DNA from: Cellulophaga sp. Hel_I_12
Lineage (GTDB): Bacteria > Bacteroidota > Bacteroidia > Flavobacteriales > Flavobacteriaceae
Reading direction: 5' to 3'
NCBI RefSeq assembly: GCF_000799565.1
Contig: NZ_JUHB01000001.1
Coordinates: 2,607,501 to 2,671,500 of the forward strand
DNA length: 64,000 nucleotides
The notes beneath the pieces were generated by a model. That model had not been told where the DNA came from, did not search any database, and worked only from the letters and a program-made list of their open reading frames with translations. Numbering within the stretch: the first letter of the stretch is position 1; each line of letters begins with the position of its first letter. A program made the translations under genes and the position numbers. This document shows positions 1 to 64,000 of this stretch, piece by piece.

Positions 1-1
1 T

Positions 2-238
2 GCTCCCGTCATCAAAGCCCTAAAAAAGAAATTAAAGACGATGAAAGATGAAGAACTCAACTTTCAAAGCAAAAAACTAACAGATTTTAATTCGGTTCAA
101 GCCGATATTGTTTCTGAACGCATTATTCAAAAAATAACCAAACAATTTGCCAATCACTTAAAAGGCGATGATATTGATGCAGATAACAGTTTAGCATTAA
201 TTCAAAAAGTGTTTCAATTAGAATTAGAAACCAAATGA
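2..238 (+). CDS. hemA: Glutamyl-tRNA reductase, C-terminal end (partial)
   Basis: The window opens inside this gene; 78 codons remain before the TGA stop. The frame is open from base 2 and reads through the ATG at 41, so that ATG is internal and not a start. The residues form the helical dimerisation tail expected at the C-terminus of HemA, which reduces glutamyl-tRNA to glutamate-1-semialdehyde, the first committed step of C5-route tetrapyrrole synthesis in the cytoplasm. The assignment rests mainly on the tail sequence and on the downstream hemC, which overlaps it by 4 bases (ATGA), implying translational coupling. The catalytic Cys and NADPH domains lie outside the window. Confidence 0.8.
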   Translation, partial: APVIKALKKKLKTMKDEELNFQSKKLTDFNSVQADIVSERIIQKITKQFANHLKGDDIDADNSLALIQKVFQLELETK

Positions 239-1803
239 GTAAAACAATCCGCATTGGAACACGCGATAGTGAATTAGCACTATGGCAAGCAAATACCGTA
301 AAAAAGCAGCTAGAAGAACAGGGATACCAAACGGTATTAGTCCCTGTAAAATCTATGGGCGACTTAGTTTTAGATAAACCGCTTCATGAATTGGGCATTA
401 CTGGGGTATTTACAAAAGCATTAGATGTGGCCATGCTGAAAGGTCAAATTGATATTGCTGTTCATTCAATGAAAGATGTGCCTACGGTTTTGCCAAAAGG
501 CATCATTCAAGCGGCAGTTCTAAAGCGTGGAAATTATATGGATATTCTTGCTTTTAAAAACAACGAAGAATTTTTATCCCAAGAAAAAGCTACGATCGCT
601 ACGGGCAGCTTACGAAGAAAAGCACAATGGCTGAACAGATACCCAACCCATACAGTCGTTGATTTACGCGGCAACGTACAAACCCGTGCTGAAAAGTTAG
701 ACCATAACGATTGGAATGGCGCCATTTTCGCGGCAGCAGGTCTAGAACGTGTAGGCCTAGAATTTGAAAACACTATTGGTTTAACTTGGATGGTGCCCGC
801 ACCAGCACAAGGCGCAGTTGTGATTGTCGCTTTAGATAACGATGATTTTTCGAGAAAAGCTTGTGCAGAATTAAACGATAAGGAAACTCAAATTTGTACT
901 GGTTTAGAGCGTCAATTTTTAAATATTTTAGAGGGTGGGTGTACCGCACCTATTGGAGCTTTATCGACCATTAAAGATAAAAACATAAGTCTAAAAGGTG
1001 TGTTGTTAAGTGTTGATGGAAAAAAGAAGCTAGAGGTAGAATTTACTTCTGTTCTTGGAAAACATGAAAACTTAGCAATAGCAGCTGCAGAACGTATCTT
1101 CGAGCGTGGAGGTAGAAACTTGATGCGTGAAATTGCCGGCTTAACAAAAGAACCTACTATTTTCTCTACAAAAAAATTAACAGTCGCTCAATTGGCGCAA
1201 TTTAATCCTGAGATTTCGGTCGCTTCTGAAGATTTCCTGCGTATCAACTTGAACAGGATTCCGAAACTGACTTTAAAAAAAGAACTACAGAATGTCATTA
1301 TTACAAGCCAAAATGCCGTTGAAGCAATTTTGGCAAGCATAAGTCCTGAGGAACTTCAATTTAAAAATATTTACTGCGTTGGGCGTAAAACCAAACGATT
1401 GATAGAAAAACATATTGGAAAGGTGACCCATTTTGAATCCCAAGGGAAAGACCTTGCCAACTATTTAGTGGAGTATTTAGAGGGCACGGACGTGACGTAT
1501 TTTTGTAGTGATATTCGCTTAGATACCATACCGACTGTTTTGGAACAGAACAATATAAGCGTGCATGAAATTGAAGCATATAGCACCAAAGAGGCTCCCG
1601 TTAAAATACCAAAAAGCACGCGTGCTGTGCTTTTTTATAGTCCGTCAGCGGTGCAAAGTTATCTTCAAGTAAATACCTCAGACCTTATAGCGTATTGTAT
1701 TGGAGAAACAACAGCAGAAGAAGCTAGGAAAAGTTTTTCTGAGGTTAGGGTTGCTCAAACGGCAACTATTGAGGGTGTTATTGATTTAGTGAATAAAAAA
1801 TAA
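235..1803 (+). CDS. hemCD: Fused porphobilinogen deaminase / uroporphyrinogen-III synthase
   Basis: Two successive heme enzymes in one 522-residue protein. Residues 1 to about 305 are hydroxymethylbilane synthase (HemC): the N-terminus carries the IGTRDSELALWQA motif, VHSMKDVPT lies near residue 80, and LEGGCTAPIGA contains Cys236, the attachment site of the dipyrromethane cofactor. Residues from about 330 to the end are a HEM4 (HemD) domain, with FYSPSAVQSYL and CIGETTAEEA typical of the C-terminal half of uroporphyrinogen-III synthases. The fusion would pass unstable hydroxymethylbilane directly to the cyclase; that is inference. It overlaps hemA by 4 bases and is followed 33 bases later by a VOC gene. 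The HemC half is strongly conserved and the HemD half is divergent, as usual for that family. Confidence 0.95.
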   Translation: MSKTIRIGTRDSELALWQANTVKKQLEEQGYQTVLVPVKSMGDLVLDKPLHELGITGVFTKALDVAMLKGQIDIAVHSMKDVPTVLPKGIIQAAVLKRGNYMDILAFKNNEEFLSQEKATIATGSLRRKAQWLNRYPTHTVVDLRGNVQTRAEKLDHNDWNGAIFAAAGLERVGLEFENTIGLTWMVPAPAQGAVVIVALDNDDFSRKACAELNDKETQICTGLERQFLNILEGGCTAPIGALSTIKDKNISLKGVLLSVDGKKKLEVEFTSVLGKHENLAIAAAERIFERGGRNLMREIAGLTKEPTIFSTKKLTVAQLAQFNPEISVASEDFLRINLNRIPKLTLKKELQNVIITSQNAVEAILASISPEELQFKNIYCVGRKTKRLIEKHIGKVTHFESQGKDLANYLVEYLEGTDVTYFCSDIRLDTIPTVLEQNNISVHEIEAYSTKEAPVKIPKSTRAVLFYSPSAVQSYLQVNTSDLIAYCIGETTAEEARKSFSEVRVAQTATIEGVIDLVNKK

Positions 1804-1836
1804 CTACTTTTCGAGTAAACGATTAATCTAAAAATC

Positions 1837-2199
1837 ATGTTCGACTCCATTATTCCAAAATTACCGATGCGTAATAAAATCATTACTGAGGACTATTATG
1901 TTGATCAACTAGGTTTTGAAAGGGTTAGCACTGTAGATTATGACGATTACCTAATGTTGAAAAAAGAGGCTGTTGAAATTCATTTTTTTAAGTTTACAGC
2001 GCTAAACATAAAAGAAAATTACGGGCAAGTATATATTAGAACTTCTGCTATTGATGAAGTTTACCAATCATTTTTAAATAAAGATGTAGCGATTCACCCC
2101 AATGGTTCCATACAAACCAAACCTTGGGGACAACGAGAATTTTCGCTACTTGACCCAGATAGTAATCTGTTAACTTTTGGTCAAAAAGTAGAATTGTAG
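1837..2199 (+). CDS. VOC / glyoxalase-bleomycin resistance-like protein
   Basis: A 120-residue protein with the fold signature of the vicinal-oxygen-chelate superfamily: a beta-alpha-beta-beta-beta opening (IIPKLPMRN, then YYVDQLGFERV), the VYIRTSAIDEVYQSFL segment, and a C-terminal WGQREFSLLDPDSNLLTFGQ strand typical of bleomycin-resistance-like members. These proteins bind ligands or metals as dimers; the substrate cannot be read from the sequence. It sits between hemCD and hemE with 33 and 34 base gaps, so it is probably co-transcribed with the heme genes, but no heme role is shown. True antibiotic resistance is not implied. Confidence 0.8.
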   Translation: MFDSIIPKLPMRNKIITEDYYVDQLGFERVSTVDYDDYLMLKKEAVEIHFFKFTALNIKENYGQVYIRTSAIDEVYQSFLNKDVAIHPNGSIQTKPWGQREFSLLDPDSNLLTFGQKVEL

Positions 2200-2233
2200 A
2201 CCACACTATTTTGATAATAAAGATGTATAAGAC

Positions 2234-3259
2234 ATGTTAAAAAACGATTTATTTCTAAGAGCTTTAAAGGGAGAAACTGTAGAACGTCCACCCGTCTGGA
2301 TGATGCGTCAAGCAGGGCGTTACTTGCCTGAATTTATGGAAATCAAAAAAGAATTTGATTTTTTTACCCGTTGCCAAACGCCAGATTTAGCTTCTGAAAT
2401 TACGGTACAGCCAATTCGACGTTATGGAATGGATGCGGCTATTTTATTTTCTGATATTTTAGTAATTCCACAAGCCATGAATATTGAGGTGCTCATGAAA
2501 CCCGATTTTGGACCCTATTTACCTAAGCCTATTCGGTCTCAAAAAGATGTGGATAGCGTGGTAGTTCCTGATGTAAATATTGAGTTAGGCTACGTTATGG
2601 AAGCGATTAAGGCCACCAAAGAAAAATTAAATGATGAAGTACCTTTAATTGGGTTTGCAGGTTCCCCATGGACTATTTTATGTTACTGTGTTCAAGGGCA
2701 GGGCAGTAAAAATTTTGACAAAGCCAAGGAATTTTGTTTTACACAACCGGTAGCTGCACATCAATTATTGCAAAAAATTACCGATACTACGATTGCTTAT
2801 TTAAAGGCTAAGGTAAAAGCGGGTGTTAACGCCGTGCAAGTCTTTGATTCATGGGGAGGCATGCTGTCCCCAACGGATTATAAAGAGTTTTCTTGGAGCT
2901 ATATTCAACAAATTATTGATGCATTAAAAGATGAAACTCCTGTCATTGTGTTCGGAAAAGGATGCTGGTTTGCACTTGGCGATATGGCGAAATCTGGTGC
3001 TGCCGCCCTTGGTGTTGACTGGACTTGTTCTCCTAAAAATGCACGGTATTTAACAGGTGGAAATATAACCTTACAAGGTAATTTTGATCCTACTCGCTTA
3101 TTATCGCCACCGGCGGATATTAAACGTATGGTAACGCAAATGATTAATGAATTTGGGAAAGATAAATATGTAGTGAACTTAGGTCATGGTATTCTACCCA
3201 ATGTGCCTGTGGAAAATGCGAAAGCGTTTATTGATGCAGTGAAAGAGTATAAAGCATAA
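2234..3259 (+). CDS. hemE: Uroporphyrinogen decarboxylase
   Basis: Full-length HemE of 341 residues, the cytoplasmic enzyme that removes four acetate carboxyls from uroporphyrinogen III to give coproporphyrinogen III. The N-terminal signature [15 protein letters not shown] (about residues 19-33) contains the Arg residues that clamp the substrate carboxylates. [29 protein letters not shown] and the C-terminal [14 protein letters not shown] are classic HemE motifs, with the catalytic Asp expected around [13 protein letters not shown]. It lies in the same run as hemA, hemCD and hemF. A C/G-run hairpin element follows two bases after the TAA stop. Confidence 0.97.
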
Positions 3260-3260
3260 G

Positions 3261-3300
3261 CAAGTCCCCCAACCCCCAAAGGGGGAGTTTAATACTTTTT
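3261..3300. repeat. C/G-run hairpin element after hemE
   Basis: Directly after the hemE stop comes AAGT, five C, AA, five C, AAA, five G and AGTTT. The inner 13 bases (3273-3285) form a perfect 5-bp C-G stem with a three-base loop, followed by a T-rich stretch, so it could act as a terminator. The same arrangement recurs after hemB (11595) and, in reverse orientation, at the end of sufE (23301), so it is treated as a dispersed intergenic element. Confidence 0.7.
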
Positions 3301-3416
3301 GGAAAGGGCTTATTAATATGTACGGGCTATACCTGCAAGATATTATGTTGTTTGCGTTTTTAAGCAAACCTGCCATTAGGTGTGAAAAATATAAACTTTG
3401 ACTTAAAACTATAACT

Positions 3417-3971
3417 TTGATTTTTGATCTGGAATCACATACCGTTGAGGCTATACAAGCGAAAGATGCTTGGCGGATTTGTGATTTTATGGTTTCAAAT
3501 TCGGATCGATTAAAACGCTTTTTCCCTAAGACATTAGAACAAAACGTAAACCCTAATTTATCTGAAATTTTTGTGGCTGAAAAACTTCAGGCGTTTCAGG
3601 ATAAACAAGAGTTTCTTTTTACCCTTAAAGAAAAGGAGCATCGAACCATTATTGGATTGCTTTATTTGAAAAAAATTGATTGGACTAAAAAGAAAGGCGA
3701 ACTAGCCTATTGTGTTGGTTATCAATATGAAGGAAAAGGAATTATCACTAATACTATTCGGTATATTTCTTCATGGGCATTTGATGACATGGGCTTAAAA
3801 ATACTTCAAATCATTACGCATACATCGAATTTTGCTAGCCTTAAGGTTGCTGAAAAATGTGGTTTTCATTGGCAAAAAACGCTACGAAACGAACATACGC
3901 CACCTAATGAAAAGCCTTTAGATATGGAGTTATTTGAAAAATATGATGAGATGACGTTGAGCAATAGTTGA
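3417..3971 (+). CDS. GNAT family N-acetyltransferase (RimJ/RimL-like)
   Basis: A 184-residue GCN5-related acetyltransferase of the RimJ/RimL type, which moves an acetyl group from acetyl-CoA to a protein N-terminus or small amine; the substrate is unknown. Visible core elements are the beta-4 strand KKGELAYCVGYQYEGKG (about residues 96-112, with the pyrophosphate-binding turn) and the following helix and strand ITHTSNFASLKVAEKCGF. No ATG is available before residue 25, so the start is placed at TTG 3417, just after an in-frame stop at 3399; starting at residue 25 would remove the first beta strand. It lies between hemE and hemF on the same strand, but no heme function is known for it. Confidence 0.8.
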   Translation: MIFDLESHTVEAIQAKDAWRICDFMVSNSDRLKRFFPKTLEQNVNPNLSEIFVAEKLQAFQDKQEFLFTLKEKEHRTIIGLLYLKKIDWTKKKGELAYCVGYQYEGKGIITNTIRYISSWAFDDMGLKILQIITHTSNFASLKVAEKCGFHWQKTLRNEHTPPNEKPLDMELFEKYDEMTLSNS

Positions 3972-4055
3972 TATCACCACAAATTTTAGGCAGCGAATTA
4001 TAACCGTCAACCAGCGGAGAAGGTCTGACCTTAAAAAATCAATTAAAAAATACAG

Positions 4056-4958
4056 ATGAAAGATACATTCTATACTTATATTCAAAATTTACAAGACAGC
4101 ATTACCCAAGCCTTGGAAAAAGCAGATGGTAGCGCTAAATTTCAAGAAGATATCTGGGAACGACCAGAAGGGGGTGGCGGAAGAACACGCGTTATAGAAA
4201 ACGGAAACGTTTTTGAAAAAGGCGGCGTTAATATTTCAGGTGTACATGGTGCTTTACCTGAAAGCATGCAAAACTATTTTGGCGTTAAAGATGCTGATTT
4301 TTTTGCTTGTGGCTTAAGTCTCGTTTTACATCCTAAAAACCCTATGGTTCCCACCGTCCATGCCAACTGGCGTTATTTTGAAATGTATGATAAAGAAGGG
4401 AACATCGTAGATCAATGGTTTGGTGGGGGTCAAGATTTAACGCCTTATTATTTGTTTGAGGAAGACGCGATTCATTTTCATGCTGTTTGTAAAAAAGCTT
4501 GCGATGCACATGACCCAGAATTCCATGAAAATTATAAAAAAAGATGTGATGCCTACTTTTGGAATGCTCACCGTGATGAAGCTCGTGGCGTAGGTGGCCT
4601 GTTTTTCGATTATTTGAAAGCAACAGATAAAATGGACATGCAAGATTGGTATAATTTTGTTACCGAAGTTGGCGATAGCTTCACAGAAGCTTATATACCG
4701 ATAGTCTCCAAACGAAAAGAGTTAGCCTATTCAGAAGCACAAAGAACCTGGCAAGAAATAAGACGCGGTCGCTACGTAGAGTTTAACTTGGTCCATGACA
4801 AAGGCACATTATTTGGACTTAAAACCAATGGTCGTATCGAAAGTATTTTAATGAGTTTGCCGCCACGGGTGCAATGGGTATATGATCACCATCCTGAAAA
4901 GGGTAGCGAGGAAGAAAGGCTATTAGAAGTTTTAAAAAAACCGAAAGACTGGGTTTAA
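4056..4958 (+). CDS. hemF: Oxygen-dependent coproporphyrinogen-III oxidase
   Basis: HemF of 300 residues, the usual length. It oxidatively decarboxylates two propionates of coproporphyrinogen III to vinyls using O2, giving protoporphyrinogen IX. Diagnostic motifs are WERPEGGGGRTRV (about 36-48), VHANWRYFEMYD, QWFGGGQDLTPYYLFEEDAIHFH, EARGVGGLFFDYL and RYVEFNLVHDKGTLFGL near the C-terminus. Having hemF, with no hemN in this window, points to an aerobic heme route. It is the last gene of the left hem run. The following 483 bases carry repeats and no gene. Confidence 0.97.
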   Translation: MKDTFYTYIQNLQDSITQALEKADGSAKFQEDIWERPEGGGGRTRVIENGNVFEKGGVNISGVHGALPESMQNYFGVKDADFFACGLSLVLHPKNPMVPTVHANWRYFEMYDKEGNIVDQWFGGGQDLTPYYLFEEDAIHFHAVCKKACDAHDPEFHENYKKRCDAYFWNAHRDEARGVGGLFFDYLKATDKMDMQDWYNFVTEVGDSFTEAYIPIVSKRKELAYSEAQRTWQEIRRGRYVEFNLVHDKGTLFGLKTNGRIESILMSLPPRVQWVYDHHPEKGSEEERLLEVLKKPKDWV

Positions 4959-4959
4959 A

Positions 4960-5002
4960 AAGTAAAAGAGTAAGCAATAAACAGTAAACAGGTTCAGTAA
5001 GT
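4960..5002. repeat. Degenerate heptad repeat after hemF
   Basis: Units GAGTAAG (4968), CAATAAA (4975), CAGTAAA (4982), CAGGTTC (4989) and AGTAAGT (4996) follow one another at exactly 7 bp, preceded by AAGTAAA at 4960 with one extra base. The region is non-coding and begins two bases after the hemF stop. Confidence 0.5.
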
Positions 5003-5132
5003 AGTGCTTCATGCAAAAACAGTCAACGGGTTGCTTTACAACTCAAAAAAAGTAGTAACCGAAATGAAGTGTTTGAGTATCAAACCTGTCCGATATAATT
5101 TTAAGTAAAATTTAAACCTTTACTTTTTGATT

Positions 5133-5177
5133 GACTTTTTTCTTTTTTGCATTGCCCAAAAAAGAAACAAAAAAGTC
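5133..5177. repeat. Imperfect A/T palindrome
   Basis: GACTTTTTTCTTTTTTG on the left pairs with a right arm ending AAAAAAGTC, leaving a 4-base bulge and a loop of ATTGCC. It is followed by TAGGCTGACG. A similar arrangement (T-run arm, short loop, A-run arm, then TAGGCT) occurs at 33542-33586, which suggests two copies of one dispersed element. Confidence 0.5.
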
Positions 5178-5441
5178 TAGGCTGACGAAACTTTATCTAA
5201 ATTTATCATTCGATGCCTAAATTTTAGGAACTCGCATTTAAAAATTTAAATGTATTTTACATTGGTTAAGCTCAAACAGCCTAAAATTCTTTACGGCATT
5301 TTCATTTCAAATTTCACAATAAATCTTCGGTATGCCAATTAAACCAGTTTTAAACATTCACCCTTAAGAACTAAAAACCATTCCAGGTTAATATTAAGAA
5401 CTTTTCGAATGGTACTGTTTTAATATCTTAAAGTAAAAAAA

Positions 5442-5828
5442 ATGACTTGTCCTTGCGGATCTTCTAAAAAATATAAGGATTGCTGTGCTATTGCACATAG
5501 CGATATTTCACGGGTAAAAACGGCAGAACAACTGATGCGTTCGCGATATACGGCTTTTACTATGGCCAATGGTGAGTATTTAATGAAAAGTCATCATTCG
5601 ACTACGCGTCCTATCAAAGACCAAAAATCCATTGAAGCTTGGGCAAAATCCGTCAACTGGATTCGCTTAGAGATTCTGGAAACAACAAAAGGGAAACAAT
5701 CCGATGAAGAAGGCACGGTTAGCTTCAAGGCTTTCTATTTTGAAAACGGAAAGGTTGAGCTGATTCATGAAAAATCGGCTTTCGTCAAAGAAAATGGCCA
5801 TTGGGTTTATGTAGGTTTAGCAAAATAA
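5442..5828 (+). CDS. YchJ-like protein with N-terminal SEC-C motif
   Basis: A 128-residue protein of the YchJ/UPF0225 family. The N-terminal CPCGSSKKYKDCC (residues 3-15) is a SEC-C zinc-binding motif (CxCxnCC), and TAEQLMRSRYTAFTMANGEYLMKSHH is the family core; the remainder is an NTF2-like cone (about 40-125) ending in HWVYVGLAK. The role is unknown; zinc binding is inferred from the Cys pattern. The gene stands alone and converges on the permease-peptidase gene, with a shared hairpin between them. Confidence 0.88.
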   Translation: MTCPCGSSKKYKDCCAIAHSDISRVKTAEQLMRSRYTAFTMANGEYLMKSHHSTTRPIKDQKSIEAWAKSVNWIRLEILETTKGKQSDEEGTVSFKAFYFENGKVELIHEKSAFVKENGHWVYVGLAK

Positions 5829-5855
5829 AAAAGCGAAGACAATGTATCCTCGCTT
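5824..5855 (-). terminator. Terminator hairpin between convergent genes
   Basis: Bases 5831-5855 form a 9-bp stem with one mismatch (AAGCGAAGA against TCCTCGCTT) and a 7-base loop. Read on the minus strand the stem is followed by a T-rich run (5830 back to 5824), so it best fits an intrinsic terminator for the minus-strand gene ending at 5890; on the + strand the T tail is weak. Confidence 0.6.
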
Positions 5856-5889
5856 ATCTCATTTCTAAAAAGATGAAGTCTTTAAACTA

Positions 5890-8800
5890 CTACTCCACTG
5901 TTTTTAAGTTATCATCAGAGTTACGATCTATCAACTTATTGTAAGGATCAATCCCTGCTTTTAACGGTTTTTCATCGGTGACTATCGTAAATACATTATC
6001 GCCAGATTTTAACCATTTTAATTTAAAGTACAATGGATTTTTGATGGTTACACCATCGTCATTAACTACATCTTCGCCAAATAAGCCAATATCCACTAAA
6101 TTATTTTTGTCATCAACTTTGTCTTCTTTGCCCTTATCATCATAATAGATTTTCTTAGAATTTAAGGTAAAGGTAGTTTCCCATTTCCCGTTTTCCAAGG
6201 CTTTGGTTTTGGCATCCATCACTCTGTTTTCATACAATACAATCTCTTTAAAACCATCATCAACTTTATAGGTAAGCGAATCGGGTGTTACCGCATAAAT
6301 GGCCTTATACAAATCTTCAGAGCTTGGATAAAAGCCTTTGTTATAAAACTTAAACTCTTCTAAAAAGTTTTTAAGCCCATTATTTACGACGTCTTCGCCC
6401 ATGACATCCTGTAAATCATACATGATCATAGATCCCTTTTCATACCAAATATACTGACCGGTTTCAACATTCATTAAGGAGCGTTCTGGTTTAAAACTAA
6501 ATTGGCGCCCACTCAAATAGGTATCTAGCGAATTTTTTAAGAAATCTTTTATTCCGTTTTCACCATATTCTTGTTTCATGGTCATGAGTGATGCATATTC
6601 GGCTAAAGTTTCTGAAATAATATTAGCGCCTGAGGTTTTACTTGGGGTAACAATATGGCCCCACCATTGGTGCGCTACTTCATGAGAAGTAACCCGAAAT
6701 GCATAGTTATAACTATCTGCCTTTGAAAAATCAGCTACAAAACCAAAATCTTCAGAATATGGAATTGTGGTTATGAACGATTGGGCAAAATTAGAATAGG
6801 CTGGAAATTCGATCACGCGAAGTACCGCATACGGATATTCCAAAAAGTTTTTAGAGTTATAATCTAACGCTACTTTTACACCTTTGATAAAATGTTCCAA
6901 ATTCTTTTTATGCTTTGGAGAATGGTAAATTTCTATCGCTACTTTTTTGCCACTAGGTGCTGTCCACGAATCTTTTTCAATGGCATAAGCGGCAGAAACA
7001 AAACTGAAAAAATAGTCGGCTTTACTTTCTAAGGAGTACTTAAAATAGCTTCTGTTACTCTCTTCCCATTTTTTGGTAAGTGTTCCTGGCGCAATGGCTG
7101 TTTGTCCTTTTGTAGTACTGACTACCGCCTCAAAAGACAAATAGTCGGCATCTTCATTGAACAAATTTGTTTTTAAAGCTAAGCTGTCTGTTCTTGGCGG
7201 ATATAAATAATCTAATTCTTCCAAACCGTACTTTTTACGTACCCCATTATCTGTAAGTCCTCGTTCATAATGAAAAGAAGGAAAAATGGCATCCCTAAAA
7301 AAAGTTCCATTTGTTAATACCGCTGTTTCAGTATCAGAAGAAAAACCGTGCGTTAGTGCCTTTGTTTCTATCACCAAAGAAGCAGTGTCTTTTGGGTGTA
7401 AGCTTGTCGGTAATTTATAGATAAACATACGGTAAGCCTCATCTGAAAGAAAGGCTTGTATTTCTGTGCCATTATACACTACTCTGGTGATTTTAGTGTC
7501 GGCTATTGGAAATCCAATATTCATGAGCAAGGTATCAATAGGCGTGTCAAATTTATTGGTAACAGTAAATTCTCCTTTTGCCTCAACGCTTCTATCCTCT
7601 GGAAAAATGTCAATAAATGCTTTTAAATCGGTCACTTGAATGTGTGGCTTGCCTATATATTTACCGTATTTTTTTTCAGCATCAGCACTCAATTTTTGTC
7701 CGTAGTTACCATCTTCTAACTGGTTTAAGACTTTTAAATTGTAATAGCTATAGGCCCCTACAGAAACAAAGGCTAAAACAAAAAATAGCATTAAGGCTAC
7801 TGTTTTTCCACTAAAACGCTGTTTGGCTAACTTAAAACGTTCTTTTGCAGAAGAATAGAATCCACGATTCCAAAATACAATACCGATGGTCGCTAAAATA
7901 CAGGTGACTAATATCCAATATAAATTCAACCAAAATTGTCCGTATAAATAGTGTCCAAATCCGTTTAAATCACTTAAAAAAGATCCAGGTGTTCCTCCAA
8001 AAATCACTAAAGGATTCGATGTTTTAAAGGCTAAGCTTAAAAGAACTGGTAATCCGACGTAAATAAGGATAACAATAAAATGGCCTAAAAATTTATTGTT
8101 TACCAATACATGAATAAAAAATGCCAATAACAAAGTCATTACATAACTAGGGAAAATAGTTGTAAAATTATAGGTTAAATACATCCCGAATTCATAATTA
8201 AAATAGCCGTTAAACGTTTGGTATAATACGCCAACTACAATATTTAATAGGGTTAAAACAATGGCAACGCCAATTAAAGAAATAATCTTCGATAGGTATA
8301 GCGTAATGTTGCTAACAGGTAAGGCATCATAAAACTCAAAAGTTTTGTTCTGTCTTGTTCTGTGCACCGCTTCTCCGGCATAAATCACTAAAATAATTAC
8401 AGAGAATAATGAGATACCACCTGAAATTTGAGCCACCATATAGCGGGTTAAAGGTAAAGACGGTGTACCGTAAATTTGGTTAGATTGATACGCAACAAAC
8501 CCTGCTACTATAATTCCGATAACTATTAAAATCACAAAAACAGTTTCTTTTACAATAGACAAAAATTCTATTTTGCTTAAAGACCATAGATTTTCTCTAC
8601 GTGCCTTAGCATTAAACTGCTGAATAATATTCGGGACGAATGTCGAAGGAACATACGCTTCTTTTGATTCTTTAGCCCCTTTCTTTTTAGAAGTACTTAA
8701 AAAGCCTTTGTACGAAAATTTAAATAAGGTAAAAAAGAAGATTAAAAACGCGATACCTAACCAAAGTAATCTGTTGAGGGCAAATTTACCCGTAAGGGAC

Positions 8801-9492
8801 AATTGTGTCGTGTTTAATTCGTTGACTGTCCAATATTTAGTGATATACCCATGCGCGGTTTCACCAAACGGATCAACATACACACTTAACCACTCTGTAT
8901 CTAAATTAGCTAATAATTGCCCTGAGGCGATAGTCAAAATTAAGATGACAATCCCTCCTAAATACAGGATCGACATGCGTTTAAAAAAGGTCATCAAACA
9001 GAAAAATAAACTTCCTATAAAAAAAGAATTGAAGCTTAATAAATACAGAAAAGGGAATAGATAGGAGCTTAGGTTAAACGAGGTATAGGTTCCATAATCA
9101 GGCCTGTTTAATAATGCCCCAATCCCCAATCCAATCATGGCACCAATAACAGCGGCGATATTCATGACAGTAACAATAGAAAAACTTCCCCAAAAACGAC
9201 CCAGAATATAGTTTTTTTCGGATATAGGAAATGTAAAATAGGTTTGTGCAGTTTTGTGTTCTTCGTCGCGATACACAGCAACACCCATAATTGCCGCATA
9301 AAAAAATAGACTAATAACACTCATGCCCCCTAAAATTCCAACAATGGCATTTGGACTATTGGTAAATTGTGCTGTAACCGAATCTGCAAAAAACCCTAAT
9401 AAAAGCGGAATAATAAACATCAAAAAAATGTAGATGTAGGTCGCTGGTCGTCGTAAGCGATATTTTAGCTCAAATAAGAATATCTCTTTCAT
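5890..9492 (-). CDS. ABC-2 permease fused to M1 family aminopeptidase
   Basis: A 1200-residue membrane protein. Residues 1 to about 560 hold two ABC-2 type blocks, each of about six hydrophobic segments, with a basic cytoplasmic stretch (about 265-310) between them. After a further membrane helix near residue 575 the rest lies outside the membrane and ends in an M1 gluzincin domain: HEVAHQW at 937-943 gives the two zinc His, and SETLAEY supplies the third ligand at Glu961, one residue further on than the usual HEXXH-X18-E spacing. The permease-M1 fusion is a recognised Bacteroidota architecture of unknown substrate. The gene is 89 bases downstream of its probable ATPase and ends at a terminator. 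Confidence 0.92.
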   Translation of the reverse strand: MKEIFLFELKYRLRRPATYIYIFLMFIIPLLLGFFADSVTAQFTNSPNAIVGILGGMSVISLFFYAAIMGVAVYRDEEHKTAQTYFTFPISEKNYILGRFWGSFSIVTVMNIAAVIGAMIGLGIGALLNRPDYGTYTSFNLSSYLFPFLYLLSFNSFFIGSLFFCLMTFFKRMSILYLGGIVILILTIASGQLLANLDTEWLSVYVDPFGETAHGYITKYWTVNELNTTQLSLTGKFALNRLLWLGIAFLIFFFTLFKFSYKGFLSTSKKKGAKESKEAYVPSTFVPNIIQQFNAKARRENLWSLSKIEFLSIVKETVFVILIVIGIIVAGFVAYQSNQIYGTPSLPLTRYMVAQISGGISLFSVIILVIYAGEAVHRTRQNKTFEFYDALPVSNITLYLSKIISLIGVAIVLTLLNIVVGVLYQTFNGYFNYEFGMYLTYNFTTIFPSYVMTLLLAFFIHVLVNNKFLGHFIVILIYVGLPVLLSLAFKTSNPLVIFGGTPGSFLSDLNGFGHYLYGQFWLNLYWILVTCILATIGIVFWNRGFYSSAKERFKLAKQRFSGKTVALMLFFVLAFVSVGAYSYYNLKVLNQLEDGNYGQKLSADAEKKYGKYIGKPHIQVTDLKAFIDIFPEDRSVEAKGEFTVTNKFDTPIDTLLMNIGFPIADTKITRVVYNGTEIQAFLSDEAYRMFIYKLPTSLHPKDTASLVIETKALTHGFSSDTETAVLTNGTFFRDAIFPSFHYERGLTDNGVRKKYGLEELDYLYPPRTDSLALKTNLFNEDADYLSFEAVVSTTKGQTAIAPGTLTKKWEESNRSYFKYSLESKADYFFSFVSAAYAIEKDSWTAPSGKKVAIEIYHSPKHKKNLEHFIKGVKVALDYNSKNFLEYPYAVLRVIEFPAYSNFAQSFITTIPYSEDFGFVADFSKADSYNYAFRVTSHEVAHQWWGHIVTPSKTSGANIISETLAEYASLMTMKQEYGENGIKDFLKNSLDTYLSGRQFSFKPERSLMNVETGQYIWYEKGSMIMYDLQDVMGEDVVNNGLKNFLEEFKFYNKGFYPSSEDLYKAIYAVTPDSLTYKVDDGFKEIVLYENRVMDAKTKALENGKWETTFTLNSKKIYYDDKGKEDKVDDKNNLVDIGLFGEDVVNDDGVTIKNPLYFKLKWLKSGDNVFTIVTDEKPLKAGIDPYNKLIDRNSDDNLKTVE

Positions 9493-9581
9493 TTGTAAAT
9501 TTTTATAGTTTTTTAAAAGTCAAATGTAATTCACCAAGAAGCATTCAATGAACTTGAACTTAATATTGGCTTATTGTATGA

Positions 9582-10457
9582 TTATACGGTTTGAGGTTGG
9601 TTGATGCTATAGAAATAAAAATCTTCTAGGTTGTTGTTGACCACTTCAAAACCTTCGCCAGGGTGTGTATCACTAAATACATTTACGTTCATGTTGCCAC
9701 TACGCAAATAGGTAGAAAGCACGGTATATTCTGACTGGTATTTTTCAATTTCATCTTTTTCAATTCGCTTACGGAATACTTTTTCGTTGAGCGAGTTAGA
9801 TAGTTCTTGAGGATGGCCTTGAACTACCACTGTTCCTTCATTAAAAACCGCCATATTGGTACATAAGTTTACCACATCATCCACAATATGGGTCGACAAA
9901 ATAACCACAGCATCTTCGCCCAATTCACTTAATAAGTTATGAAAGCGGTTGCGCTCTAAAGGATCTAAACCAGCCGTTGGTTCATCGACAATAATTAATT
10001 TAGGATTGCCAATTAAGGCTTGTGCAATCCCGAATCGCTGCCGCATTCCGCCCGAATAATCACCTAAATTTCGTTTTCTGAAGGTATATAAATTTACTTT
10101 ATTGAGCAGATCTGCAACGTAGGCTTTTCTATCTGAACTACTATGAATCCCTTTAATTTTTGCGATATGATTCAGCATCATTTCTGCCGAAACTTTCGGA
10201 TACACGCCAAAATCTTGTGGCAGATAGCCTAAAACTTTTCGCAACTCTTCAGGCTGACTAAAAACATCAATGCCATCAAATTCAATGGTACCTGTATCCG
10301 CAATTTGCAGGGTAGAAATAGTTCGCATTAAGGTTGATTTACCAGCCCCGTTGGGACCTAGAAGGCCGAACATGCCTTTATGGATTTCTAGATGAACATT
10401 GTTGAGCGCTTTTGTTCCGTTTGGATACGTTTTGTTGAGGTTCTGGATAGAAAGCAT
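9582..10457 (-). CDS. ABC transporter ATP-binding protein
   Basis: A 291-residue nucleotide-binding subunit. Walker A GPNGAGKST is at residues 34-42, the signature YSGGMRQR near 134-141, Walker B LIIVDEPTAGLD from 154, and the switch His in STHIVDD after it. The C-terminal 75 residues are an accessory domain. It probably powers the permease-M1 fusion encoded 89 bases downstream on the same strand. The ATPase is divergent from hemB across a 152-base gap that carries the hemB promoter box. The substrate is unknown; members of this group are often annotated as multidrug or bacitracin exporters only by similarity. Confidence 0.93.
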   Translation of the reverse strand: MLSIQNLNKTYPNGTKALNNVHLEIHKGMFGLLGPNGAGKSTLMRTISTLQIADTGTIEFDGIDVFSQPEELRKVLGYLPQDFGVYPKVSAEMMLNHIAKIKGIHSSSDRKAYVADLLNKVNLYTFRKRNLGDYSGGMRQRFGIAQALIGNPKLIIVDEPTAGLDPLERNRFHNLLSELGEDAVVILSTHIVDDVVNLCTNMAVFNEGTVVVQGHPQELSNSLNEKVFRKRIEKDEIEKYQSEYTVLSTYLRSGNMNVNVFSDTHPGEGFEVVNNNLEDFYFYSINQPQTV

Positions 10458-10574
10458 AGTTTTTTGTTTAGATGGTTGCTTATTAATACTATTTGTAGCT
10501 TTATGATCAATATTGTTACAATGTAAGGTTTTTTTTAAAGCTTTTTTGCTTAGGACTATTTGTTATGGTTGGGT

Positions 10575-10582
10575 TATCTTTG
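10575..10582 (+). promoter_or_regulatory. Candidate -7 box for hemB
   Basis: TATCTTTG matches the Bacteroidota consensus TAnnTTTG and lies 27 bases before the hemB ATG. No TTG-type -33 element is found at the usual 17-21 base spacing, so support comes from the -7 box and its position only. Confidence 0.55.
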
Positions 10583-10609
10583 TGAAGAAAGAAAATTTAA
10601 AATAAAACT

Positions 10610-11596
10610 ATGTTCCCATTAATAAGAAACAGACGCCTTAGAAGTTCAGAAGCTATTCGAAGTTTAGTACGTGAAAATATTCTCACTCCAAGTGATTTTT
10701 TAGTGCCAGTTTTTGTCACGGAAGGTAAAAATGTAAAGGAAGAAATTGCTTCGATGCCTAATTATTATCGCCTAAGTTTGGATCACTTAGAAAAAGAAGT
10801 GAAAGAACTATGGCATATGGGATTAGGAGCTGTGTTACTATTTGTAAAAGTACCAGATCATCTAAAAGACAACAAAGGTACAGAAGCTTTAAACCCAGAA
10901 GGGCTTATGCAGCGTGCGATTAAAACAGTTAAAAATGCTTGTCCTGATATGTTGGTGATGACGGATGTGGCCCTAGATCCATTTTCGAGTTACGGCCATG
11001 ACGGTATCGTAGCAAACGGACAAATATTAAACGATGAATCGGCTGATCTTTTGGCCCAAATGAGTGTTTCTCATGCCAGAGCAGGTGCTGATTTTGTAGC
11101 ACCGAGTGACATGATGGATGGCAGAATTTTATCGATTCGTGAGGCCTTAGAAGCCGAAGGATTTATCAATACCGGAATCATGAGCTATAGCGCTAAATAT
11201 GCAAGCTCCTTTTATGGCCCTTTTCGTGATGCCTTAGATTCTGCCCCAGTTGACATCGAAAATGTACCAAAAAATAAAAGTACCTATCAAATGGATTATG
11301 CCAATCGCTTAGAAGCCATTCGAGAAACGCAACTCGATATTGAAGAAGGTGCCGATATTGTCATGGTGAAACCAGGATTGTGTTATTTGGATATTGTTCG
11401 AGATATAAAAAATCAATTCGACGTACCCATTGCTGTATACCAAGTCAGTGGTGAGTATGCCATGGTGAAAGCAGCAGCTGAAAAGGGCTGGATAGATCAT
11501 GATGCAGTCATGTTTGAACAATTAATGGCCATAAAAAGAGCTGGTGCTACTATTATTACCAGCTACTTTGCTAAGGATGCGGTGAGGTTGATGTAA
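10610..11596 (+). CDS. hemB: Delta-aminolevulinic acid dehydratase (porphobilinogen synthase)
   Basis: HemB of 328 residues condenses two 5-aminolevulinates to porphobilinogen, the step between hemA/hemL and hemCD. The two Schiff-base lysines are visible: Lys196 in SYSAKYASSFYGPFRDA and Lys254 in VMVKPGLCYLDIV. The region DVALDPFSSYGHDG lacks the Cys triplet of zinc-dependent enzymes (Asp, Ser and His stand there instead), so a magnesium-type enzyme is inferred. It has its own promoter box, diverges from the ABC genes, and is followed immediately by a C/G-run element. It is separated from the other hem genes by about 5.6 kb. Confidence 0.97.
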   Translation: MFPLIRNRRLRSSEAIRSLVRENILTPSDFLVPVFVTEGKNVKEEIASMPNYYRLSLDHLEKEVKELWHMGLGAVLLFVKVPDHLKDNKGTEALNPEGLMQRAIKTVKNACPDMLVMTDVALDPFSSYGHDGIVANGQILNDESADLLAQMSVSHARAGADFVAPSDMMDGRILSIREALEAEGFINTGIMSYSAKYASSFYGPFRDALDSAPVDIENVPKNKSTYQMDYANRLEAIRETQLDIEEGADIVMVKPGLCYLDIVRDIKNQFDVPIAVYQVSGEYAMVKAAAEKGWIDHDAVMFEQLMAIKRAGATIITSYFAKDAVRLM

Positions 11597-11646
11597 GCCC
11601 CCTAGCTCACTTCGGCTGCGCTCAGTGCAACGCCCAAAGGGAAATA
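11595..11646. repeat. C/G-run element after hemB, interrupted
   Basis: The hemB TAA overlaps AAGCCCCCTAGC, and CCCAAAGGGAAAT occurs at 11632-11644. These are the two halves of the element seen after hemE, separated here by about 25 bases that include ACTTCGGCTGCGCTCAGTG (11609-11627). A relative of that insert (ACTTCGGCTCCACTC) is at 23236-23250, again near a C/G-run element. Confidence 0.55.
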
Positions 11647-11758
11647 TTAATAAATTGATTACTATTAAAATGTGTTGATTTGAAGATTTGTAAATGAAAT
11701 ATCCTAGCTCTTTTGAGCAAAAAAGCCAAGCATCCACATTTAAATAAAAGGAATACTA

Positions 11759-11944
11759 ATGGAAGTGAAATATAAAAAATGGATTGTCTTGGGTGTTGGA
11801 GTTTGGCTGAGCCTATATTCAATATTCTGGGCGACGACTGCCTATGGATACGATGGTTTTCTAATTTCAATGATTATCATAGGGGCAATTGTAATTATTG
11901 CCTATAGATTCCAAAAAAATAACATAAATTCAAAGTTCAAATAA
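11759..11944 (+). CDS. Small membrane protein, unknown
   Basis: A 61-residue open frame with ATG start, two hydrophobic helices (about 8-27 and 32-49) and a basic C-terminal tail (YRFQKNNINSKFK), the pattern of a small inner-membrane protein. No family is recognised. It lies alone between hemB and the serine hydrolase gene on the same strand. The coherent two-helix pattern with a positive end makes it more credible than a random frame, but nothing else supports it. Confidence 0.5.
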   Translation: MEVKYKKWIVLGVGVWLSLYSIFWATTAYGYDGFLISMIIIGAIVIIAYRFQKNNINSKFK

Positions 11945-12063
11945 GAGATGTCAATACTTATTTGATTTGAAGAGGTATTGATTTGAAAATTTAAGTACAC
12001 CAACCTTAATCATCAAACAATCCTAAATGTAGACCATCTGAAAATCTAACATTCCATAAAAGA

Positions 12064-13362
12064 ATGAAAAATAGCTTCTTGTTTTTGAGTTTAATGGTGG
12101 TAACGAGTATTAATGCTCAAAATAATCCACTTTCTTACGCCTCACTTGCAGAGCTTGGTTTAGATTCTGCCTATATTTATTCGAAGGTTGATTCTATTAT
12201 AACGAATGGTATAAAAAATAAGGCTTTTCCTTCTGCCCAGGTTTTAGTGGCTAAGGATGCAAAGATTGTTTTTCATAAGGCCTATGGTTTTCATACCTAC
12301 GATAGCCTTCAACCGGCTGCTTTAAACGATAGGTATGATTTAGCTTCGGTGACTAAAATTATGGGGCCATTACCAGCCATCATGAAATTGGTAGAGGAAG
12401 GCAAATTAGATTTAGATCAACCTTTCAGCACCTATTGGAAACCTTGGAAAAAAAAGAAGGATAAAAAAGACCTTAGCCTTCGTGAAATTTTAGCCCATCA
12501 AGCGGGCCTTAAGTCTTATATTGTTTTTTTAAATGATGTTTTAAAAAAAAATGGGAAAATAAAATCACGGTTTGTTAAAACCGCCGCTAAAAATAGATTT
12601 CAACGCCAAGCGTATGACAGTCTATTTATAAAAGATCGATTTAACCGAAAAATGTTTCGAAAAATAAATAGATCTAAGGTTTCAGCGGATAAAAAATACC
12701 TGTACTCTGGACTTTCATTTCTGCTGTTCCCAGAATTGATATCAAAACTAACAGGCGAAAATTATCAAAACTACCTTCAAAAAAATTTTTATTCCCCAGT
12801 TGGTGCGACTACACTTACTTTTTTACCGAAAAACGAAAATTTCGCTTCTAAAATTGTCCCTACAGAAATGGACAGCGTATTTAGACATGACCTTACTCAA
12901 GGTTGGGTTCATGATGAAAATGCCGCGCTACTAGGGGGTGTTTCTGGAAATGCTGGACTTTTTGGTACGGCTACAGATTTGGCTAAAATGATGCAATTGT
13001 ATTTAAATTATGGTACTTATAATGGTAAACAGGTGATTGCTGAAGACATCGTAAAAGAATTTATCAAAGTGCAATACCCTGAAAATGATAACCGGCGTGG
13101 ATTAGGCTTTGACAAACCCTATTTAAACAATAAAGAACTTGCCTTTAAAGATGCCTATCCTACACCTGAAGTAAGTTCAACAAGTTTTGGACATAGTGGT
13201 TTTACCGGTACGTTTGTTTGGGCAGATCCTGAAACACAATTGGTCTATATTTTCTTATCAAATAGGGTGTACCCTACAAGAAATCAACAAAACATATATG
13301 CTCTAAATATCAGATCAGCAGTTCTAGACGTATTTTATAAGGGTATTTTACAAGTCGATTAG
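12064..13362 (+). CDS. Exported serine hydrolase, beta-lactamase (class C/PBP4*) family
   Basis: A 432-residue protein with a signal peptide (residues 1-19, cut after SINAQ). The penicillin-binding fold is shown by the SxxK tetrad Ser95-Val-Thr-Lys98 in YDLASVTK, the Tyr motif YSGLSF (third residue Gly where class C enzymes have Asn), and a C-terminal FGHSGFTG box in the position of KTG. Such proteins act in the periplasm as esterases, peptidases or D-Ala-peptide hydrolases; resistance to beta-lactams cannot be inferred. A lysine-rich insert (about 125-215) enlarges the helical domain. No operon partner is seen. Confidence 0.88.
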   Translation: MKNSFLFLSLMVVTSINAQNNPLSYASLAELGLDSAYIYSKVDSIITNGIKNKAFPSAQVLVAKDAKIVFHKAYGFHTYDSLQPAALNDRYDLASVTKIMGPLPAIMKLVEEGKLDLDQPFSTYWKPWKKKKDKKDLSLREILAHQAGLKSYIVFLNDVLKKNGKIKSRFVKTAAKNRFQRQAYDSLFIKDRFNRKMFRKINRSKVSADKKYLYSGLSFLLFPELISKLTGENYQNYLQKNFYSPVGATTLTFLPKNENFASKIVPTEMDSVFRHDLTQGWVHDENAALLGGVSGNAGLFGTATDLAKMMQLYLNYGTYNGKQVIAEDIVKEFIKVQYPENDNRRGLGFDKPYLNNKELAFKDAYPTPEVSSTSFGHSGFTGTFVWADPETQLVYIFLSNRVYPTRNQQNIYALNIRSAVLDVFYKGILQVD

Positions 13363-13415
13363 GGTAAGCATAGTCTGTAATAAATTGGTATCTTAGTTTT
13401 TTTAAATGGTCATAT

Positions 13416-14531
13416 ATGGGTCTTCTAATTTTCTATGCAGTTATTTCTATCTTTTTTTCATTCTTATGTTCTATTTTAGAAGCAGTGCTGTTAAGTGTTA
13501 ATCCCACATTTATCAACATCAAGAAAAAGGAGAATAAAACGTACGCTTTTACCTTAGAAGAGTTAAAAAAAGATGTTGATAAACCGCTAATAGCGATTCT
13601 CACGATAAACACCATAGCACACACTGTTGGGGCTATTCTGGTGGGTGTTGAGGCAAAAGTTGCCTATGCTGAACTATATGGAACCAACCAGCAGACATTT
13701 TTAGGCTTTTCCTTCACCGAAGATCTTATGGTGGGGATAGTATCTACGGTTATGACTGTTTTAATTCTAGTGGCATCAGAAATTATTCCAAAAACCATAG
13801 GTGCCACGTACTGGAGACAATTGGCAAATTTTTCGGCCAAGACTCTTAAAATTATGGTTATCGTTTTAAAATATACGGGACTTTTATTTGTGCTGCAATT
13901 TTTTACAAAATTAGTGGGTGGGAAAGAGCATCATGGGAGTGTTTTAAGTAGAGAAGATTTTACGGCAATGACCGATATCGCCCACGAAGAAGGCGTTTTT
14001 CAAAAATCTGAATCTACTATTATCAAAAATTTATTGCGTTTTAATGAGGTACTCGTAAAGGATATTATGACCCCAAGAGCAGTCGTAAAGATCGCTTCTG
14101 AAAGCAAAACAGTGCTGGAATTTTTTAAAGAGAACCCAAAGTTGCGTTTTTCTCGAATTCCAGTGTACGATGGAAAAGTAGATAATATTACGGGGTTTGT
14201 ACTAAAAGATACTTTTTTAGAAGAGATTATTAATGAAAATGGCCACGTGACTTTAGGTGAAATAAAAAGACCTTTGATTATTACGGAACGCGACACGCCC
14301 ATTCCAAAATTATTTGATATTTTAATTGCTAAAAGAGAACACATTGCCTTAGTTGTTGATGAATATGGGTCCGTAAGTGGTTTGGTTTCTATGGAAGACG
14401 TTATTGAGACCTTATTAGGACTCGAAATTATGGATGAAACAGATAATGTTGCCGATTTGCAACTTCTAGCCCGGAAAAACTGGGAAACAAGGGCTAAGGA
14501 AAGTGGGGTTATTGAACAAAAACCAGAATAA
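13416..14531 (+). CDS. CNNM/CorC-type membrane protein with CBS pair
   Basis: A 371-residue protein of the CNNM (DUF21) family, formerly called hemolysin-like. Residues 1 to about 165 form the membrane domain with four hydrophobic segments, including SEIIPKTIGA, the conserved Pro-containing helix. Residues about 200-330 are two CBS motifs (VKDIMTPRAVV and HIALVVDEYGSVSGLVSMEDVIETLLG), which in homologs bind Mg-ATP. The C-terminal CorC_HlyC domain is missing, so it is a short form. A magnesium or other divalent cation transport role is inferred from the family. It ends 2 bases before ogt, implying co-transcription. Confidence 0.9.
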   Translation: MGLLIFYAVISIFFSFLCSILEAVLLSVNPTFINIKKKENKTYAFTLEELKKDVDKPLIAILTINTIAHTVGAILVGVEAKVAYAELYGTNQQTFLGFSFTEDLMVGIVSTVMTVLILVASEIIPKTIGATYWRQLANFSAKTLKIMVIVLKYTGLLFVLQFFTKLVGGKEHHGSVLSREDFTAMTDIAHEEGVFQKSESTIIKNLLRFNEVLVKDIMTPRAVVKIASESKTVLEFFKENPKLRFSRIPVYDGKVDNITGFVLKDTFLEEIINENGHVTLGEIKRPLIITERDTPIPKLFDILIAKREHIALVVDEYGSVSGLVSMEDVIETLLGLEIMDETDNVADLQLLARKNWETRAKESGVIEQKPE

Positions 14532-14533
14532 AC

Positions 14534-15010
14534 TTGAAAGAAACAGCTTATATAAATACACCTTTAGGTGTCGCTAAACTTGAAGGGGATGAAACCGGAA
14601 TTTCTGAAATTACGGTTTTAGATAGTGATGAAGAAGTTACCCTTGTGATTCCCGAAGTTCTTGAAGATGCTGTTTATCAGCTGAGAGAGTATTTTGAAGG
14701 TACGCGGCAAGAGTTCAATTTAGCATTAAACCCAGAAGGTACTGATTTTCAAAAAAGAGTCTGGAATGCCATAGCTGAAATTCCGTTTGGTACTACGGTT
14801 TCCTATCTTGAACTCTCTAGAAAATTAGGTGATCCTAAAGCCATTCGAGCCGTAGCATCTGCGAATGGTAGAAATCCTATTTGGATTGTGGTACCATGTC
14901 ATCGAGTTATTGGTAGCGATGGCTCCTTAACAGGTTACGCTGGCGGATTACAACGTAAGCAATGGCTTTTAGAACATGAAAGTCCCTACAAACAAGCTTC
15001 TTTATTTTAA
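14534..15010 (+). CDS. ogt: Methylated-DNA-protein cysteine methyltransferase
   Basis: A 158-residue suicide repair protein that moves alkyl groups from O6-alkylguanine to its own cysteine. The acceptor is Cys122 in VPCHRVIG, and the helix-turn-helix DNA-binding segment with the arginine finger is VSYLELSRKLGDPKAIRAVASANGRNP (in part). Start: no ATG occurs in the frame before the conserved region and an in-frame stop lies at 14513, so TTG 14534 is chosen. It follows the CNNM gene by two bases, so translation is probably coupled. Confidence 0.93.
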   Translation: MKETAYINTPLGVAKLEGDETGISEITVLDSDEEVTLVIPEVLEDAVYQLREYFEGTRQEFNLALNPEGTDFQKRVWNAIAEIPFGTTVSYLELSRKLGDPKAIRAVASANGRNPIWIVVPCHRVIGSDGSLTGYAGGLQRKQWLLEHESPYKQASLF

Positions 15011-15321
15011 TTTTTACAAACCACCTAGTTGGTATGCCTAACTATTTTTATGAAATCAAAGCTGTTTATGTTACTTGTCGATGTTTAACAGCATTACAAA
15101 TAGTCCGCTTTATGTAGTACTTCCTCAATAGTAAACAAAAACAAACTAGCTGGTTGGTGCTACTTTTTTTTTGAGAATGAAGTGTTTTTTATCAATTTCA
15201 CTAGAAACGGGCTGCTACTAAGGTATTAAGAGTTCTAATTTTAGATTATATTTAACTAATTTAATAGTATAAATCTAACCCCTATTTTAAATAACTATTT
15301 ACTTTCAAAAAAACAGTAACC
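15011..15321. other. 311-bp intergenic region
   Basis: No gene seen. A loose inverted repeat (15019-15032 against 15142-15155, 12 of 14 positions matching) spans about 110 AT-rich bases. No exact TAnnTTTG box was found before the exonuclease gene. Confidence 0.4.
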
Positions 15322-16035
15322 ATGTTACAGAAGATAAACCTGGAGCACATTCTTTTTTTAGATATTGAAACAGTACCAGAGCACCCTAGTTTTAAAGATT
15401 TGGATGAAGATAAAAAAGAACTTTGGACGCATAAATCTCAGTACCAACGCAAAGATGATTTTACGGCTGAGGAGTTTTACGAACGTGCAGGTATTTGGGC
15501 TGAGTTTGGTAAAATAATTTGCATTTCTGTTGGGTATTTTAAAAATAATGGCAGTAACAGAGCCTTTAGAGTCACTACTTTTTATGGAGACGAAACTAAA
15601 CTGTTAACCGAATTTAAAAATTTATTAGAAGGTCATTTTGAAGGACCTAAATACCTGCTTTGTGGCCATAATGCCAAAGAATTTGATTTTCCTTACATTG
15701 CAAGGAGAATGCTTATAAACGGAATTGATTTACCTCTTAAATTAAATTTATTTGGAAAAAAACCATGGGAAATTCCTCATTTAGACACCATGGAACTTTG
15801 GAAGTTTGGCGATTATAAACACTATACTTCATTGAAACTAATGGCGAATGTACTTGGAATACCATCACCTAAAGGCGATATTGATGGAAGTATGGTACGC
15901 GAGGTATATTACGAAAACAATGACTTGGATCGGATTATTAAATATTGTGAATTAGACGTTGTTACAACGGCTCAAGTGTTTTTAAGACTCAGAAACGAGA
16001 ACTTGTTAAATGACCATGAAATTATCAGTGTCTAA
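15322..16035 (+). CDS. DEDD-family 3'-5' exonuclease (PolB exonuclease-like)
   Basis: A 237-residue protein resembling the stand-alone exonuclease domain of family-B DNA polymerases. The ExoI motif FLDIETVPEH (residues 11-20) supplies the first Asp and Glu, CGHNAKEFDFPYIARRM is ExoII, and YCELDVVTTAQVFLR near residue 213 is ExoIII with the last Asp. Together they make the DEDD two-metal site. It presumably degrades single-stranded DNA or RNA ends in the cytoplasm; the exact substrate is unknown. It converges with the subtilase gene, and no partners are visible. Confidence 0.88.
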   Translation: MLQKINLEHILFLDIETVPEHPSFKDLDEDKKELWTHKSQYQRKDDFTAEEFYERAGIWAEFGKIICISVGYFKNNGSNRAFRVTTFYGDETKLLTEFKNLLEGHFEGPKYLLCGHNAKEFDFPYIARRMLINGIDLPLKLNLFGKKPWEIPHLDTMELWKFGDYKHYTSLKLMANVLGIPSPKGDIDGSMVREVYYENNDLDRIIKYCELDVVTTAQVFLRLRNENLLNDHEIISV

Positions 16036-16086
16036 AAGCAAAATCGGGGGGAAGCTTGCATTTTATGACGAACAAGTCCGTATAAT

Positions 16087-18297
16087 TTAATTTTTAATAA
16101 ACTTCATAGATTGTTGCTCACCATCTTCAAAAATAGTTAACGAGTAAAAGCCAGAGGATAAATCTTCTACATCAATAGAGTTGAAGGCCGCTTTTCCTTT
16201 TTTCTGTATGATTCCATTGCTCGAAACAATACTGTAAAAGGCGCGATTACTTAATTGACCCTTAATGGTAATTTTTTCTGTAGTTGGGTTTGGGTATACT
16301 GAAAATTTAAGGTTTTCAACAAGCGATAGTTCCTGGAGCTCTAAATCAAAACTTGCTGCGGTAGCAATGCCTTTAAAAACTATATTTAGGGTTTCTGAAA
16401 AATCAGAAAAAACAGATGCAGTGCAATTGGTACGTACCTTAACATCATAGTTTTCATTTAAGGCTAAATTTTCTAGTTTCACGCTGTTCTTGTCTGTAAA
16501 TAGTATTTGCCAATCTGTATCATTTTCAGCTTTGTAGTGTACTTCAAAAATAGCATCGGTGATCGCATCCCAGGCTAATTCAATACTAGAAGCCTCAGCG
16601 TTGGCCGTTTTAAAATTTTGAGGAGTTTTGGCTTCGCATTCTGTTACCTTAGCACCAGAAATAATGAGGGAGAAATTTTGAACGCCATTCGTTATTTTTC
16701 CTTTGTGACTAACGGTTATCGTATAGCTTCCACTAGCCTTGTCGATTTTAATCTTTTCAAAAGGATCAACGGTATTATCTCCTTGTATCGCTGGAGATGA
16801 AGCTTGTTTCGGGTTTAAGAGCCATGGGTAGTACGTTTCGTTATTTTTCGTTATTCTAATATCTAAATCATTAACTAATGCAGGAGTGACATCGTTTACA
16901 TTTCCTTTGTTGATATAATTGCCAACAGGATCGGTCCATGAAATGGAGGCTAGTAAACTTTCGCCGTCTTTTGCATCAACAGTAACACTGTAAATTTCAT
17001 TTTCTTTTAAGCTCGCTTCAATAATAAACGAAGAGTAATCGTTTGTTGTGATAATCTCTGCAGCAGTTTTGGCATTGATCACGCCCCAACCCATTTTATA
17101 ATCAGGACCTGGAACGTCGACATCATCAGCACTATGTAATACTAAGCCTTTTAATGTGGCTGCTTTCATATAGCGATCGTGGAGACGCAGATAATATTCT
17201 TGTAATAAGAGCATAGTACTAGTAACGCCAGGTGCTGCCATGGAAGTTCCTGAATAGGTATCATAACTTGTGTTGCTTGCAGATTGCGTAGAAATTATAT
17301 TAGCGCCACTACCAGCAATGTCTGGTTTTATTCTGCCATCATCTGTAGGTCCATGGCTGCTATAATTGGCAACATAGGCTTTTTTAAGATTGCCTTTCAA
17401 GTCAACCTCTGTTTCAACAGCGGCCACATTAATTCCGTTTTTAGAGGTAGAGAAACCAAGAAGAAGATCAAAACCCTCCGTGTTTTTGCCGGAAATTGGG
17501 GCATCATTAAAATTAAGTTTTTGCGCATTTCCTGCGGCTGTTACCATTAAATAATAAGGAGCATTATACATTATTTTATCCCAATCTTGAGATACTTGTA
17601 TGTAAGCACCAAAATACCAATCGGGAACAAAATCTGGACGAATTCCATAGGAGTGATTGGATAATAGCAATCCGGCTGCTGCTGCTGCGGCTACTTCTAC
17701 TTTATCCGCTTTCCAATCATTGGAAGTAGCATTCGCATTAAAAGCAACTCCTTTTGCTTTCGATTTTATGCCTTTTGATATCATAGCCCCTAAAACCATG
17801 GTGGCATGAGGACTTATGGCATCAGCCTCATCGGTAACCAGTACTCTTGAGGTATATTCTTGATGTGTTATTAATGCTTTTCCAGCATCCCAAAGACCTA
17901 CATGCATACCTTTTCCACTCAAGCCTAAATTTAAGAGGCCACCATCATATAAGGTATTGGCTCTTGACACTTCACTGGCATGGTCACTAAAAGTACTATA
18001 GTACAATGGTGTACCATCGGTACCTAAATCTATTAACTCAATTTGGTTTCCATTAGCTAAGGTTTCCCTTACTTTTAAACCATTTACTTTAGCAAAATCT
18101 TGTATATTTTTTTCTATGGCTAGGTATTCACGCTTAAAATCTTGACTAAGGCTTTCCAAGCTTGTTGCTTTTTGCGTTTCATCACTACGTATAATTTCAG
18201 CTTTAGTAGGTGCTTGAGAATAAGCAAAACCGCTCATGATTAGTGCAGCGGTTACGAACAAGGAAACCCGATTTGGGAATAGGTTTTTGTAGCTCAT
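16087..18297 (-). CDS. Secreted subtilisin-like protease with T9SS sorting domain
   Basis: A 736-residue secreted protease. A signal peptide (1-28, ending FAYSQ) is followed by a short propeptide-like stretch and an S8 domain with the triad Asp137 (VGLWDAG), His164 (SPHATMV) and Ser352 (SGTSMAAPG), plus the oxyanion Asn257 in TAAGN. A jelly-roll/P-like region (about 425-550) precedes a fibronectin type III domain (about 555-640), and the last 75 residues (from FSVYPNPTTEKITIKG) are a type IX secretion C-terminal sorting domain. The protein is therefore exported across the outer membrane. A TATATTTG box lies 28 bases before the start. Confidence 0.95.
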   Translation of the reverse strand: MSYKNLFPNRVSLFVTAALIMSGFAYSQAPTKAEIIRSDETQKATSLESLSQDFKREYLAIEKNIQDFAKVNGLKVRETLANGNQIELIDLGTDGTPLYYSTFSDHASEVSRANTLYDGGLLNLGLSGKGMHVGLWDAGKALITHQEYTSRVLVTDEADAISPHATMVLGAMISKGIKSKAKGVAFNANATSNDWKADKVEVAAAAAAGLLLSNHSYGIRPDFVPDWYFGAYIQVSQDWDKIMYNAPYYLMVTAAGNAQKLNFNDAPISGKNTEGFDLLLGFSTSKNGINVAAVETEVDLKGNLKKAYVANYSSHGPTDDGRIKPDIAGSGANIISTQSASNTSYDTYSGTSMAAPGVTSTMLLLQEYYLRLHDRYMKAATLKGLVLHSADDVDVPGPDYKMGWGVINAKTAAEIITTNDYSSFIIEASLKENEIYSVTVDAKDGESLLASISWTDPVGNYINKGNVNDVTPALVNDLDIRITKNNETYYPWLLNPKQASSPAIQGDNTVDPFEKIKIDKASGSYTITVSHKGKITNGVQNFSLIISGAKVTECEAKTPQNFKTANAEASSIELAWDAITDAIFEVHYKAENDTDWQILFTDKNSVKLENLALNENYDVKVRTNCTASVFSDFSETLNIVFKGIATAASFDLELQELSLVENLKFSVYPNPTTEKITIKGQLSNRAFYSIVSSNGIIQKKGKAAFNSIDVEDLSSGFYSLTIFEDGEQQSMKFIKN

Positions 18298-18324
18298 GAT
18301 TTTATTTTAGTAAGATTTGGACTA

Positions 18325-18332
18325 CAAATATA
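18325..18332 (-). promoter_or_regulatory. Candidate -7 box for the subtilase gene
   Basis: On the minus strand TATATTTG, an exact TAnnTTTG match, lies 27 bases upstream of the ATG at 18297. The region upstream is AT-rich without a clear TTG. Confidence 0.55.
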
Positions 18333-18419
18333 TCATATGAATGTGTATTAATCGATTAAAAACTCTTTTTTTCGATGAAATGCACTATTGTGCTAATTTT
18401 GCGTAGGTATTGTAGGCTC

Positions 18420-19445
18420 TTAATTATTCAATTTTAATTGAATATAAACAGGAAAATGATCGCTATAGCCCCCCATATATCTACTGCCTACGTAGGTTCT
18501 AAATGGACTCCCTTTGTATCTCCCCTTAAATTCTTTTAGAAATTCAGGATCAAAAATATTCGCTGTAGTATAGCTATGGGCTTTTTTCTTATAGTTCAAA
18601 AAGCTATGGGAAATTATAATTTGATCGAAAAGAGACCAATTAAACTTATAATTTGCACTACCTCTTTTTGTGGTCAATAATCTTTTCATGGGATGAAAAA
18701 ACCGCTGCGTTTCAAGTAGTTTTTCTATACTTTCAGCTTTTGGGTCATCATTAAAATCGCCCATGATGATATATTTTGGCTGCTGATGTTTTTGCTCAAT
18801 GATTTCCATAAAACTGATGATGGTCTCTGCCGCTTTGATGCGCTTATACGCTGTTTCTATTCCACCATCGCGTCTGGAAGGCCAATGGTTTACAAAGACA
18901 TGTATTTCTTCTCCATTTAAGCTACCATGCACATACAAAATATCTCTAGTCATATCTTGTTGTCCGTCTAAATTATAGACCAAAAGAGGAATAGCTTCAG
19001 ATGCAATAATTTCAAAGTAGTGCTTATTATAAATAAGAGCGGTGTCTATGCCTCGCTCGTCAGGAGAGTCGTAATGCAAATAGCCATAATCTTCATTTCT
19101 TAAAGCGTCAACCTTCAGTAAATCATTTAAAACTGTTTTGTTCTCCACCTCAGAGACCCCAATGAGAACCGGTAGTTTATCAGCCGTTTTTACACCAATT
19201 TTAGCAATAGTACTGGCTAATTTATGAAGTTTTGAAGTGTACCGTTCTGGGGTCCATTTTAAAAGGCCATTTGGTGTATAGTTTTTATCTAATTTATCAG
19301 CATGATGTAGCGTATCAAAAAGATTTTCTAGATTGTAGAAGGCAATAGTAAAAAGTGAATTGTGGCGACTTTTTTTAAATAAAACTGATTTGAGTTTTCT
19401 CCATGTGTTAGGTCCTAAAACTTTAGTTTTATTTTCCGTATTCAT
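18420..19445 (-). CDS. Endonuclease/exonuclease/phosphatase family protein
   Basis: A 341-residue EEP-fold phosphodiesterase. Visible catalytic motifs: YNLENLFDT (metal Asn, about 38-46), GVSEVENKTVL (metal Glu), VNHWPSRRDGG (catalytic His and Arg), IIMGDFNDDPKAES (Asp-x-Asn) and the C-terminal SDHFPVYIQL (Asp-His pair). No signal peptide is seen, so it is probably cytoplasmic. The substrate may be DNA, RNA or a phospholipid head group and cannot be fixed by sequence. It stands between the subtilase and hflX and is divergent from the latter. Confidence 0.9.
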   Translation of the reverse strand: MNTENKTKVLGPNTWRKLKSVLFKKSRHNSLFTIAFYNLENLFDTLHHADKLDKNYTPNGLLKWTPERYTSKLHKLASTIAKIGVKTADKLPVLIGVSEVENKTVLNDLLKVDALRNEDYGYLHYDSPDERGIDTALIYNKHYFEIIASEAIPLLVYNLDGQQDMTRDILYVHGSLNGEEIHVFVNHWPSRRDGGIETAYKRIKAAETIISFMEIIEQKHQQPKYIIMGDFNDDPKAESIEKLLETQRFFHPMKRLLTTKRGSANYKFNWSLFDQIIISHSFLNYKKKAHSYTTANIFDPEFLKEFKGRYKGSPFRTYVGSRYMGGYSDHFPVYIQLKLNN

Positions 19446-19615
19446 TTGTGTTTTTTCTTCTTACCCCTCTTAATTTTAATCCCTATAACCTTAAAAAACG
19501 TATAACCAGCTGTATTTTAAAACTTGAAAGCTAGGCCTAAGGCTTGTTTTTAAATAAATCGCAGGCTTTAAAAAGTTGTTTTTCAAAAATACAAAATAGC
19601 TATCTTACTATTCCG

Positions 19616-19623
19616 TAAATTTG
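19616..19623 (+). promoter_or_regulatory. Candidate -7 box for hflX
   Basis: TAAATTTG, an exact TAnnTTTG match, lies 16 bases before the ATG at 19640, predicting a very short leader. Confidence 0.5.
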
Positions 19624-19639
19624 TACTTTAAATTACTAT

Positions 19640-20851
19640 ATGTTAGAGCAAAAAGAAATAGATTACGAGAGAACGGTGCTTATTGGTGTTATCAATAGGG
19701 ATCAGAATGAAGAAAAAGTAAAAGAGTATCTTGACGAGTTAGAGTTTCTTACCTATACCGCTGGTGGCGAAGTATACAAAAGATTTGTGCAAAAAGTAGA
19801 TGTACCAAATCCGAAAACTTATATCGGTAGTGGGAAAATGAAAGACGTCGAGGCGTATGTAGAAGAACACGAAATTGGTTGTGTAATTTTTGATGACGAA
19901 TTAAGCCCTGCCCAACAAAGGAATATAGAAAAACAGTTAAAGTGCAAAATTCTTGATCGTACCCACCTAATTCTAGATATATTTTCACAAAGGGCACAAA
20001 CAAGTTACGCTAGAACACAAGTTGAGTTAGCACAATATGAGTACTTATTGCCTAGACTTACTGGTTTATGGACGCATTTAGAACGCCAAAAAGGTGGAAT
20101 TGGAATGCGCGGACCGGGGGAAACAGAAATTGAGACGGATAGGCGTATTGTGCGAGATAGGATAACACTCTTGAAGAAGAAATTGCTTAAAATAGATAAG
20201 CAAATGGAAACACAGCGTGGTAACCGGGGTGCTTTAGTAAGGGTAGCTTTAGTAGGGTATACCAACGTGGGGAAATCTACATTAATGAATGTGGTAAGTA
20301 AAAGTGAGGTTTTTGCTGAGAATAAATTATTTGCTACTTTAGATACTACGGTGCGTAAAGTAGTGATTGGCAATTTACCCTTCCTATTAAGTGATACGGT
20401 AGGTTTTATTAGAAAACTCCCGACACAATTAGTAGAGAGCTTTAAAAGTACCTTAGATGAAGTTCGTGAAGCGGACTTGTTATTACATATTGTAGATATT
20501 TCACATCCACAATTTGAAGAACATATCGCATCGGTGAATAAAACCTTAGGAGAGATTAATAGCTCGGATAAAAAAGTTATTATGGTTTTTAATAAGATAG
20601 ACCAATATGAACATGAAACTATCGATGAGGATGATTTAATTACGGAGCGAACAGAAAAACATTTTACCCTTGATGAATGGCGTAACACATGGATGCGTAA
20701 AGTAGGGGACCGTGCTTTATTTATCTCCGCTTTAAATAAAGAAAACTTAGATGAATTTAGAAAAAGAGTCTATGATGAGGTACGTGACATTCATATCACC
20801 CGTTTTCCGTATAATAATTTCTTATATCCGGAACATTTAGACGAATATTAA
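19640..20851 (+). CDS. hflX: GTPase HflX
   Basis: A 403-residue HflX, a ribosome-associated GTPase that splits stalled or stress-inactivated 70S ribosomes. The N-terminal HflX domain (1 to about 195) contains TYIGSGKMKDV and ERQKGGIGMRGPGETEIETDRR. The G domain shows G1 GYTNVGKST at 206-214, G3 DTVGFIRKLPTQLVESF and G4 NKID. Length and domain order are normal. It is monocistronic, with its own promoter box and a 332-base gap after it. Confidence 0.96.
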   Translation: MLEQKEIDYERTVLIGVINRDQNEEKVKEYLDELEFLTYTAGGEVYKRFVQKVDVPNPKTYIGSGKMKDVEAYVEEHEIGCVIFDDELSPAQQRNIEKQLKCKILDRTHLILDIFSQRAQTSYARTQVELAQYEYLLPRLTGLWTHLERQKGGIGMRGPGETEIETDRRIVRDRITLLKKKLLKIDKQMETQRGNRGALVRVALVGYTNVGKSTLMNVVSKSEVFAENKLFATLDTTVRKVVIGNLPFLLSDTVGFIRKLPTQLVESFKSTLDEVREADLLLHIVDISHPQFEEHIASVNKTLGEINSSDKKVIMVFNKIDQYEHETIDEDDLITERTEKHFTLDEWRNTWMRKVGDRALFISALNKENLDEFRKRVYDEVRDIHITRFPYNNFLYPEHLDEY

Positions 20852-21183
20852 GCTTACATTTTTGTTCCTATGGTGGTACTCCATGAGCAGTTTGTCGGTA
20901 TTTTTGTGCCGTTTAAATTTTCACTACAAAAATGTTTGGCTTCACAACAAAAATTGTTGAAAAAAGGAATACGCTTCTTATCTTTGATTTGTATTTAAGT
21001 AGCGAAGTTTTTCCCCAAATTAATAACGTTACGAAAATCAAAAAGCTAGTGCATCGATTCCCCAAAATTGATATACGGCAGCAACACTAAAAAAGTTCCC
21101 AAATTAACCATTAACCTACGCTAAAAACTAAAAAACGCCCTCTAATATAGAGGGCGTTTTTTTAGTTAATTTCAGTTTTTTTT
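20852..21183. other. 332-bp intergenic region with a strong terminator
   Basis: Lies between the convergent hflX and DUF3078 genes. It holds no gene; the only clear signal is the hairpin at 21131-21163. Confidence 0.6.
21131..21163. terminator. Strong bidirectional intrinsic terminator
   Basis: A perfect 14-bp stem, AAAAACGCCCTCTA paired with TAGAGGGCGTTTTT, a 3-base loop, A-run on the left and T-run on the right. It ends the DUF3078 gene (minus strand, stop at 21184) and can also end hflX transcripts. Confidence 0.92.
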
Positions 21184-22128
21184 CTAGAATGCATAGTTCA
21201 AACCTAACATCCAATAGGTCTGTAGTTTATTATCTACATTTGAAAAAGTTGGAACAGTTTGAACAGGAATAGCAGTGGCATCATACTGACCTAAAGCATA
21301 ATTTAAAGCTTCTTGTTTGTTGCTTCTTAAACCAAAGTCAAAACCTACCCCAATCATTTTCCATAAGGTATACCCAAAAGAATTTGTCCAAGTTATGTTT
21401 GATAAATCTCCATTCTCATAACTTTGGAACATAGATACGTTCGATTTAAAGTTAATAGCGCCTATTTTTTTGGTATAATCAGCAACTATTTTAGCTCCTA
21501 AAGAGGACTCAAAAACAGCGTTATTATCTGCGAATACAAAGTTATAGTTTAGAGGATGAATCACCACGACTAAATCTTCAATAGGTGTCCAAGTAGCACC
21601 AATTCCTAAATCTAAATAACCAGGATTATTAAAGTTGTTCAAAAGGGTGGTTCTGTATTCTCCTAATCCAGAGACTGCAAACTTTTCAGTTAACTTACGA
21701 CCGTATAATGAGGTCAATTGAAAAACATCTGTGGTTCCCTCAAACGCATCACTATCGTTAGGGTTGTCTTTATTGTCTAATTTAACCCAAGCTAAGTTTA
21801 GGTTGGCAGAATTTCTCCAAAAAAACTTTTCTTCTTTAAGGTTTGCATATGCATTAACGGTAAACCCTAGGTTTCCAGCGTCGTTATTGGGAGCTCCTTG
21901 AGCGTACCAGTTGCTAAAACTAGAAATGCTTCCTCCGATGGTACCAAAAGCTCCTTTTTTCCAACCCGGCATAGCATCAATTTTAGACTGAAGGGCATTT
22001 ATTCTCGATTGGATGGCTGCAATAGAGTCTTTCTTAGGCGCTTGTTCAGCTTTTAATTCTTTAACAGTTTGACCATATCCTGCGAATAAAACAAAACTTG
22101 CAAAAAAGCTTAATAGTAATTTTTTCAT
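21184..22128 (-). CDS. DUF3078 domain secreted/outer-membrane protein
   Basis: A 314-residue exported protein (signal peptide 1-19, cut after GYGQ). A short coiled coil (about 33-52, with SIAAIQSRINALQSKID) precedes a beta-rich body of alternating aromatic strands, as in an outer-membrane barrel or periplasmic beta protein, ending in the aromatic Phe (LNYAF) typical of outer-membrane proteins. The region WYAQGAPNNDAGNLGFTVN is characteristic of DUF3078. The function is unknown. It has its own TACCTTTG promoter box and a strong terminator, so despite adjacency it is probably not part of the suf transcript. Confidence 0.88.
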   Translation of the reverse strand: MKKLLLSFFASFVLFAGYGQTVKELKAEQAPKKDSIAAIQSRINALQSKIDAMPGWKKGAFGTIGGSISSFSNWYAQGAPNNDAGNLGFTVNAYANLKEEKFFWRNSANLNLAWVKLDNKDNPNDSDAFEGTTDVFQLTSLYGRKLTEKFAVSGLGEYRTTLLNNFNNPGYLDLGIGATWTPIEDLVVVIHPLNYNFVFADNNAVFESSLGAKIVADYTKKIGAINFKSNVSMFQSYENGDLSNITWTNSFGYTLWKMIGVGFDFGLRSNKQEALNYALGQYDATAIPVQTVPTFSNVDNKLQTYWMLGLNYAF

Positions 22129-22166
22129 AATGTAAAGGGTTTCGAGTATTTAATTTTTTGGATGGG

Positions 22167-22174
22167 CAAAGGTA
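22167..22174 (-). promoter_or_regulatory. Candidate -7 box for the DUF3078 gene
   Basis: TACCTTTG on the minus strand, an exact TAnnTTTG match, 38 bases before the start at 22128. Confidence 0.55.
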
Positions 22175-22204
22175 AGAATTAGCTATAAAATAGCTCATAA
22201 AACC

Positions 22205-22708
22205 TTATTTTCTTTTAAATAGGGGCACAGAGGAGCATGCCTCCCCATACATCACGCTTTTTGCTACGCTTTGTATTTTTAAAGTTGCCCATAGATATGC
22301 ATTTGCAGGAACAGGTTTATGACTACATCCCTTTATAATCACAGGTTTGTCTTTTAAATCTGAAACGTCGAGATTTTCTAGGATGTTTTGGTATAAGGTT
22401 GCTTCTAACTGTTCAAGATCACCAATGATTACTTTGTTGGCATGGGGCTGTAATTTAGTACTGATCAGCATATACGCCCAACCGGGAATAATAGCATCTG
22501 TACTGCAATGTAAGGCCACATAGCTGTCTTTATATTGTTCCCAATTGTGGGCTTCTAGACATAGTCTAAATTCTTTTTCGCGAAGAATAAATCCTTCATA
22601 TAACCAATCTTTGATATCGATGCGCTCACGTTTGCCTTTTGGATAGTAATCTTCTAAGTCAAAAACGACCAGCTTACTTAGAGCGACTTTATTTACAATG
22701 TCTTCCAT
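22205..22708 (-). CDS. DUF2480 family protein
   Basis: A 167-residue cytoplasmic protein of the DUF2480 family, seen mainly in Bacteroidota and commonly found beside suf genes. Recognisable features are the opening EDIVNKVALSKLVVFDLEDY, the WLYEGFILREKEFR segment and a C-terminal KGCSHKPVPANAYLW with Cys and His that could bind a metal. The function is unknown; the location behind sufE and the DUF59 protein suggests an accessory Fe-S role, which is inference. It is 106 bases downstream of the DUF59 gene, with a heptad repeat in the gap. Confidence 0.85.
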   Translation of the reverse strand: MEDIVNKVALSKLVVFDLEDYYPKGKRERIDIKDWLYEGFILREKEFRLCLEAHNWEQYKDSYVALHCSTDAIIPGWAYMLISTKLQPHANKVIIGDLEQLEATLYQNILENLDVSDLKDKPVIIKGCSHKPVPANAYLWATLKIQSVAKSVMYGEACSSVPLFKRK

Positions 22709-22787
22709 GATTAAAATTCGTTGTTCGTTGATGGTTTCTGGTGCTAAGCAATTTCAAATTTCGTATTTTTTGAACTTAAAAGTTTTT

Positions 22788-22814
22788 ACTTACCACTACC
22801 TACTAACTACGGAA
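22788..22814. repeat. Heptad repeat before the DUF59 gene stop
   Basis: ACTTACC, ACTACCT, ACTAACT and ACGGAAT follow one another at 7 bp from 22788, reaching the stop codon of the DUF59 gene (22815). The array is non-coding and unrelated in sequence to the other heptad arrays. Confidence 0.45.
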
Positions 22815-23144
22815 TCAAAGCATCCCCAATTCTAACTTTGCTTCTTCGCTCATTAAGTCTTGCGTCCAAGGGGGATCAAACGTAATTTCTACTTCAGCGT
22901 CTTTAACAGCATTTAATGATTTTACTTTTTCTTCTACTTCTGCCGGTAGCGATTCTGCAACTGGACAGTTAGGAGATGTTAAGGTCATTAAAATTTTGAC
23001 TTCATGATCTTCATTCACGAATACATCGTAAATAAGGCCTAATTCATATATATCGACAGGAATTTCTGGATCATAAATGGTTTTTAAAACCTTTACTATT
23101 TTTTCTCCTAATTCTGCCGTATCTATTGTAGTTTCTTCGCTCAT
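22815..23144 (-). CDS. DUF59/MIP18-like Fe-S assembly protein (SufT/PaaD type)
   Basis: A 109-residue protein consisting of one DUF59 domain. Motifs are IYDPEIPVDIYELGLIYDV (about 22-40) and LTSPNCPVAESLP (about 57-69), whose Cys is the conserved family cysteine. Members help mature or deliver Fe-S clusters alongside the SUF machine; PaaD-like members serve monooxygenases. With sufE upstream on the same strand, a SUF role is likely. The C-terminus FDPPWTQDLMSEEAKLELG is the typical tail. Confidence 0.9.
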   Translation of the reverse strand: MSEETTIDTAELGEKIVKVLKTIYDPEIPVDIYELGLIYDVFVNEDHEVKILMTLTSPNCPVAESLPAEVEEKVKSLNAVKDAEVEITFDPPWTQDLMSEEAKLELGML

Positions 23145-23153
23145 GTTTTTTAG

Positions 23154-23183
23154 TTTCTGGTTTCTATTGTTTCTGGTTTAAGG
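23154..23183. repeat. Heptad-like repeat between DUF59 and sufE genes
   Basis: TTTCTGG, TTTCTAT, then after an extra TG, TTTCTGG and TTTAAGG. A period of 7 with one 9-base step, located just upstream of the DUF59 gene start. Confidence 0.45.
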
Positions 23184-23300
23184 TTATGTTGGTCGAATCA
23201 TTAAAATATTGTTAGCTAAAATTAAGCATTTCAAGACTTCGGCTCCACTCTGCCACCAGTATAATTATTTTAAAATCATCAATTTAGTTCCTTAAAGCAT

Positions 23301-23332
23301 TTAACTACCCTTTTGGGGGATGGGGGGCTTTG
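23301..23332 (-). repeat. C/G-run element forming the sufE 3' end
   Basis: Read on the minus strand the order is CAAAG, six C, AT, five C, AAAA, GGG, TAGTTAA: the same arrangement as the element after hemE. It is translated as the last ten residues of SufE (AKPPIPQKGS) and supplies the TAA stop. Confidence 0.65.
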
Positions 23333-23750
23333 CTATTTGTGTTTGGTAAGCAATTGCGTATAATTTCAATTGCTTAATCATACTTACCAATCCGTTGGCT
23401 CTGGTTGGAGATAAATGTTCTTTGAGTCCAATGTCGTCGATAAATTGCGTATCGGCATCTATAATGTCTTGTGGCTTTTGATTGCTGAAGGCACGCACTA
23501 AAATAGCGATAATACCTTTTGTAATTATAGCATCACTATCGGCTGTAAAGACTAATTTATCATCCTCTAATTCTGCATGGACCCAAACCTTACTTTGACA
23601 TCCCTTAATGACATTGTCATCAATCTTATATTTTTCGTCAATTAAAGGTAGGGCTTTCCCAAGTTCAATCATGTACTCGTAGCGCTGCATCCAATCTTCA
23701 AACATCGAAAATTCGTCAATAATATCTTCCTGTATTTCTTTAATTGCCAT
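23301..23750 (-). CDS. sufE: Cysteine desulfuration protein SufE
   Basis: A 149-residue SufE, which takes persulfide sulfur from SufS and passes it to SufB. The acceptor is Cys51 in VIKGCQSKVWVHAEL, the same position as in E. coli SufE. The family core (KALPLIDEKYKIDDN, then HLSPTRANGLVSMIKQLKLYAIAYQ) is intact. The last ten residues (AKPPIPQKGS) are not SufE-like; they are encoded by a C/G-run element that replaces the normal end of the gene. It is separated from sufS by two lipoprotein genes but lies on the same strand. Confidence 0.95.
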   Translation of the reverse strand: MAIKEIQEDIIDEFSMFEDWMQRYEYMIELGKALPLIDEKYKIDDNVIKGCQSKVWVHAELEDDKLVFTADSDAIITKGIIAILVRAFSNQKPQDIIDADTQFIDDIGLKEHLSPTRANGLVSMIKQLKLYAIAYQTQIAKPPIPQKGS

Positions 23751-23810
23751 AGTCTCTTTATTTATATTCTGTGGAGAGATTTTCGTTGCACAAAAATACG
23801 ATAAGATTTA

Positions 23811-24248
23811 CTATTGAGCAGTTTCTGATAATGCTAATATTTTCTCAATTAGTTCTTTCAATTTTTCTGGAGGATTTCCATGATCAAAATTATTAGATTC
23901 ATATACTTTATCTTGAAATTCAATTTTTAATTTAGCAATTGCTGCTCTATCACTAAATCTACCTTCTGATGTTGGCTTAATATTTTTAATATTCTTTAAG
24001 TTGATTTTCTCTACCATCGAACAAATTTGTGCCCAGTAGTTTTTATCTAAATCTATTGTTTTACTATTTTCTTTATTGCTGCCTTTTTCAATAGTTATTG
24101 TGGATTTATTTAATGCAATATTGACATAAAGACCTCTTGTTTCCACTTTGTATAATATGCTTGATGGGCAGCTATTTTTTTCGCTTTTATTAGCTCCACA
24201 GGCTAAAAAAAACAAGAAGATACCACTAACAAAAATAAGATTTTTCAT
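23811..24248 (-). CDS. Small lipoprotein, unknown
   Basis: A 145-residue lipoprotein with a hydrophobic leader (about 3-15) and the lipobox FLAC, giving Cys17 as the lipidated residue. The rest is a charged globular domain (pattern VNIALNKSTITIEKGS, then EFQDKVYESNNFDHGNPPEKLKELIEKIL) with no recognised family. It is 78 bases downstream of the M43 protease gene but separated from it by a strong terminator, and lies inside the suf region without an evident link to Fe-S assembly. Confidence 0.7.
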   Translation of the reverse strand: MKNLIFVSGIFLFFLACGANKSEKNSCPSSILYKVETRGLYVNIALNKSTITIEKGSNKENSKTIDLDKNYWAQICSMVEKINLKNIKNIKPTSEGRFSDRAAIAKLKIEFQDKVYESNNFDHGNPPEKLKELIEKILALSETAQ

Positions 24249-24276
24249 ATCAATAGAATAAAAATTAAAGCTACAA

Positions 24277-24307
24277 AAAAAAGGGTGTCGATTTGGACAC
24301 CCTTTTT
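24277..24307 (-). terminator. Intrinsic terminator of the M43 protease gene
   Basis: AAGGGTGTC (24281-24289), loop GATTTG, then GACACCCTT with flanking A-run and T-run: a perfect stem of 9 bp, extended by A-T pairs. Placed 20 bases after the protease stop. Confidence 0.88.
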
Positions 24308-24326
24308 CAAAATTTATCTTTAAAAC

Positions 24327-25391
24327 TTAGTTTACAAAACCTTCTCTAGGACCTCCCGAAACAAACAATGTTCTCATTCTATCATTTTGACCATTAGTAA
24401 ACATATACATACAATCATCTTGTACATAATCCATATAGTTCATAGTCATATCTGTACTTCTACAATTAACAGTAGGGTATGATGGGCAATTATAATTTGG
24501 TGCATCTGAAGTTGGAGTGTCAGCCACAAAATCATCTCTGTTACATCTTCCATCTCCCCAAATATGTCGAAGGTTTAACCAATGTCCTACTTCATGAGTT
24601 GCAGTTCTCCCATTACCGTAGACCCCTCCAGCATTAGTTTCTCCAAAAAAGTCGGTTCCAATAACAATTCCATCAGTTGCAGCTGTTCCACCAGGAAATT
24701 GAGCATATCCTAAAATTCCACCACCTATTTCACACACCCAGATGTTTAAGTTATTTGCAGTATCTGTAGCATCGATTCCTCCTTGTGAGGCAAATTTCAT
24801 AGCATCATTAGTACCCCAAGAGCTTACTGAAGAAGTTTTTCTAATTACATTTCCTCTAGTAAATGTAATATCAATATCCGCAACAGCACTAGAAAATTCA
24901 GACGGAATACCACTTGTTCTTGAGTTATTATTATTAAAATCCTCATTTAAAATAGCTATTTGAGAATTTATTTGAGCATCTGTTACCTTCCCTGGACTTG
25001 ACTCAATAATATTAATCACCACCGGTATCGTAATAGCTCCTGTAAAAATAGTTGGAGTGGTTCCACCACCTCCACCAGAACCTCCACCTGGTTTTCCTTT
25101 GCTATTTGCTTTTAAGGCAATGGCTTTTCGAGTATTATACTCTATATCGTACATTTTTTTTGACAAGCTAGGATTACTTTCTAATCTATAGGCGAGGTTA
25201 TTCATAGAGTGACATTTTTCAACACCTTGATCAGATTTTCCTGTTAAATTACCTTCATTTTCTACGAGCAATGTAAAATCACTCATGTCGATTTGTACTT
25301 CTTGAAGCTCATTGATATTTGAATCTATTTGATCATTTTGGCATGCATATACCATGGCGAGCGTTGCAAGCCCCAGAACTACTTTTTTCAT
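24327..25391 (-). CDS. M43 (pappalysin-like) zinc metalloprotease lipoprotein
   Basis: A 354-residue exported metzincin. Lipobox VYAC places the lipidated Cys at 17. Residues about 98-112 form a Gly-rich linker, and the catalytic domain follows. The zinc site is HEVGHWLNLRH (266-276), with Asn273 where the general metzincin pattern HEXXHXXGXXH has Gly; IWGDGRCNRDDFVADTP follows, then the Met-turn near MYMFTNGQNDRM. Cys in the catalytic domain suggest disulfides. The substrate is unknown. It has its own terminator and interrupts the order between sufS and sufE. Confidence 0.9.
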   Translation of the reverse strand: MKKVVLGLATLAMVYACQNDQIDSNINELQEVQIDMSDFTLLVENEGNLTGKSDQGVEKCHSMNNLAYRLESNPSLSKKMYDIEYNTRKAIALKANSKGKPGGGSGGGGGTTPTIFTGAITIPVVINIIESSPGKVTDAQINSQIAILNEDFNNNNSRTSGIPSEFSSAVADIDITFTRGNVIRKTSSVSSWGTNDAMKFASQGGIDATDTANNLNIWVCEIGGGILGYAQFPGGTAATDGIVIGTDFFGETNAGGVYGNGRTATHEVGHWLNLRHIWGDGRCNRDDFVADTPTSDAPNYNCPSYPTVNCRSTDMTMNYMDYVQDDCMYMFTNGQNDRMRTLFVSGGPREGFVN

Positions 25392-25570
25392 AGAATTTTG
25401 ATGTTATTTAAATTAGTTAGGCTTCAATTTATAAATTTTTAACTAATTTTTAACGAAATTTTAATTTTTTTATAACAAAATAAAATCAATTCTTTTGCCC
25501 TTCATCGATGCGAAGCAAGGTTTAAAGGGAAAGTAGTAATAAAAAAAATATAGAATTTTTTTAAAATAAT

Positions 25571-26797
25571 TTAAGATAGCATTGCTTTTGCTCTTTTGAC
25601 ACCAGCGACTAGTACATCAATTTCTTCTTTTAGGTTGTAGAAACTAAAACTGGCTCTAACGGTACCTGGTATTTTAAAGAAATCCATAATAGGCTGGGCG
25701 CAATGATGTCCTGTACGAACGGCAACCCCTAATTTGTCTAAAATAGAACCAATATCATAAGGATGAATTTGCCCCACATTAAAGGAGACAACTGCTGTTT
25801 TGTTTTTGGCTGTACCGTAAATTTTTAATCCTTCTATTTCCAGTAATTTTTCGGTAGCGTAGGCTAACAGTTCATGCTCGTAGGTGGTGATAGCGTCAAA
25901 ACCAATACTATTCATATAATCTAGACCTGCTCCCATAGCAATTCCGCCACAAATGTTAGGTGTTCCAGCCTCAAATTTATGGGGTAAACCAGCATAGGTG
26001 GTTTTTTCAAAAGTAACCTCAGCAATCATTTCTCCACCACCCTGATACGGCGGCAATTTATTAAGCCAGGCTTCTTTGCCATATAAGATACCCACTCCAG
26101 TGGGTCCACATATTTTATGGGCAGAAACGGTATAAAAGTCAACATCTAAAGCTTGTACATCAGCTATAATATGTGGTGCAGCTTGGGCGCCATCTATTAA
26201 AACAGCCGCGCCAACGGCATGTGCCGCTTCAATAATTTCTTGTATTGGGTTGATGGTTCCCAAAGCATTTGATACGTGATTGCAGAATACTAATTTTGTT
26301 TTATTCGAGAGTAAAGCGTGATACTTATCCATAAGCAATTCTCCGTCTAAATTCATAGGAATAACCTTCATCGTTGCTCCTGTTCGTTCACATAACATTT
26401 GCCAAGGCACAATATTTGAATGGTGTTCCATGGCAGAAACTAAAACTTCATCTCCCTTTTTTAAGAAAGAAGTGAAGCCGTTGGCCACAATATTTATGGC
26501 ATGTGTGGTACCGGAAGTAAAAATAATCTCATGTGATGCTGCAGCATTAAAATGCGTTTGAATTTTTATCCGAGCTTCTTCGTATTTATCGGTAGCTTCT
26601 TGGGAAAGTGCATGAACGCCTCTATGAATATTAGCGTTGTAATTACTATAATAATCAACAATAACGTCAATCACGTGCTTTGGTGTTTGCGAGGTGGCTG
26701 CATTATCAAAATACACCAAATTTTGACCATTAACTTTCCTTTTTAGAATAGGGAAGTCTTCACGGATTTTTAAGATATCTAAAACAGTATGTATCAT
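25571..26797 (-). CDS. sufS: Cysteine desulfurase SufS
   Basis: A PLP enzyme that takes sulfur from cysteine to feed the SUF scaffold. From the chosen start it has 408 residues, with the PLP lysine at 228 (VSAHKICGPTG) and the active-site Cys at 366 (RTGHHCAQP), close to E. coli SufS (Lys226, Cys364). The frame stays open 53 codons further upstream, but that part overlaps the beta-barrel gene and is not SufS-like. ATG 26797 (MIHTVLDILKIREDFP) is preceded by an exact TAnnTTTG promoter box, which settles the start. Type II (SufS) features are clear. Confidence 0.95.
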   Translation of the reverse strand: MIHTVLDILKIREDFPILKRKVNGQNLVYFDNAATSQTPKHVIDVIVDYYSNYNANIHRGVHALSQEATDKYEEARIKIQTHFNAAASHEIIFTSGTTHAINIVANGFTSFLKKGDEVLVSAMEHHSNIVPWQMLCERTGATMKVIPMNLDGELLMDKYHALLSNKTKLVFCNHVSNALGTINPIQEIIEAAHAVGAAVLIDGAQAAPHIIADVQALDVDFYTVSAHKICGPTGVGILYGKEAWLNKLPPYQGGGEMIAEVTFEKTTYAGLPHKFEAGTPNICGGIAMGAGLDYMNSIGFDAITTYEHELLAYATEKLLEIEGLKIYGTAKNKTAVVSFNVGQIHPYDIGSILDKLGVAVRTGHHCAQPIMDFFKIPGTVRASFSFYNLKEEIDVLVAGVKRAKAMLS

Positions 26798-26813
26798 AGC
26801 ACTAGTTTTAAAA

Positions 26814-26821
26814 CAAAGATA
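26814..26821 (-). promoter_or_regulatory. Candidate -7 box for sufS
   Basis: TATCTTTG on the minus strand, an exact TAnnTTTG match, 16 bases before the sufS ATG at 26797. It suggests sufS can be transcribed apart from sufABCD and supports the shorter start. Confidence 0.6.
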
Positions 26822-26864
26822 ATGACTATGGTTTATATAGTCGATAAAGAAATCAGGTTTAACT

Positions 26865-27500
26865 TTAATTAAAGATATGAGCAATAGATAGCTGAAAGGA
26901 TAAGTTTCTATTTTGAGCTCCAAGTGAAAATGGGTCATCGCGAAGGTTGTTCGCAATACCTAGGTACACCCTTGGCTGTAAAAGCATATTATCGGTTAAT
27001 TTGTAAGATACACCTGCAGCCAATCCATAATCTAATCTTAAATTTCCGGATGACTTAAGCTCGTCAGTAATGTTGTCTTCTTCTTTTACTTTTACGACCT
27101 GATTTAATAGAAAACCAAATTGAGGACCTGCTTCTAAAGTGAGTTTTCTGTTGAACCTAAAGCCTACAATTAATGGTAGGGATAAGAAATTATTTTGAGT
27201 ATTCGTTCGTATATCAGTGCCTAATGACTGGCCGTCAGGGTTCATACTCTGTAAATCGGTGTCGAAAATAACTCCTTGACTACTATAAAAAACTTCTGGT
27301 TGAAAGTAAAAATTATCATCTACTTCAAAAACCATAAAACCTCCTAATTGAAACCCAATTCTTGGTTGAAAACCCTCGGTAAAATCCCCGTAAATAGTAG
27401 AAGCATTGGCCCCAGCTTTTACCCCAAATTTAAACTCTTGTGCCCGTACCAATTGAACAATAAGCAACAAGAGAAAAAATAAAGCGCTTTGTTTATTCAT
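26865..27500 (-). CDS. PorT-like outer-membrane beta-barrel protein
   Basis: A beta-barrel protein of about 211 residues. The chosen start (ATG 27500) gives a clean signal peptide ending VRAQ; an in-frame ATG 13 codons earlier would spoil it. The body opens FKFGVKAGANASTIYGDF, the typical start of the outer-membrane beta-barrel (PorT/OMP_b-brl_2) family, and runs in alternating strands (FYFQPEVFYSSQGV, LTLEAGPQFGFLLNQV, NMLLQPRVYLGIANNL), ending in an aromatic Phe-Asn. It lies between sufD and sufS, an odd neighbourhood for an outer-membrane protein. The function is unknown. Confidence 0.88.
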   Translation of the reverse strand: MNKQSALFFLLLLIVQLVRAQEFKFGVKAGANASTIYGDFTEGFQPRIGFQLGGFMVFEVDDNFYFQPEVFYSSQGVIFDTDLQSMNPDGQSLGTDIRTNTQNNFLSLPLIVGFRFNRKLTLEAGPQFGFLLNQVVKVKEEDNITDELKSSGNLRLDYGLAAGVSYKLTDNMLLQPRVYLGIANNLRDDPFSLGAQNRNLSFQLSIAHIFN

Positions 27501-27565
27501 GCAGAACAATAAGAATGTACCCGCTTTTATAGGCAACAAGCGGGTACTTTAATTTTTAGACAATC

Positions 27566-28879
27566 TTATAAATCAAATCCTAAATTAACAGCTAACTTAT
27601 TCGCTATTAACTTATTAATTCTAGTTTTTAATTCTGGAATTCGAACACTCGCTAGTACATTATTAGCAAAAGCATACATTAATAAAGCCTTAGCTTCTTT
27701 CTTGGGAATACCGCGAGATTGTAAGTAAAATAAGGCGTCTTCATCTAACTGACCAATAGTGCAGCCGTGTGAACATTTTACGTCATCCGCAAAAATTTCT
27801 AATTGTGGCTTGGTATTGATAGAGGCTTTATCACTTACTAAAATATTATTGTTTTGCTGAAAAGCATTTGTTTTTTGAGCTAATTTTTCAACGATAATCT
27901 TCCCATTAAAAACTCCCGTAGAACTTTCATCATAAATACCTTTATAATCTTGATGACTCTCGCAATTAGGTTCAATATGATGTACTAAAGTATGGTGATC
28001 TACATGTTGTTTTTCACCTAAAATAGTAACTCCTTTCATCGTAGAATCTATATATTCTCCGTTCTGATAGAAGTTTAAATTATTACGTGTTAATTTACCT
28101 CCAAAACTAAAGGTATGCACTTTTACCACGCTTTTATCTTTCTGGTTGATGTAGGTGTTGTCAATTAAAGAAGCAGTTGCAGCATCGTTTTGAATTTTAT
28201 AATAATCAACAATTGCATTTTTTGCTGCAAAAATTTCAGTTACAGAGTTTGTCAATACCTCGTTTGTTGTTAAACTTTGGTGGCGTTCCATAATCTGAAC
28301 CTCAGCATTTTCCTCCACAACAATTAAGTTCCGAGGTTGCAACATAATAGATGCTTCGTTGCCTGTGGCGAAATGTAAAATTTCTATAGGCTTCTTTGGC
28401 ATTTTGTTTTTAGGAATATAAATGTATGCTCCTTCTTTACTAAAGGCTGTATTTAAGCTTGTTAAAGACTCGTCTTTTGAAGCTATTTTATTAAAATAAA
28501 CATCGATGATTTGTTTGTACATCGGTTTATTTAAGGCCGAACTCATCAAACAAATATCAACACCATCATGGGTAGTTTCTGATAAGTTTGAACTATAAAC
28601 CCCATCGATAAAAACAATTTTATAGGTGTCTATTTCGTGAATAAAATATTTTTTAACGTCTTTATATTCAAGCGTATTTACTTGTTTTGGAAAAATGCTA
28701 AAGTCTGTTTTCTGCAAAGCATTTAACGAGGTATATTTCCAAGCCTCTTCTTTTTTTGAAGGAAAGCCTTTTATTTCGAAATTTTTCATGGCTTCAACAC
28801 GTACGTCATGAACAGGATTATCAATATCCACATTGTTCTCGAATGCCATGAAGGAAGAAATTAATTTGTCTTTTAACAT
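27566..28879 (-). CDS. sufD: Fe-S cluster assembly protein SufD
   Basis: A 437-residue SufD, which with SufB and SufC forms the SufBC2D scaffold where clusters are built. The N-terminal helical part (KNFEIKGFPSKKEEAWKYTSL) and the beta-helix core (TRNNLNFYQNGEYIDSTMKGV) are typical. The C-terminal FADDVKCSHGCTIGQLDEDALFYLQSRGI carries the conserved Cys and the SufB/SufD interface. The ATG at 28879 is preceded by a 7-bp repeat array and the four-helix-bundle gene, so the normal sufC-sufD junction has been split. Confidence 0.96.
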   Translation of the reverse strand: MLKDKLISSFMAFENNVDIDNPVHDVRVEAMKNFEIKGFPSKKEEAWKYTSLNALQKTDFSIFPKQVNTLEYKDVKKYFIHEIDTYKIVFIDGVYSSNLSETTHDGVDICLMSSALNKPMYKQIIDVYFNKIASKDESLTSLNTAFSKEGAYIYIPKNKMPKKPIEILHFATGNEASIMLQPRNLIVVEENAEVQIMERHQSLTTNEVLTNSVTEIFAAKNAIVDYYKIQNDAATASLIDNTYINQKDKSVVKVHTFSFGGKLTRNNLNFYQNGEYIDSTMKGVTILGEKQHVDHHTLVHHIEPNCESHQDYKGIYDESSTGVFNGKIIVEKLAQKTNAFQQNNNILVSDKASINTKPQLEIFADDVKCSHGCTIGQLDEDALFYLQSRGIPKKEAKALLMYAFANNVLASVRIPELKTRINKLIANKLAVNLGFDL

Positions 28880-28897
28880 AACTTAGTCTATTGTTTT

Positions 28898-28918
28898 AAT
28901 GTCTAAAGTCGAATGTCA
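28898..28918. repeat. Left heptad array of the four-helix-bundle cassette
   Basis: Three adjacent 7-bp units, AATGTCT, AAAGTCG and AATGTCA, starting 19 bases beyond the sufD start and ending 7 bases from the four-helix-bundle stop. Their reverse complements match the units at 29310-29330, so the two arrays form a long inverted repeat around the gene. Confidence 0.75.
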
Positions 28919-28925
28919 TATTTAT

Positions 28926-29297
28926 TTAAGCTTTGGTTATATTCAAATACTTAATTAATCCACTCAACATTTTAGATATGTTTTCAATTTGTTCTTTTAA
29001 TTTTAAAAAATCGTCCTCACCAATATACCCTAAATCAAAAGCTAAATATAATTGTGATCTAACTTCCCCTGCTGATGCTTTCGCTACATATAAAAAATAT
29101 ACAAATTCTTTATCGGTATTTCTTTCAAAGCCTTCTGCAATGTTAGAAGTGATGGAGATTGAAGCCCTTCTTATTTGTTTCTTTAAGTCAAAAACTTTTA
29201 TAAAAATATCATTTTCAGTAATTTGATATAATAATTTATTAAATTCTCTGCCTTTTTGCCAAGCATTTATATCTTCAAATGAATTTATTTTAGACAT
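28926..29297 (-). CDS. Four-helix-bundle (S23/IVS-type) protein
   Basis: A 123-residue protein of the four-helix-bundle family first seen in 23S rRNA intervening sequences (S23) and related to the accessory Avd proteins of diversity-generating retroelements. The motif INAWQKGREFNKLLYQIT opens helix 1, LKKQIRRASISITSNIAEGFER is the conserved helix 2, and YLYVAKASAGEVRSQLYLAFDLGYI spans helix 3. Stand-alone copies are widespread in Bacteroidota, and the function is unknown. It lies between sufC and sufD in the direction of the operon and is flanked by inverted heptad arrays, so it looks like a mobile-type cassette inserted into the operon. Confidence 0.9.
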   Translation of the reverse strand: MSKINSFEDINAWQKGREFNKLLYQITENDIFIKVFDLKKQIRRASISITSNIAEGFERNTDKEFVYFLYVAKASAGEVRSQLYLAFDLGYIGEDDFLKLKEQIENISKMLSGLIKYLNITKA

Positions 29298-29309
29298 AAA
29301 TATTTCACA

Positions 29310-29330
29310 TTAGACTTTTGACATTCGACT
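29310..29330. repeat. Right heptad array of the four-helix-bundle cassette
   Basis: TTAGACT, TTTGACA and TTCGACT, then a weaker TTTAAAC abutting the sufC stop codon. The array is inverted relative to the left array at 28898-28918. The 12 bases between it and the four-helix-bundle ATG leave little room for a separate promoter. Confidence 0.75.
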
Positions 29331-29336
29331 TTTAAA

Positions 29337-30089
29337 CTAGACCGTAACCTCGTTCTTTAGCCAATCGTATCCTTTTTCTTCAAGCTCTAAGGCTAATTCT
29401 TTACCTCCAGATTTTACGATTTTTCCGTCATGGATAACGTGCACAAAATCAGGAATAATATAGTCTAAAAGTCTTTGATAATGTGTAATTACGATTACAG
29501 CGTTGTCTTTACTTTTTAATTTATTAACACCGTTGGCTACAATTCTAAGCGCATCAATATCCAAGCCTGAATCTGTTTCATCAAGGATGGCTAGTTTTGG
29601 TTCTAGCATGGCCATTTGAAAAATTTCATTACGTTTTTTCTCTCCACCAGAAAAGCCTTCATTTAATGAACGTGATAAAAATTTACGGTCGATCTCTAGC
29701 ATTTCCGCCTTTTCACGGATCAATTTCAGCATTTCGTTAGCTTTCATATCTTCTAAACCACGTGCTTTACGACTTTCATTAATCGCTGTCTTCATGAAGT
29801 TAGTAACCGAAACTCCAGGAATTTCAACAGGATATTGAAAAGAAAGAAAAACTCCTTTATGAGCGCGCTCTTCCGGAGCACTGTCTTCTAAATTTTCACC
29901 TTCTAAAATAACCTCCCCTTGGGTTACTTCAAATTCTTCTTTACCAGCAATTACTGAAGCTAAGGTACTTTTCCCAGAACCGTTTGGTCCCATGATTGCA
30001 TGTACTTCACCCGCTTTTACTTCTAGGTTTATACCTTTTAATATTTCTTTTCCGTCTACACTCGCGTGTAAGTTGTTTATTTTTAACAT
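29337..30089 (-). CDS. sufC: SUF ATPase SufC
   Basis: A 250-residue ABC-type ATPase of the SufBC2D scaffold. Walker A GPNGSGKST is near residue 35, the signature FSGGEKKRNEIFQM (about 145-158) is the SufC-specific form, and Walker B LAILDETDSGLDIDAL follows; HYQRLLDYI includes the switch His. It is 75 bases downstream of sufB, with a 9-bp hairpin in between (30118-30153). Its stop codon touches the heptad array of the inserted cassette. Confidence 0.97.
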   Translation of the reverse strand: MLKINNLHASVDGKEILKGINLEVKAGEVHAIMGPNGSGKSTLASVIAGKEEFEVTQGEVILEGENLEDSAPEERAHKGVFLSFQYPVEIPGVSVTNFMKTAINESRKARGLEDMKANEMLKLIREKAEMLEIDRKFLSRSLNEGFSGGEKKRNEIFQMAMLEPKLAILDETDSGLDIDALRIVANGVNKLKSKDNAVIVITHYQRLLDYIIPDFVHVIHDGKIVKSGGKELALELEEKGYDWLKNEVTV

Positions 30090-30117
30090 ATCTAAATACT
30101 ATTTACCTTATTGTTTG

Positions 30118-30153
30118 AAATGAACAACTAAAACTATTTTTAAGTGTTCATTT
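30118..30153. repeat. Hairpin between sufB and sufC
   Basis: AAATGAACA (30118-30126) pairs with TGTTCATTT (30145-30153), a perfect 9-bp stem with an 18-base loop, followed on the minus strand by no clear T-run. It may affect the sufB to sufC ratio; that is inference. Confidence 0.45.
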
Positions 30154-30164
30154 TTAATTTTAAA

Positions 30165-31610
30165 TTATCCTACAGAACCTTCTAAACTTATTTCCAATAA
30201 TTTCTGCGCTTCCACGGCAAATTCCATTGGTAATTTGTTTAACACCTCTTTGCTAAAACCATTTACAATTAAGGCGATGGCTTTTTCAGTGGGGATACCT
30301 CTTTGGTTGCAATAAAACAATTGGTCTTCTCCAATTTTACTAGTCGTAGCTTCATGCTCTATTTGAGCCGTTTTATTTTTAACTTCGATATATGGAAATG
30401 TATGTGCACCACATTCATTACCCATCAAGAGTGAGTCGCACTGCGAAAAATTACGTGCATTGTCAGCTCTGCTTGAAATTTGTACTAAGCCTCTATAACT
30501 ATTTTGTGATTTTCCTGCTGAAATTCCTTTAGATATAATGGTACTTCTCGTATTTTTTCCAAGGTGTATCATTTTAGTCCCAGTATCTGCCTGCTGATAG
30601 TTGTTAGTTACCGCGATCGAATAAAATTCACCTATTGAATTATCTCCTTTTAAGATGCAAGAAGGGTATTTCCAGGTTACCGCAGAACCGGTTTCAACTT
30701 GTGTCCAAGATATTTTAGCATTTTTCTCGCAGATTCCTCTTTTGGTCACAAAATTATAAACGCCACCTTTACCATCTTTACCCCCTGGGAACCAGTTTTG
30801 CACCGTAGAGTATTTTATTTCAGCGTCGTCTAAAGCAATTAGCTCTACAACGGCTGCATGTAATTGATTTTCATCGCGCGATGGCGCGGTGCAACCTTCT
30901 AAATAACTAACATAGCTACCCTCATCGGCTATTAACAAGGTACGCTCAAACTGGCCTGTACCAGCCTGATTAATCCTAAAATAGGTAGATAATTCCATGG
31001 GGCAACGAACTCCTTTAGGAATATAGCAGAAACTACCATCAGAAAATACGGCAGAATTTAAAGCTGCATAATAATTGTCTTTTTGAGGAACGACAGAGCC
31101 GATATATTTTTTTACCAATTCTGGATGCTCTTTTATGGCTTCTGAAATTGAACAAAATATGATTCCTTTTTCCGATAAGGTCTTCTTAAATGTCGTTGCA
31201 ACAGAAACCGAATCCATCACAATATCAACAGCAACATTTTGCAGTTTCTTTTGCTCGTCAACAGAAATACCCAATTTCTTGTACATTTCTAATAACTGCG
31301 GATCAACATCGTCTAAGGTTTTATTAGGATCTGCTTTTTTGGGTGCTGAATAATAGGAAATCGCTTGAAAATCTGGTTTTTGGTAGTGTACGTTGGCCCA
31401 TTCAGGCTCGGTCATTTCTTTCCAAATTTTAAAGGATTCTAATCGCCATAGTGTCATCCACTCAGGCTCTTCTTTCTTTTTTGAAATTGCGATAACAATC
31501 TCTTCATTTAAACCTATTGGAAATGTTTCTGACTCTATATCTGTGTAAAAACCGTATTCATACTCTTTGGTCTCTAACTCTTTCTTTAATTCTTCTTCTG
31601 TATATGCCAT
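30165..31610 (-). CDS. sufB: Fe-S cluster scaffold protein SufB
   Basis: A 481-residue SufB, the scaffold subunit on which clusters are assembled. Core motifs are [23 protein letters not shown] (in part), [22 protein letters not shown] and the C-terminal [24 protein letters not shown], with Cys and Glu residues implicated in cluster binding (Cys in YCNQRG, Glu in the EHEA region). Length is normal. It is transcribed on the minus strand from the sufA promoter region, with 75 bases between sufA and sufB that hold an 8-bp-period repeat. Confidence 0.97.
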
Positions 31611-31660
31611 ATCTAATGTATCAATTATTAAATGTGCTCATGGAACAATTGGTTGATTGT

Positions 31661-31684
31661 TACATGAGTACATTGTTACATTTA
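31661..31684. repeat. Octad repeat between sufA and sufB
   Basis: TACATGAG, TACATTGT and TACATTTA follow one another at exactly 8 bp, ending two bases before the sufA stop (31686). Another simple-period intergenic array at a suf junction. Confidence 0.45.
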
Positions 31685-31685
31685 A

Positions 31686-32015
31686 TTATAATGAAAAACT
31701 CTCTCCGCAACCACAAGTTCTTTGGGCGTTTGGATTGTTAAAAACAAAACCTTTACCGTTAAGCCCACCTGAATACTCTAAAACAGTACCTACAAGGTAT
31801 AAAAAGCTTTTCTTATCCACTAAGATGCGAACCTCGTTATCTTCAAAAATTTTATCTGATTCTGTAATTTTATTATCAAATTTTAATTCATAAGATAATC
31901 CACTACATCCGCCGCTCTTCACGCCAACCCGAACGTAGTCTTTTGATGAATCAAAACCATCATCTTCCATCATGGTGATGACTCTTTTTTTTGCCGTTTC
32001 TGATACTTGAATCAT
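31686..32015 (-). CDS. A-type Fe-S carrier protein (SufA/IscA/HesB family)
   Basis: A 109-residue A-type carrier that receives clusters from the SUF scaffold and passes them to target proteins. The three Cys of the family are present: one in VKSGGCSGLSYEL (about residue 34) and two in the C-terminal RTCGCGESF. Gene order makes it the first gene of the suf operon, so SufA is the natural name, but iscA and erpA products are similar. Its ATG is preceded by an exact TAnnTTTG box. Confidence 0.93.
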   Translation of the reverse strand: MIQVSETAKKRVITMMEDDGFDSSKDYVRVGVKSGGCSGLSYELKFDNKITESDKIFEDNEVRILVDKKSFLYLVGTVLEYSGGLNGKGFVFNNPNAQRTCGCGESFSL

Positions 32016-32045
32016 ACTTAATTTGGATTTAATCTAAATAATTCA

Positions 32046-32053
32046 CAAATATA
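32046..32053 (-). promoter_or_regulatory. Candidate -7 box of the suf operon
   Basis: TATATTTG on the minus strand, an exact TAnnTTTG match, 30 bases before the sufA ATG at 32015. It is the best candidate for the main suf promoter. No IscR-like operator could be recognised. Confidence 0.6.
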
Positions 32054-32309
32054 AGGTTTATGTCTCATCTTTCCATATTTCCTAACATTATTATAACTAA
32101 TAAGGTAATAAAGTTTTTCTATTTGTTGAGCCAAAAGTCCAAAGATTTCGGTACTACCTGTGTTGTGATATAAATTGTTCGTAAAGTTTGCATTTGAGAA
32201 GTATGTATAACGCAATTTAGAATCTCCTACCCTTTAAGGCCCTGAAAGCTTTTGCATAAATTAATTAAAAACTTAAAAAACAAGCTTTAGTATTTAAATT
32301 CTTTCGATG

Positions 32310-32317
32310 TATTTTTG
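32310..32317 (+). promoter_or_regulatory. Candidate -7 box for thiL
   Basis: TATTTTTG, an exact TAnnTTTG match, ends 5 bases before the ATG at 32322. The in-frame ATG at 32307 lies across this box and cannot be the start if the box is used; transcription would begin at or very near the ATG (leaderless or almost so). Confidence 0.6.
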
Positions 32318-32321
32318 CAGT

Positions 32322-33374
32322 ATGATAGAAGATAAAGAACAAAAAAGAACCAGCTTAAATGCCTTAGGGGAATTTGGATTAATAGATCATTTAACTAAAA
32401 ATTTCACCATCCAACATACATCTACCCTAAAGGGTATTGGTGATGATGCGGCAGTCTTAGAATTTAAAGACAAAATGATGGTTGTTTCTACTGATTTATT
32501 GGTCGAAGGTGTTCATTTTGATTTGAGCTATATGCCCTTAAGGCATTTAGGGTATAAAGCAGTCATGGTTAATTTATCGGACATCTATGCCATGAATGCT
32601 GTAGCTACCCAAATTACCGTATCAGTGGCGGTATCTAACCGATTTCCTTTAGAAGCTTTAGAAGAATTATACGATGGCATTGCGCTGGCCTGTACAAAAT
32701 ATAATATTGATTTAGTAGGTGGCGATACAACATCTTCTAAAACTGGTTTGTTCATAAGTGTTACGGCTATCGGTGAAGTAGATAAAGAAGATATTAGCTA
32801 CAGAAGTGGTGCAGAAGCTCAAGATTTATTGGTGGTTTCTGGAGATTTAGGGGGTGCTTTTATGGGCTTACAAGTTTTAGAACGCGAGAAAGAAGTTTTT
32901 AAAGTAAACCCGAACAATCAGCCCGATTTAGAACCCTATACCTATATTGTGGAGCGCCAATTAAAACCGGAGGCTCGCAAAGACATTGTAGAAATTTTAC
33001 AACTTTTAGGTGTAAAACCTACAGCAATGATTGACATAAGCGACGGACTTTCATCTGAAATTTTACATTTATGTAAAAGTAGCCAAGTGGGTTGCGATGT
33101 GTATGAAGATAAGTTACCGCTAGACCCGACCGTAATTTCTTCGTCTGAAGAGTTTAAATTAAACAGCACTATTGCGGCCTTAAGTGGTGGCGAGGATTAC
33201 GAATTACTTTTTACGATTAATCAGAAAGATTTTGATAAAATAAAAGGAAATCCAAACTTAACGGTTATTGGTTATATGACAGATGCATCGCAAGGGGCTA
33301 ATTTAGTGGCTAGAGGTGGCTCAAAAGTGCCTTTAACTGCCCAAGGTTGGAACTCATTTTCGGGTGAGGATTAA
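32322..33374 (+). CDS. thiL: Thiamine-monophosphate kinase
   Basis: ThiL phosphorylates thiamine monophosphate to the active cofactor thiamine diphosphate. The 350-residue protein shows GIGDDAAVL (about 39-47), VVSTDLLVEGVHFDL, GGDTTSSKTGLF, VSGDLGGAFMGLQ, the Mg-binding IDISDGLSSE and SGGEDYELLF, all in the expected order. The ATG at 32322 is chosen over 32307 because the latter overlaps a -7 box, and MIEDKEQ is the natural N-terminus. It is divergent from the suf operon. No TPP riboswitch was noticed upstream. Confidence 0.95.
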   Translation: MIEDKEQKRTSLNALGEFGLIDHLTKNFTIQHTSTLKGIGDDAAVLEFKDKMMVVSTDLLVEGVHFDLSYMPLRHLGYKAVMVNLSDIYAMNAVATQITVSVAVSNRFPLEALEELYDGIALACTKYNIDLVGGDTTSSKTGLFISVTAIGEVDKEDISYRSGAEAQDLLVVSGDLGGAFMGLQVLEREKEVFKVNPNNQPDLEPYTYIVERQLKPEARKDIVEILQLLGVKPTAMIDISDGLSSEILHLCKSSQVGCDVYEDKLPLDPTVISSSEEFKLNSTIAALSGGEDYELLFTINQKDFDKIKGNPNLTVIGYMTDASQGANLVARGGSKVPLTAQGWNSFSGED

Positions 33375-33452
33375 GCTATGTTTACCATCATCAGCGGCAT
33401 TTTAAAATTTAGGCGACAAATTTCGGAGATAGAGTGAACCGATGTCCAGTGT

Positions 33453-33476
33453 CATGAAAATCAGTACATTTTCATG
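33453..33476. repeat. Short perfect hairpin downstream of thiL
   Basis: CATGAAAAT and ATTTTCATG form a perfect 9-bp stem with a 6-base loop, 78 bases after the thiL stop. No T-run follows. Possibly an mRNA 3' end structure. Confidence 0.4.
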
Positions 33477-33541
33477 TAGTACTCTGTAATTATTGCAAAT
33501 AGCAAGAACTAAAAATTCCCGAAAACAAATAGAAATCCTAA

Positions 33542-33572
33542 CTTTTTTATCCAAGGGCAGCGGATAAAAAAG
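33542..33572. repeat. A/T-armed perfect hairpin
   Basis: CTTTTTTATCC and GGATAAAAAAG form a perfect 11-bp stem with loop AAGGGCAGC, followed by GGCATAGGCT. It resembles the palindrome at 5133-5187 in arm composition and in the TAGGCT that follows, and lies between thiL and a convergent small gene. Confidence 0.5.
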
Positions 33573-33652
33573 GGCATAGGCTCCAAATATTCTCAGGAAT
33601 AAATATAGAATTTCTAAATCATTTAGGATCGAAATTCACTTGCCAAGCATAA

Positions 33653-33904
33653 TTACGCCACTTGCTGTGACGAACGATGTCTTTTTTGATATAAATTTTG
33701 AAGGGTATTGTTGATGTCTTGCAACTCTGGTGTTAGTCTTGATAAATTACCATTGGCATCCGTGGTAACTTCTTTTTGACAATGAATACATTTGTATTCT
33801 TTTATATGAGAGGTTATTTTCTTAGATACAGAATAATGGTGTCCGAATATTGAACAGCAGGCAGCATTAAATCTAGAGCCACAGTCAGAAAGTACTTTTT
33901 TCAT
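33653..33904 (-). CDS. Small Cys/His protein, unknown
   Basis: An 83-residue protein with two Cys groups. CIHCQ near residue 37-41 is a CxxC knuckle, and FGHHYSV plus an N-terminal CC pair could complete a zinc site. The tail (LTPELQDINNTLQNLYQKR) is helical and charged. Similar small proteins are widespread in Flavobacteriia as hypothetical proteins; the zinc-ribbon idea is inference. It stands alone, convergent with thiL. Confidence 0.7.
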   Translation of the reverse strand: MKKVLSDCGSRFNAACCSIFGHHYSVSKKITSHIKEYKCIHCQKEVTTDANGNLSRLTPELQDINNTLQNLYQKRHRSSQQVA

Positions 33905-34169
33905 ACGTTAAGTTTTAGTGATGCAAGTAAGTTTTGGGAACTTAGGTAATGCACTTTGGTTGGTTGAATAGTTGGTTTAATTTTCTCAAAACAAAATAGA
34001 ATTTTTATTTTAGAACGCCACTTTGCATCTTTTTATTGAATTCTACTCTATTTTTTCGTTGAATGGACGATACAAACCTTATTTTTTCGATAAAATACCA
34101 AAATCATCGTCAAAAAACACGTTTACCCTAGGTTAAAATCTCCTATCTTTCGCGTTTATTTTTTGACCT

Positions 34170-35468
34170 ATGAAGAACCATAAAGAAATACTAGTTACCG
34201 CATTTGCCTTATTTTCTTTATTTTTTGGTGCAGGCAATTTAATATTTCCACCATTACTGGGCTTTCAATCCGGAAATATGTGGTGGTTGGTGGCTTTGGG
34301 TTTCTGTTTATCTGCGGTCTTAATTCCTATACTTGGGATTCTAGCACATGCCAAATTACAAGGCACTATTTTCGATTTTGGAAAAAAAGTATCGCCCACA
34401 TTTAGTCTTATCTATTCTGTTATTATTTATGTTATCTGTGTTGCGCTACCTTCGCCAAGAACTGCTTCGGTAACCCATGAAATTGCAGTTTTACCTTTTT
34501 TTGATACACCCTATATCCTGACTAGTATCATTTATTTTATTTTAGTGTTTATTTTTGTGATGAACCGCAGTAAAATTTTAGACCTGTTAGGTAAGTTTTT
34601 AACCCCTACGATCATACTTATTCTCATTGCGATTATTGCCATCACCTTAGGTACTATTGATTTTAATTTTGGTACAACAGTATTTGAGAGTCCCTTTACC
34701 CATGGTATTCAAGAAGGGTATCAAACTTTTGATGCCATTGCAGCTATCGTTGTTGGCGGTGTTATTATTGTATCTATAAATTTAAAAAATAAACATGCTA
34801 CCTACGAAGATAAAAAAGTACTGATACGAAAAGCAGGATGGTTAGCGGGTTTGAGCTTGTTTTTGATTTATTTGGGACTAATCCTTACGGGGGCACTTTT
34901 TTATGATGATTTTGATGCTACTATTTCAAGAACGGCTCTTTTAAGCGGTATTAGTTTAAAAACACTGGGGAATACTGCTAATTTATTAGTGAGTATTTTG
35001 GTTAGTTTGGCCTGTTTTACCACCGCTGTTGGGGTGGTAGCAGGAACATCAGATTTCGCAAAATATCTTTTCAAAGGTTCTGATAAAGCCTATTTAATCA
35101 CAGCAATTTTGGGATGTCTTTTTGGGATTCTTATGGGGCAATTTAATGTCAATATGATTATAAATATTGCGATTCCTGCTTTGATGTTTATTTACCCTAT
35201 TACGATTATTCTAATTCTTTTAAATGTAGTTCCCGATAAATTCGGTTCAGTTTTGGTGTTTAGAACCGTGGTAATTACCACTATTATATTTAGCGTTCCT
35301 GATTTTTTAAACAGTATTGGTAGTCCTCTTGCATCTGAAGGGGGAATACTCGAATGGATTCCTTTACAAAAATATAGTGTAGGTTGGGTATTGCCAGCTG
35401 TATTGAGTTTTATCGTGGTCAATGTAATCCCTAGTACCAAGAAAAAAGAAGTGCATAATCCTAAGTAA
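34170..35468 (+). CDS. brnQ: Branched-chain amino acid carrier BrnQ
   Basis: A 432-residue inner-membrane protein with about twelve hydrophobic helices, a sodium-coupled importer for Leu, Ile and Val (LIVCS family). Helix 1 contains FSLFFGAGNLIFPPLLG, the family signature, and TTAVGVVAGTSDF lies in helix 9. Length is normal. A near-consensus TATCTTTC box lies about 20 bases upstream, and a terminator-like hairpin follows at 35502. No neighbouring genes suggest an operon. Confidence 0.95.
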   Translation: MKNHKEILVTAFALFSLFFGAGNLIFPPLLGFQSGNMWWLVALGFCLSAVLIPILGILAHAKLQGTIFDFGKKVSPTFSLIYSVIIYVICVALPSPRTASVTHEIAVLPFFDTPYILTSIIYFILVFIFVMNRSKILDLLGKFLTPTIILILIAIIAITLGTIDFNFGTTVFESPFTHGIQEGYQTFDAIAAIVVGGVIIVSINLKNKHATYEDKKVLIRKAGWLAGLSLFLIYLGLILTGALFYDDFDATISRTALLSGISLKTLGNTANLLVSILVSLACFTTAVGVVAGTSDFAKYLFKGSDKAYLITAILGCLFGILMGQFNVNMIINIAIPALMFIYPITIILILLNVVPDKFGSVLVFRTVVITTIIFSVPDFLNSIGSPLASEGGILEWIPLQKYSVGWVLPAVLSFIVVNVIPSTKKKEVHNPK

Positions 35469-35501
35469 TTTTCATTGATTACTTCAGCAATCTTCGACCT
35501 A

Positions 35502-35540
35502 CTCCTCAAAAAAAGCAGACTAAATTTGAGGAGGTTTTAT
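35502..35540 (+). terminator. Terminator after brnQ
   Basis: CTCCTCAAA (35502-35510) pairs with TTTGAGGAG (35525-35533), followed by GTTTTATT. A perfect 9-bp stem with a 14-base loop, 34 bases after the brnQ stop. Confidence 0.65.
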
Positions 35541-35739
35541 TGTGGTATACCACTAATTGCATGTCTTCAGTTTTAAGGTCAAAATACCTATTCCCTTAGC
35601 CTTCAAAAGCAAATCACTTTTAGCATGTGATCTCATAAAACTTTCATTTTACGGGATAAAAATCATAAAAATAAAATAAAAAACAAACCCTAGTCATGAA
35701 TGCCTCGTAGGTAAGGCATAAACAATTAAAAAACTACAA

Positions 35740-36339
35740 ATGAAAACAATTAAAATTTTAAAATCGCTAACACTTGCTATTGCTTTAATAACCATGAGTT
35801 CTTCTTTTGCGCAAGATACTATGATGAAAAAAGATAAAAGTAAAATGAGTATGGACACCAAAATGGTAGGTGGAGCTGAAATGTATCCTTCAAAAGATAT
35901 TATTGCTAACGCAGTGAATTCAAAAGATCACACAACATTAGTTGCAGCAGTAAAAGCAGCTGATTTAGTAGCAACACTTCAGGGTGAAGGGCCATTCACT
36001 GTTTTTGCTCCAACGAACGCCGCATTTGAAAAATTACCGGAAGGCACCGTAGCAAACTTGTTACTGATGGAGAATAAGAAAACACTACAAGCAGTGCTTA
36101 CCTATCACGTAGTTTCAGGGAACTATAGTGCAGCTGATATTGTCAAAGCGATTAAAAAAGGAAAAGGAAAGGCAGAATTTACTACCGTAAATGGCGCAAA
36201 ATTAACCGCTATGCTAGACGGTAAGGTGGTTAAACTCATAGACAGCAGTGGAACACTTACCTCCGTTACTATTGCCGATGTTCATCAATCGAATGGCGTT
36301 ATTCATGTGATTGATGCGGTAATTCTTCCCGCAATGTAG
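35740..36339 (+). CDS. Exported fasciclin-domain protein
   Basis: A 199-residue exported protein: signal peptide (1-24, cut after SSFAQ), a Lys- and Met-rich spacer (about 25-45), then one fasciclin (FAS1) domain from about 57 to the end. Typical FAS1 motifs are VAAVKAADLVATLQGEGPFTVFAPTNAAFEKLP, TYHVVSGNYSAADI and SNGVIHVIDAVILP. FAS1 proteins take part in cell-surface adhesion or redox-linked processes, and the exact role here is unknown. The ATG follows an AT-rich stretch with no exact promoter box. Confidence 0.93.
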   Translation: MKTIKILKSLTLAIALITMSSSFAQDTMMKKDKSKMSMDTKMVGGAEMYPSKDIIANAVNSKDHTTLVAAVKAADLVATLQGEGPFTVFAPTNAAFEKLPEGTVANLLLMENKKTLQAVLTYHVVSGNYSAADIVKAIKKGKGKAEFTTVNGAKLTAMLDGKVVKLIDSSGTLTSVTIADVHQSNGVIHVIDAVILPAM

Positions 36340-36361
36340 GGCGTGAACCAAAATAAAAAAT

Positions 36362-36444
36362 AAAGTCGTTTAAAAAAGAAGTCTTTTTTATTTTCAAACT
36401 TCCATTTAATGGATGTGAATTTAAGGTCTTGTTTAAACGACTTT
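36362..36444. terminator. Nested hairpins between fasciclin gene and miaE
   Basis: Outer arms AAAGTCGTTTAAA (36362-36374) and TTTAAACGACTTT (36432-36444) are a perfect 13-bp inverted repeat. Between them lie two smaller hairpins: AAAAAAGA with TCTTTTTT (36372-36389) and TCCAT with ATGGA around 36411. It likely ends both convergent transcripts, but the branching fold is more elaborate than an ordinary terminator. Confidence 0.6.
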
Positions 36445-36509
36445 TTATGCCTTTGTAAAACTATTTAAAAGTTTCTAGTTGTGCCTGCACCTATTACTAG
36501 TATACTTTT

Positions 36510-37091
36510 TTACCCATGTATACTTTCGGATTTTCCATAATTTTTTATGATTTCTCCTTCAGCAACCAATAAATCTTTCCATTGTTTATCCACGTCAATT
36601 CCTTGACCATATTTTCTAGCAAAACCTAAAAACGTAGTGTAATGCCCAGCTTCGCTAATCATTAATTCTCGGTAAAATTTAGATAATTCTTCGTCCTTTA
36701 TATTTTCAGAAAGCACTTTAAAACGCTCACAACTACGCGCTTCGATCATAGCAGAAAATAGCAAACGATCTACTAGCGCTTGCTGGCGATTGCCTCCCTT
36801 AATTCGGATTTTAAATAATTCATTTACATAACTATCTTTTCGTTCACGACCTAGTGTAAAACCTCGTTTCTTAATAATATCATATACCATCTGAAAATGC
36901 GCTAACTCTTCTTGGGCTAACAATAACAAATCAGTCACCAAATCGGTTAGTTCTGGATTGTGGGCAATAATAGAAATCGCGTTTGTAGCTGCTTTTTGCT
37001 CACACCAAGCGTGGTCTGTTAGTAATTCTTCTAGATTACCTTCCACTAAAGTTGCCCAACGAGGGTCTGTCACTAATTTCAATCCTAGCAT
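36510..37091 (-). CDS. miaE: tRNA-(ms2io6A)-hydroxylase MiaE
   Basis: A 193-residue di-iron monooxygenase that hydroxylates the isopentenyl chain of ms2i6A37 in tRNA. The four-helix ferritin-like core gives Glu and His ligands: LLLAQEELAHFQMVY (EExxH), IEARSCERFKVL and ISEAGHYTTFL (ExxH). It is the last gene of a three-gene run: pepP-like, amidohydrolase, miaE, with gaps of 24 and 9 bases. The tRNA role is inferred from the family. Confidence 0.93.
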   Translation of the reverse strand: MLGLKLVTDPRWATLVEGNLEELLTDHAWCEQKAATNAISIIAHNPELTDLVTDLLLLAQEELAHFQMVYDIIKKRGFTLGRERKDSYVNELFKIRIKGGNRQQALVDRLLFSAMIEARSCERFKVLSENIKDEELSKFYRELMISEAGHYTTFLGFARKYGQGIDVDKQWKDLLVAEGEIIKNYGKSESIHG

Positions 37092-37100
37092 AATTATTTT

Positions 37101-37910
37101 TTAAAGCTTAGAGACATCTATTTTGTAGAGTTCAGCCGCATTTTTCCATAAAATTAGTTCTTTTTTATCCTCCGGAATATTTAAGTTTTTCATGAATTTT
37201 AAATACGATTTCATATTAGAAATAGGCCAATCGGTGCCATATAGCAAGTACTTTGGATTACCAGCATAGGTAATCATTTCCTCAATTCCTTTTTTCATAT
37301 ATTTTTCGAACTTACTAGAAAAATCTCCTAACACCAAGCCTGAAATATCGGCATATACATTTTTATTCTTGTACACTACTTCCATACAATCCTTAATCCA
37401 CGGATTTCCTACGTGGCAAATCACAATTTTTAAATCGGGATAATCCACCGCTAAATCATCAATATGGATAGGATGTGAATATTTAATTCGCCCTGTAGGA
37501 GCATAGGTATCTCCAGAATGAAACATCACAGGAACATCATATTCCATAGCCATTTCATACACTACTTTAAATCGAATATCATTAGGGTAAAAAGGCTCGT
37601 AACCCGGATAAAACTTCAAGGCTTTTACGAGTCCATTTTGCAGATATTCTGCAATTTCTCGTAAATCGTGATGATTGTAATGCAAATAACTAATGCCCGC
37701 TACAACGCCTAGATTAGGTCGTCCTGCGATAGCTTCTACCACTTGTTTAGTACTTGGTCTGTGCTCATTTACTTTATACGATGTCAAGACCAGAGAATAA
37801 TCTACTTTATTCTCTAGCATGGTATCCGTTAATTTGTTTAAACACTCGTCAAGTGAGACTACCCTGTCTTCGTGATAGTTGTTGATGTGTGTATGTACGT
37901 CGATAATCAT
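37101..37910 (-). CDS. Amidohydrolase family protein
   Basis: A 269-residue TIM-barrel hydrolase of the amidohydrolase-2 type. Metal ligands visible are the N-terminal HxH in IDVHTHINNY (residues 5 and 7), a His in VMFHSGDTYAP, a His in IVICHVGNPW and the Asp in YGTDWPIS. Related enzymes act as decarboxylases or lactonases on small carboxylates; the substrate cannot be deduced. It lies between the M24 peptidase and miaE with short gaps, so the three are probably one transcript. Confidence 0.88.
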   Translation of the reverse strand: MIIDVHTHINNYHEDRVVSLDECLNKLTDTMLENKVDYSLVLTSYKVNEHRPSTKQVVEAIAGRPNLGVVAGISYLHYNHHDLREIAEYLQNGLVKALKFYPGYEPFYPNDIRFKVVYEMAMEYDVPVMFHSGDTYAPTGRIKYSHPIHIDDLAVDYPDLKIVICHVGNPWIKDCMEVVYKNKNVYADISGLVLGDFSSKFEKYMKKGIEEMITYAGNPKYLLYGTDWPISNMKSYLKFMKNLNIPEDKKELILWKNAAELYKIDVSKL

Positions 37911-37934
37911 TTTTTTCTAAATTTTTAAACCTAT

Positions 37935-39227
37935 TTAGCTATTCATCAAACTTTCAATTTCTTCTATTTCAATCGGAATATTTGCCATTAAATTAAAAGG
38001 AGCTCCTTTTTCTTGGATCACTACATCGTCTTCCAAACGAATCCCCATTTTTTCATTCGGAATATATATTCCCGGTTCTACGGTAAACACCATATTGGCC
38101 TTCATAGGTGTTTTTAGGGCCCCGTAATCATGGGTATTTAAACCTATGTGATGACTGGTTCCATGCATAAAATATTTTTTGTAGGCGGGCCAATCAGGAT
38201 CTTCATTTTGAATATCGGCTTTGTCGAGTAAACCTAGTCCTATCAACTCTGAAGTCATTAACTTACCTACTTCTTTGTGATATTCAGCCCAAATGGTGCC
38301 TGGTACTAACATTTTTGTAGCCTCATTTTTTACACGAAGTACGGAACTATAAACTTCTTTTTGCCGTGCTGTAAACTTTCCACTTACAGGAATGGTACGC
38401 GATAAATCGCTCGAATAATTAGCGTATTCAGCCGCAACATCCATCAATATTAAATCACCAGATTTACATTCTCTATTATTTTCAACATAATGCAACACAT
38501 TGGCATTGTTTCCTGAAGCGATTATGGGGGTATAGGCAAAACCTTTTGATTTGTTTCGAACAAATTCATGCAATAATTCGGCTTCTATTTCGTGTTCCCA
38601 AACCCCCGGTTGTACAAAAGACAAAAGGCGTCGGAAGCCTTTCTCTGTAATATTGCAGGCTGTTTGCATTAAAGCAAGTTCTTCGGGTTCTTTAAGACCA
38701 CGAATCTCTTGTAAAATAGGATTGCTTTTCGCGTATTGATGTGCTGGAAATTGCAATTTACATTTTTGAATAAATCGATCTTCTCGGGTTTGTGTTTCTA
38801 CGGCTTGCCTGTAATGCTCGTTGGTATTAAAATAAATGGTATTTGCCTCGGTCATGACATCAAAAAATACTTTATCAAAATCGCCTAGCCAATAAATAGT
38901 TTCGATGCCTGAAATTTCTGTGGCTCTAGATTTTGTTAATTTTTCGCCTTCCCAAACGGCAATATGAGCATTTGTTTCACGAACAAATAATATTTCTCTG
39001 TGTTTTTTATCCAGTGCTTCTGGGAATAAAAGCAAAATGGTTTCTTCTTGGTCTGCACCTGATAAATAAAAAATATCTCTATGCTGTTCAAAAGGCATGG
39101 TACTATCCGCTCCAATAGGATACACGTCGTTTGAATTAAAGACAGCAATACTTTTAGGCAACATTTGCGCCATAAACTTTTTTCTGTTTTTTATAAATAA
39201 GGAATTCGGAATTACATCGTACTTCAT
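37935..39227 (-). CDS. pepP: Xaa-Pro aminopeptidase (M24B)
   Basis: A 430-residue aminopeptidase P-like enzyme, which removes N-terminal residues before proline. The N-terminal creatinase-like domain (about 1-165) is followed by the pita-bread metal site: Asp ligands in LILMDVAAEYANYSSDLSR, His in GTSHHIGLNTHDYG, Glu in FTVEPGIYIP and Glu in IRLEDDVVI. No signal peptide, so cytoplasmic. It leads the operon with the amidohydrolase and miaE. Confidence 0.94.
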   Translation of the reverse strand: MKYDVIPNSLFIKNRKKFMAQMLPKSIAVFNSNDVYPIGADSTMPFEQHRDIFYLSGADQEETILLLFPEALDKKHREILFVRETNAHIAVWEGEKLTKSRATEISGIETIYWLGDFDKVFFDVMTEANTIYFNTNEHYRQAVETQTREDRFIQKCKLQFPAHQYAKSNPILQEIRGLKEPEELALMQTACNITEKGFRRLLSFVQPGVWEHEIEAELLHEFVRNKSKGFAYTPIIASGNNANVLHYVENNRECKSGDLILMDVAAEYANYSSDLSRTIPVSGKFTARQKEVYSSVLRVKNEATKMLVPGTIWAEYHKEVGKLMTSELIGLGLLDKADIQNEDPDWPAYKKYFMHGTSHHIGLNTHDYGALKTPMKANMVFTVEPGIYIPNEKMGIRLEDDVVIQEKGAPFNLMANIPIEIEEIESLMNS

Positions 39228-39399
39228 AGGAAACTATTTCTATTTTAAAAAAATCTAACTTTTATTACTTGTTTTCTAATCGATTTTCACCAAAAATAAG
39301 AATTTATAAACAGACCAAATAAATGTGCCTTGTTATAATGCTATTTTTTTAGCTAAGATTTACTAACTTTCCCCACACTAACTTCAATTTGTTTCAAGC

Positions 39400-42246
39400 A
39401 TGTATAAACCATTACTTTCTATTTTATTTTTTTCTGTTTTTTTAGGCTTTTCACAAATAAGTCCAACTTCATCAGATGTGGTTGAAAAAGCACTAGCGCA
39501 GAAAGAAAATTTAGCAAAAACATCTATCGTAAAAAATATTTCGTTTGATAATATAGGTCCCACCGTGATGAGTGGCCGTGTGGTAGATGTAGATGTAAAT
39601 CCTGAAAATCCGATCGAATTTTATGTGGGCTATGCTTCTGGTGGCCTTTGGTACACGAATAATAACGGAACTACTTTCACGCCTATTTTAGACAATAGTC
39701 AAACTCAAAATGTAGGAGATATTGCTGTGGATTGGAAAAATGGTACTATTTGGGTAGGCACAGGAGAAAACAATAGCTCGCGCTCAAGTTATGCTGGTAT
39801 CGGAATTTTGAAATCTAGTGATCAGGGTAAAAACTGGGAGCATGTTGGCTTGTCAGATTCTCATCACATAGGACGTATTCTGATCAACGAAAATAATCCT
39901 GAAGAGGTTGTTGTTGGTGTTACAGGTCATTTGTATTCACCAAACGAACAACGTGGAATTTACAAAACGACAGATGGTGGAAAAACATGGAAAAACACCT
40001 TATTCGTTGATCCTATGAGCGGTATTATTGATGTGCAACATGCACCAAATAATTTTGAAGTTATGTTAGCATCATCATGGACAAGAGACCGAAAAGCATG
40101 GGATTTTGTAGGTAGTGGGACTAATTCAGCGATATATAAAAGTATTAATGGTGGTGACACTTGGGAAAAAGTAACCACTGAAAAGAGTGGCTTTCCAACG
40201 GGTGAAGGTGTAGGTAGAATTGGTATCGCTATGTTTGATGAAAACACCATGTATGCCCTTCATGATAGTCAATTTCCTAGAAAGGAAGAACCTAAAAAAA
40301 CACAAAATACAGGATTGACAAAAGAGGACTTTAAAACCATGAGTGTTGATGCCTTTATGAAGTTAGAAGATAAAGCACTTAACGATTATCTTAAAAATAA
40401 TGGCTTTCAAGAAAAATATAGAGCGCCAAACGTTAAGCAACTCATAAGCAGTGGTTCTGTAAAACCTATTGACTTGGCGAGTTACTTGGAAGATGCTAAT
40501 GCGGTATCATCTGGTACGGAAGTAATTGGCGCTGAGGTTTATATAAGCACTGATGGTGGTAAATCATGGAAAAAAACGCACGACGATTATATTGATGGTT
40601 TATATTCTAGTTACGGCTATTATTTTGGTGAAATTAGGGTAGATCTACAAGATAAAAACGGTATTTATATTTTGGGTGTTCCAATTTTAAAATCGAAAGA
40701 TGCTGGTAAATCATTTACTTCTATAAGTAGAGAAAATGTGCACTCAGATCATCAAGCGCTTTGGGTTAATCCAAAAATGCAAGGCCATTTACTGAATGGA
40801 AATGATGGTGGTTTAAATATGAGTTATGATGATGGTGAAAATTGGACAAAATTAAATTCCCCAGCTGTTGGCCAATTTTATGCGATCAATGTAGATAACC
40901 AAAAGCCCTATAATGTGTATGGCGGATTGCAAGATAATGGTGTTTGGGTGGGTGCAAATAATGCCAGAGAAGACAAATCTTGGCACCAGAGCGGACAATA
41001 TCCTTGGAAATCAATAATGGGCGGTGACGGTATGCAAGTACAAGTTGACAATCGCAATTCAAATATCGTCTATACAGGTTCTCAATTTGGAAATTATTTT
41101 AGATTAAATCTGGAAACCGGAGATCGAAAATACCTTCAGATAAAACATACTTTAGGCGAAACACCGTACCGTTTTAATTGGCAAACTCCTATTTTATTAT
41201 CTTCTCATAATCAAGATATTTTATATTTAGGAGGTAATAAATTGCACCGTTCTTTAAATAAAGGTGACGATTGGGAAACTATTTCGCCCGATTTAACTAC
41301 TGGTGGAAAACCAGGAAATGTAGCTTACGGCACCTTAACGACTATCTCAGAATCACCTTTTAAGTTTGGACTGATTTACACAGGAAGTGATGATGGATTA
41401 GTACATATAACCCAGAACGCTGGTGGAAACTGGGAAACTATTTCTTATAATTTACCTAAAGATTTATGGGTAAGTCGCGTAGTGGCCTCTAAGCACAAAA
41501 AAGAGCGTGTTTACGCGACTCTAAACGGCTATAGAAATGATAATTTTACGGCTTATGTATATGTAAGTGAAAACTATGGAAAAACATGGACAGCCATAGG
41601 AACTACGATTCCTGCTTCGCCAGTAAATGTTATTTTAGAAGACAGCACTAATGAAAATTTATTGTACGTAGGCACCGATAATGGCTTGTATGTTTCTTTA
41701 GACCAAGGCGCTTCTTGGAGTGTTTTCCAAAACGGAATACCCAATGTAGCGGTTCACGATTTGGTGATACAGCCCGAAGCAAAACACTTATTAGTGGGTA
41801 CACACGGAAGAAGTATTTATAGAACAGATATTGCTAAATTACAACAGATGAATGCTGCAGTATTAGCTAAAAAATTTCACGCTTTTCCTATGGATAAAAT
41901 TAAACATTCTAGTCGATGGGGAAGCGCAAGAGGTTCTTGGGGAAGGGCACAAACACCTGGGGTAGACCTTACTTTCTACGTGTCAAAATCAGGAATGTAT
42001 GATGCTACGATAATAGCTGAAAACGGAATTTCAGTAAGTACCACGAGCATCAATGCTGATAAGGGTTTAAATGTACTTTCGTATGATTTGGCTTTTTCAA
42101 AATCTGGAAAATCTAATTATTTAAAACAAGTTAAAACAGAATTAGTAGAAGCTAATGATGGGAAAACCTATTTGCCAAAAGGAAAATATGAAATCCAAAT
42201 TCAAGGTAACGGTACCAATGAAAAAATACCTTTTGAGATAGAGTAA
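39400..42246 (+). CDS. Secreted BNR/VPS10 (sortilin-like) propeller protein
   Basis: A 948-residue exported protein with signal peptide 1-19 (ending GFSQ). The body is a string of about ten BNR/Asp-box-like repeats of the pattern SxDxGxxW (STDGGKSW, SLNKGDDWE, SENYGKTW, SLDQGASW), forming beta-propellers as in sortilin/VPS10 proteins and some glycosidases. No sialidase catalytic motif is evident. It is a distant paralog of the tandem pair at 56508 and 59654. A near-consensus TAACTTTC box is present in the upstream 60 bases. The likely role is binding or processing of external polymers; this is inference. Confidence 0.88.
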   Translation: MYKPLLSILFFSVFLGFSQISPTSSDVVEKALAQKENLAKTSIVKNISFDNIGPTVMSGRVVDVDVNPENPIEFYVGYASGGLWYTNNNGTTFTPILDNSQTQNVGDIAVDWKNGTIWVGTGENNSSRSSYAGIGILKSSDQGKNWEHVGLSDSHHIGRILINENNPEEVVVGVTGHLYSPNEQRGIYKTTDGGKTWKNTLFVDPMSGIIDVQHAPNNFEVMLASSWTRDRKAWDFVGSGTNSAIYKSINGGDTWEKVTTEKSGFPTGEGVGRIGIAMFDENTMYALHDSQFPRKEEPKKTQNTGLTKEDFKTMSVDAFMKLEDKALNDYLKNNGFQEKYRAPNVKQLISSGSVKPIDLASYLEDANAVSSGTEVIGAEVYISTDGGKSWKKTHDDYIDGLYSSYGYYFGEIRVDLQDKNGIYILGVPILKSKDAGKSFTSISRENVHSDHQALWVNPKMQGHLLNGNDGGLNMSYDDGENWTKLNSPAVGQFYAINVDNQKPYNVYGGLQDNGVWVGANNAREDKSWHQSGQYPWKSIMGGDGMQVQVDNRNSNIVYTGSQFGNYFRLNLETGDRKYLQIKHTLGETPYRFNWQTPILLSSHNQDILYLGGNKLHRSLNKGDDWETISPDLTTGGKPGNVAYGTLTTISESPFKFGLIYTGSDDGLVHITQNAGGNWETISYNLPKDLWVSRVVASKHKKERVYATLNGYRNDNFTAYVYVSENYGKTWTAIGTTIPASPVNVILEDSTNENLLYVGTDNGLYVSLDQGASWSVFQNGIPNVAVHDLVIQPEAKHLLVGTHGRSIYRTDIAKLQQMNAAVLAKKFHAFPMDKIKHSSRWGSARGSWGRAQTPGVDLTFYVSKSGMYDATIIAENGISVSTTSINADKGLNVLSYDLAFSKSGKSNYLKQVKTELVEANDGKTYLPKGKYEIQIQGNGTNEKIPFEIE

Positions 42247-42557
42247 GTTTAGAGGAAATCATGTAGGACAACAAGTAGACCTTACCTATTTTATACAGCA
42301 GTATTTTTTAGTGAGGTCTAGCTGTTGTCCTTATCTTTAAGGGATATTTGGGCAGTTGTTTTGTATGGAATACCTAACAAAGGTTTTGTGCTTTAACTTT
42401 TATTTTTTGGTATTGAATAGTTTGTTGGCGAATAAAAGTGTCATGACTGGTGACTAGGGTGTAGGTCTATTATTTTGGACCTGCAATACCACAGCTATAT
42501 CAACTATCTAAAGACAAGTTTAATGCTAGAGATTCTAATAGGCGTACCTAAATAGCC
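42247..42557. other. 311-bp intergenic region with a large hairpin
   Basis: Lies between convergent genes. It has a long inverted repeat at 42265-42331 and otherwise AT-rich sequence without a gene. Confidence 0.6.
42265..42331. repeat. 21-bp inverted repeat with inner hairpin
   Basis: Left arm 42265-42285 starts AGGACAACA and right arm 42311-42331 ends TGTTGTCCT; 18 of 21 positions pair. The 25-base loop contains a small hairpin, ATAC and GTAT around AGCA. No T-run flanks it on the + side beyond TTATCTTTAA. Confidence 0.65.
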
Positions 42558-45500
42558 TTAATACCCGAAACTATTGTCTTGATTTTCTCGATATACTTCG
42601 GCTCGTTTTCGATCTCGCAGCATAAATTCTTCAATAACAATACTTAGTATTTCCCCCTGGGTATCGGTATCTTCAATTCGGTAGCCATTGTTTTTATAGA
42701 AAGGCTTAGATTGTAGTTTTTTGGCTTTATCATAAACGGCTAAGTACATTTTAAAATTTTTAGTATCATCTTCATGTTTACGAAATTTATACGCATAGCC
42801 AATGTAAGTTTTGTCCCGATATTGAATAATTTTCTGGGCGACAAACTCAATGGAGTCTAAGCCAACAACTAAATTTTTATTTTCAAAAAGCTGTGCTTCG
42901 GCTAATGATTTTTGCGTTTTGTAGACCTCTGGAAAAGCAGCAAGTTGTCCTTGGGTCTCAAGTTTTTTAAATAGCAGGTTTCTGCTTTCTAACGCTTTAG
43001 CCAGGGCCATTAAATTCTTAGAATTTGCTTCATTTCTTTCAGAGGCTAGTAAGGCGGCTTTGGAGGTTTTAAGATCAGCATCAGTGACAAAATCTAATTT
43101 ATCAAAAAATAATTGCACCTCTTTTTCCCTGATAAAAGGATACAATAACTGAATATAATCTTCTAAAACTGCAGTGTTCTTTGCCCCAGATAAAGTATTT
43201 AAATAAGAATTAGTATTTCTTTTGGGTGCCTTACCTAATTGTCTTTTAAGTTGAATTTTAGCATCATTCAGTATCTGATTTTTGTATTTTTTATAGATTT
43301 TTGGCTTGATCATTTTTTCTGACTTTAGTTTAGCTAATAAAGAAAAAATAGGAGATTTATATTCTTCGATTGTACTATAATCAAGTATTTTAGGGTATAA
43401 TTTTTTCGCTAAAGGCAAACTATCCATATAGGGTTTAAAAATCTGATAGATTTCAAAACTACTCGATACTAGCGGCAAATCTACTGCCATTAAATCTAAA
43501 AGCTGTTGCGCGGCTTTATGTGTTTTTTTCTGGGCAATGGCTTGTAGCACCTTTGCTTGTGCTGTTGAATTATTATAGGACTGTTCGTAAAAATTAGTGT
43601 AAAATTCAATACTTTCAGAAGTATCTATTTCTGCCAACTCCTGAATAAGGTAGGCTTGAATAGTTTTTTGGGGTTCTTTAAACTCAAACTCTGAAATGTA
43701 ATACTTTAAGGAATCAATATGTTTGGTATCGAAATTAATAAATGGATATCCGTTTAAGGCGATACTATCATTATTTCGCAAGGCTTTAAAGAATTCAGGA
43801 GATTTATCGGTCAATAAACTTTTTCCGATGAGCGTATCCATAGGCGTGAAATGATCATAAAAGTCAGTAATAAATTTACTGGGCTTGGCTGTGGTATCTA
43901 TCACTGCTTTTATTTCATACAATAAACCATCTTTAAGCACATTTTTAATTAAAATTCCCCTAGTACTTGCGGTGTCGACTAAAGTTATTTGTAGTTCTTG
44001 ATACCCTTTAGGAGACGTTTTAGAAACTTCATTGATAATTTTAAAAGTTTTATCACGATATAATTTTTTACGTAAAGACCAAATAGAGTCAATACTAGGG
44101 AACATTAAAAAGTCATGTGCTTTGTTCAATTGCACAGCTATTGCCTCATTATTATTATTTTGATAGACTGTTTTTTTATTGTATCCATTATACTCCTTAA
44201 GTTCTTTTTTGTTAAAATTAGTGCTATTTGCCACAAACGGAGGTGGCTTTACATTGCTTATGGTTGTAAAATACAGAGCGGTATCTTTTACTTTTTTAAA
44301 TTTTTCTGGATACCTTGGTTTTGTAAGTTGTAAAGAATTAAAATAGGTCTCGGCTTCCGTACTGTCTGTAGTAACCATACCTAGCAAATAATAGGCTTCT
44401 CCTTGCAAAGTGGTGTATAAATGCAGTTTTTTAGCACTTAAAGTATCTAGTACAGCTGAAGACTCTAAGTGGTTATTTTTAAATGAATTATAACTAGCTT
44501 TTAGGTTTAATTTTTTATAAAATCTACGTTGAATTTGCTTTAGTTCAAAAGTATCTTCTTCAATAAAATTATAATCATGAAGTGTTACTTTTTTAAGAAA
44601 CCGATAGGTATTATGTATACTGTCAAAACCCTGAATAAGTCTATTTCCGCTCCTAGAAACATTTGGAAAACTCGTATAGGCAGGCATATCTACTTCAAAA
44701 TCTTTATAGCTAGAGCTGGTCTCTTTTATGGTATACAGTGGTTTTTTAAATTGAATACTATTAAAAATAGTGTCACCATATTGTTTCACATAATCATCAT
44801 GGCCTCCCATTTTAAAAATTATAATTTCTAATGGTGTAATGTAAATTTGGTATCGTTGGTGTGCTCCGTTTTTAAGAATGTTTTTAATATCAATGCCTTC
44901 GACTCCGTTTCTAGTAATTCTAGTTTTTTGGATGATTTTTCCAGGAATGTTTTCAAATAAAAGTTCATCTATATCGTCAATGGTATAGGCTTTGTTATTT
45001 TTTAAATGCGAGAAGGTTGGAATTCTATTGGCGCTAAAAAAGCTGCCATTGGTTACATCAGGAGAAATGTAGAAAGTATTCGAAAATTCGGCGACGGGAT
45101 ACAATTTGTTAGGTAAAAGAATTGAAAATAAAACATCATCTACAGATTGTTGGGTATACCTATTTTGAAAAACTTTAGTTTCAAATTGAGATTTTAATTG
45201 CGAACCATTTTGACCAGTTTTAGAGCGTAATGGCTGTACGGTATATCCCTTAGCTCTCAGTAATTCAATTACGCCTAGTTTTCCAGGTAAATGAGCCGCA
45301 CCTATACCCGTAAATACTTTGGCTTTCTGCAAGACTGAATCTAACTTTTTGACCATGTTTTCGTTGCGGATATACAACATGTTTCTTAAATAATGTTCGG
45401 TATATAAACCTTGGTCGATAGAGTCTAATAAATCAATATTTCGCTCTCTATAGGCGTCTTGTACGAGTTGTACATAGTCTTTCTGTTGAAGTTTTTTTTG

Positions 45501-46058
45501 TAACCATTCGGCGGGTTTTTCCTTGTATGCGTTGAAACTCGCACGACCTACTAAAATTGACGATTCTTCCACATCCTCAAGGGCAACTATTGGTTTTCCA
45601 AACTTTGCACCTGCTTGGTAAATAAACATATCTAAATAAGTGTCTTCTTCAAAATTTTGGGAATATTCGTCTGTTCGGTATAGCATGCCGTTTACCATTT
45701 GATCATCAAAACCAAGGTAGGCTGCGATTTCATCCTTTTCTGGGTGTGATAGTTCAAAGGCTCTGCTGTAAAAATCTTTGGTCATAAAACTTTCTCCAAA
45801 GTTAAATCCCATGGTCATGTCGTTATCGAGCCAGGTATTAGGGTTTGACTCTAAAGCAATAACGTCACTCTTAGCTAAGGCTTCATAAAATACATCATCT
45901 AAACGAAATGCAATTTTTTTACTTACGTGCATGGTGCCATACAAATAAGAACTCTGTTCGAGGCCATTCCCAGAAATTTCCCAGAGAAGACTATTTTTTT
46001 CTTGAGCATATACTCCGCTGAAAAGTAAAAGAATAAGAAGAGTGAGGAGTAATCGCAT
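42558..46058 (-). CDS. Large TraB/GumN family protein
   Basis: A 1166-residue exported protein with signal peptide 1-18 (ending GVYAQ). Residues about 20-290 are a TraB/GumN domain: the first GxxH motif is GTMHVSKK (about 40-47), and the second is GIGAAHLPGKLGVIELLRAKGY (about 250-270), the conserved pair of the Tiki/TraB metallopeptidase superfamily. The other 870 residues form several repeat-like helical and beta regions with no recognised family. Normal TraB/GumN proteins are near 300 residues, so this is a greatly extended form. It is preceded by mscS 69 bases upstream on the same strand. Confidence 0.85.
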   Translation of the reverse strand: MRLLLTLLILLLFSGVYAQEKNSLLWEISGNGLEQSSYLYGTMHVSKKIAFRLDDVFYEALAKSDVIALESNPNTWLDNDMTMGFNFGESFMTKDFYSRAFELSHPEKDEIAAYLGFDDQMVNGMLYRTDEYSQNFEEDTYLDMFIYQAGAKFGKPIVALEDVEESSILVGRASFNAYKEKPAEWLQKKLQQKDYVQLVQDAYRERNIDLLDSIDQGLYTEHYLRNMLYIRNENMVKKLDSVLQKAKVFTGIGAAHLPGKLGVIELLRAKGYTVQPLRSKTGQNGSQLKSQFETKVFQNRYTQQSVDDVLFSILLPNKLYPVAEFSNTFYISPDVTNGSFFSANRIPTFSHLKNNKAYTIDDIDELLFENIPGKIIQKTRITRNGVEGIDIKNILKNGAHQRYQIYITPLEIIIFKMGGHDDYVKQYGDTIFNSIQFKKPLYTIKETSSSYKDFEVDMPAYTSFPNVSRSGNRLIQGFDSIHNTYRFLKKVTLHDYNFIEEDTFELKQIQRRFYKKLNLKASYNSFKNNHLESSAVLDTLSAKKLHLYTTLQGEAYYLLGMVTTDSTEAETYFNSLQLTKPRYPEKFKKVKDTALYFTTISNVKPPPFVANSTNFNKKELKEYNGYNKKTVYQNNNNEAIAVQLNKAHDFLMFPSIDSIWSLRKKLYRDKTFKIINEVSKTSPKGYQELQITLVDTASTRGILIKNVLKDGLLYEIKAVIDTTAKPSKFITDFYDHFTPMDTLIGKSLLTDKSPEFFKALRNNDSIALNGYPFINFDTKHIDSLKYYISEFEFKEPQKTIQAYLIQELAEIDTSESIEFYTNFYEQSYNNSTAQAKVLQAIAQKKTHKAAQQLLDLMAVDLPLVSSSFEIYQIFKPYMDSLPLAKKLYPKILDYSTIEEYKSPIFSLLAKLKSEKMIKPKIYKKYKNQILNDAKIQLKRQLGKAPKRNTNSYLNTLSGAKNTAVLEDYIQLLYPFIREKEVQLFFDKLDFVTDADLKTSKAALLASERNEANSKNLMALAKALESRNLLFKKLETQGQLAAFPEVYKTQKSLAEAQLFENKNLVVGLDSIEFVAQKIIQYRDKTYIGYAYKFRKHEDDTKNFKMYLAVYDKAKKLQSKPFYKNNGYRIEDTDTQGEILSIVIEEFMLRDRKRAEVYRENQDNSFGY

Positions 46059-46127
46059 GCGTAAAACTTGATTTTGTTTTGGTTTGTAAGTCTCGAGTTT
46101 CTTATTTATAACGGCGCTATATTGAAT

Positions 46128-47186
46128 CTATTTTTTCGTACCAGTATTTTTTATAAAAACACGTGTTTGTGCTAAACTTTCCGGATAATTTTTCTGTAAA
46201 AAAGATATTAATTTTTCACGCACAAAAACCCGCAAGTCCCAAGCAGTGGAAGCATCTTTAGCACTCATTAAAGCCCTAATTTCAACATGTTGAGGTTGTG
46301 AATTGGTTACTTGAAGGTTATTTACCTCGCCATCCCATAAATCAGTACTTTCGAGAACACGCGTTAGTTCTTCTCTAAGCGCATCAAAAGGTAGGTTGTA
46401 ATCAGTGTATAAAAAAACAGTGCCTAAAATGTCAGAAGAAGTTTTGGTCCAATTTTGAAAAGGCTTTTCTATAAAATACGTGGTGGGGACTATTAAGCGG
46501 CGTTTATCCCAAATATTAACGACAACATAGGTCAATGTAATTTCTTCTATTCTACCCCATTCTTCTTCAACAATAACCACATCATCAATTTTAATGGGTT
46601 GGGCAATGGCTATTTGAATGCCTGCCAAAATGCTGCCAATCATTTTTTGAGCAGATAATCCAAGGATAATTCCTGCAACACCAGCTGAGGCAAAGATGCT
46701 TACACCAATTTCTCGAATACTATCAAAGCTCATTAAAGCAATTCCGACAGCGAAAATGACCAGAATAAAAATAACAATTCGCTCTAAAATATTGAATTGA
46801 GTATATATTTTACGTGCTTTTAAATTGTTTGTTGCGGATACGTCATAATTCGCAATTACTTTTTGTTTTATAATTCTGATGCTCGCAATTAACACCCAAG
46901 TAATTGCAAAAATGATGAGTAAGGTGCTAATTTTTCTGATCACAAAAGTAAATTCGTTGATACCTAAATTTCTGTGGATAATTTCTAATCGAACTAGAAG
47001 GGCAAGAAATAATATAAAAATCGGATAACTAATTCTTTTGATTCCCTTTTTATCGATTAAGTATTTAGGATTTTTACCAAAATGCCTTAATATTTGTATC
47101 GTAATAAATTGAAGTAGCACAATCAATACGATACTTCCTAAAAGGTAAAATAAGGAATTAGGTTCTTTGAAAAGATTAGAAAACAT
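46128..47186 (-). CDS. MscS-family mechanosensitive channel
   Basis: A 352-residue inner-membrane channel. Four to five hydrophobic helices (about 13-35, 50-66, 86-106, 135-153 and the pore helix around 165-195, with ASAGVAGIILGLSAQKMIGS) lead to the cytoplasmic vestibule domain, where PIKIDDVVIVEEEWGRIEEITLTYVVV is the typical beta-domain entry. It opens on membrane tension to release osmolytes. It is likely co-transcribed with the TraB gene 69 bases downstream. Confidence 0.92.
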   Translation of the reverse strand: MFSNLFKEPNSLFYLLGSIVLIVLLQFITIQILRHFGKNPKYLIDKKGIKRISYPIFILFLALLVRLEIIHRNLGINEFTFVIRKISTLLIIFAITWVLIASIRIIKQKVIANYDVSATNNLKARKIYTQFNILERIVIFILVIFAVGIALMSFDSIREIGVSIFASAGVAGIILGLSAQKMIGSILAGIQIAIAQPIKIDDVVIVEEEWGRIEEITLTYVVVNIWDKRRLIVPTTYFIEKPFQNWTKTSSDILGTVFLYTDYNLPFDALREELTRVLESTDLWDGEVNNLQVTNSQPQHVEIRALMSAKDASTAWDLRVFVREKLISFLQKNYPESLAQTRVFIKNTGTKK

Positions 47187-47323
47187 CTATAATTTGTTTT
47201 TATTTTTTGTCGCGTTGGTCTAAAATAGTACTTTCAAAATAAACTAAACTAAAAATTGACTTTATCTATACCTTCATCAAGAAAGAAATGATCTGTTTTA
47301 AAGATTATACTAACCGCATGTAG

Positions 47324-47331
47324 TATTTTTG
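47324..47331 (+). promoter_or_regulatory. Candidate -7 box for hemH
   Basis: TATTTTTG, an exact TAnnTTTG match, 26 bases before the hemH ATG at 47358. Confidence 0.55.
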
Positions 47332-47357
47332 TAATTGAAAAAGAAAAATTAAAGTAG

Positions 47358-48389
47358 ATGAAAGGCATTTTATTAGTCAATTTAGGTTCTCCTGAAAGTC
47401 CCACTGCAAAAGATGTAAAACCCTATTTAGATGAATTTTTAATGGATGAACGTGTAATAGATGTTCCTAAAATTCTACGAAATATTTTGGTTCGCGGTAT
47501 TATTTTGCAAACAAGACCTAAAAAATCGGCCAAGGCCTATGCAAAAATTTGGTGGGAGGAAGGTTCTCCGCTGATTGTTCTCTCAGAACGTTTTACAGAC
47601 AAGGTACGTCAGCAAACCGAAATGCCCGTAGCTCTAGGCATGCGGTATGGCACCATGTCGATAAAAAATGCGCTACAAGAACTTAAAGATAAAGGGGTAG
47701 ATGATGTTTTATTGGTGCCTTTGTATCCGCATTACGCCATGTCGTCTTATGAAACTGTGGTTGTAAAAACCATGGAAGATCAAAAAGAGTTTTTCCCGGA
47801 AATAAAACTAACCACCTTACCTGCTTTTTATAAGAATCCGGACTACATTAAAGTACTTTCTGAAAGTATTGCAGATGGCTTGAGGGATTTTGAATATGAT
47901 CATATTTTGTTTTCATACCACGGAATTCCGGAGCGTCATATTAGAAAATCAGATCCAACAAAGTTTCACTGTAAAATGGATGGACACTGTTGTACCACAA
48001 ATTCTGTGGCACATCACAGTTGTTATCGTCACCAATGCTATGACACTACCGAAAGTGTTAAGTCGTATTTAGGCCTACCAGAGAGTAAAGTCAGTGTATC
48101 GTTTCAATCGAGATTAGCAGGTGATCCATGGCTAAAACCTTATACCGATTACGAGTTTGAGCGATTGGCAAAAGAAGGTAAAAAACGACTAGCCGTCATT
48201 ACTCCAGCGTTTGTTTCTGACTGTTTAGAAACCCTGGAAGAAATTGCGATGGAAGGAAAGGAGCAATTCGAAGAAGCTGGTGGAGAACACTACACGCACA
48301 TTCCTTGCTTAAATGACAACGATGCATGGGTACGAGTGATGGCTAATTGGGTTAATACCTGGAAAGAAACTGGTAAACTACCAGCATAA
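47358..48389 (+). CDS. hemH: Ferrochelatase
   Basis: A 343-residue ferrochelatase that inserts ferrous iron into protoporphyrin IX, the last step of heme synthesis. His188 in SYHGIPERH and Glu residues in SDCLETLEEIAMEG are the expected metal-inserting residues. Between them is a Cys-rich stretch with Cys205, Cys211, Cys212, Cys222 and Cys227, the kind of internal motif that binds a 2Fe-2S cluster in some bacterial ferrochelatases. Its stop overlaps the ATG of the MATE gene (TAATG), so translation is coupled. It has its own promoter and is far from the other hem genes. Confidence 0.96.
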   Translation: MKGILLVNLGSPESPTAKDVKPYLDEFLMDERVIDVPKILRNILVRGIILQTRPKKSAKAYAKIWWEEGSPLIVLSERFTDKVRQQTEMPVALGMRYGTMSIKNALQELKDKGVDDVLLVPLYPHYAMSSYETVVVKTMEDQKEFFPEIKLTTLPAFYKNPDYIKVLSESIADGLRDFEYDHILFSYHGIPERHIRKSDPTKFHCKMDGHCCTTNSVAHHSCYRHQCYDTTESVKSYLGLPESKVSVSFQSRLAGDPWLKPYTDYEFERLAKEGKKRLAVITPAFVSDCLETLEEIAMEGKEQFEEAGGEHYTHIPCLNDNDAWVRVMANWVNTWKETGKLPA

Positions 48390-49768
48390 TGGCAAAAGTA
48401 TCCGCAGAACAATTAGGTTCTGAGCCCATAGGGAAATTACTTATAAAGCAAGCGGTACCGGCATCCATAGGAATTTTAGTCATGTCGCTGAATATCCTTG
48501 TTGACTCTATTTTTGTTGGGAATTGGATAGGATCTATTGCTATTGCAGCGATAAATGTAGTACTGCCTGTATCTTTTTTTATAGGAGCCTTGGGGATGTC
48601 TGTTGGTATAGGCGGTTCTAGTATTATATCTCGCGCACTAGGCTCAAACAATCAAGCAAAAGCCTTAAAAACCTTTGGAAATCAAATTACTTTGACCCTT
48701 TTAATTACCATTACAATGGTAATTTTAGGACTTACGTATGTGGATAGTATCATACCCGCGTTCGGGGGGAAAGGTCGTATTTTTGAACCCGCTAAAATTT
48801 ACTATACCATTGTCTTGTACGGCGTACCTTTTTTAGCGCTTTGTATGATGGGAAACACCGTTATCAGAGCAGAAGGAAAGCCTAAGTTCGCCATGATTGC
48901 CATGATCATTCCTTCGGTGGGGAACTTAGTGATGGACTATATTTTTATCTACGTTTTTGATTGGGGAATGGCAGGAGCCGCATGGGCGACAACCATTGGT
49001 TATGTTTTGTGTTTTGCCTATGTTTTGTACTTTTTTATCTCTAACAATTCCGAATTAAAAATCAATTTTTCACATATTCGTTTAGACTTTCCTATTCTAA
49101 AAGAAATTAGTTCGCTAGGTTTTGTAACCTTGGCAAGACAAGCCACTACAAGCGTGGTATATTTATTAATGAACAATATATTATTTGGTTTGGGAGGCGA
49201 AGCCATGGTGGCCGTTTATGCCATTATTGGTAGAATGTTGATGTTCGCACTCTTTCCAGTATTTGGAATTACCCAAGGTTTTTTACCTATTGCAGGATTT
49301 AATTACGGTGCTGAAAAGTACGAAAGGGTAAAAGAGAGTATTTATACCGCTATTAAATATGCTGCTATTTTGGCCACTGTCGTATTTATTGGCTTGATGA
49401 TTTTTCCTGCAGAAATTGCTTCTTTGTTTTTAAGCAGTAAGGAAGGAATGCCCGCCGCGGAACTCGAAGTCAATACCTTTGTTTTGGAACACATCCCCAT
49501 GGCCATGCGCCTGGTTTTTGCGGCAACACCTATTATTGCTTTACAATTAATTGGTGCTGCTTATTTTCAAGCGGTTGGAAAAGCAATTCCCGCATTACTG
49601 CTAACCTTAACTAGGCAAGGTTTCTTTTTTATTCCATTGATTTTAATTCTACCCCTGTATTTTGATGAGTTCGGAGTGTGGATAGCGTTTCCAATCGCCG
49701 ATTTTTTAGCCACAGTGGTAACGGGTTATTATTTGCGAAAAGAAGTGAAGAAGGAGCTGGAGGTTTAG
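48389..49768 (+). CDS. MATE family efflux transporter
   Basis: A 459-residue inner-membrane protein with about twelve hydrophobic helices in two six-helix halves, and typical first-helix sequence IGKLLIKQAVPASIGILVMSLNILVDSIFVGN. MATE proteins export cationic drugs or metabolites using sodium or proton gradients; the substrate is unknown. It starts inside the hemH stop codon (1-base overlap), so both are co-translated. A porphyrin or heme-intermediate export role is conceivable from the coupling but is not shown by the sequence. A heptad repeat begins six bases after the stop. Confidence 0.93.
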   Translation: MAKVSAEQLGSEPIGKLLIKQAVPASIGILVMSLNILVDSIFVGNWIGSIAIAAINVVLPVSFFIGALGMSVGIGGSSIISRALGSNNQAKALKTFGNQITLTLLITITMVILGLTYVDSIIPAFGGKGRIFEPAKIYYTIVLYGVPFLALCMMGNTVIRAEGKPKFAMIAMIIPSVGNLVMDYIFIYVFDWGMAGAAWATTIGYVLCFAYVLYFFISNNSELKINFSHIRLDFPILKEISSLGFVTLARQATTSVVYLLMNNILFGLGGEAMVAVYAIIGRMLMFALFPVFGITQGFLPIAGFNYGAEKYERVKESIYTAIKYAAILATVVFIGLMIFPAEIASLFLSSKEGMPAAELEVNTFVLEHIPMAMRLVFAATPIIALQLIGAAYFQAVGKAIPALLLTLTRQGFFFIPLILILPLYFDEFGVWIAFPIADFLATVVTGYYLRKEVKKELEV

Positions 49769-49773
49769 TTTTA

Positions 49774-49822
49774 GTGTTCAGTATTCAGTATTCAGTGTTC
49801 GGTAAGCAGTAGCAGTTGGCAG
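49774..49822. repeat. Heptad repeat after the MATE gene
   Basis: Seven consecutive 7-bp units from 49774: GTGTTCA, GTATTCA, GTATTCA, GTGTTCG, GTAAGCA, GTAGCAG, TTGGCAG. It is the clearest heptad array in the window; the units decay toward the right. Confidence 0.75.
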
Positions 49823-49907
49823 AATTAAAAAACATTAGATTAAATCGCCAAAATATCAAACCTACACTGTATGCTGCTAACGATTACAGCCTAATTTCTG
49901 GCGTATT

Positions 49908-52900
49908 TTAATTGTTGCCAAGCTGACTAAATATTTCTTCCAGTGCCTTATCTAATTGGGGCTGTTTTCCTTCTAACCTATCTTTGAAGTTTTCGGATAC
50001 TTGAATGTCCGGTGCAACGCCAGTTTTCTCTAAATTATCGCCATCTAAAGTATAACATCCCCAAGACGGTAGTCGGTATGAAGAACCGTCCACTAAGCCT
50101 TTTGACGAAGTAAAAACAATCCAACGATACGTTTCTACGCCTATAATTTTTCCTAAGCCTAAGGTTTTAAACCCAGCAGCGGTCATTTCGGCATCACTTA
50201 ATGATTGTTCGTTAATTAATAAGATAATGGGCTTCACCGCTGGAGCAAAATTAGGCTGCGATGCCATAGCGCCATTTCGGTATTTCCACTGCAAATAAGG
50301 TTTTTGAGATAAAAATTGAAGCACTTCATCATGAACATTACCTCCTGTATTATAGCGTAAATCTAAAATAATAGCTTCTCTTTGGTTGGCTTCAGAAACC
50401 ATTTCTCTTTTAAAGTTTTCTAATTCCCCACCGCTCATGTTTTTCATGTGTATATAGGCCACTTTTTTATCGCTTTTAGCATCAATATACTTTTGGTTAT
50501 TAGCCACCCATTCATCGTATAATAAAGTACGTTGGGCATTGCTTGAAATAGGATGTACATTCACTTTAATTGCTGCCCCGTTTCTGTTAAATAACAATTC
50601 CATTTCATTGTCTAGTGACGCTTCTACAAAATAGGCTTCTCTATTTTTATCCGAAGTCACCTTTTCTCCATTAACAGCGATAAGCACATCGCCCTTTTGA
50701 ATATTTTTACCTGTAATGTCTAGCGGACCATGGTGAATGATGCTCGTTATTTCAAACGGGTTTTCGTCCGAAAAAATTGCGCCAATAGCATTGAAGGATG
50801 AGGTATAAAACTCGTTTTCTTCTTTTCCACTAGAATTAAATCCGAAGTGTGAGGTATTTAATTCGCCCAACATATCATTAAAAAGTACTCGTAATTGCGC
50901 TCGGTTTGTTAAATAGGGTAAATAGTGGGCATATTTTTCTTTTAGCGCTGACCAATCTTCACCATGAAAATCTTGATCATAGAAATTCTCTTCGAAACCT
51001 GCCCAAGCTTCCATAAACATCTGGTTAAATTCTTCGGCTAAATTTTTTCGAAAGTTATGGTCGATATCAATTTTTTCTAATTTGTTTTTTTCAATATCCA
51101 AACTATGTATACTGCCATTTGCCAATAAAAAATAGTTGTCTTTTGATTGGGCAATTTGGTAATTGCGAATTTTTTCATCACTAACTTTTTCTATTTTATT
51201 TTTCTCAAAAGGAGTGATGACTGTTTTCCAAAGTTTAGAATCGCCTTCATCGTGATTGCTTAAGTAATAAACGTGTGTAGCTTCTTTGGTGCGAATGGTA
51301 AACGGACTTTCTTGAATTCCAAAAGACGGACTAATACTTTCTATCCTTTGCATGATTTCATCAGGATTGATGCTAATTTTAGAAGGTGCTGTTGTTGCTA
51401 CTTTTTCTTTTTTAGTTCCCTTTTTTTCTTCTGCCTTTGGCTCGTCTTTTTTGAAAAGTGCTGTATATTTTTCAGATTGATAAGGATTTTCAAATTTATC
51501 CAAAGGCATTTTGTAAATCTGAGCATCTGGTACGCCATATGGGTAGCTAGGTTTTACCAAATTCGATGAAAAGTATAGCTGTTTACCATCTGGCGACCAA
51601 ACAGGTTCGGTCTCTGTAACTCCAGTTTGTGTTAAATTCATAATTTTTTTATCTGCCAAACGGATCACAAAAACATCATGTTCAAAATTTCGGTACGCAT
51701 TGTAAACGATGTGTGTGCCATCTGGCGAAAACCTAGGCTGTGGTGCGTATAAAGCCCAAAATTCATCAGTTACCAGAACATCACTCTTATAAGTTTTGAG
51801 GTCGAGTAGGCGAAGTTCATCTCTACCACTAATATAAACTGCTTTTGAGTTTGTAGTATCTAATTGAATATTTACATCATTTCGAGCTTCGTTGGTGTGC
51901 TGTTTTTCTGTGTCGTTACCTATGGCAGCGATACTGAATATATTGCTGTAGCCCTGGTGAGTTCTGGTAAATAAAAGCGTGGTATTGTCTTTTAACCATT
52001 TAGCTTCTAAAACACGTTCTCCCGTTTTGGTGCCAATTGGTCTAGTAAATTTACCTTTGTTATCACTCACAAATAAGGTACCTCTCGAAACAAAGGCTAT
52101 TTTTTTTCCGTCTGGAGAAATATCAAAATGGGTAATGGTGTTGGAAACTTTAAAATCTTGATTTTGATTCAAAGTATTGTTGATAGGCATCAAGATATCT
52201 ACCTTTTTGGTGGTTTTTAAGGCCACATCATATACATACAATTGATAATCTTTTTCAAAAACTACTGCTTTGCCATTAGCGCTGGCTTGTGGTCTTCCGA
52301 TAGAAGTTTTAAAGCTCGTTAAGCCAATTTTAGTGGTATTATTAAATGTAAATAAATTGTATTCCCCCGTATGTTCATCCGATACAAAATACAACTGCCC
52401 GTTTTGGTCGAACGTTGCCCACATGTCTTTACCTTCATACGTTGTATATTCCTTATAAACCTTGGTTTTGGGGTTATATGATTTTATATTCGGATTGTAC
52501 GAGCCTTTATAGCGCTTCCGATGGGTGAAATTTTTACTTTCCCAGCTTTCGTTAAAAAATAGTTCTTCGGTTTTGGGTTGTGCGGCTATGTTATGGGTGG
52601 TATTAAAGTAGTGCGAAAACAAAGCTTTTGGAGTGCCTCCGATTTTAGAAACCTGATACCCAGCGTATCTGTTATTTCTTGAAGAGGTAAAATAAATGGT
52701 TTCGGAATCCCAAGACCAGCTATCAACTTCATCTGAAGCATCATGAAAGGTAAGTTGATTAATGGCACCGCCATTTAAGGGCATGACATATATGTCTTTA
52801 TTTCCAAACTGACTTGATGTAAAGGCCAGCCACTTGCCATCTGGGGAAATTCTAGGCAGACTTTCTTCTCCATCCATAGCTGTAATCCGAACCGCAAGGC

Positions 52901-53066
52901 CACCACGGGAAGATACTTTCCATAAATCGCCATCATAGGCGTAAATGATGGTTTCTGCATCGGGGGATAGTGTAGGGTCTGATAAAAAATAGGCTTCTTG
53001 AGCGCTAGTGTTTTGAATAAAAAGAAAAGAAAAAACGACAACGGATAAAGTAAAAAGTGCTTTCAT
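49908..53066 (-). CDS. Tricorn-like S41 peptidase with WD40-like propeller
   Basis: A 1052-residue exported protease with signal peptide 1-22 (ending TSAQ). N-terminal PD40/tricorn propeller blades recur (LSPDAETIIYAYDGDLWK, SPDGKWLAFTSSQFGNKD, FSPDGTHIVYNAYRNFE, SPDGKQLYFSSN). A tricorn C1-like helical domain (about 660-745), a PDZ domain (about 760-845) and the S41 core follow; Ser-Leu-Ser-Asp-Ala-Glu at 955-960 includes the nucleophile. It presumably trims peptides in the periplasm. A TATCTTTC near-box lies about 25 bases upstream. Similar proteins are common in Bacteroidota. Confidence 0.94.
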   Translation of the reverse strand: MKALFTLSVVVFSFLFIQNTSAQEAYFLSDPTLSPDAETIIYAYDGDLWKVSSRGGLAVRITAMDGEESLPRISPDGKWLAFTSSQFGNKDIYVMPLNGGAINQLTFHDASDEVDSWSWDSETIYFTSSRNNRYAGYQVSKIGGTPKALFSHYFNTTHNIAAQPKTEELFFNESWESKNFTHRKRYKGSYNPNIKSYNPKTKVYKEYTTYEGKDMWATFDQNGQLYFVSDEHTGEYNLFTFNNTTKIGLTSFKTSIGRPQASANGKAVVFEKDYQLYVYDVALKTTKKVDILMPINNTLNQNQDFKVSNTITHFDISPDGKKIAFVSRGTLFVSDNKGKFTRPIGTKTGERVLEAKWLKDNTTLLFTRTHQGYSNIFSIAAIGNDTEKQHTNEARNDVNIQLDTTNSKAVYISGRDELRLLDLKTYKSDVLVTDEFWALYAPQPRFSPDGTHIVYNAYRNFEHDVFVIRLADKKIMNLTQTGVTETEPVWSPDGKQLYFSSNLVKPSYPYGVPDAQIYKMPLDKFENPYQSEKYTALFKKDEPKAEEKKGTKKEKVATTAPSKISINPDEIMQRIESISPSFGIQESPFTIRTKEATHVYYLSNHDEGDSKLWKTVITPFEKNKIEKVSDEKIRNYQIAQSKDNYFLLANGSIHSLDIEKNKLEKIDIDHNFRKNLAEEFNQMFMEAWAGFEENFYDQDFHGEDWSALKEKYAHYLPYLTNRAQLRVLFNDMLGELNTSHFGFNSSGKEENEFYTSSFNAIGAIFSDENPFEITSIIHHGPLDITGKNIQKGDVLIAVNGEKVTSDKNREAYFVEASLDNEMELLFNRNGAAIKVNVHPISSNAQRTLLYDEWVANNQKYIDAKSDKKVAYIHMKNMSGGELENFKREMVSEANQREAIILDLRYNTGGNVHDEVLQFLSQKPYLQWKYRNGAMASQPNFAPAVKPIILLINEQSLSDAEMTAAGFKTLGLGKIIGVETYRWIVFTSSKGLVDGSSYRLPSWGCYTLDGDNLEKTGVAPDIQVSENFKDRLEGKQPQLDKALEEIFSQLGNN

Positions 53067-53202
53067 TTAGGAAGTGCTAAGGTTACCTGTGAAAGATACA
53101 AAAAAAGTTGTTTTTTAAATTGGAATAAAAAGGAGTAGAAGTATGTGCTCTCTTTCAACTCATATGTTCTCCTAAATAGAACGTTCTGTGAACGTATAGA
53201 GA

Positions 53203-54204
53203 TTATTCTTTTTTAACGCGATAGGTAATTTTTCTATTGGTAATTGCACTTGCTCCAAATGTTAAACTTACCGTGCCATCATCACATAATCTGCTCGTAT
53301 CGGTGAAAGCCATGCTGCATATAGAGGGTAGTGTACTTCCGCTATTATCCATAAACTGACCAATAATAATATTGCTGGCTAAGGCTGTTCTGAGCGGCGA
53401 AAAAGCAGGGGCCACCGTATAATTGACAGTAGTGCCATTTGCCGTGTAGCTTATAGTACCATTTAATGAATTATAGGCGATGCTGTAAGTGGCAGAATTG
53501 GGTAAAAAATTACCTAAACTTTGGGTAATTGTTAAGGGTAAGTTCGTAGAACCGTTTATCAAATTTAGAGTAATTCCTAGGGTGTTGGCACCAATATGGT
53601 AAACTCTGAAATTTCCTCCACTAACAATATCGGCCGTACCTTCTTGATCTCTATATTCAAAATCTAATTGAAAACTGGTAAAATTAAAAATACCGCCTGT
53701 ATTAGGCACTACAACATCTAATCCCGCAGAACCTCCAGATGCTGTTGAGGGTATTCGTAAACCACAGGCGGTCTGGACCGCATTGGTATTTATCGATGTA
53801 GCATTAGGACCAATAGTTGCGGTAGTTAGTGGGGTTGAATTAAAATCGAATTGAGAAATTATGTTGTTTGGGCTACCATCATCGCAAACACGGTATTCAA
53901 AGGAATCAGTGCCTATAAAGCCTGGGTTAGGAGCAAAGGTAAAACTCCCATCGCTATTTAGAACAAGGCTGCCATTGGTTGGATTGCTTATGGGCGTTGT
54001 AATAACTGAGAGACTTCCGACACCATTAGCATCTGTATCGTTATGTAAAACTCCGTTTACCGCCGAAATTACTAAATCGTTATTGAATGAACCTACGTAA
54101 TTGTCCGTGTTGGCCACGGGCGATGATTTCTGAGACCAAAGTGTTGAACTAGCTATAAAAAATAGCATCCTTAAGAAATATAAAATAGCTGCTTTACTTT
54201 CCAT
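53203..54204 (-). CDS. Secreted protein with Ig-like (cadherin-like) domain
   Basis: A 333-residue exported protein with signal peptide 1-25 (ending LWSQ). Residues about 28-110 form one bacterial Ig/cadherin-like repeat (GVLHNDTDANGVGSLSV, then GSLVLNSDGSFTFAPNPGFIGTDSFEYRVCDDG), as in large adhesins. Residues about 135-295 look like a jelly-roll or lectin-like beta sandwich, and the C-terminus is short with no T9SS tail. The function is unknown; surface binding is inferred. The gene is isolated between the tricorn-like protease and the PepSY-like gene. Confidence 0.75.
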   Translation of the reverse strand: MESKAAILYFLRMLFFIASSTLWSQKSSPVANTDNYVGSFNNDLVISAVNGVLHNDTDANGVGSLSVITTPISNPTNGSLVLNSDGSFTFAPNPGFIGTDSFEYRVCDDGSPNNIISQFDFNSTPLTTATIGPNATSINTNAVQTACGLRIPSTASGGSAGLDVVVPNTGGIFNFTSFQLDFEYRDQEGTADIVSGGNFRVYHIGANTLGITLNLINGSTNLPLTITQSLGNFLPNSATYSIAYNSLNGTISYTANGTTVNYTVAPAFSPLRTALASNIIIGQFMDNSGSTLPSICSMAFTDTSRLCDDGTVSLTFGASAITNRKITYRVKKE

Positions 54205-54369
54205 AAGGTCAAAAGTAGTAGAAAGCTAAGTATTTAAATAAAAATTGTTGCGAACTATTCAATACCTGTTGTCGACATGAAAAATTAGGCTTATAAACAC
54301 ATTAAAGCTTTGTTTTTCAAGTGTTTATTAGGGTAAAATTCTTACAAAATTGTTCTTCAGTTTTAGGAT

Positions 54370-54891
54370 TTATACAAATAAAAGCACTAGTGTTAAAACA
54401 GCTCCCCCTAAGGCAAAGTATATGCCTTTTTTAAAGATTGGCATTTTTGGAGCGTACATCCAAAATGCCGATAAAACGAAAAAGAGAAGTGCTACACCAA
54501 AAAAGATGTTGAGATAATAAAGGGGACTTTTGGTTGATGCTTTATGCAATTTTTGCATTTTATCAAGAACAAAAGGAACTTCCATTGTTTTTAGTACCGC
54601 TAGTCCTGTTTGTTGATTATAGGTGCCATTCTCAAAATAAAAAAGATCGCCTTCTACTTTTTCTAGGCTAAGCTTCCTATCTAAAGCGGTTGCCAAGGCG
54701 TCTATTTTTAAATTAGATGGAAGGATGGTTTCCGTAATAACTTCCTTTTTTAAAAGCTCAGTTTTTCTGAAAATCAAAGTAATCCCGCTAATGGCATAAA
54801 CCGCCATGATACCAGATAAAAAATACCCAAGATATCTATGAATTGCTCTTACTTGAAAGGAAAATGGAGTTTTTTTCGTGGCCATATTCAA
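54370..54891 (-). CDS. PepSY-associated membrane protein
   Basis: A 173-residue membrane protein with three hydrophobic helices (about 18-42, 118-142 and 150-173). Helix 1 sits in the motif IHRYLGYFLSGIMAVYAISGITLIF, typical of PepSY_TM proteins linked to siderophore-iron uptake; a periplasmic loop of about 75 residues lies between helices 1 and 2. An exact TAnnTTTG box lies about 75 bases upstream, with a palindrome-like AT stretch before it that might be an iron-regulator site. Iron-related function is inferred from the family. Confidence 0.8.
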   Translation of the reverse strand: MNMATKKTPFSFQVRAIHRYLGYFLSGIMAVYAISGITLIFRKTELLKKEVITETILPSNLKIDALATALDRKLSLEKVEGDLFYFENGTYNQQTGLAVLKTMEVPFVLDKMQKLHKASTKSPLYYLNIFFGVALLFFVLSAFWMYAPKMPIFKKGIYFALGGAVLTLVLLFV

Positions 54892-54966
54892 TACTTAATT
54901 TATGTTTTACATGAAATAGGAGTTTAAACGACAAGGTTCTTTACCTACTTTTTTAAAATTTGAAGG

Positions 54967-54974
54967 CAAAAATA
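54967..54974 (-). promoter_or_regulatory. Candidate -7 box for the PepSY gene
   Basis: TATTTTTG on the minus strand, an exact TAnnTTTG match, 75 bases before the ATG at 54891. Immediately upstream on the minus strand is TTTAGATTGATTAAA, which has short inverted ends and could be a regulator site. Confidence 0.45.
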
Positions 54975-55033
54975 CATCATAATTATTGTTTTTAATCAAT
55001 CTAAATAAAAATAATTTAAATAATTTATGAATG

Positions 55034-55073
55034 GCTATTCCTCAGCTAGAAAATAGCTTCTAGCGATTTTTTT
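55034..55073 (+). terminator. Orphan intrinsic terminator, possible alternative fold
   Basis: GCTAGAA (55045-55051) and TTCTAGC (55058-55064) form a 7-bp stem with a 6-base loop, followed by GATTTTTTT. The loop AATAGC is complementary to GCTATT at 55034-55039, so a second, mutually exclusive pairing is possible. No + strand ORF precedes it. Confidence 0.5.
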
Positions 55074-55427
55074 AGGCTAGATTCTACCTAATATAAGAGC
55101 GTTAAGGATGAAAAAGTTTTTTTTAGGAAGCCAGCAAAAATACAATTAGCTGGGCTTTTAATGAAATAATTTTTGAAACTAGTTCAGAAATGCACTACTA
55201 ATTATTATTTCTCTTCAAGACCAAAGCATTTTTGGCAAGGTCCATACGAAAGATTTTTATGGAGATATCTTTTGCCCTAGTTTTGTTGGTGAGTGCGCAA
55301 GAACATACACTATGGTAAAATAAGTTTATTTTCTTAACATAGCCATCCTTTAAGAAGTTTAGTGAATTACATCTAAATAGGTATAACTATTGGTGGCAAA
55401 TTGTTTAATTGGGTTTATTTTTTGGGG

Positions 55428-56255
55428 TCAAATAGCTTCATATGTGCTTTTAATGATAGCTTTTCCATAACTCCGCTCCAGTCTTCTGATCGAAAAATGT
55501 GCCTGTGCCATGCGTTGAAAATGGTGTATGAAAGCTAGGTTAATAGCTCCGCCACCCGCAGCACCAATAATTGGAACGGCTTGGGCAACAAATTTTTCCG
55601 AAACCTGAATACTAAAGCGAGAAGCAATAACCCCTAAAGCTTGTAAAAATGGGTTGGCGCTGCCCTGTAGTAGTGAGCCAGCTACTTTTCCTGCTCCTTT
55701 TGTGGCAGCTTTGACACTGGTATCTAAAGTTATTTTTGTGGCATAATAAGCAGTTTCAAGCGTATCGTCATGTTTTGATTTTCCACCTAAGGCAAATACT
55801 TGTAAACAGGCAAGTTGACTGTCTAACTCCTCTAGATTTTCTCCTTCACTTCGTGCGATATCCATGATAGAACGCATCATTAATTTGGTGGTAACCGTTA
55901 AATCAGCGGCAAAGGCAGCAATACCAAACACACCACCTAAAATGCCAGATGAAGTTACAAGAGCTTTATAGGTTTTATTTAAAGGAGCGTTCTGCTTTTG
56001 TTCTTTATTCATAGAAAATAAATTTGCTTTTACCACACGCAACAATACATCATAACTTACTTTTTGCAACCATTTTTGTTGTTTATCGGGGAGTAAGTCC
56101 ACTTTTGTTTGTATCAAGTTCCCTATGCTGTTTAAACCCTTCATCGCCCAACCTATAGTTAACATTTGCTGCTTTGCTTTGGTTAAAACTTCCAGATCTT
56201 TTGCGGAAAGTTGATTTTCGATTTTTTTTTCGAGCATTTTTGTTTTATTTGTCAA
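55428..56255 (-). CDS. EcsC family protein
   Basis: A 275-residue protein matching the EcsC family: two hydrophobic stretches (about 105-125, SSGILGGVFGIAAFAADLTVTTKLM, and 225-245, AVPIIGAAGGGAINLAF) with a helical linker, and a charged N-terminal region. EcsC proteins are named after a Bacillus ABC-exporter operon, and their own activity is unknown. No ABC genes adjoin it here. A TATCTTTA near-match to the promoter box lies about 25 bases upstream. Confidence 0.85.
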   Translation of the reverse strand: MTNKTKMLEKKIENQLSAKDLEVLTKAKQQMLTIGWAMKGLNSIGNLIQTKVDLLPDKQQKWLQKVSYDVLLRVVKANLFSMNKEQKQNAPLNKTYKALVTSSGILGGVFGIAAFAADLTVTTKLMMRSIMDIARSEGENLEELDSQLACLQVFALGGKSKHDDTLETAYYATKITLDTSVKAATKGAGKVAGSLLQGSANPFLQALGVIASRFSIQVSEKFVAQAVPIIGAAGGGAINLAFIHHFQRMAQAHFSIRRLERSYGKAIIKSTYEAI

Positions 56256-56507
56256 TTGTAAGTAGCTAAAGATACAAGTTTGTTACAAGAAAGCGCTAAG
56301 CTTTAGGCGCTGCACTGTAGGCTCGGTGTTTGGGACTTAAAAACGTTTAGAATTTCAAAGCAATTACTTACTATTATTAAAAATATCATTCGTTATACTT
56401 TGTTTAGTTTTACTTAAAGCCTATAGCTTAAGGCAAAAAGCTTATCGCTTGTAAAAACCCATTTTTCTACTTACTTTAGGCTTGACTAATTACAACTTAA
56501 ATATATT

Positions 56508-59500
56508 ATGAAATACAACCACTTAAAAATCGCTTCAGTACTGCTTATCTTGTGCTTAACACCATTGACAACAATTTCTCAAAAAAGAAAAAAAGCAAAT
56601 CAAACCGAGACTGCTATTCCTCAAGAGCTATATTCTAGTTTAGAATACAGATCTATAGGCCCTTTTCGTGGAGGTCGTTCGGCTGCCGTAGCTGGTGTTC
56701 CTAATCAACCTAATCTTTTTTACTTTGGAGCTACCGGTGGTGGTGTTTGGAAAACAATGGATGGTGGTCGTGAATGGGAAAATATTTCTGACGGATTTTT
56801 TGGAGGTAGCATTGGTGCTGTTGAGATTTCACAGAGTGATCCAAATGTGATTTACGTTGGAGGTGGAGAAAAAACTCTTCGTGGGAATGTATCTTCGGGA
56901 TACGGCATGTGGAAAACCGAAAATGCAGGAAAAACATGGACAGCAATAGGCTTAGAAAATAGTCGACATATTCCAAGAATTCGAATTCACCCTAAAAATT
57001 CGGAAATTGTTTTTGCAGCAGTTTTAGGAGATATTTATAAACCTACGAATGAACGTGGTATTTATAAAAGTATGGATGGTGGAAAAAACTGGCGTAAAAC
57101 ATTATTTGTAAATGATCAAGCTGGAGCGGTAGATTTAACTTTTGATCCTAACAATCCTAGAATTTTATATGCCTCGACGTGGCGCGCGCAACGAACTCCT
57201 TACAGTTTAAGCAGCGGTGGCGATGGATCTGCACTTTGGAAAAGTACCGATAGTGGTGAAACTTGGAAAGAAATTTCCAAAAATGAAGGTTTTCCAAGTG
57301 ATACTTTAGGGATTATTGGTGTTGCCGTTTCTCCAAAAAACTCAGATAGAGTTTGGGCAATTGTAGAAAATAAAGAAAAAGGCGGCTTGTACCGCAGTGA
57401 TGATGGTGGTGAAAAATGGACCTTAATCAATAGTGATCGCAGTTTACGACAACGAGCTTGGTATTACACTCGTATTTATGCCGATACTGAAAATGAAGAT
57501 GTGGTCTATGTGTTGAATGTTAATTATCACAAATCAGAGGATGGAGGAAGATCTTTTAAAAGTTTTAATGCTCCTCATGGTGATCACCATGATTTATGGA
57601 TTTCTCCAGAAAATGGTAATAGAATGATTATTGGTGATGACGGTGGTGCGCAAATAACCTACGATGGGGGTGAAACTTGGAGTACGTATTATAACCAACC
57701 AACGGCACAGTTTTATAGAGTAACTACCGATAATTCTTTTCCTTATAGAATTTATGTAGCGCAACAAGATAATTCCACTTTGCGTATAAAACATCGTAGC
57801 GACGGGTATAGCATTAGTGAAGACGATTGGGAGGAAACCGCGGGTGGTGAGTCTGCTTGGATTGCAGTTGATCCAAAAGATAATGATGTGGTGTATGGGG
57901 GTAGTTATGACGGTTTTTTAACCCGAGTAAATCATAAAACAAATACCACAAGAGGTATAAATGTTTGGCCAGATAACCCAATGGGTGCAGGTGCCGAGGC
58001 TATGAAATATAGGTTTCAATGGAATTTCCCTATCATTTTTAGCAAACACAATCCTAAAAAATTATATACGTTTTCAAACCATGTGCATGTCACAGAAAAT
58101 GAAGGGCAAAGTTGGAAATTACTGAGTGGCGATTTAACCAGAAACGACCCAACAAAATTAGGTTCTAGTGGTGGTCCAATCACTCAAGACAATACGAGTG
58201 TAGAATACTATTGTACCATTTTTGCAGCAAATGAAAGCCCATTAAAAGAAGGTTTATTATGGGTAGGTAGTGATGATGGATTAATTCATGTGAGTAGAAA
58301 TTCAGGAGAAACTTGGGATAATGTAACTCCGCCTAGTATGCCAGAATGGTCAATGGTGAATAGTATTGAACCTTCGGCTTTCGATGAGGGAACTTGTTAC
58401 GTAGCCGCAACACGCTACAAATTAGGAGATTTTCAGCCTTATTTGTACAAAACAACAGACTATGGAAAAACATGGACTAAAATAACAAATGGTATTGCAA
58501 GTGAACATTTCACAAGAGTAGTTCGGGAAGACCCCAAACGCAAAGGCTTATTGTATGCAGGTACAGAAACAGGCATGTATGTTTCTTTTAATGATGGCGC
58601 CAACTGGAAACCATTTCAATTAAATTTACCTATTGTACCTATTACTGATTTAGCCGTTAAAGAAAACAATTTAATCGTAGCTACTCAAGGACGTAGCTTG
58701 TGGATGATTGATGACTTAACCGTATTACATCAATTAAATGAAGCTGATAAAGATCAGAATGCGATATTATTTCAACCCAAAGACGCATACAGAACCAAAG
58801 GGGGAGCTAGAAAACAAGCATCGAAATTAGCCGGGCAAAATCATCCGAACGGCGTGGTTACTCATTTTTATTTAAAAGAATTTAATGAAAAAGATAGTAT
58901 TGCCTTAACTTATTTTAGTCAAAAAGGAGATACTTTGGCGCATTATGCTACTACAGCTAAAGAAAAAGATAAAAAATTAGACCTTAAAAAAGGTGGTAAT
59001 ACCCATGTTTGGGATACGCGTGGTAAAGGAGCCGAAAAATTAGATGGAATGATTTTGTGGTGGGCAAGTTTAGATGGAGCTAAAGCGGTTCCAGGTGCTT
59101 ATAAAGTGACCTTGACGGTCAATGGGAATAACATGTCAAAAGATTTCAAAATAATTCCAGATCCAAGAGCTGAGGTTACAGTTGCCGAAATGCAACAACA
59201 ATTTGATTTTATTAGCGACATTAATGCCACTATTGATAATGCGCATCAATCTATTAAAAAGATTCGAAAAATTAACATGCAATTAGATGCCTTTGCGAAG
59301 CAATATGCAGACAATGAAGCTACCAAAGAGTTGGTAAAAAAAGCTAAAAAAATTAAGGAAGAATTTAGTGAGGTTGAAAAAACTCTATACCAAACTAAAA
59401 ATAGAAGTGGACAAGATCCTTTAAATTTCCCGATTAAGTTAACGAACAAGTTAGGCCATTTAAATAGTTTAGTAGCTATTGATGATTTTCATCCAACCGA

Positions 59501-59642
59501 ACAAGATATCGCGGTAAAAAATGAATTAACGGCTAAAATAAATGAACAATTAAGCACTTTTAATGCCTTGATTTCTAAAGAAATTCTAGAATTTAATTCG
59601 GAATTTAACCAGTTGAAATTAAACTATTTATTTGTTGAATAA
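56508..59642 (+). CDS. Secreted BNR/VPS10 (sortilin-like) propeller protein
   Basis: A 1044-residue exported protein with signal peptide 1-25 (ending TISQ). The propeller part (about 45-735) is full of BNR/Asp-box-like repeats (MDGGREWEN, TENAGKTW, STDSGETWKE, TYDGGETW, TTDYGKTW). The C-terminal third is an Ig-like region followed by a helical coil (about 900-1030). No catalytic motif of a known glycosidase was found. The next gene is a close paralog 11 bases downstream, and both begin with the motif [17 protein letters not shown], specific to this pair. Cell-surface location is inferred. Confidence 0.88.
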   Translation: MKYNHLKIASVLLILCLTPLTTISQKRKKANQTETAIPQELYSSLEYRSIGPFRGGRSAAVAGVPNQPNLFYFGATGGGVWKTMDGGREWENISDGFFGGSIGAVEISQSDPNVIYVGGGEKTLRGNVSSGYGMWKTENAGKTWTAIGLENSRHIPRIRIHPKNSEIVFAAVLGDIYKPTNERGIYKSMDGGKNWRKTLFVNDQAGAVDLTFDPNNPRILYASTWRAQRTPYSLSSGGDGSALWKSTDSGETWKEISKNEGFPSDTLGIIGVAVSPKNSDRVWAIVENKEKGGLYRSDDGGEKWTLINSDRSLRQRAWYYTRIYADTENEDVVYVLNVNYHKSEDGGRSFKSFNAPHGDHHDLWISPENGNRMIIGDDGGAQITYDGGETWSTYYNQPTAQFYRVTTDNSFPYRIYVAQQDNSTLRIKHRSDGYSISEDDWEETAGGESAWIAVDPKDNDVVYGGSYDGFLTRVNHKTNTTRGINVWPDNPMGAGAEAMKYRFQWNFPIIFSKHNPKKLYTFSNHVHVTENEGQSWKLLSGDLTRNDPTKLGSSGGPITQDNTSVEYYCTIFAANESPLKEGLLWVGSDDGLIHVSRNSGETWDNVTPPSMPEWSMVNSIEPSAFDEGTCYVAATRYKLGDFQPYLYKTTDYGKTWTKITNGIASEHFTRVVREDPKRKGLLYAGTETGMYVSFNDGANWKPFQLNLPIVPITDLAVKENNLIVATQGRSLWMIDDLTVLHQLNEADKDQNAILFQPKDAYRTKGGARKQASKLAGQNHPNGVVTHFYLKEFNEKDSIALTYFSQKGDTLAHYATTAKEKDKKLDLKKGGNTHVWDTRGKGAEKLDGMILWWASLDGAKAVPGAYKVTLTVNGNNMSKDFKIIPDPRAEVTVAEMQQQFDFISDINATIDNAHQSIKKIRKINMQLDAFAKQYADNEATKELVKKAKKIKEEFSEVEKTLYQTKNRSGQDPLNFPIKLTNKLGHLNSLVAIDDFHPTEQDIAVKNELTAKINEQLSTFNALISKEILEFNSEFNQLKLNYLFVE

Positions 59643-59653
59643 AATAAAATTAG

Positions 59654-62600
59654 ATGATGAAAATACGATTGATTTTAACCTATTCACTGATTTTAATTGG
59701 TTTTCTTCAAGGATGGAGTCAATCTGTTGAAGAATACTTTAAGCCTTTAAAATATCGAAATATTGGTCCTTTTCGCGGAGGTCGTTCTGTTTGTGCTACC
59801 GGTGTTCATGGAGATCCATTAACCTATTATATGGGAACCACAGGTGGGGGATTATGGAAAACATCGAACGCAGGAAATCAATGGGAAAATATTTCTGATG
59901 GTTTTTTTGAAATGGGTTCAGTGGGGGCCATTGCGGTATCCGAATCTAATTCAAATATTTTGTATTGTGGTATGGGAGAACATGCCCCAAGAGGGGTTAT
60001 GACTTCTTACGGCGATGGGGTATACAAATCCACAGATGCTGGAAAAACATGGAAAAACATGGGCTTAACATTCACCCAGCATATTTCCAGAATTGTAATT
60101 CATCCAAACAATCCAAATATTGTGTATGTAGCTGCTCAAGGAGCCCTACATGGACCAACGAAGGAAAGAGGAATTTATAAATCGATAGACGGCGGAGAAA
60201 CCTGGAAAAATGTGTTATTCGTTAATGATTTAACGGGTTGTTCAGAACTAAGTATGGATGCTAATTATCCCGAAATTATGTACGCCACGATGTGGGAACA
60301 TCAAAGAAAACCAAATATGGTTATTAGTGGTGGTAAGGGTAGTGGAGTCTACAAATCAATAGATGGTGGCGATTCTTGGTCTTTAATTCATAAGGGTTTA
60401 CCTGAGGAAAAGGGAAAAATGGCAATTGCTGCAAGCCCGTCAAACTCTAATAAGGTATACCTGCTTTTAGAAAGTGATACAGAACAAGATAAAGGGGGTT
60501 TATTTGTGTCGAATGATGCCGGACTAAGTTGGAATTTGGTCAGCGGCGACAATCGACTTACCCAACGTGCATGGTATTATATTGAATTATTTGTAGATCC
60601 AAATAACGAAAATACGATATATGTATTGAGTGCTCCTGCCTTGCGTTCCGAAGATGGCGGAAAAACTTGGGAAACCTTGTCGGGTACACATGGCGATTAT
60701 CACGATTTATGGATCAATCCTGAAAATTCAAAAAACTTTGTCATCGCAAATGATGGTGGTGCTGCCATAAGTTTTGATTATGGAAAATCATGGTCTCCAC
60801 AGGATAATATGCCCACAGCCCAGTTTTACCGGATCAATACAGATAATTTGTTTCCGTATAACATTTATGCGGGTCAACAAGATAATTCTTCTGTAAAAAT
60901 TGCAAGTTTAGCTGTCGGAAGCGGATCAATTTCAGAAAAAAACTGGACTAGCTCAGCAGGAGGGGAAAGTGCGTTTTTAGCCTTTAATCCCGAAGATCCA
61001 AGGTATGTTATGGGTGGTAGTTATTTAGGAACGATTGAAGTATTAGACACCCAAACAAACACCTCAGTTCAAGTAATGGCAGCGCCTATTCAATACTTAG
61101 GGAGAGATGCCCGTGACATGAAATATTTGTACAATTGGAATGCGCCAATCATAGCCTCCATTCATGAACCTGGTGTTTTTTATCACTGTGCTCAATTCGT
61201 ATTGAGGACTAAAGATATGGGGTATAGTTGGGAAGAAATTTCACCTGATTTAACTCGAAATATCGACGAAAAACAAGGTAAAGGTGGTGGTCCTTATACC
61301 AACGAAGCTGTGGGTGCTGAAAACTACGGTACGATAGCCTATATGATTGAATCGCCTCATGAAAAAGGTGTCTTATGGACAGGCAGTGATGATGGTTTGG
61401 TTCATCTTACAAGGGATAATGGGGTAAGCTGGATGAATGTAACTCCTAAAGACTTGGGCGAAAGTCTGGTCAACGCTATTGAAGTTTCACCACACGATAA
61501 AGGAACCGCTTATATAGCTACAACAAAATACAAATTTAATGATTATACGCCCGCCATATATAAAACTACAGATTACGGCAAAAGCTGGATAAATATAAGT
61601 AAAGGATTACCGTATGGGGCATTTACTAGGGTTATTCGAGAAGACGCGGTCCGTAAAGATTTATTGTATCTGGGTACCGAAAAAGGAATTTATATTTCTT
61701 TAGATGGCGGCAAAAAATGGGAATCATTCCAATTAAATATGCCTAAAACGCCCATTTTAGATCTTAAAGTACATCAAAATAACCTTGTCGTGGCTACTTC
61801 TGGTAGATCATTTTGGGTTCTTGACGACCTATCTGTTTTGAACCAATACAAAGCCACTAAGGAGACTAAATTGTACCAACCAGCAGCGGCTTTGAACGGT
61901 TCTTGGGGAAGCCCATTAAATTCAAATGCTGAGGATTTTGATGGAACTGATGTGTTTGATGGGATTAACCCTGCAAATGGGATGGTTATTTATTATGAAT
62001 TACCAGCTTTGGCCGACTCCACAAAGCTAAGCTTAGAAATTTTGAATGAAAATGGACAGTTAATTCAAAGCTTTAATACTCAAAAAGATGCAAGCTATAA
62101 GGCCTATGAAGGAGCACCACCAAGGCAAAAAGTGTTGCCTAAAAACGAAGGGTTAAACCGATTTGTTTGGGATTTAAGACATCCAACCATTCCGGGAGTA
62201 CCTGAAGCCTATATCGAAGCGAATTATAGAGGGCACAAAGCTATACCTGGCACTTACACTTTAAAGTTAAGGCTTAATGATAAAGTCGTTTCTACAGAAG
62301 GAAAAATAGTACCAATGCCAAATTTTGAAGTCTCAATAGAAAATTATGTAGCATACGACGCCTTCATGAAATCCGCGGCAGCTCATGTGACCCTAATGCA
62401 CTCAAAAATTAATAGACTTTTCGATGCTCAAACCAAGTTAGAACATATTTTAAAAGAAATAAAAGAGGATTCTTTAAAGAAAGAAGGTCAAAAATTAGTG
62501 GAACAACTTAAGGCTTGGGATACAACAATGGTTCAAAGAAAATCAAAGGCTTATGATGATGTCGAGAATTTCCCTAATAAATTTACAGCAGAATACCTGT

Positions 62601-62788
62601 TTTTAATGAATCAAACAGCCAATGATTTAGGTACTATAAATAAATCATCTAAAGAGCGAAAAGCGGAACTTGATGCCCAATGGCTAGGCTTAAACAAACA
62701 AGCCGATATTCTTTTAGAGGAGCAAATACCAGCTTTTAACGCCAAGCTTTGGAGTTCTGGAATAGGGGCAATTAGATTAAAAGAATAA
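59654..62788 (+). CDS. Secreted BNR/VPS10 (sortilin-like) propeller protein, tandem paralog
   Basis: A 1044-residue paralog of the preceding gene, with the same architecture: signal peptide (cut after GWSQ), [17 protein letters not shown], Asp-box repeats ([35 protein letters not shown]) to about 735, an Ig-like part and a helical C-terminus. Either ATG at 59654 or the next codon could start it. The two genes are 11 bases apart and evidently arose by tandem duplication, though the sequences have diverged. Its stop overlaps the hemJ start (TAATG). Confidence 0.88.
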
Positions 62789-63339
62789 TGGGAGAACAGT
62801 ATTTATACGTTAAGGCCTTACACCTAATCTTTGTAATTACTTGGTTTGCTGGTTTATTTTATGTTCCTCGTTTGTTTATAAACCATATTGAGGCCTCCGA
62901 AAAACCATCACCTGAGAAAGAAATTTTATCGAATACCTTTAAATTAATGACCAAGCGCCTTTGGTATATCATTACCTGGCCATCTGCGATTTTAGCAACA
63001 CTTTTTGCCCTTTGGTTGCTGGTCTTATTCCCAGCATGGCTGCAACAACCTTGGATGCATGTCAAGTTAGGATTTGTATTTTTGTTGTTTATTTATCATT
63101 TAAAAAATCACCAAATGTTCTTGCAATTTCAACGTGATGAAATAAAATATACTTCAAATTTTATGAGGATTTGGAATGAAGGGGCGACGATTATTTTATT
63201 CGCGGTAGTGTTTCTAGTGATTTTAAAAACAACGATGAGTTGGGTTTACGGGGTGGTAGGCATTATTGGTTTAGGGGTTTTATTGATGTTAGGTATTAAA
63301 CTGTATAAAAAAATCAGAGAAAAAAATCCGAATGCTTAG
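62788..63339 (+). CDS. hemJ: HemJ/CopD-family protoporphyrinogen IX oxidase (likely)
   Basis: A 183-residue membrane protein with four to five helices. The opening YLYVKALHLIFVITWFAGLFYVPRLF carries the conserved His12, Trp19 and Arg28, and MHVKLGF carries Lys93; these fit residues reported as important in HemJ. HemJ oxidises protoporphyrinogen IX to protoporphyrin IX, the step between HemF and HemH. With hemA, CD, E, F, B and H nearby and no hemG or hemY seen, it would fill the gap. The start overlaps the stop of the propeller gene. Older annotations call such proteins CopD-like or UPF0093. Confidence 0.78.
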   Translation: MGEQYLYVKALHLIFVITWFAGLFYVPRLFINHIEASEKPSPEKEILSNTFKLMTKRLWYIITWPSAILATLFALWLLVLFPAWLQQPWMHVKLGFVFLLFIYHLKNHQMFLQFQRDEIKYTSNFMRIWNEGATIILFAVVFLVILKTTMSWVYGVVGIIGLGVLLMLGIKLYKKIREKNPNA

Positions 63340-63415
63340 CATTTTTAGGATAAGAATGTCACTCTGGTGCAATTATTGCTATCTTTAAAAATAAGTTTCC
63401 TTTAATCAAAATTTC

Positions 63416-64000
63416 TTGTTCGAAAAAGTTTCTCTTAGATCCCGAATTTTTATAGCGATGATATTACTGGTGTTGGTTGCATCTGTATTAATCGCTGGTG
63501 TTACTATTTACCAATACGGAGAACAATCTAAGGATTATCACGAAGATCGCTTAGAACGCAAGGAAGAGCAGATCAAAGAGAATATTAGATACACGCTGCA
63601 ACGTACAACCTATGTACCAACCACTGAAAATCTGCATTTAATTTTTAAGGATGAAATCTACCAAATTGCGGATGTACTGAATGTCAACTTTAATATTTAC
63701 GATCTAGACGGAAATTTAATCAAAAGTTCACGACCTAAATTTGAAAATGATTCTGTTTCCTTGTGTCTTGACCCAGAAGTACTCAATCACTTAGAAAATA
63801 GTGTAGATGCGCGATATTTGGAGGAAAAATCAGCAGCAGGAAGCAAATTTCAAGCATCCTATACCTACATAACGGACGGTAAGTTTAAACCTATCGGAAT
63901 CTTAAATTTACCTTATTTTGAAGACAATTCGTTTAATGATAAAGAACTAAAAGAGTTTTTATTGCGCTTAGGCGGGGTTTATTTATTTATGCTTTTTATT
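63416..64000 (+). CDS. Sensor histidine kinase, N-terminal part (partial)
   Basis: An open frame of 195 codons running off the right edge. A membrane helix (about 10-32, FIAMILLVLVASVLIAGVTIY) is followed by a mixed periplasmic sensor region (about 33-183, including FNIYDLDGNLIKSS) and the start of a second helix (GGVYLFMLFI), the layout of a histidine kinase sensor before a HAMP domain. The start is TTG 63416 (LFEKVSLRSRIFIAM), preceded in frame by a stop at 63392; ATG 63458 (residue 15) is possible but would cut the natural N-terminus. Kinase domains lie outside the window. Confidence 0.65.
   Translation, partial: MFEKVSLRSRIFIAMILLVLVASVLIAGVTIYQYGEQSKDYHEDRLERKEEQIKENIRYTLQRTTYVPTTENLHLIFKDEIYQIADVLNVNFNIYDLDGNLIKSSRPKFENDSVSLCLDPEVLNHLENSVDARYLEEKSAAGSKFQASYTYITDGKFKPIGILNLPYFEDNSFNDKELKEFLLRLGGVYLFMLFI

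Follow-up and report, generated by a model that had tools for sequence, protein, structure and literature searches.

A probable intervening-sequence-type S23 element with inverted heptad arms at the sufC-sufD junction of Cellulophaga sp. Hel_I_12

Heptanucleotide repeats have been reported in cyanobacteria since 1990, when those of Calothrix PCC 7601 were reportedly described by Mazel and termed STRR. The Calothrix PCC 7601 heptanucleotides are also cited within a report on heptamer arrays of Xanthomonas and Nostoc, in which close inverted pairs numbered 70 and 75 in two Xanthomonas genomes (PMC4692102), and TAACTGA tandem arrays have been described as well (PMC4679880); S23 and four-helix terms have 0 occurrences in the main texts of these two papers. 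In the rRNA intervening sequence (IVS) of Coxiella, tandem GACAGAT heptamers of strain-variable number lie directly before S23, and an RNase III site falls at the first GACAGAT repeat; the available text of that report draws no general rule from the heptamers (PMC4990558). S23 is further found in rRNA insertions of CPR bacteria (PMC11270868), 18 S23 genes have been counted in cas loci, often with cas4/cas6 (PMC3936711), and S23 is named among CRISPR-linked domains in a figure legend (PMC10910872). The Xanthomonas S23 protein is stated to be a pentamer (PMC4990558), and the likeness of S23 to Avd is already in print (PMC10053308). A search of open-access journal papers returned no report seen to link S23 genes in general to heptad arrays or operon junctions, and no S23-heptad link appears in the available parts of PMC3542288, PMC2408588, PMC4853749 and PMC8700078. 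Here we describe an S23 gene in a 64,000-nt stretch of the Cellulophaga sp. Hel_I_12 genome, referred to below as the window, and compare it with S23 copies elsewhere.

The S23 gene and its arms between sufC and sufD

The features of the locus and of a nearby junction are as follows.

29337..30089, minus strand: sufC, upstream of the element (from the ORF list; presumed sufC from its translation and family knowledge)
29305..29332, minus strand: 5′ arm, four heptads AAAGTCG AATGTCA AAAGTCT AATGTGA (from the sequence, with repeat and lag tests)
28926..29297, minus strand: S23 / four-helix-bundle gene, 123 aa (PF05635, TIGR02436)
28898..28918, minus strand: 3′ arm, three heptads TGACATT CGACTTT AGACATT, inverted relative to the 5′ arm (from the sequence and repeats)
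28884..28897, minus strand: weaker continuation of the 3′ arm, AAAACAA TAGACTA (read by eye)
27566..28879, minus strand: sufD, downstream of the element (ORF and relatives)
31611..31685, minus strand: octad hairpin without S23 at the sufA-like/sufB junction (fold -18.1 kcal/mol, z -4.5, 0 of 200 shuffles)

The S23 gene lies between sufC and sufD and runs in the direction of the operon. On the minus strand, the sufC stop codon (29337-29339) is followed by 4 nt, the 5′ arm (29332-29305), 7 nt and the S23 ATG at 29297; the S23 stop codon (28926-28928) is followed by 7 nt, the 3′ arm (28918-28898), weaker units to about 28884 and the sufD ATG at 28879. The original prediction of two heptad arrays flanking the gene in inverted orientation was confirmed: positions 28905-28918 are complementary to 29319-29332 at all 14 nt (100%), and 28898-28921 to 29302-29325 at 83% over 24 nt. 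Its count of three heptads held for the left array; in the right array four units were found (29305-29332), and this array, thought to touch the sufC stop codon, ends 4 nt away from it. TRF gave the right array a score of 48 with period 14, and at this locus (L004) the lag-7 z was 3.2, with the runner-up lag at 0.9.

The predicted protein was assigned to the S23 family by hmmscan, with E = 4.4e-35 and 120.5 bits for PF05635 (curated cut-off 33.8) and 4.6e-35 and 120.1 bits for TIGR02436 (cut-off 24). An AF2 monomer model of the protein (pLDDT 93.9) was submitted to Foldseek and matched the four-helix bundle of 2gsc/2rld (best E 6e-7; TM 0.86/0.91), both of which hold 5 chains in the structure. 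Weaker matches were obtained to Avd (4dwl and 8ub7; E above 0.01, probability 1.00), including Avd within DGR ribonucleoprotein structures, and against the NCBIfam Avd model NF033474 the protein scored 19.8 bits (cut-off 80). In a sample of 198 genomes from the same phylum as the window, 157 had the PF05635 family, and many genomes carry multiple S23 copies.

As in an rRNA IVS, the window copy has complementary ends with a predicted stem around the S23 ORF. It sits between sufC and sufD rather than within an rRNA helix, and an Rfam scan of the window returned no family at the gathering threshold. The window element may work like an IVS, yet it is no rRNA IVS. We consider it probable that this is an IVS-type element in an mRNA operon junction, with S23 in the loop of a hairpin formed by periodic arms; the fold z of the whole element, -2.35, counts against this reading.

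The window genome has six PF05635 matches, five of them over the family cut-off, and when the flanks were read all six were found between same-direction genes. The neighbours, named from their translations, are groES-groEL, leuC-leuD, prfA-pyrF, sufC-sufD, an unidentified gene and ferredoxin, and atpA-atpG. The best lag was 7 in all six copies (L001-L006), and their units differ by eye. The copy in the atpA-atpG gap (L006; G000:C1:2527237-2527374) is the degraded, sub-cut-off one and has AATTnnG-type heptads.

Several arrays without an S23 gene were also seen in the window. At 56255-56508, inverted nnAGCnn heptads lie about 110 nt apart with divergent genes on either side; the unit type resembles that of the groES-groEL and leuC-leuD copies, and the array looks like a solo element. 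Near-perfect CAGTATT-type heptads at 49769-49907, between convergent genes, had the top joint lag score of the window scan (0.82). Two further minus-strand junctions in the suf neighbourhood hold heptad arrays (22708-22815 and 23144-23301), the units of the former differing between its two ends. An ORF for a predicted outer-membrane-type protein (26865-27539) lies between sufD and a sufS-like gene.

Period, polarity and orientation across S23 copies

Heptads around other copies had been anticipated from the window, and they were found. Among 179 full-length copies, mostly from Bacteroidota (203 S23 ORFs minus 2 exact duplicates and 22 without full length or flanks), the best flank lag was 7 in 134, 8 in 31 and another value in 14, and the pooled lag-7 z reached 26.8 upstream and 25.9 downstream; the loci came mostly from best-scoring matches and are non-independent, with 900 same-context pairs and the same junctions in related species. 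The window genome and its relatives gave lag 7 in 31 and lag 8 in 4 of 35 copies. Control segments 300-390 nt away (n = 174) had lag 7 in 9, lag 8 in 12 and other lags in 153. Ordinary co-directional junctions, for which genes were defined solely as long ORFs beginning at the first start codon, gave a pooled lag-7 z of 0.4 in S23-bearing genomes (177 junctions) and -1.8 in S23-free genomes (168). For the 22 junctions of the window the lag-7 z was 2.6, the two gaps beside the S23 gene included. The 134 copies with lag 7, set against these controls and the negative result for ordinary junctions, rule out a chance origin of the heptads. S23-less arrays as a general genome feature were likewise rejected, their counts being low and noisy and the pooled junction test negative.

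The same two periods were obtained in other groups. They were found in 31 ORFs from ten genomes labelled as other groups (lag 7 in 19, lag 8 in 7), a set in which metagenome-bin labels can be wrong and which includes one Methanophagales archaeon; 8 of the 31 ORFs repeat loci of the main set and were counted twice in the polarity count below. The phylum of an alphaproteobacterial genome gave lag 7 in 28 and lag 8 in 1 of 30 ORFs. In a set drawn from the phylum of a Treponema genome, with G482 added, lag 7 was best in 20, lag 8 in 2 and neither in 7 of 29 ORFs, three of which came from G482 and several of which were weak or over-long matches. The class of G482 gave lag 7 in 17, lag 8 in 0 and another lag in 7 of 24 ORFs. 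The copies with another best lag (14 of 179, 7 of 29 and 7 of 24) count against the mRNA-IVS reading. A tblastn search of phages with one S23 query gave zero matches. In the class of G482, S23 copies adjoining tRNA genes were noted in four genomes (L444, L445, L446 and L447).

On plasmids, 12 loci were taken from 34 records with an S23 match and showed lag 7 in 8 and lag 8 in 2; the 11 cyanobacterial copies had heptads in 7 and octads in 2. Two near-identical Nostoc plasmid loci (L277 and L278) have downstream arrays that seem, by eye, to be one heptad apart, a difference of one unit indicating that slippage probably happens. Three S23 genes of cyanobacterial plasmids (L276, L282 and L284) occupy gaps of CRISPR operons, cas6-cas4 and cas10-cmr3-family, with a positive lag test for L276 (7) and L284 (8) and a negative one for L282. 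The presence of S23 in cas operon gaps offers a simple reason for its listing as CRISPR-associated.

The arms are inverted and polarised. The upstream arm was closer to the reverse complement of the downstream arm than to the downstream arm itself in 144 of 179 copies (equally close in 13, less close in 22), and in 51 of 148 the variant units followed a mirrored order to a degree exceeding the 95% limit from block shuffling. Over 35 loci, pairing of a copy's own arms averaged -25.2 kcal/mol, versus -15.2 kcal/mol for foreign arms. Upstream arrays had a G fraction of 0.28 and a C fraction of 0.09, and downstream arrays 0.29 C and 0.09 G. Of 157 copies scored for both arms, 127 showed this polarity, G over C upstream and then C over G downstream, 6 had the reverse, and the rest were mixed or tied. 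Median arm lengths were 30-31 nt for period 7 and 32-34 nt for period 8. Comparison of 38 orthologous pairs gave 205 stem pairs with changes on both sides, of which 103 still pair, and new-with-new pairing was 0.692 against 0.627 expected if the sides changed independently, a count that is confounded because slips of the alignment by whole repeats can mimic part of it.

Orientation was biased too. With neighbours called by open frames, 159 of 176 S23 genes shared the direction of both neighbours, 2 opposed both and 15 were mixed, and stricter calling gave 150 sense, 2 antisense and 14 mixed (n = 166). Only 7 of the 12 plasmid copies lie between two same-direction genes, which counts against the mRNA-IVS reading; among the exceptions, L279 and L280 run opposite to both neighbours, L281 and L287 are mixed and L286 has no downstream gene in the stretch.

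Unit sequence differed from copy to copy; what recurred was period, inversion and polarity. A common end motif was thereby excluded, and with it any general sharing of the TTnGACW-type ends noted in the original prediction, each of the other copies having its own unit. Across 14,989 pairs, protein identity was not significantly correlated with unit sequence (r 0.066; permutations up to 0.105). The 6-mer overlap of arms exceeded the baseline only in pairs above 60% protein identity (134 pairs, some of which share context undetected, e.g., L158, an incomplete locus) and was near baseline below that level. Period was clustered on the protein tree (7 changes versus 22.6 at random), also when same-context copies were collapsed (5 versus 12.2) and in a wider set (13 versus 27.4). 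The nearest copy of the Bacteroidota set nevertheless failed to predict period elsewhere: 13 of 36 heptad copies were nearest to an octad one, and 1 of 5 octad copies of the other sets was nearest to an octad one. Clustered on the tree yet not carried between sets, period is inherited inside clades yet switches. A strict protein ruler for period is not claimed, period not following protein kinship between phyla, a point that also counts against the mRNA-IVS reading.

The same kind of arm was found around S23 inside 23S rRNA. G482 has two identical S23 copies there, at a site that we take to be helix 45 from flanking words compared with E. coli. Both have heptad arms in inverted arrangement, with lag-7 matches at 40 of 62 positions (0 of 5000 shuffles) and a duplex of -48.7 kcal/mol. 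In G733, the rRNA copy has a broken S23, with lag-7 matches of 19/30 and 28/44, levels attained in 1 and 0 of 5000 shuffles, and an arm duplex of -43.8 kcal/mol. With Rfam, LSU rRNA matches were obtained at only three of 65 S23 loci. These lie in just two genomes, which counts against the mRNA-IVS reading, and the 65 loci are a non-random set: identical copies were the reason for choosing G482, whose protein then served as the query that led to G733. With the same arms around S23 in 23S rRNA, the window element looks IVS-type.

Filled and empty junctions and the rival explanations

Sites without the gene, which may be never-filled sites or losses, were found in relatives. The sufC-sufD junction holds the gene in 2 of 21 cases (the window genome and, as a fragment match, G013) and lacks it in 19, 21 of the 30 retrieved sufD loci having been examined. 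In the genus, window genome included, groES-groEL is filled in 2 of 18 genomes and lacks S23 in 16, and leuC-leuD is filled in 3 of 18 and lacks S23 in 15. No S23 match was obtained in three genomes of the same genus (G005, G011 and G017), and several copies among the matches listed carry internal stops. What survives of the earlier mobile-element reading is an element ended by heptads, its arms being general and empty sites existing; common TTnGACW ends are not supported, and a self-mobilising role of the gene product is conjectural.

Many S23-less junctions keep heptads. The pooled lag-7 z was 10.7 for 16 sufC-sufD, 11.5 for 15 leuC-leuD and 5.6 for 15 groES-groEL junctions, values inflated because the sequences are related; lag 7 was best in 11 of 15 single leuC-leuD and 6 of 15 single groES-groEL junctions. 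At leuC-leuD, G001 has a solo hairpin (-25.2 kcal/mol) with GC-type units as at filled sites. RNAalifold found no consensus structure in 11 S23-less sufC-sufD junctions, and the fold z of eight such junctions ranged from -0.03 to -2.85, two results that count against the mRNA-IVS reading. In the sister species G013, an S23 copy with an internal stop lies at the sufA-like/sufB junction (alignment with L112), the site of the octad hairpin of the window. Between the window genome and G013, the sufA-like/sufB and sufB-sufC junctions are almost wholly replaced, and the coding flanks align well.

Intact orthologous S23 copies are under strong purifying selection. pN was below pS in 33 of 33 pairs of intact genes (median ratio 0.17), and same-context pairs of intact copies had dN/dS of 0.04-0.16 wherever dS was computable, with some dS above 1. 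Context is shared by 27 of the 33 pairs, so copies can persist long at one junction. Low dN/dS with retention at one junction is equally compatible with a host function and with a parasite. S23 and its hairpin might accordingly be a regulatory cassette, segmenting or tuning operon mRNAs, kept for the host and rarely moving, and the sense bias and the persistence of S23-less heptad junctions agree with this, as do the dN/dS values. We regard it as somewhat unlikely, given the patchy presence of the gene at the three junctions, the genomes of the genus with no match and the internal stops.

By eye and by 6-mer overlap, close proteins at different junctions have unit sequences in common, suggesting joint movement of the gene and its arms; judged from sequence, this is what a moving unit would be expected to show. 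Such movement could also occur at the level of DNA, with the arrays as structured terminal repeats recognised by S23 and a recombinase supplied in trans. The inverted ends, the shared units of close proteins, the multiple copies of many genomes and the two plasmid copies, out of 12, that run against both neighbours would suit this. Three of the 12 plasmid stretches (L280, L281 and L283) have annotated genes for a transposase or an integrase. We nonetheless think a DNA-level element unlikely: the ends have no sequence in common, arm polarity follows the sense strand, and only 2 of 176 main-set copies are antisense to both neighbours, although selection could cause that bias. Sense bias and strand polarity favour an RNA step in the spread.

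It is less probable still that S23 arrived late, inserting into the loops of operon-junction hairpins that already existed. S23-less heptad junctions do exist, several of them in the window without known S23 history, but ordinary junctions lack a pooled period-7 signal and the S23-less heptad junctions tested at suf, leu and gro sites carry S23 in a relative. That the heptads are chance or slippage microsatellites unconnected to S23 is scarcely credible, since, for all the apparent one-unit difference of the Nostoc plasmid pair, the arrays are tied to the gene, inverted, polarised, of two favoured periods and present in several phyla.

Proposed mechanism and relation to known systems

Taken as an IVS-type element of an mRNA junction, the window element would consist of a G-rich periodic 5′ arm, a presumably promoterless S23 gene and a C-rich periodic 3′ arm. 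Once co-transcribed with the operon, the arms would zip into short helices every 7 (or 8) nt, leaving S23 in the loop. As has been described for rRNA IVSs, this stem is probably a target of RNase III, and the cut would part upstream from downstream mRNA without joining them, an event that intercistronic gaps may tolerate as do dispensable rRNA helices. The probable ligand of the S23 oligomer (a pentamer in solved relatives, and kin to Avd) is either the periodic stem or the RNA once excised, and the oligomer presumably reads the geometry of the stem rather than its sequence. Recognition of geometry would explain why the units vary and the period is fixed. New junctions would be entered for the most part in sense orientation, and the elements would often break and could leave solo hairpins.

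These observations offer one structural rule for the S23 family, a gene between inverted, polarised arrays of 7- or 8-nt units, and tie the rRNA IVSs to a larger population in mRNA. They also offer a possible source for heptanucleotide repeats and suggest that a single widespread hairpin element underlies several repeat families that lack an explanation. We tentatively extend this to a wider proposal, which is possible but more doubtful than not: S23 may define an RNA-level class of elements that occurs in bacteria and also in at least one archaeal genome. Their sole conserved end would be a 7-/8-nt stem beat with G on the 5′ side, which the S23 oligomer would read or maintain. Such elements would colonise cut-tolerant transcript gaps (rRNA helices, operon junctions), mostly in sense, and their decayed arms would be a source of the heptanucleotide repeats of cyanobacteria, xanthomonads and Beggiatoaceae.

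Among known systems, the 23S rRNA IVS also has complementary ends that form a stem, with an S23 gene looped out between them, and its arms have period 7 in two genomes; it sits in rRNA, whereas the window element lies in an mRNA operon junction and the periods of its family are 7 and 8. STRR and the repeats of Xanthomonas, Nostoc and Beggiatoaceae are tandem intergenic heptamers, as are the S23 arms, and in Xanthomonas they also occur as close inverted pairs. MITEs and REPINs are short, intergenic and hairpin-forming, like the S23-less forms; the S23 element differs from them in that its ends are not conserved in sequence, its orientation is biased to sense and its full form carries its own gene. 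The sequence-conserved terminal inverted repeats of DNA transposons and MITEs are absent here, the units differing between copies. Finally, Avd of diversity-generating retroelements has its fold in common with the window S23 protein, although that protein scores far below the cut-off of the Avd model.
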